A stretch of DNA of 7,223 bases from Desulfobacteraceae bacterium (GTDB lineage Bacteria; Desulfobacterota; Desulfobacteria; Desulfobacterales; Desulfobacteraceae): the NCBI GenBank assembly GCA_003354055.1, contig PIVQ01000362.1, positions 1-7,223 on the forward strand, written 5' to 3'. A model generated the notes under the pieces. It did no database searches. It saw nothing but the letters and a program-made list of their open reading frames with translations, and was not told the DNA's origin. The stretch's first letter is position 1, and every line of letters starts with the position of its first letter. Positions 1-7,223 of the stretch are shown in pieces. A program made the translations under genes and the position numbers.

Positions 1-60
1 TTGTATTCATAGGGCTCTCTTCTTCCGGATAAAACCTGGCACAAGATATAGGGGGTGGCC

Positions 61-102
61 GGGACGGTATCTGGGAAGGCCGTAACGTTTCCTGCCATGG
101 GA
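61..102 (-). repeat. Copy of an internal piece of the exonuclease gene (gene fragment)
   Basis: This 42-base segment matches 4673-4714, inside the exonuclease gene, at 40 of 42 positions and in the same orientation; the mismatches are at 90 and 95. The first 29 bases are identical. Read on the minus strand it encodes SHGRKRYGLPRYRP, against SHARERYGLPRYRP in the intact enzyme. Weaker similarity (7 of 11 bases) continues to about position 50. Stop codons on either side (TAA at 109-111 and TGA at 7-9) and the absence of a start show that it is not a gene. It lies about 30 bases downstream of the peptidase stop codon. I see no gene and no convincing terminator in the rest of 1-131. Confidence 0.85.
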
Positions 103-131
103 TTTGTTTTAGGAATATTTTCCGGGAATCG

Positions 132-1106
132 CTATAGTTGTCCGGATTTTGCCTTTTTGACAGGTACTTTTGTTTCAGCCATTTTTCGGATCTCTTGTTG
201 GGTAAGCATTATCTGGGCTTTTAAAACGGATTCTTTTTGTTCAGCCAGGGTTTTCGCCTGGTGAATCGTTTTTTCCGCGTCCCGGAAACAGCCCTGCAGG
301 GCCAGGGTGTGTGCCAGATTGTTCATGGCGCCCAGGTGTTCAGGGTCAGTTTTCAATGCCTTTCTAAAATAGTTTTCAGCCTCGGCAAGGCTGCTTCTTT
401 TCAGGGCATTATTGCCGGCCGCAAATAGGAGTAGGCTGTCGCCGGGCCATCTTCCAAGGGCAGCCCGAAAGGCCTGCATGGCCTCAAAAGGATCGGTCGC
501 GTTTTCAAAGGCGGTAAGCCCCTGTATGTAACGCTTTGGGTCCGCGTTTTCAGGCAGCTCACCCGGTCGGAGGACCACCATGCCCCATGCGCCCGGTCTC
601 AGCCAACTCATGAGAAAAAGCCGGGTCTTCATGAGGTGCCGTTTGTCGGTTCCCGACCGAAGAATGACTTTTTCATCGGGCGCAAGTCCGATAACCACGG
701 CATAGTGATAGGCAGGCAGCTGTTCAAGACCGTAGTTTTGCAAAACCAGTACCGGCCTTTCCGCCGCAAGCTCAGCAGTCAGGGCGTTGAACTCAGGATC
801 AATGACATATGGAATTCGTCCGAAGGTACGTGCGGCAGCCAGAAGCTCCGGCTGGAAGCTGCCCTGCCTCTCCGGTACATAGGTGAGGGGGACAAGCATT
901 TGAGGGGTGACTTGAACACCAGTGGCCGCAAGTATCATGGCCAGCGATGCCGGGCCGCACTGATACTTCTCCTGGGGGAAGAAAGGGGTGTCCACAAGGT
1001 CCGGGTAGTCCTTTAGATTAACAGGCGGATACTTGGCGGCGCAGCCGAAAAACTGCCAGACCAGCAGCCATATCAACCCGCCGTATCCAAGGGCGCGTAT
1101 AGGCAT
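132..1106 (-). CDS. PA2778-family C39-like cysteine peptidase, TPR lipoprotein
   Basis: This is a probable periplasmic, membrane-anchored cysteine peptidase of 324 residues. A hydrophobic leader (about residues 6-21) ends in FFGC, giving a candidate lipobox cysteine at C22; phenylalanine at -3 is not canonical. A papain-like C39 domain covers about 40-180. It has Q45 as oxyanion candidate, catalytic C50 in QCGPAS and H134 in YHYAVVIG. Where C39 proteases usually carry Asp-Pro there is SGTD (D154), which could supply the third residue. Residues about 223-289 form two TPR-type helical pairs (NNALKRSSLAEAENYFRKAL, then NNLAHTLALQG), and the tail is lysine-rich. No ABC transporter domains are present, unlike bacteriocin-exporting C39 proteins. 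The ATG is 5 bases after the stop of the upstream PA2779-type gene. An AGGGA overlaps that stop but sits only 2 bases from the ATG, so expression probably depends on coupling. The family assignment rests on architecture and on the neighbour. The substrate is unknown. Confidence 0.85.
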   Translation of the reverse strand: MPIRALGYGGLIWLLVWQFFGCAAKYPPVNLKDYPDLVDTPFFPQEKYQCGPASLAMILAATGVQVTPQMLVPLTYVPERQGSFQPELLAAARTFGRIPYVIDPEFNALTAELAAERPVLVLQNYGLEQLPAYHYAVVIGLAPDEKVILRSGTDKRHLMKTRLFLMSWLRPGAWGMVVLRPGELPENADPKRYIQGLTAFENATDPFEAMQAFRAALGRWPGDSLLLFAAGNNALKRSSLAEAENYFRKALKTDPEHLGAMNNLAHTLALQGCFRDAEKTIHQAKTLAEQKESVLKAQIMLTQQEIRKMAETKVPVKKAKSGQL

Positions 1107-1111
1107 TTTCC

Positions 1112-1492
1112 CTACAACCGGTTGAATATATTGGTGACACCGACCATTTCCAGAACAACCAGAACGATGAGCAGGACGCCGAGAACGGCCAGCACATTTG
1201 ACCCGGCAGGCAGATCGTCCATTTTCTGCTGCATTTCAGCTAGTTCGGCCTGGCTCAAAGACCCGATTCGCCGACGGGCATCTTCAGGGTCAACTCCCAG
1301 GGAAACCAGTTGTTCCTGAACGTCCCGGCGCTCAAGTAGGGTCGCAATCTTTTCGGTGGTGATATTCTGTTCCCGGTCGATATAGACAGAGGTGTCGATC
1401 AGGGCTGCCCGGGCCGCCGGCACCAGGCTCGACGTATAGAAAAACATGGTTGTCAGAAAACAAATGAAAAATCTGTATTTTGCTGTTTGCAT
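1112..1492 (-). CDS. PA2779-family small exported membrane protein
   Basis: This 126-residue protein has no known biochemical function. An N-terminal signal peptide (hydrophobic about 7-24) ends in ARA-A, with likely cleavage after A29. The middle (about 30-95) is charged and helical (TTEKIATLLERRDVQEQL, then a short acidic, arginine-rich stretch and SQAELAEMQQKMDDLP). A strong hydrophobic helix follows (about 99-118), ending in a short NIFNRL tail. The mature protein would therefore be held in the inner membrane by its C-terminus with its body in the periplasm. Length, order of segments and position before a C39-TPR lipoprotein match the PA2779 family of Pseudomonas aeruginosa and other proteobacteria. 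There is no Gly-Gly leader motif, so if it is a substrate of the neighbouring peptidase the cut site is not the classical C39 one. The start has a good AGGAG at 9 bases. It is the first gene behind the sigma-54 promoter. Confidence 0.85.
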   Translation of the reverse strand: MQTAKYRFFICFLTTMFFYTSSLVPAARAALIDTSVYIDREQNITTEKIATLLERRDVQEQLVSLGVDPEDARRRIGSLSQAELAEMQQKMDDLPAGSNVLAVLGVLLIVLVVLEMVGVTNIFNRL

Positions 1493-1501
1493 TTACTTTA
1501 T

Positions 1502-1506
1502 CTCCT
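1502..1506 (-). promoter_or_regulatory. Ribosome binding site of the PA2779-family gene
   Basis: AGGAG on the minus strand lies 9 bases before the ATG at 1490-1492. It is the strongest Shine-Dalgarno match at any start in the window and fixes this start codon. Confidence 0.75.
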
Positions 1507-1534
1507 AAGGTTATTGGGTTCTTCCACAAATACA

Positions 1535-1546
1535 GGGCCGCGGCCC
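1535..1546. repeat. Perfect 12-base GC palindrome in the leader
   Basis: GGGCCGCGGCCC is its own reverse complement. It would cover about +5 to +16 of a transcript starting near 1550. As RNA it could fold as a GGGC/GCCC stem with a CGCG loop, protecting the 5' end. As DNA it could be a protein site. The sequence is certain; the role is not. Confidence 0.6.
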
Positions 1547-1560
1547 GACTCCCTTTGCAG

Positions 1561-1576
1561 AGCAAGGGGTGTGCCA
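1561..1576 (-). promoter_or_regulatory. Sigma-54 (RpoN) -24/-12 promoter of the PA2779-PA2778 operon
   Basis: The minus strand reads TGGCACACCCCTTGCT, which fits every defined position of the RpoN consensus TGGCACRNNNNTTGCW. The -24 GG (1575-1574) and -12 GC (1563-1562) have the required spacing. The expected transcription start is about 1550, giving a leader of about 58 bases with a proper ribosome binding site. The site lies in a non-coding gap, in the right orientation, directly before the operon. RpoN promoters need an AAA+ enhancer-binding activator; none is encoded here. I infer that this operon is silent unless such an activator is switched on. Confidence 0.85.
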
Positions 1577-1615
1577 TGATTGTAAGCTTTCGATTCTAAA
1601 GGTTTTTTTGTTTTT

Positions 1616-1631
1616 TGGTTGTGTAGAACCA
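1616..1631. promoter_or_regulatory. Inverted repeat, candidate upstream activator site
   Basis: TGGTTGTGTAGAACCA has perfect 5-base arms around a 6-base centre. Its centre is about 74 bases upstream of the predicted sigma-54 start, close to where enhancer-binding proteins often bind. Short arms like these can occur by chance, so this is only a candidate. Confidence 0.25.
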
Positions 1632-1644
1632 GGGGGCAGGTTAC

Positions 1645-1677
1645 AAAAATTTCATCCGGGAATACGTTTTTTTCCGG
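1645..1677 (-). terminator. Weak candidate terminator after the histidine kinase gene
   Basis: On the minus strand, about ten bases after the kinase stop, CCGGAAA and TTCCCGG could form a 7-base stem with one mismatch and an 8-base loop (1656-1677). ATGAAATTTTT follows. The T tract is not directly adjacent and the stem is imperfect, so termination may be partial and some readthrough into the PA2779-PA2778 operon is possible. Confidence 0.25.
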
Positions 1678-1687
1678 TTCTCGATCC

Positions 1688-4309
1688 TTAAATTGGAAGT
1701 TTGATAATAAATTTAGTACCTTTTCCTAAAACGGATTCAACTTCCATTTTGCCTCTGTGATCATCAACAATAATAAAATAAGAAACAGATAGGCCTAATC
1801 CGGTACCTTGATCAACACTTTTGGTTGTAAAAAAGGGTTCAAAAATTCGTTTTCGTGTTTCCTGGTCAATACCAGGTCCATTATCCTCTATCTCAATACA
1901 AGCCATTTTTGATAGTTTACGAATACGAATTATTATTTCAGGGGTATAATTTCGATGCTGCTTTAGACTCATCGCCTCAGAAGCATTTTTTATTATATTG
2001 AAAAATACTTGTTGTATCTTGCTTCCTTCACATAGAACGGAAGGGATATTAGAGCCGTATTGCCTGATTATCTCAATTTGTTTGAAATCATATTTTTTTT
2101 TGAGATCGTAATCATTTTGTGCAAGCTCAATTGTATTATCAATTAGTTCGTTGATTTCATGCTCGTTTCTGACCGAATCACTTTTTTTTGCAAAACTCAG
2201 CATGTTTTGAATAATTTTTGCGGCACGGATACCGGCCTGATTAATACTCGCAAGTTGATCTAAGATCCCTCGCTTTTCCATGAATTTATTTATAACAGGC
2301 ATTGAGGTACCTAATTCTCGGGCAATCTTATTATTCGCAGGTAAGTCCGTTGTAAGCCTGTTATGAATGACCTGTGCGTTTTGCATCATACCGGCCAATG
2401 GATTATTTAGTTCATGGGCCATTCCTGCTGCAAGACCTCCGACGGACATCATTTTTTCTGACTGAATCATCATCTCTTCATTTTTTTTCTGGAAGGTAAT
2501 GTCATTTACTAAAGAGGCAACTCCCGTCACATTGCCATCAGTATCTTTCAACGTTGTATTGTACCAGTCACAAAGAATTCGTCTTCCGGCTTTGGTAATA
2601 TTTTCGTTGGTACTTCGCTCTCCTCCGCAATCGTTTGATAACTCCTGGAACGTGTCTTGAACAACATCTTTAACCTCTTCGGAAAGTATCAATTCAATCG
2701 CATGTTTTCCAATGGCCTCTTCCCTTGTATAGCCAAATATCCTTTCTGCCGCAGGGTTCCATTCCAGTACTTTAAAATGTAAATCCCACGTGATTGCTCC
2801 TATCGGTGTGTTCTGAAGATGAATTGACAGTTGATGTTCACTTTCTTTTAGTGATTCCTGTGATTTCTTATGAGACATAATCTCATGGTTCAATTTTTTG
2901 TTGGAGTTTCTAAGTTCTTCAGTCCTACGATTGAACCAAAACGCAAGATCGCCAATTTCATTTTTTGGCGTTTCCGGCAAAGTTACCAACTGCTCACCTT
3001 GACCCCGCACTGTTCTGATTAATTGTTTGGTCATGTCTCTTAAAGGCATTATAAGTATATATCTAAGGTATAAATAAGCTATAAATACAGACAGCAACAT
3101 CCCAATTGAAAGGTATATAAGAATTTGCTGCGAAATGCGATTTGCAACCTTTGTAACCTGGGTTTGAGAGGATACAATCACAATTTTCCAATAAGTTTTG
3201 GGCATTAAAAAAAACGATGCAACTGCCGGCTCATTCAATAGAAAATCATTTTCAATGGTAATCGGTTTGAAATTTGTTGAAATCAATTTCCCGGAAGGTC
3301 TGATAAACATGGCGACGATCAATTGTGCCTCGTGAAGATTAATTTGGTAGCTTTCAGAAGCAATGGCTTGTGCCAGTTCATTATTGGAACCTACATCTTG
3401 TAAACTCTGGTCGAGAATTTGCCTATTCATCACTTCTAATGCCATAGCAATTTTTAAAAATTGAGGCTCCTTTTCTGATAACTGCGTGACATTAATAAAT
3501 TCTTCTACTTTTTTTGAAAGTTTCGCAGGTGTTTTTACATAGGACTGATCGGGAAAAGATAAGAATTTATTGTTCCTGTCAACCGCGAATATATACCCGT
3601 TAAAAACGGTGGCTTCTTTATCTAAAAAAATTTTTAAATCATTCAACTTCAGGTCAACAGTGCTGACACCGCTAAATTTTTTGCCGTCAAAGATCGGTAT
3701 AGTCGTGGTTACCATCGGTTCATTTGAATAGGGATCAATATATGATTGTGACCAGTAGGTATCAGTCTTTTTTAGATACCTGGCCGGTACATACCACTCT
3801 TCTAAGTGATAACCCGGACCGTCAAGGTCATTATAGTCATTAAAGTAAACAGGGGTGTTTTCAGCGCCATACCCCCAGAAAAAACTCCTGCGTTCTACTT
3901 CCGGATCAAATACATATGGTTCAGGCCAGATTCCACCACCAGCGACTTTTACATGTGACTCTTTTCCATAGAGGATTTGTGAAACCGTTTTTTTGTATAA
4001 TTGTTCGTCTTTAGGTATTGTTTCAGCAATATTTGCTAAGGATTTTGCCAGTGCCTCTGCATAATTGATACGTTGCCCCAATTGTTCGACAATTGTACGT
4101 CCCTTCTGTTCAATATATCTATAATTTTCTTGGATCATTAATGATTTACCGATTGTCTGAACAACGACAATAATGATGACAGCGCTGGCAAGCATTAAAA
4201 GGATGAACAAAAGATTGATTCTGAACTGAAGTGTTTTATGCACTATAAATCGTGAGCGATTTTTGTAATCTTGTTTTGGATGATTCTCGGCTTTCCGGTT
4301 TAGTTGCAT
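1688..4309 (-). CDS. Membrane sensor histidine kinase (dCache-HAMP-PAS-HisKA-HATPase)
   Basis: This 873-residue inner-membrane sensor kinase autophosphorylates on a histidine and should pass the phosphate to an unknown response regulator. In order: TM1 (about 32-53); a large periplasmic double-Cache (PDC) domain (about 60-390) with FWGYG, EEWYVPARY, YWSQSYID and MVTTTIPIF segments; TM2 (about 395-417); HAMP (about 418-470); a short coiled coil; PAS (about 493-605); and HisKA with the H-box AAGMAHELNNPLAG, phospho-acceptor H632. The catalytic domain has the N-box NIIKNASEA (N771, N775), G1 DNGPG (809-813), F-box FEPFFTT and G2 GTGLGLSV, all intact. The two HisKA helices are joined by an extended segment (about 650-690). 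There is no receiver domain and no regulator gene nearby, so it is an orphan kinase. The gene is markedly AT-richer than both flanks (one sampled line has 18 G/C of 60), suggesting a different history. The start is preceded by AAGAGTG. Confidence 0.93.
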   Translation of the reverse strand: MQLNRKAENHPKQDYKNRSRFIVHKTLQFRINLLFILLMLASAVIIIVVVQTIGKSLMIQENYRYIEQKGRTIVEQLGQRINYAEALAKSLANIAETIPKDEQLYKKTVSQILYGKESHVKVAGGGIWPEPYVFDPEVERRSFFWGYGAENTPVYFNDYNDLDGPGYHLEEWYVPARYLKKTDTYWSQSYIDPYSNEPMVTTTIPIFDGKKFSGVSTVDLKLNDLKIFLDKEATVFNGYIFAVDRNNKFLSFPDQSYVKTPAKLSKKVEEFINVTQLSEKEPQFLKIAMALEVMNRQILDQSLQDVGSNNELAQAIASESYQINLHEAQLIVAMFIRPSGKLISTNFKPITIENDFLLNEPAVASFFLMPKTYWKIVIVSSQTQVTKVANRISQQILIYLSIGMLLSVFIAYLYLRYILIMPLRDMTKQLIRTVRGQGEQLVTLPETPKNEIGDLAFWFNRRTEELRNSNKKLNHEIMSHKKSQESLKESEHQLSIHLQNTPIGAITWDLHFKVLEWNPAAERIFGYTREEAIGKHAIELILSEEVKDVVQDTFQELSNDCGGERSTNENITKAGRRILCDWYNTTLKDTDGNVTGVASLVNDITFQKKNEEMMIQSEKMMSVGGLAAGMAHELNNPLAGMMQNAQVIHNRLTTDLPANNKIARELGTSMPVINKFMEKRGILDQLASINQAGIRAAKIIQNMLSFAKKSDSVRNEHEINELIDNTIELAQNDYDLKKKYDFKQIEIIRQYGSNIPSVLCEGSKIQQVFFNIIKNASEAMSLKQHRNYTPEIIIRIRKLSKMACIEIEDNGPGIDQETRKRIFEPFFTTKSVDQGTGLGLSVSYFIIVDDHRGKMEVESVLGKGTKFIIKLPI

Positions 4310-4434
4310 TTTTTCACTCTTTTGAAATTAGTGCGATGTAATTTCCTCAATCACATCTCATCAGTGGAAAAAAATAACTGAGTTTCCAGTATTAAGCAGA
4401 GCAACTTTTAGTGCAGGTTCATTATTCTATTCAT

Positions 4435-4462
4435 ATTATATTAAAAAAAAATGATATGCAAA
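4435..4462 (-). promoter_or_regulatory. Candidate sigma-70 promoter of the histidine kinase gene
   Basis: On the minus strand a perfect TATAAT (4440-4435) lies 16 bases downstream of TTTGCA (4462-4457, four of six matches to TTGACA). It is about 125 bases before the kinase ATG. The region is very AT-rich, so a chance TATAAT is possible. Confidence 0.35.
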
Positions 4463-4484
4463 AAAATCTTTAATTACGGTTCCT

Positions 4485-4498
4485 CACAAGTACCTGTG
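4485..4498. repeat. Near-palindrome upstream of the kinase promoter
   Basis: CACAAGTACCTGTG has 7-base arms with one mismatch. It lies just upstream of the candidate -35 box (4457-4462) and could be an operator. No regulator is known. Confidence 0.3.
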
Positions 4499-4500
4499 TC

Positions 4501-4537
4501 ATGAGTTCTGAGTCAGACCCGGCGACCCGGCACTCAT
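4501..4537. repeat. Inverted repeat enclosing a tandem octamer
   Basis: ATGAGT (4501-4506) is answered by ACTCAT (4532-4537); a second TGAGT (4509-4513) can pair with the same arm. Between them lies GACCCGGC twice in tandem (4516-4523 and 4524-4531). It sits 33 bases past the exonuclease stop, where base composition switches from GC-rich to AT-rich. It could be a transcript-end structure for the DUF294-exonuclease unit, though no T tract follows directly, or a copy of a short dispersed (REP-like) element. Confidence 0.5.
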
Positions 4538-4570
4538 ACCATAATCGCATATAACTCGTCAGTATTGGGT

Positions 4571-5293
4571 TCAGCGCCAGAGCTCGCACACCGGGGTGTC
4601 CTGCGAAAACTGATCCGCCACCTGGGCCATGAAAAGTTCTGCCGTGGACAGGGCATCGGTCAGGGCATGGTGGGGACGGTATCTGGGAAGGCCGTAACGT
4701 TCCCTGGCATGGGAGAGACGGAGAGACGGACTGTTTTTATCCCCCATCCACCGCTGGATAAAGTTGGGGCGGTAAATGGGATGTTTTCGGGATTCCAGTT
4801 CCATAGTATCGATGGCAGGGAATTCCAGAGGTTCGCCGATAAGGTCCATGGTGGCTTTGTTCAGGAATCCCCGCTCAATCCTGCAGTAATGGGCGATAAT
4901 GACATTGCCGGCCATGGCTTTGAGCACATGACTCAGGGTGTCTCCGAAGCCCGGGGAGGTTGCAAGGTGGGTATGGGTGATGCCGTGGATGGTGCTCATG
5001 GGATCTTCAGGGTTTTCATCCGGACGGATGGTCCAGTTCCGGGCGTTGCTGCAGGAGATCCTATTATAGGTATGGGAGATGAATCCGATACTGACAATAG
5101 CGTCCTTTTCCGGATCCAGACCGGTTGTCTCAAGGTCCAGGGCCAGAAAATTCACCTGGCTGATCGGGGTATGGGGTTGAACCTGGAAGGCCTTATAAAA
5201 ATCTTTTAGCCCGGGATTCATTGATTCATAGGCCAGCCGGGAAAACCGGCTTTTCCAGTCGATAGGCGTCTGGGTTTGGGATCTACCGAACAT
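4571..5293 (-). CDS. DEDDh 3'-5' exonuclease (DnaQ/PolC epsilon-like)
   Basis: This 240-residue cytoplasmic exonuclease probably removes nucleotides from 3' ends of DNA or RNA with two metal ions. About 45 N-terminal residues precede the RNase-H-like fold. Exo I is FLALDLETTG (D53, E55). Exo II is IIAHYCRIERGFL, where the usual aspartate is E140. Exo III is PRYRPHHALTDA (H208, D213), the DEDDh signature. It is a stand-alone domain without polymerase parts. The start ATG lies 3 bases after the stop of the DUF294 gene with only a weak purine-rich stretch before it, so translation is likely coupled. DUF294 proteins and this type of exonuclease are often neighbours in proteobacteria, which suggests a joint role in nucleotide or signal metabolism rather than proofreading; this is inference. 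A 42-base part of the gene is repeated at 61-102. Confidence 0.9.
   Translation of the reverse strand: MFGRSQTQTPIDWKSRFSRLAYESMNPGLKDFYKAFQVQPHTPISQVNFLALDLETTGLDPEKDAIVSIGFISHTYNRISCSNARNWTIRPDENPEDPMSTIHGITHTHLATSPGFGDTLSHVLKAMAGNVIIAHYCRIERGFLNKATMDLIGEPLEFPAIDTMELESRKHPIYRPNFIQRWMGDKNSPSLRLSHARERYGLPRYRPHHALTDALSTAELFMAQVADQFSQDTPVCELWR
4673..4714 (-). repeat. Exonuclease-gene copy of the 42-base direct repeat
   Basis: This is the intact, in-frame member of the pair with 61-102; it encodes the Exo III region just before and including P207. Its right boundary coincides with a tandem octamer, AGAGACGG at 4714-4721 and 4722-4729, which may mark a recombination or slippage point. Confidence 0.85.
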
Positions 5294-5296
5294 TTG

Positions 5297-7210
5297 TTAT
5301 TTTCTTTCGGATTTAGTGGTGGCCGGTTTTGATACCTGCATGCCCGGGTGGGCATTGTACCGGTACCTGAGAAAGGACTGGGCCTGGGAAACCACCTTAA
5401 AGGCATCTTTGAGATGGCGGCGTTCAAAGGATGACAGGCGTTCCGGTCTGACATTGTTATCCGGTTTTTTCCCGCTTTCCACCTGTCTTGCCTGATGGCG
5501 GATCCGGACCATGGAGATGAGTTCCAGGGCATCCAGAAGATCATCGCCCACCCCTTCGGCCAGCAGGGTGGTCTGTTTGATCTGGTCCAGTCGGTTTTCG
5601 GTATTGACCTTTGATGCACCGCAGGCCAGGGCATGAACCCGGGCAAGGTCGCTTATGGGGGCAGTACCGCGGCGTTTGAGGTTAAAAGTGTTCTTATAGT
5701 CACCATCCGGCTCCAGAACAAATTTGCGGAAAAACCCCAGAGGTGGCTTTCGAAGCAGGGCATTTCTGGCCAGGCAGGCCAGAAACCGGGTATTATCTTT
5801 TGCCTTTTCCCGGACCAGGCTTTTTAGGACCTTGGCAAATCCGGTTTCGCCGAAAATGCCTTCCAGGTCAAAAAAGATGGATGCATGGAGCAGGGCTTCC
5901 GGGTCCGGATTATCGATCCAGTCGGTAAAGTATGATTTCCAGACCGACAGGGGCTTGCGCCATAGTTCGTTGGTCGCCATGATATCCCCTGTGCAATAGG
6001 GGAATCCGCTAAGATCCAGTCCGTCACTTAGAAATTGTGCAAGCGCTTTGAAATAGTCATCGTGGAGATCCGGGTCAAAGCTGTCATCTATAACAAAGGC
6101 ATTGTCCTGGTCTGTTACCAGGGTGAGTTCGTCCCGGGCCATGGAGCCCATTACTAAAAGACAGTATGGCACCGGAGGCGGGCCCAGCTGTTTTTCACCC
6201 AGCTGGAGCAGTCGTTGGGATATGCTGACTGCGATGCGTGACAGGGCGGCTCCGATGGTGTGGGAGTTGGCATCCTCACCGATCAGCTGAATAAACAGCT
6301 GCTGGATACTTCCGGCCATGGCTGCCAGGTCTTCTACTGTTTTTTGGCGGAAGATATCCCCCACAATAAAGACGGAGCCATAGGAGGCATACTGCATCAG
6401 GTCGGATACTGTTATAACGCCTATGGGGGTATCATTTTCCAGAATGGGCAGGTGGTGAAGGTTGTGGCGCATCATGGTGAGCATGGCCTCAAAGGCAAAA
6501 TCTCCTGCCTGGTGGGTGACAATGTCTCTGGACATGATTTCGGACACAGGGGTGGACAGAGGAAGTCCTTTGGCAATGGCACGTTTGCGTAAATCCCGGT
6601 CCGTGATCAGTCCGGCAATGGGATCTTCATTGCTGTCTTCAGAGATAAGGACCAGGGAGGAAACCCGGTTCCTTGTCATGATGAGCGCCGCTTGCCTGAG
6701 GGAAACCGAAGGGGCTGCCGTGATGATTTCACTGTGGAGCAGGGTGCGCAGCTTTGAAAACATCAGAGGATTCCTGCTTTGCTGGCCGGTCTGCTCCATG
6801 GCGGTCTGAAGCCTGGTACTGTGATCTTCCTCCATGAAATCGGCAAACCTGTCATGTTCATCGCAAAGCAATTGGAATTGTTCGTCAGGGATGAGGTAGA
6901 CCAGGGTGTCTTCAATGGCCTTGGCCGGGTATCTGACCTTTTTTTTGCGCATCAGGGCAAATTGCCCGAAACACTCCCCTTCTCCCATGCGGGTGAGCAG
7001 TTCGCCACTGCTCCTGAAAATTTCAACTGCGCCTTTGCGGATCACGTAAAGATCCTGCGCCTCCTGCCCTTTTTCAAGAATCATGGTACCGGCCTGGAAA
7101 TAGGCCACCTGAATAAACGGGACAATGTCATCCACCACTTTTCTGGGCAGGTTCCGGAACGGGGGGTGGGCAAAGAGATGGTTCCGGATTTCAAATAGTT
7201 CTGTTTCCAT
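5297..7210 (-). CDS. DUF294 nucleotidyltransferase with cNMP-binding and CBS domains
   Basis: This 637-residue cytoplasmic protein probably senses nucleotides and transfers nucleotidyl groups. A cyclic-nucleotide-binding fold (about 10-130) has YVIRKGAVEIF and GECFGQFAL; the glutamate that normally holds the ribose is Q83, so classical cAMP binding is doubtful. A CBS pair (about 155-275; LITDRDLRKRA, GVITVSDLM) would bind adenosyl ligands. The DUF294 catalytic domain (about 305-450) has a GlnD-like GSMARDELTLVTDQD, with GS at 355-356 and metal-binding D367 and D369. The DUF294 C-terminal helical domain (about 475-620) follows. The length is typical for the family. The start is supported by AGGA 7 bases before the ATG. 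The exonuclease gene follows after 3 bases. In other proteobacteria this pair often follows acetate or sodium:solute symporter genes, which would lie just beyond the right edge here. The target of the transferase is unknown. Confidence 0.92.
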   Translation of the reverse strand: METELFEIRNHLFAHPPFRNLPRKVVDDIVPFIQVAYFQAGTMILEKGQEAQDLYVIRKGAVEIFRSSGELLTRMGEGECFGQFALMRKKKVRYPAKAIEDTLVYLIPDEQFQLLCDEHDRFADFMEEDHSTRLQTAMEQTGQQSRNPLMFSKLRTLLHSEIITAAPSVSLRQAALIMTRNRVSSLVLISEDSNEDPIAGLITDRDLRKRAIAKGLPLSTPVSEIMSRDIVTHQAGDFAFEAMLTMMRHNLHHLPILENDTPIGVITVSDLMQYASYGSVFIVGDIFRQKTVEDLAAMAGSIQQLFIQLIGEDANSHTIGAALSRIAVSISQRLLQLGEKQLGPPPVPYCLLVMGSMARDELTLVTDQDNAFVIDDSFDPDLHDDYFKALAQFLSDGLDLSGFPYCTGDIMATNELWRKPLSVWKSYFTDWIDNPDPEALLHASIFFDLEGIFGETGFAKVLKSLVREKAKDNTRFLACLARNALLRKPPLGFFRKFVLEPDGDYKNTFNLKRRGTAPISDLARVHALACGASKVNTENRLDQIKQTTLLAEGVGDDLLDALELISMVRIRHQARQVESGKKPDNNVRPERLSSFERRHLKDAFKVVSQAQSFLRYRYNAHPGMQVSKPATTKSERK

Positions 7211-7217
7211 AGGTGTA

Positions 7218-7221
7218 TCCT
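7218..7221 (-). promoter_or_regulatory. Ribosome binding site of the DUF294 gene
   Basis: AGGA on the minus strand lies 7 bases before the ATG at 7208-7210. The window ends 2 bases further on, so no promoter can be judged. Confidence 0.55.
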
Positions 7222-7223
7222 AA

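Follow-up and report, generated by a model that had tools for sequence, protein, structure and literature searches.

We consider it likely that the PA2779-PA2778 gene pair is transcribed from a sigma-54 promoter on this contig, and that this is a lineage-specific change from a sigma-70-type promoter. The window, i.e. the whole analysed stretch of 7,223 nt, carries five genes, all on the minus strand, and the candidate promoter lies in the gap before the pair. It is of an ordinary type in an unusual place. Within this explanation, the dependence on RpoN, the position of the start, the activator, the co-transcription of the two genes and the promoter swap are inferred.

The sigma-54 core upstream of PA2779

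Sites were scored against the sigma-54 core consensus TGGCACN5TTGCW, which spans 16 nt with 11 defined positions. The sequence TGGCACACCCCTTGCT (1576-1561, minus strand) agrees with it at 11 out of 11, with the GG at -24 and the GC at -12 both present and no mismatch to the 16-nt core. Its -24 element, TGGCAC (1571..1576, minus strand), and its -12 element, TTGCT (1561..1565, minus strand), are both exact and are joined by a 5-nt spacer, ACCCC. A pattern search for TGGCACNNNNNTTGCW found no other exact match in the window; the remaining three matches have two mismatches each, and the total of four matches at up to two mismatches is about the level of shuffled sequences (mean 3.79). For the whole window, the expected number of exact matches is 0.006 from the base composition and 0.0017 from the rate of the reversed pattern in 84 related genomes. 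The sequence feature is confirmed as real, and for the 11-position core this bears out the full-consensus sigma-54 match that the initial annotation had claimed.

The motif sits in the non-coding 195-nt gap between the kinase gene and PA2779 and points at PA2779, with its start 84 nt and its end 68 nt upstream of the ATG (1492-1490). The C of the -12 element is at position 1562, and the predicted transcription start, an A at 1550 (minus strand), is located 12 nt past it. The orientation, the place in the gap and a start near 1550 are all as that annotation described them. The predicted leader is 58 nt long (1493..1550, minus strand) and contains AGGAG at 1506-1502. A perfect palindrome, GGGCCGCGGCCC, is found at 1546-1535 (+5 to +16 relative to the predicted start) and may act as an operator or form a short stem. 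A structured leader RNA was rejected, as the folding is no stronger than that of shuffles (z 0.30).

We took the density of exact core matches from 84 genomes belonging to the family of G001 (the genome with the Desulfotignum MAG locus L001); the window's organism may fall outside this family. In these genomes there are 1308 matches to the exact core and 89 to the reversed pattern, a 14.7-fold excess, which indicates that the exact matches in this family are mostly real; most of them, not all, are likely to be promoters. From each of 30 genomes we took the first exact site listed and sorted these 30 sites by their position relative to mechanically called ORFs. Of these, 20 are outside CDS-like ORFs and 10 are inside; 15 of the 20 outside sites are within 300 nt of the start of an ORF on the same strand, while the other five have no close downstream ORF.

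Since the motif is exact and well placed, belongs to this enriched class and faces no prominent competing sigma-70 box, a sigma-54 promoter is likely on this contig, and the feature at 1576-1561 is probably a working one. An alternative is that the core match is a chance occurrence or a relic, and that the pair owes its transcription to read-through from the upstream kinase gene or to a weak sigma-70 promoter. The kinase gene and the pair are on the same strand, no terminator-like site is listed on that strand in the 195-nt gap that separates them, a TACAAT box is found at 1584-1579 immediately ahead of the -24 element, and the motif is present in no relative examined. However, an exact match on the correct strand is expected only 2e-5 times in the gap, and the best sigma-70 score upstream of the window PA2779, 3.9, is at background, as 93% of the shuffles reach it (p 0.93). 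We regard this alternative as unlikely.

According to the sigma-54 explanation, the RpoN holoenzyme would sit inactive at 1576-1561 until opened by an NtrC-type activator that is bound upstream or at a greater distance, and a single message starting at 1550 would then span both genes. The 111-nt stretch from the -24 element to the kinase gene (1577..1687, minus strand) is the candidate region for an activator site. Within 160 nt upstream we found weak dyads and no strong or clear activator-binding dyad; such sites can lie farther away. NCBIfam and Pfam searches identified no activator gene on the contig.

Upstream regions of other PA2779-family genes

Of the genomes searched, 83 of 291 from the order of G001 contain PA2779 genes, as do 68 of 274 from the class of G002, 8 of 86 from the family of G001 and, with the window protein as query, 102 of 389 from the order; these sets overlap. 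The 170 loci and the window correspond to 161 distinct genes, and 157 of them, the window included, have at least 150 nt of upstream DNA. Several of the sampled genes share one genome, and some are the second genes of tandem copies, which do not necessarily have a promoter in front of them. Three genomes (G118, G129, G174) have five to six PA2779-family matches each, and two matches in G118 and two in G174 are located side by side.

Among the 156 other PA2779-family genes, none has a sigma-54 core at 10 or more of the 11 positions (shuffles 0.6), and the best score, 9/11, is obtained for 10 genes (shuffles 7.3). Sigma-70 boxes with a score of at least 9 are in contrast enriched, being found for 49 of the 156 genes compared with 14.1 in shuffles (largest shuffle 20), and the mean sigma-70 score is 7.70 versus 5.86 in shuffled sequences.

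The nearest genome loci are eight members (L065-L072) of the family of the Desulfotignum MAG, 45-54% identical to PA2779. Upstream of these eight, the nearest orthologues with DNA, the sigma-54 site is absent in every case. Seven out of eight have a TTGAC(A/G) box, spaced by 16-17 nt and ending 36-45 nt upstream of the ATG, and sigma-70 scores of 8.3-10.5; taken singly these boxes are weak (p 0.03-0.22), and L066-L068 as well as L069-L070 are near copies of each other. For L072, no sigma-70 box stands out. The comparison covers orthologues with DNA; the very closest ones by protein search, P0001-P0003, P0005 and P0006 (73-90% identical), are available as protein sequences only. The first three of these are 87-90% identical, and P0006, PA2779 of a Desulfobacterales MAG (73%), is the nearest protein bearing a name.

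The initial annotation had named missing conservation of the motif upstream of orthologues as refuting its claim, and conservation is indeed missing both among the 156 genes and among the eight nearest orthologues. Its statement that a sigma-54 promoter drives the pair holds as likely for this contig and is not supported for PA2779-PA2778 as such. Judging from these upstream regions, sigma-54 control does not characterise the family in the sample examined. That it is a general property of the pair is extremely unlikely: the one case in its favour is the window itself, while both the sigma-54 counts and the enrichment of sigma-70 boxes in the upstream regions of the family speak against it. So does the PA2779-family promoter of Pseudomonas stutzeri DSM4166, which, in the accessible part of the source, appears in a table of a screen for strong constitutive promoters (PMC10155442). 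The promoter class appears to differ between the window (sigma-54-like) and its relatives (sigma-70-like), and this looks like local rewiring rather than a gene-family rule, i.e. a lineage-specific swap in which the sigma-70-type promoter of related pairs would have been replaced by activator-dependent control.

The gene pair and its neighbourhood

The PA2779 family gene (NF033919 / DUF6627; 1112..1492, minus strand) encodes 126 aa and obtains 110.1 bits in NCBIfam (cut-off 40) and 89.9 bits for DUF6627 in Pfam. The PA2778 family cysteine peptidase gene (NF033920; 132..1106, minus strand) begins 5 nt past the end of PA2779 and obtains 280.2 bits in NCBIfam (cut-off 150); both proteins are far over the cut-offs of their families. 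Read by eye, PA2779 has a signal peptide-like start and a hydrophobic C-terminal tail, and it contains a PAG motif. PA2778 is formed by a C39-like peptidase domain and TPR according to Pfam, with a lipoprotein-like start by eye. Among solved structures, those similar to PA2778 match it through its TPR part, with weak matches to peroxisomal receptors as the exception; none matches PA2779 significantly.

The two genes are near each other in 58 of the 67 loci compared; these include the window, one gene that is present twice (L001, L065) and one locus, L060, represented by a 34-residue piece only. PAG (residues 95-97 of PA2779) is found in 83 out of 83 aligned sequences, and the residue after it is G, S or A in 82 of them; the alignment includes two repeats (P0004, which equals the window, and L065, which equals L001). 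Together with this next residue (95-98, window 1199-1210), PAG is located directly before the hydrophobic tail. C39 peptidases cut at Gly-Gly, Gly-Ala or Gly-Ser. The conserved PAG with G, S or A before the tail, and the C39-like peptidase encoded next door, suggest that PA2779-PA2778 is a dedicated protease-substrate pair with PAG as a possible cut site. If PA2778 cleaved at PAG, the periplasmic part of PA2779 would be released from the membrane tail. A further-reaching idea, which we hold only tentatively and consider rather doubtful, is that a conserved protease-substrate pair, with PA2779 as the substrate, was rewired from sigma-70 to sigma-54 in one lineage and that envelope processing became strictly signal-dependent there. 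No functional study of the pair was found among the papers listed for PA2779, PA2778, C39 peptidase or DUF6627. PA2778 occurs once in PMC3697988. In the accessible part of one source, PA2779 adjoins the divergent PA2780 (bswR) at a distance of 407 bp (PMC3985676).

The other genes of the contig, assigned using NCBIfam and Pfam, encode a CBS/cNMP/DUF294 protein (7210-5297, minus strand), a 3'-5' exonuclease (5293-4571, minus strand) and a histidine kinase with PDC sensor, PAS, HisKA and HATPase domains (1688..4309, minus strand). The kinase gene has a GC content of 37% and the gap before it 35% (together 1688-4570), compared with 52-55% for the other contig genes. The best full-length match to the kinase in the 84 genomes (11 candidates scored per genome) is in G577, at 61%, and has a GC content of 50%. 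The low-GC kinase gene probably arrived separately. In 60-base windows near the promoter, the GC is 0.53-0.60 at 1500-1599 and about 0.38 beyond 1560-1619; as it also drops to 0.27 at the start of PA2779, the break at the promoter is not sharp evidence. A 53-nt direct repeat (89%) at 50-102 and 4662-4714 flanks the kinase-PA2779-PA2778 block; here a stretch from the 3' part of the exonuclease coding sequence is found again downstream of PA2778.

The best NCBIfam model for the kinase is AtoS, with a score of 207.9 that is far under the cut-off of 646. Such kinases often serve sigma-54 activators. G577 shares with the window the order of CBS gene and exonuclease, and a different, convergent ORF comes next. 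This genome has no PA2779 match, and the DNA between its kinase match and the next ORF, which we take to be a glycyl-tRNA synthetase, contains no sigma-54 core at up to two mismatches; the kinase and the pair are therefore not one unit there. The kinase is at most a weak candidate for a dedicated regulator of the pair. The repeat, the GC content and the comparison with G577 fit a rearranged neighbourhood, in which an older promoter of the pair may have been lost.

Among six relatives with longer flanks, the two close ones (G620, G617) share neighbouring ORFs. A conserved neighbourhood was rejected as a clue to function, as the other four relatives share no neighbours, among themselves or with G620 and G617, except the pair at E 1e-20, apart from one distant similarity (24% identity) to what is presumably an efflux-type protein.

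Comparison with known sigma-54 systems

In the accessible part of a study of Desulfovibrio vulgaris, 87 sigma-54 promoters are described with the consensus tGGcacg/tTGCt (PMC4641369). The window site shares both elements and the intergenic place with these promoters. It differs from them by an A where the consensus has a G after the -24 block (PMC4641369), by its missing conservation before orthologues and by the lack of a recognised activator site. Some of the D. vulgaris promoters are likewise described without one. The largest group of sigma-54 targets in that source is flagella and cell exterior (PMC4641369), which makes an envelope signal, part of the surface, envelope or polysaccharide guess of the initial annotation, a reasonable conjecture for the pair.

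The window also resembles the RpoN-dependent PEP-CTERM genes with PrsK/PrsR, in that an envelope-directed protein with a C-terminal hydrophobic tail is preceded by a sigma-54 motif at a similar distance (PMC1569441, PMC9850573). The site could then belong to a regulon of the PEP-CTERM/PrsR type, the pair having been recruited to an exopolysaccharide-linked sorting system. As far as the accessible parts of these sources go, the mean distance from the end of the regulon's sigma-54 motif to the start codon is 71 nt, compared with 68 here (PMC1569441), and RpoN1 dependence was shown for a PEP-CTERM gene that has the elements TGGCAC and CTGCTT (PMC9850573). However, motif 1 of the regulon, which ends in TTTACA, is located about 63 nt before the sigma-54 motif, and there is no TTTACA within 224 nt upstream in the window. 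PA2779 has no PEP-CTERM match in NCBIfam or Pfam at E 0.001, PrsR is not encoded on the contig, and neither an exosortase nor a polysaccharide gene is among the five genes. With both motif 1 and the PEP-CTERM domain missing, we rejected this regulon as very unlikely.

Given the negative result among the relatives, RpoN control of PA2779-PA2778 should not be assumed for Pseudomonas or other organisms on the basis of this contig. If the change from a sigma-70-type to a sigma-54 promoter is true, it would be a natural example of a switch in sigma-factor class by a gene pair that is widespread and uncharacterised, and finding the activator in the source genome would show which signal calls for the pair.
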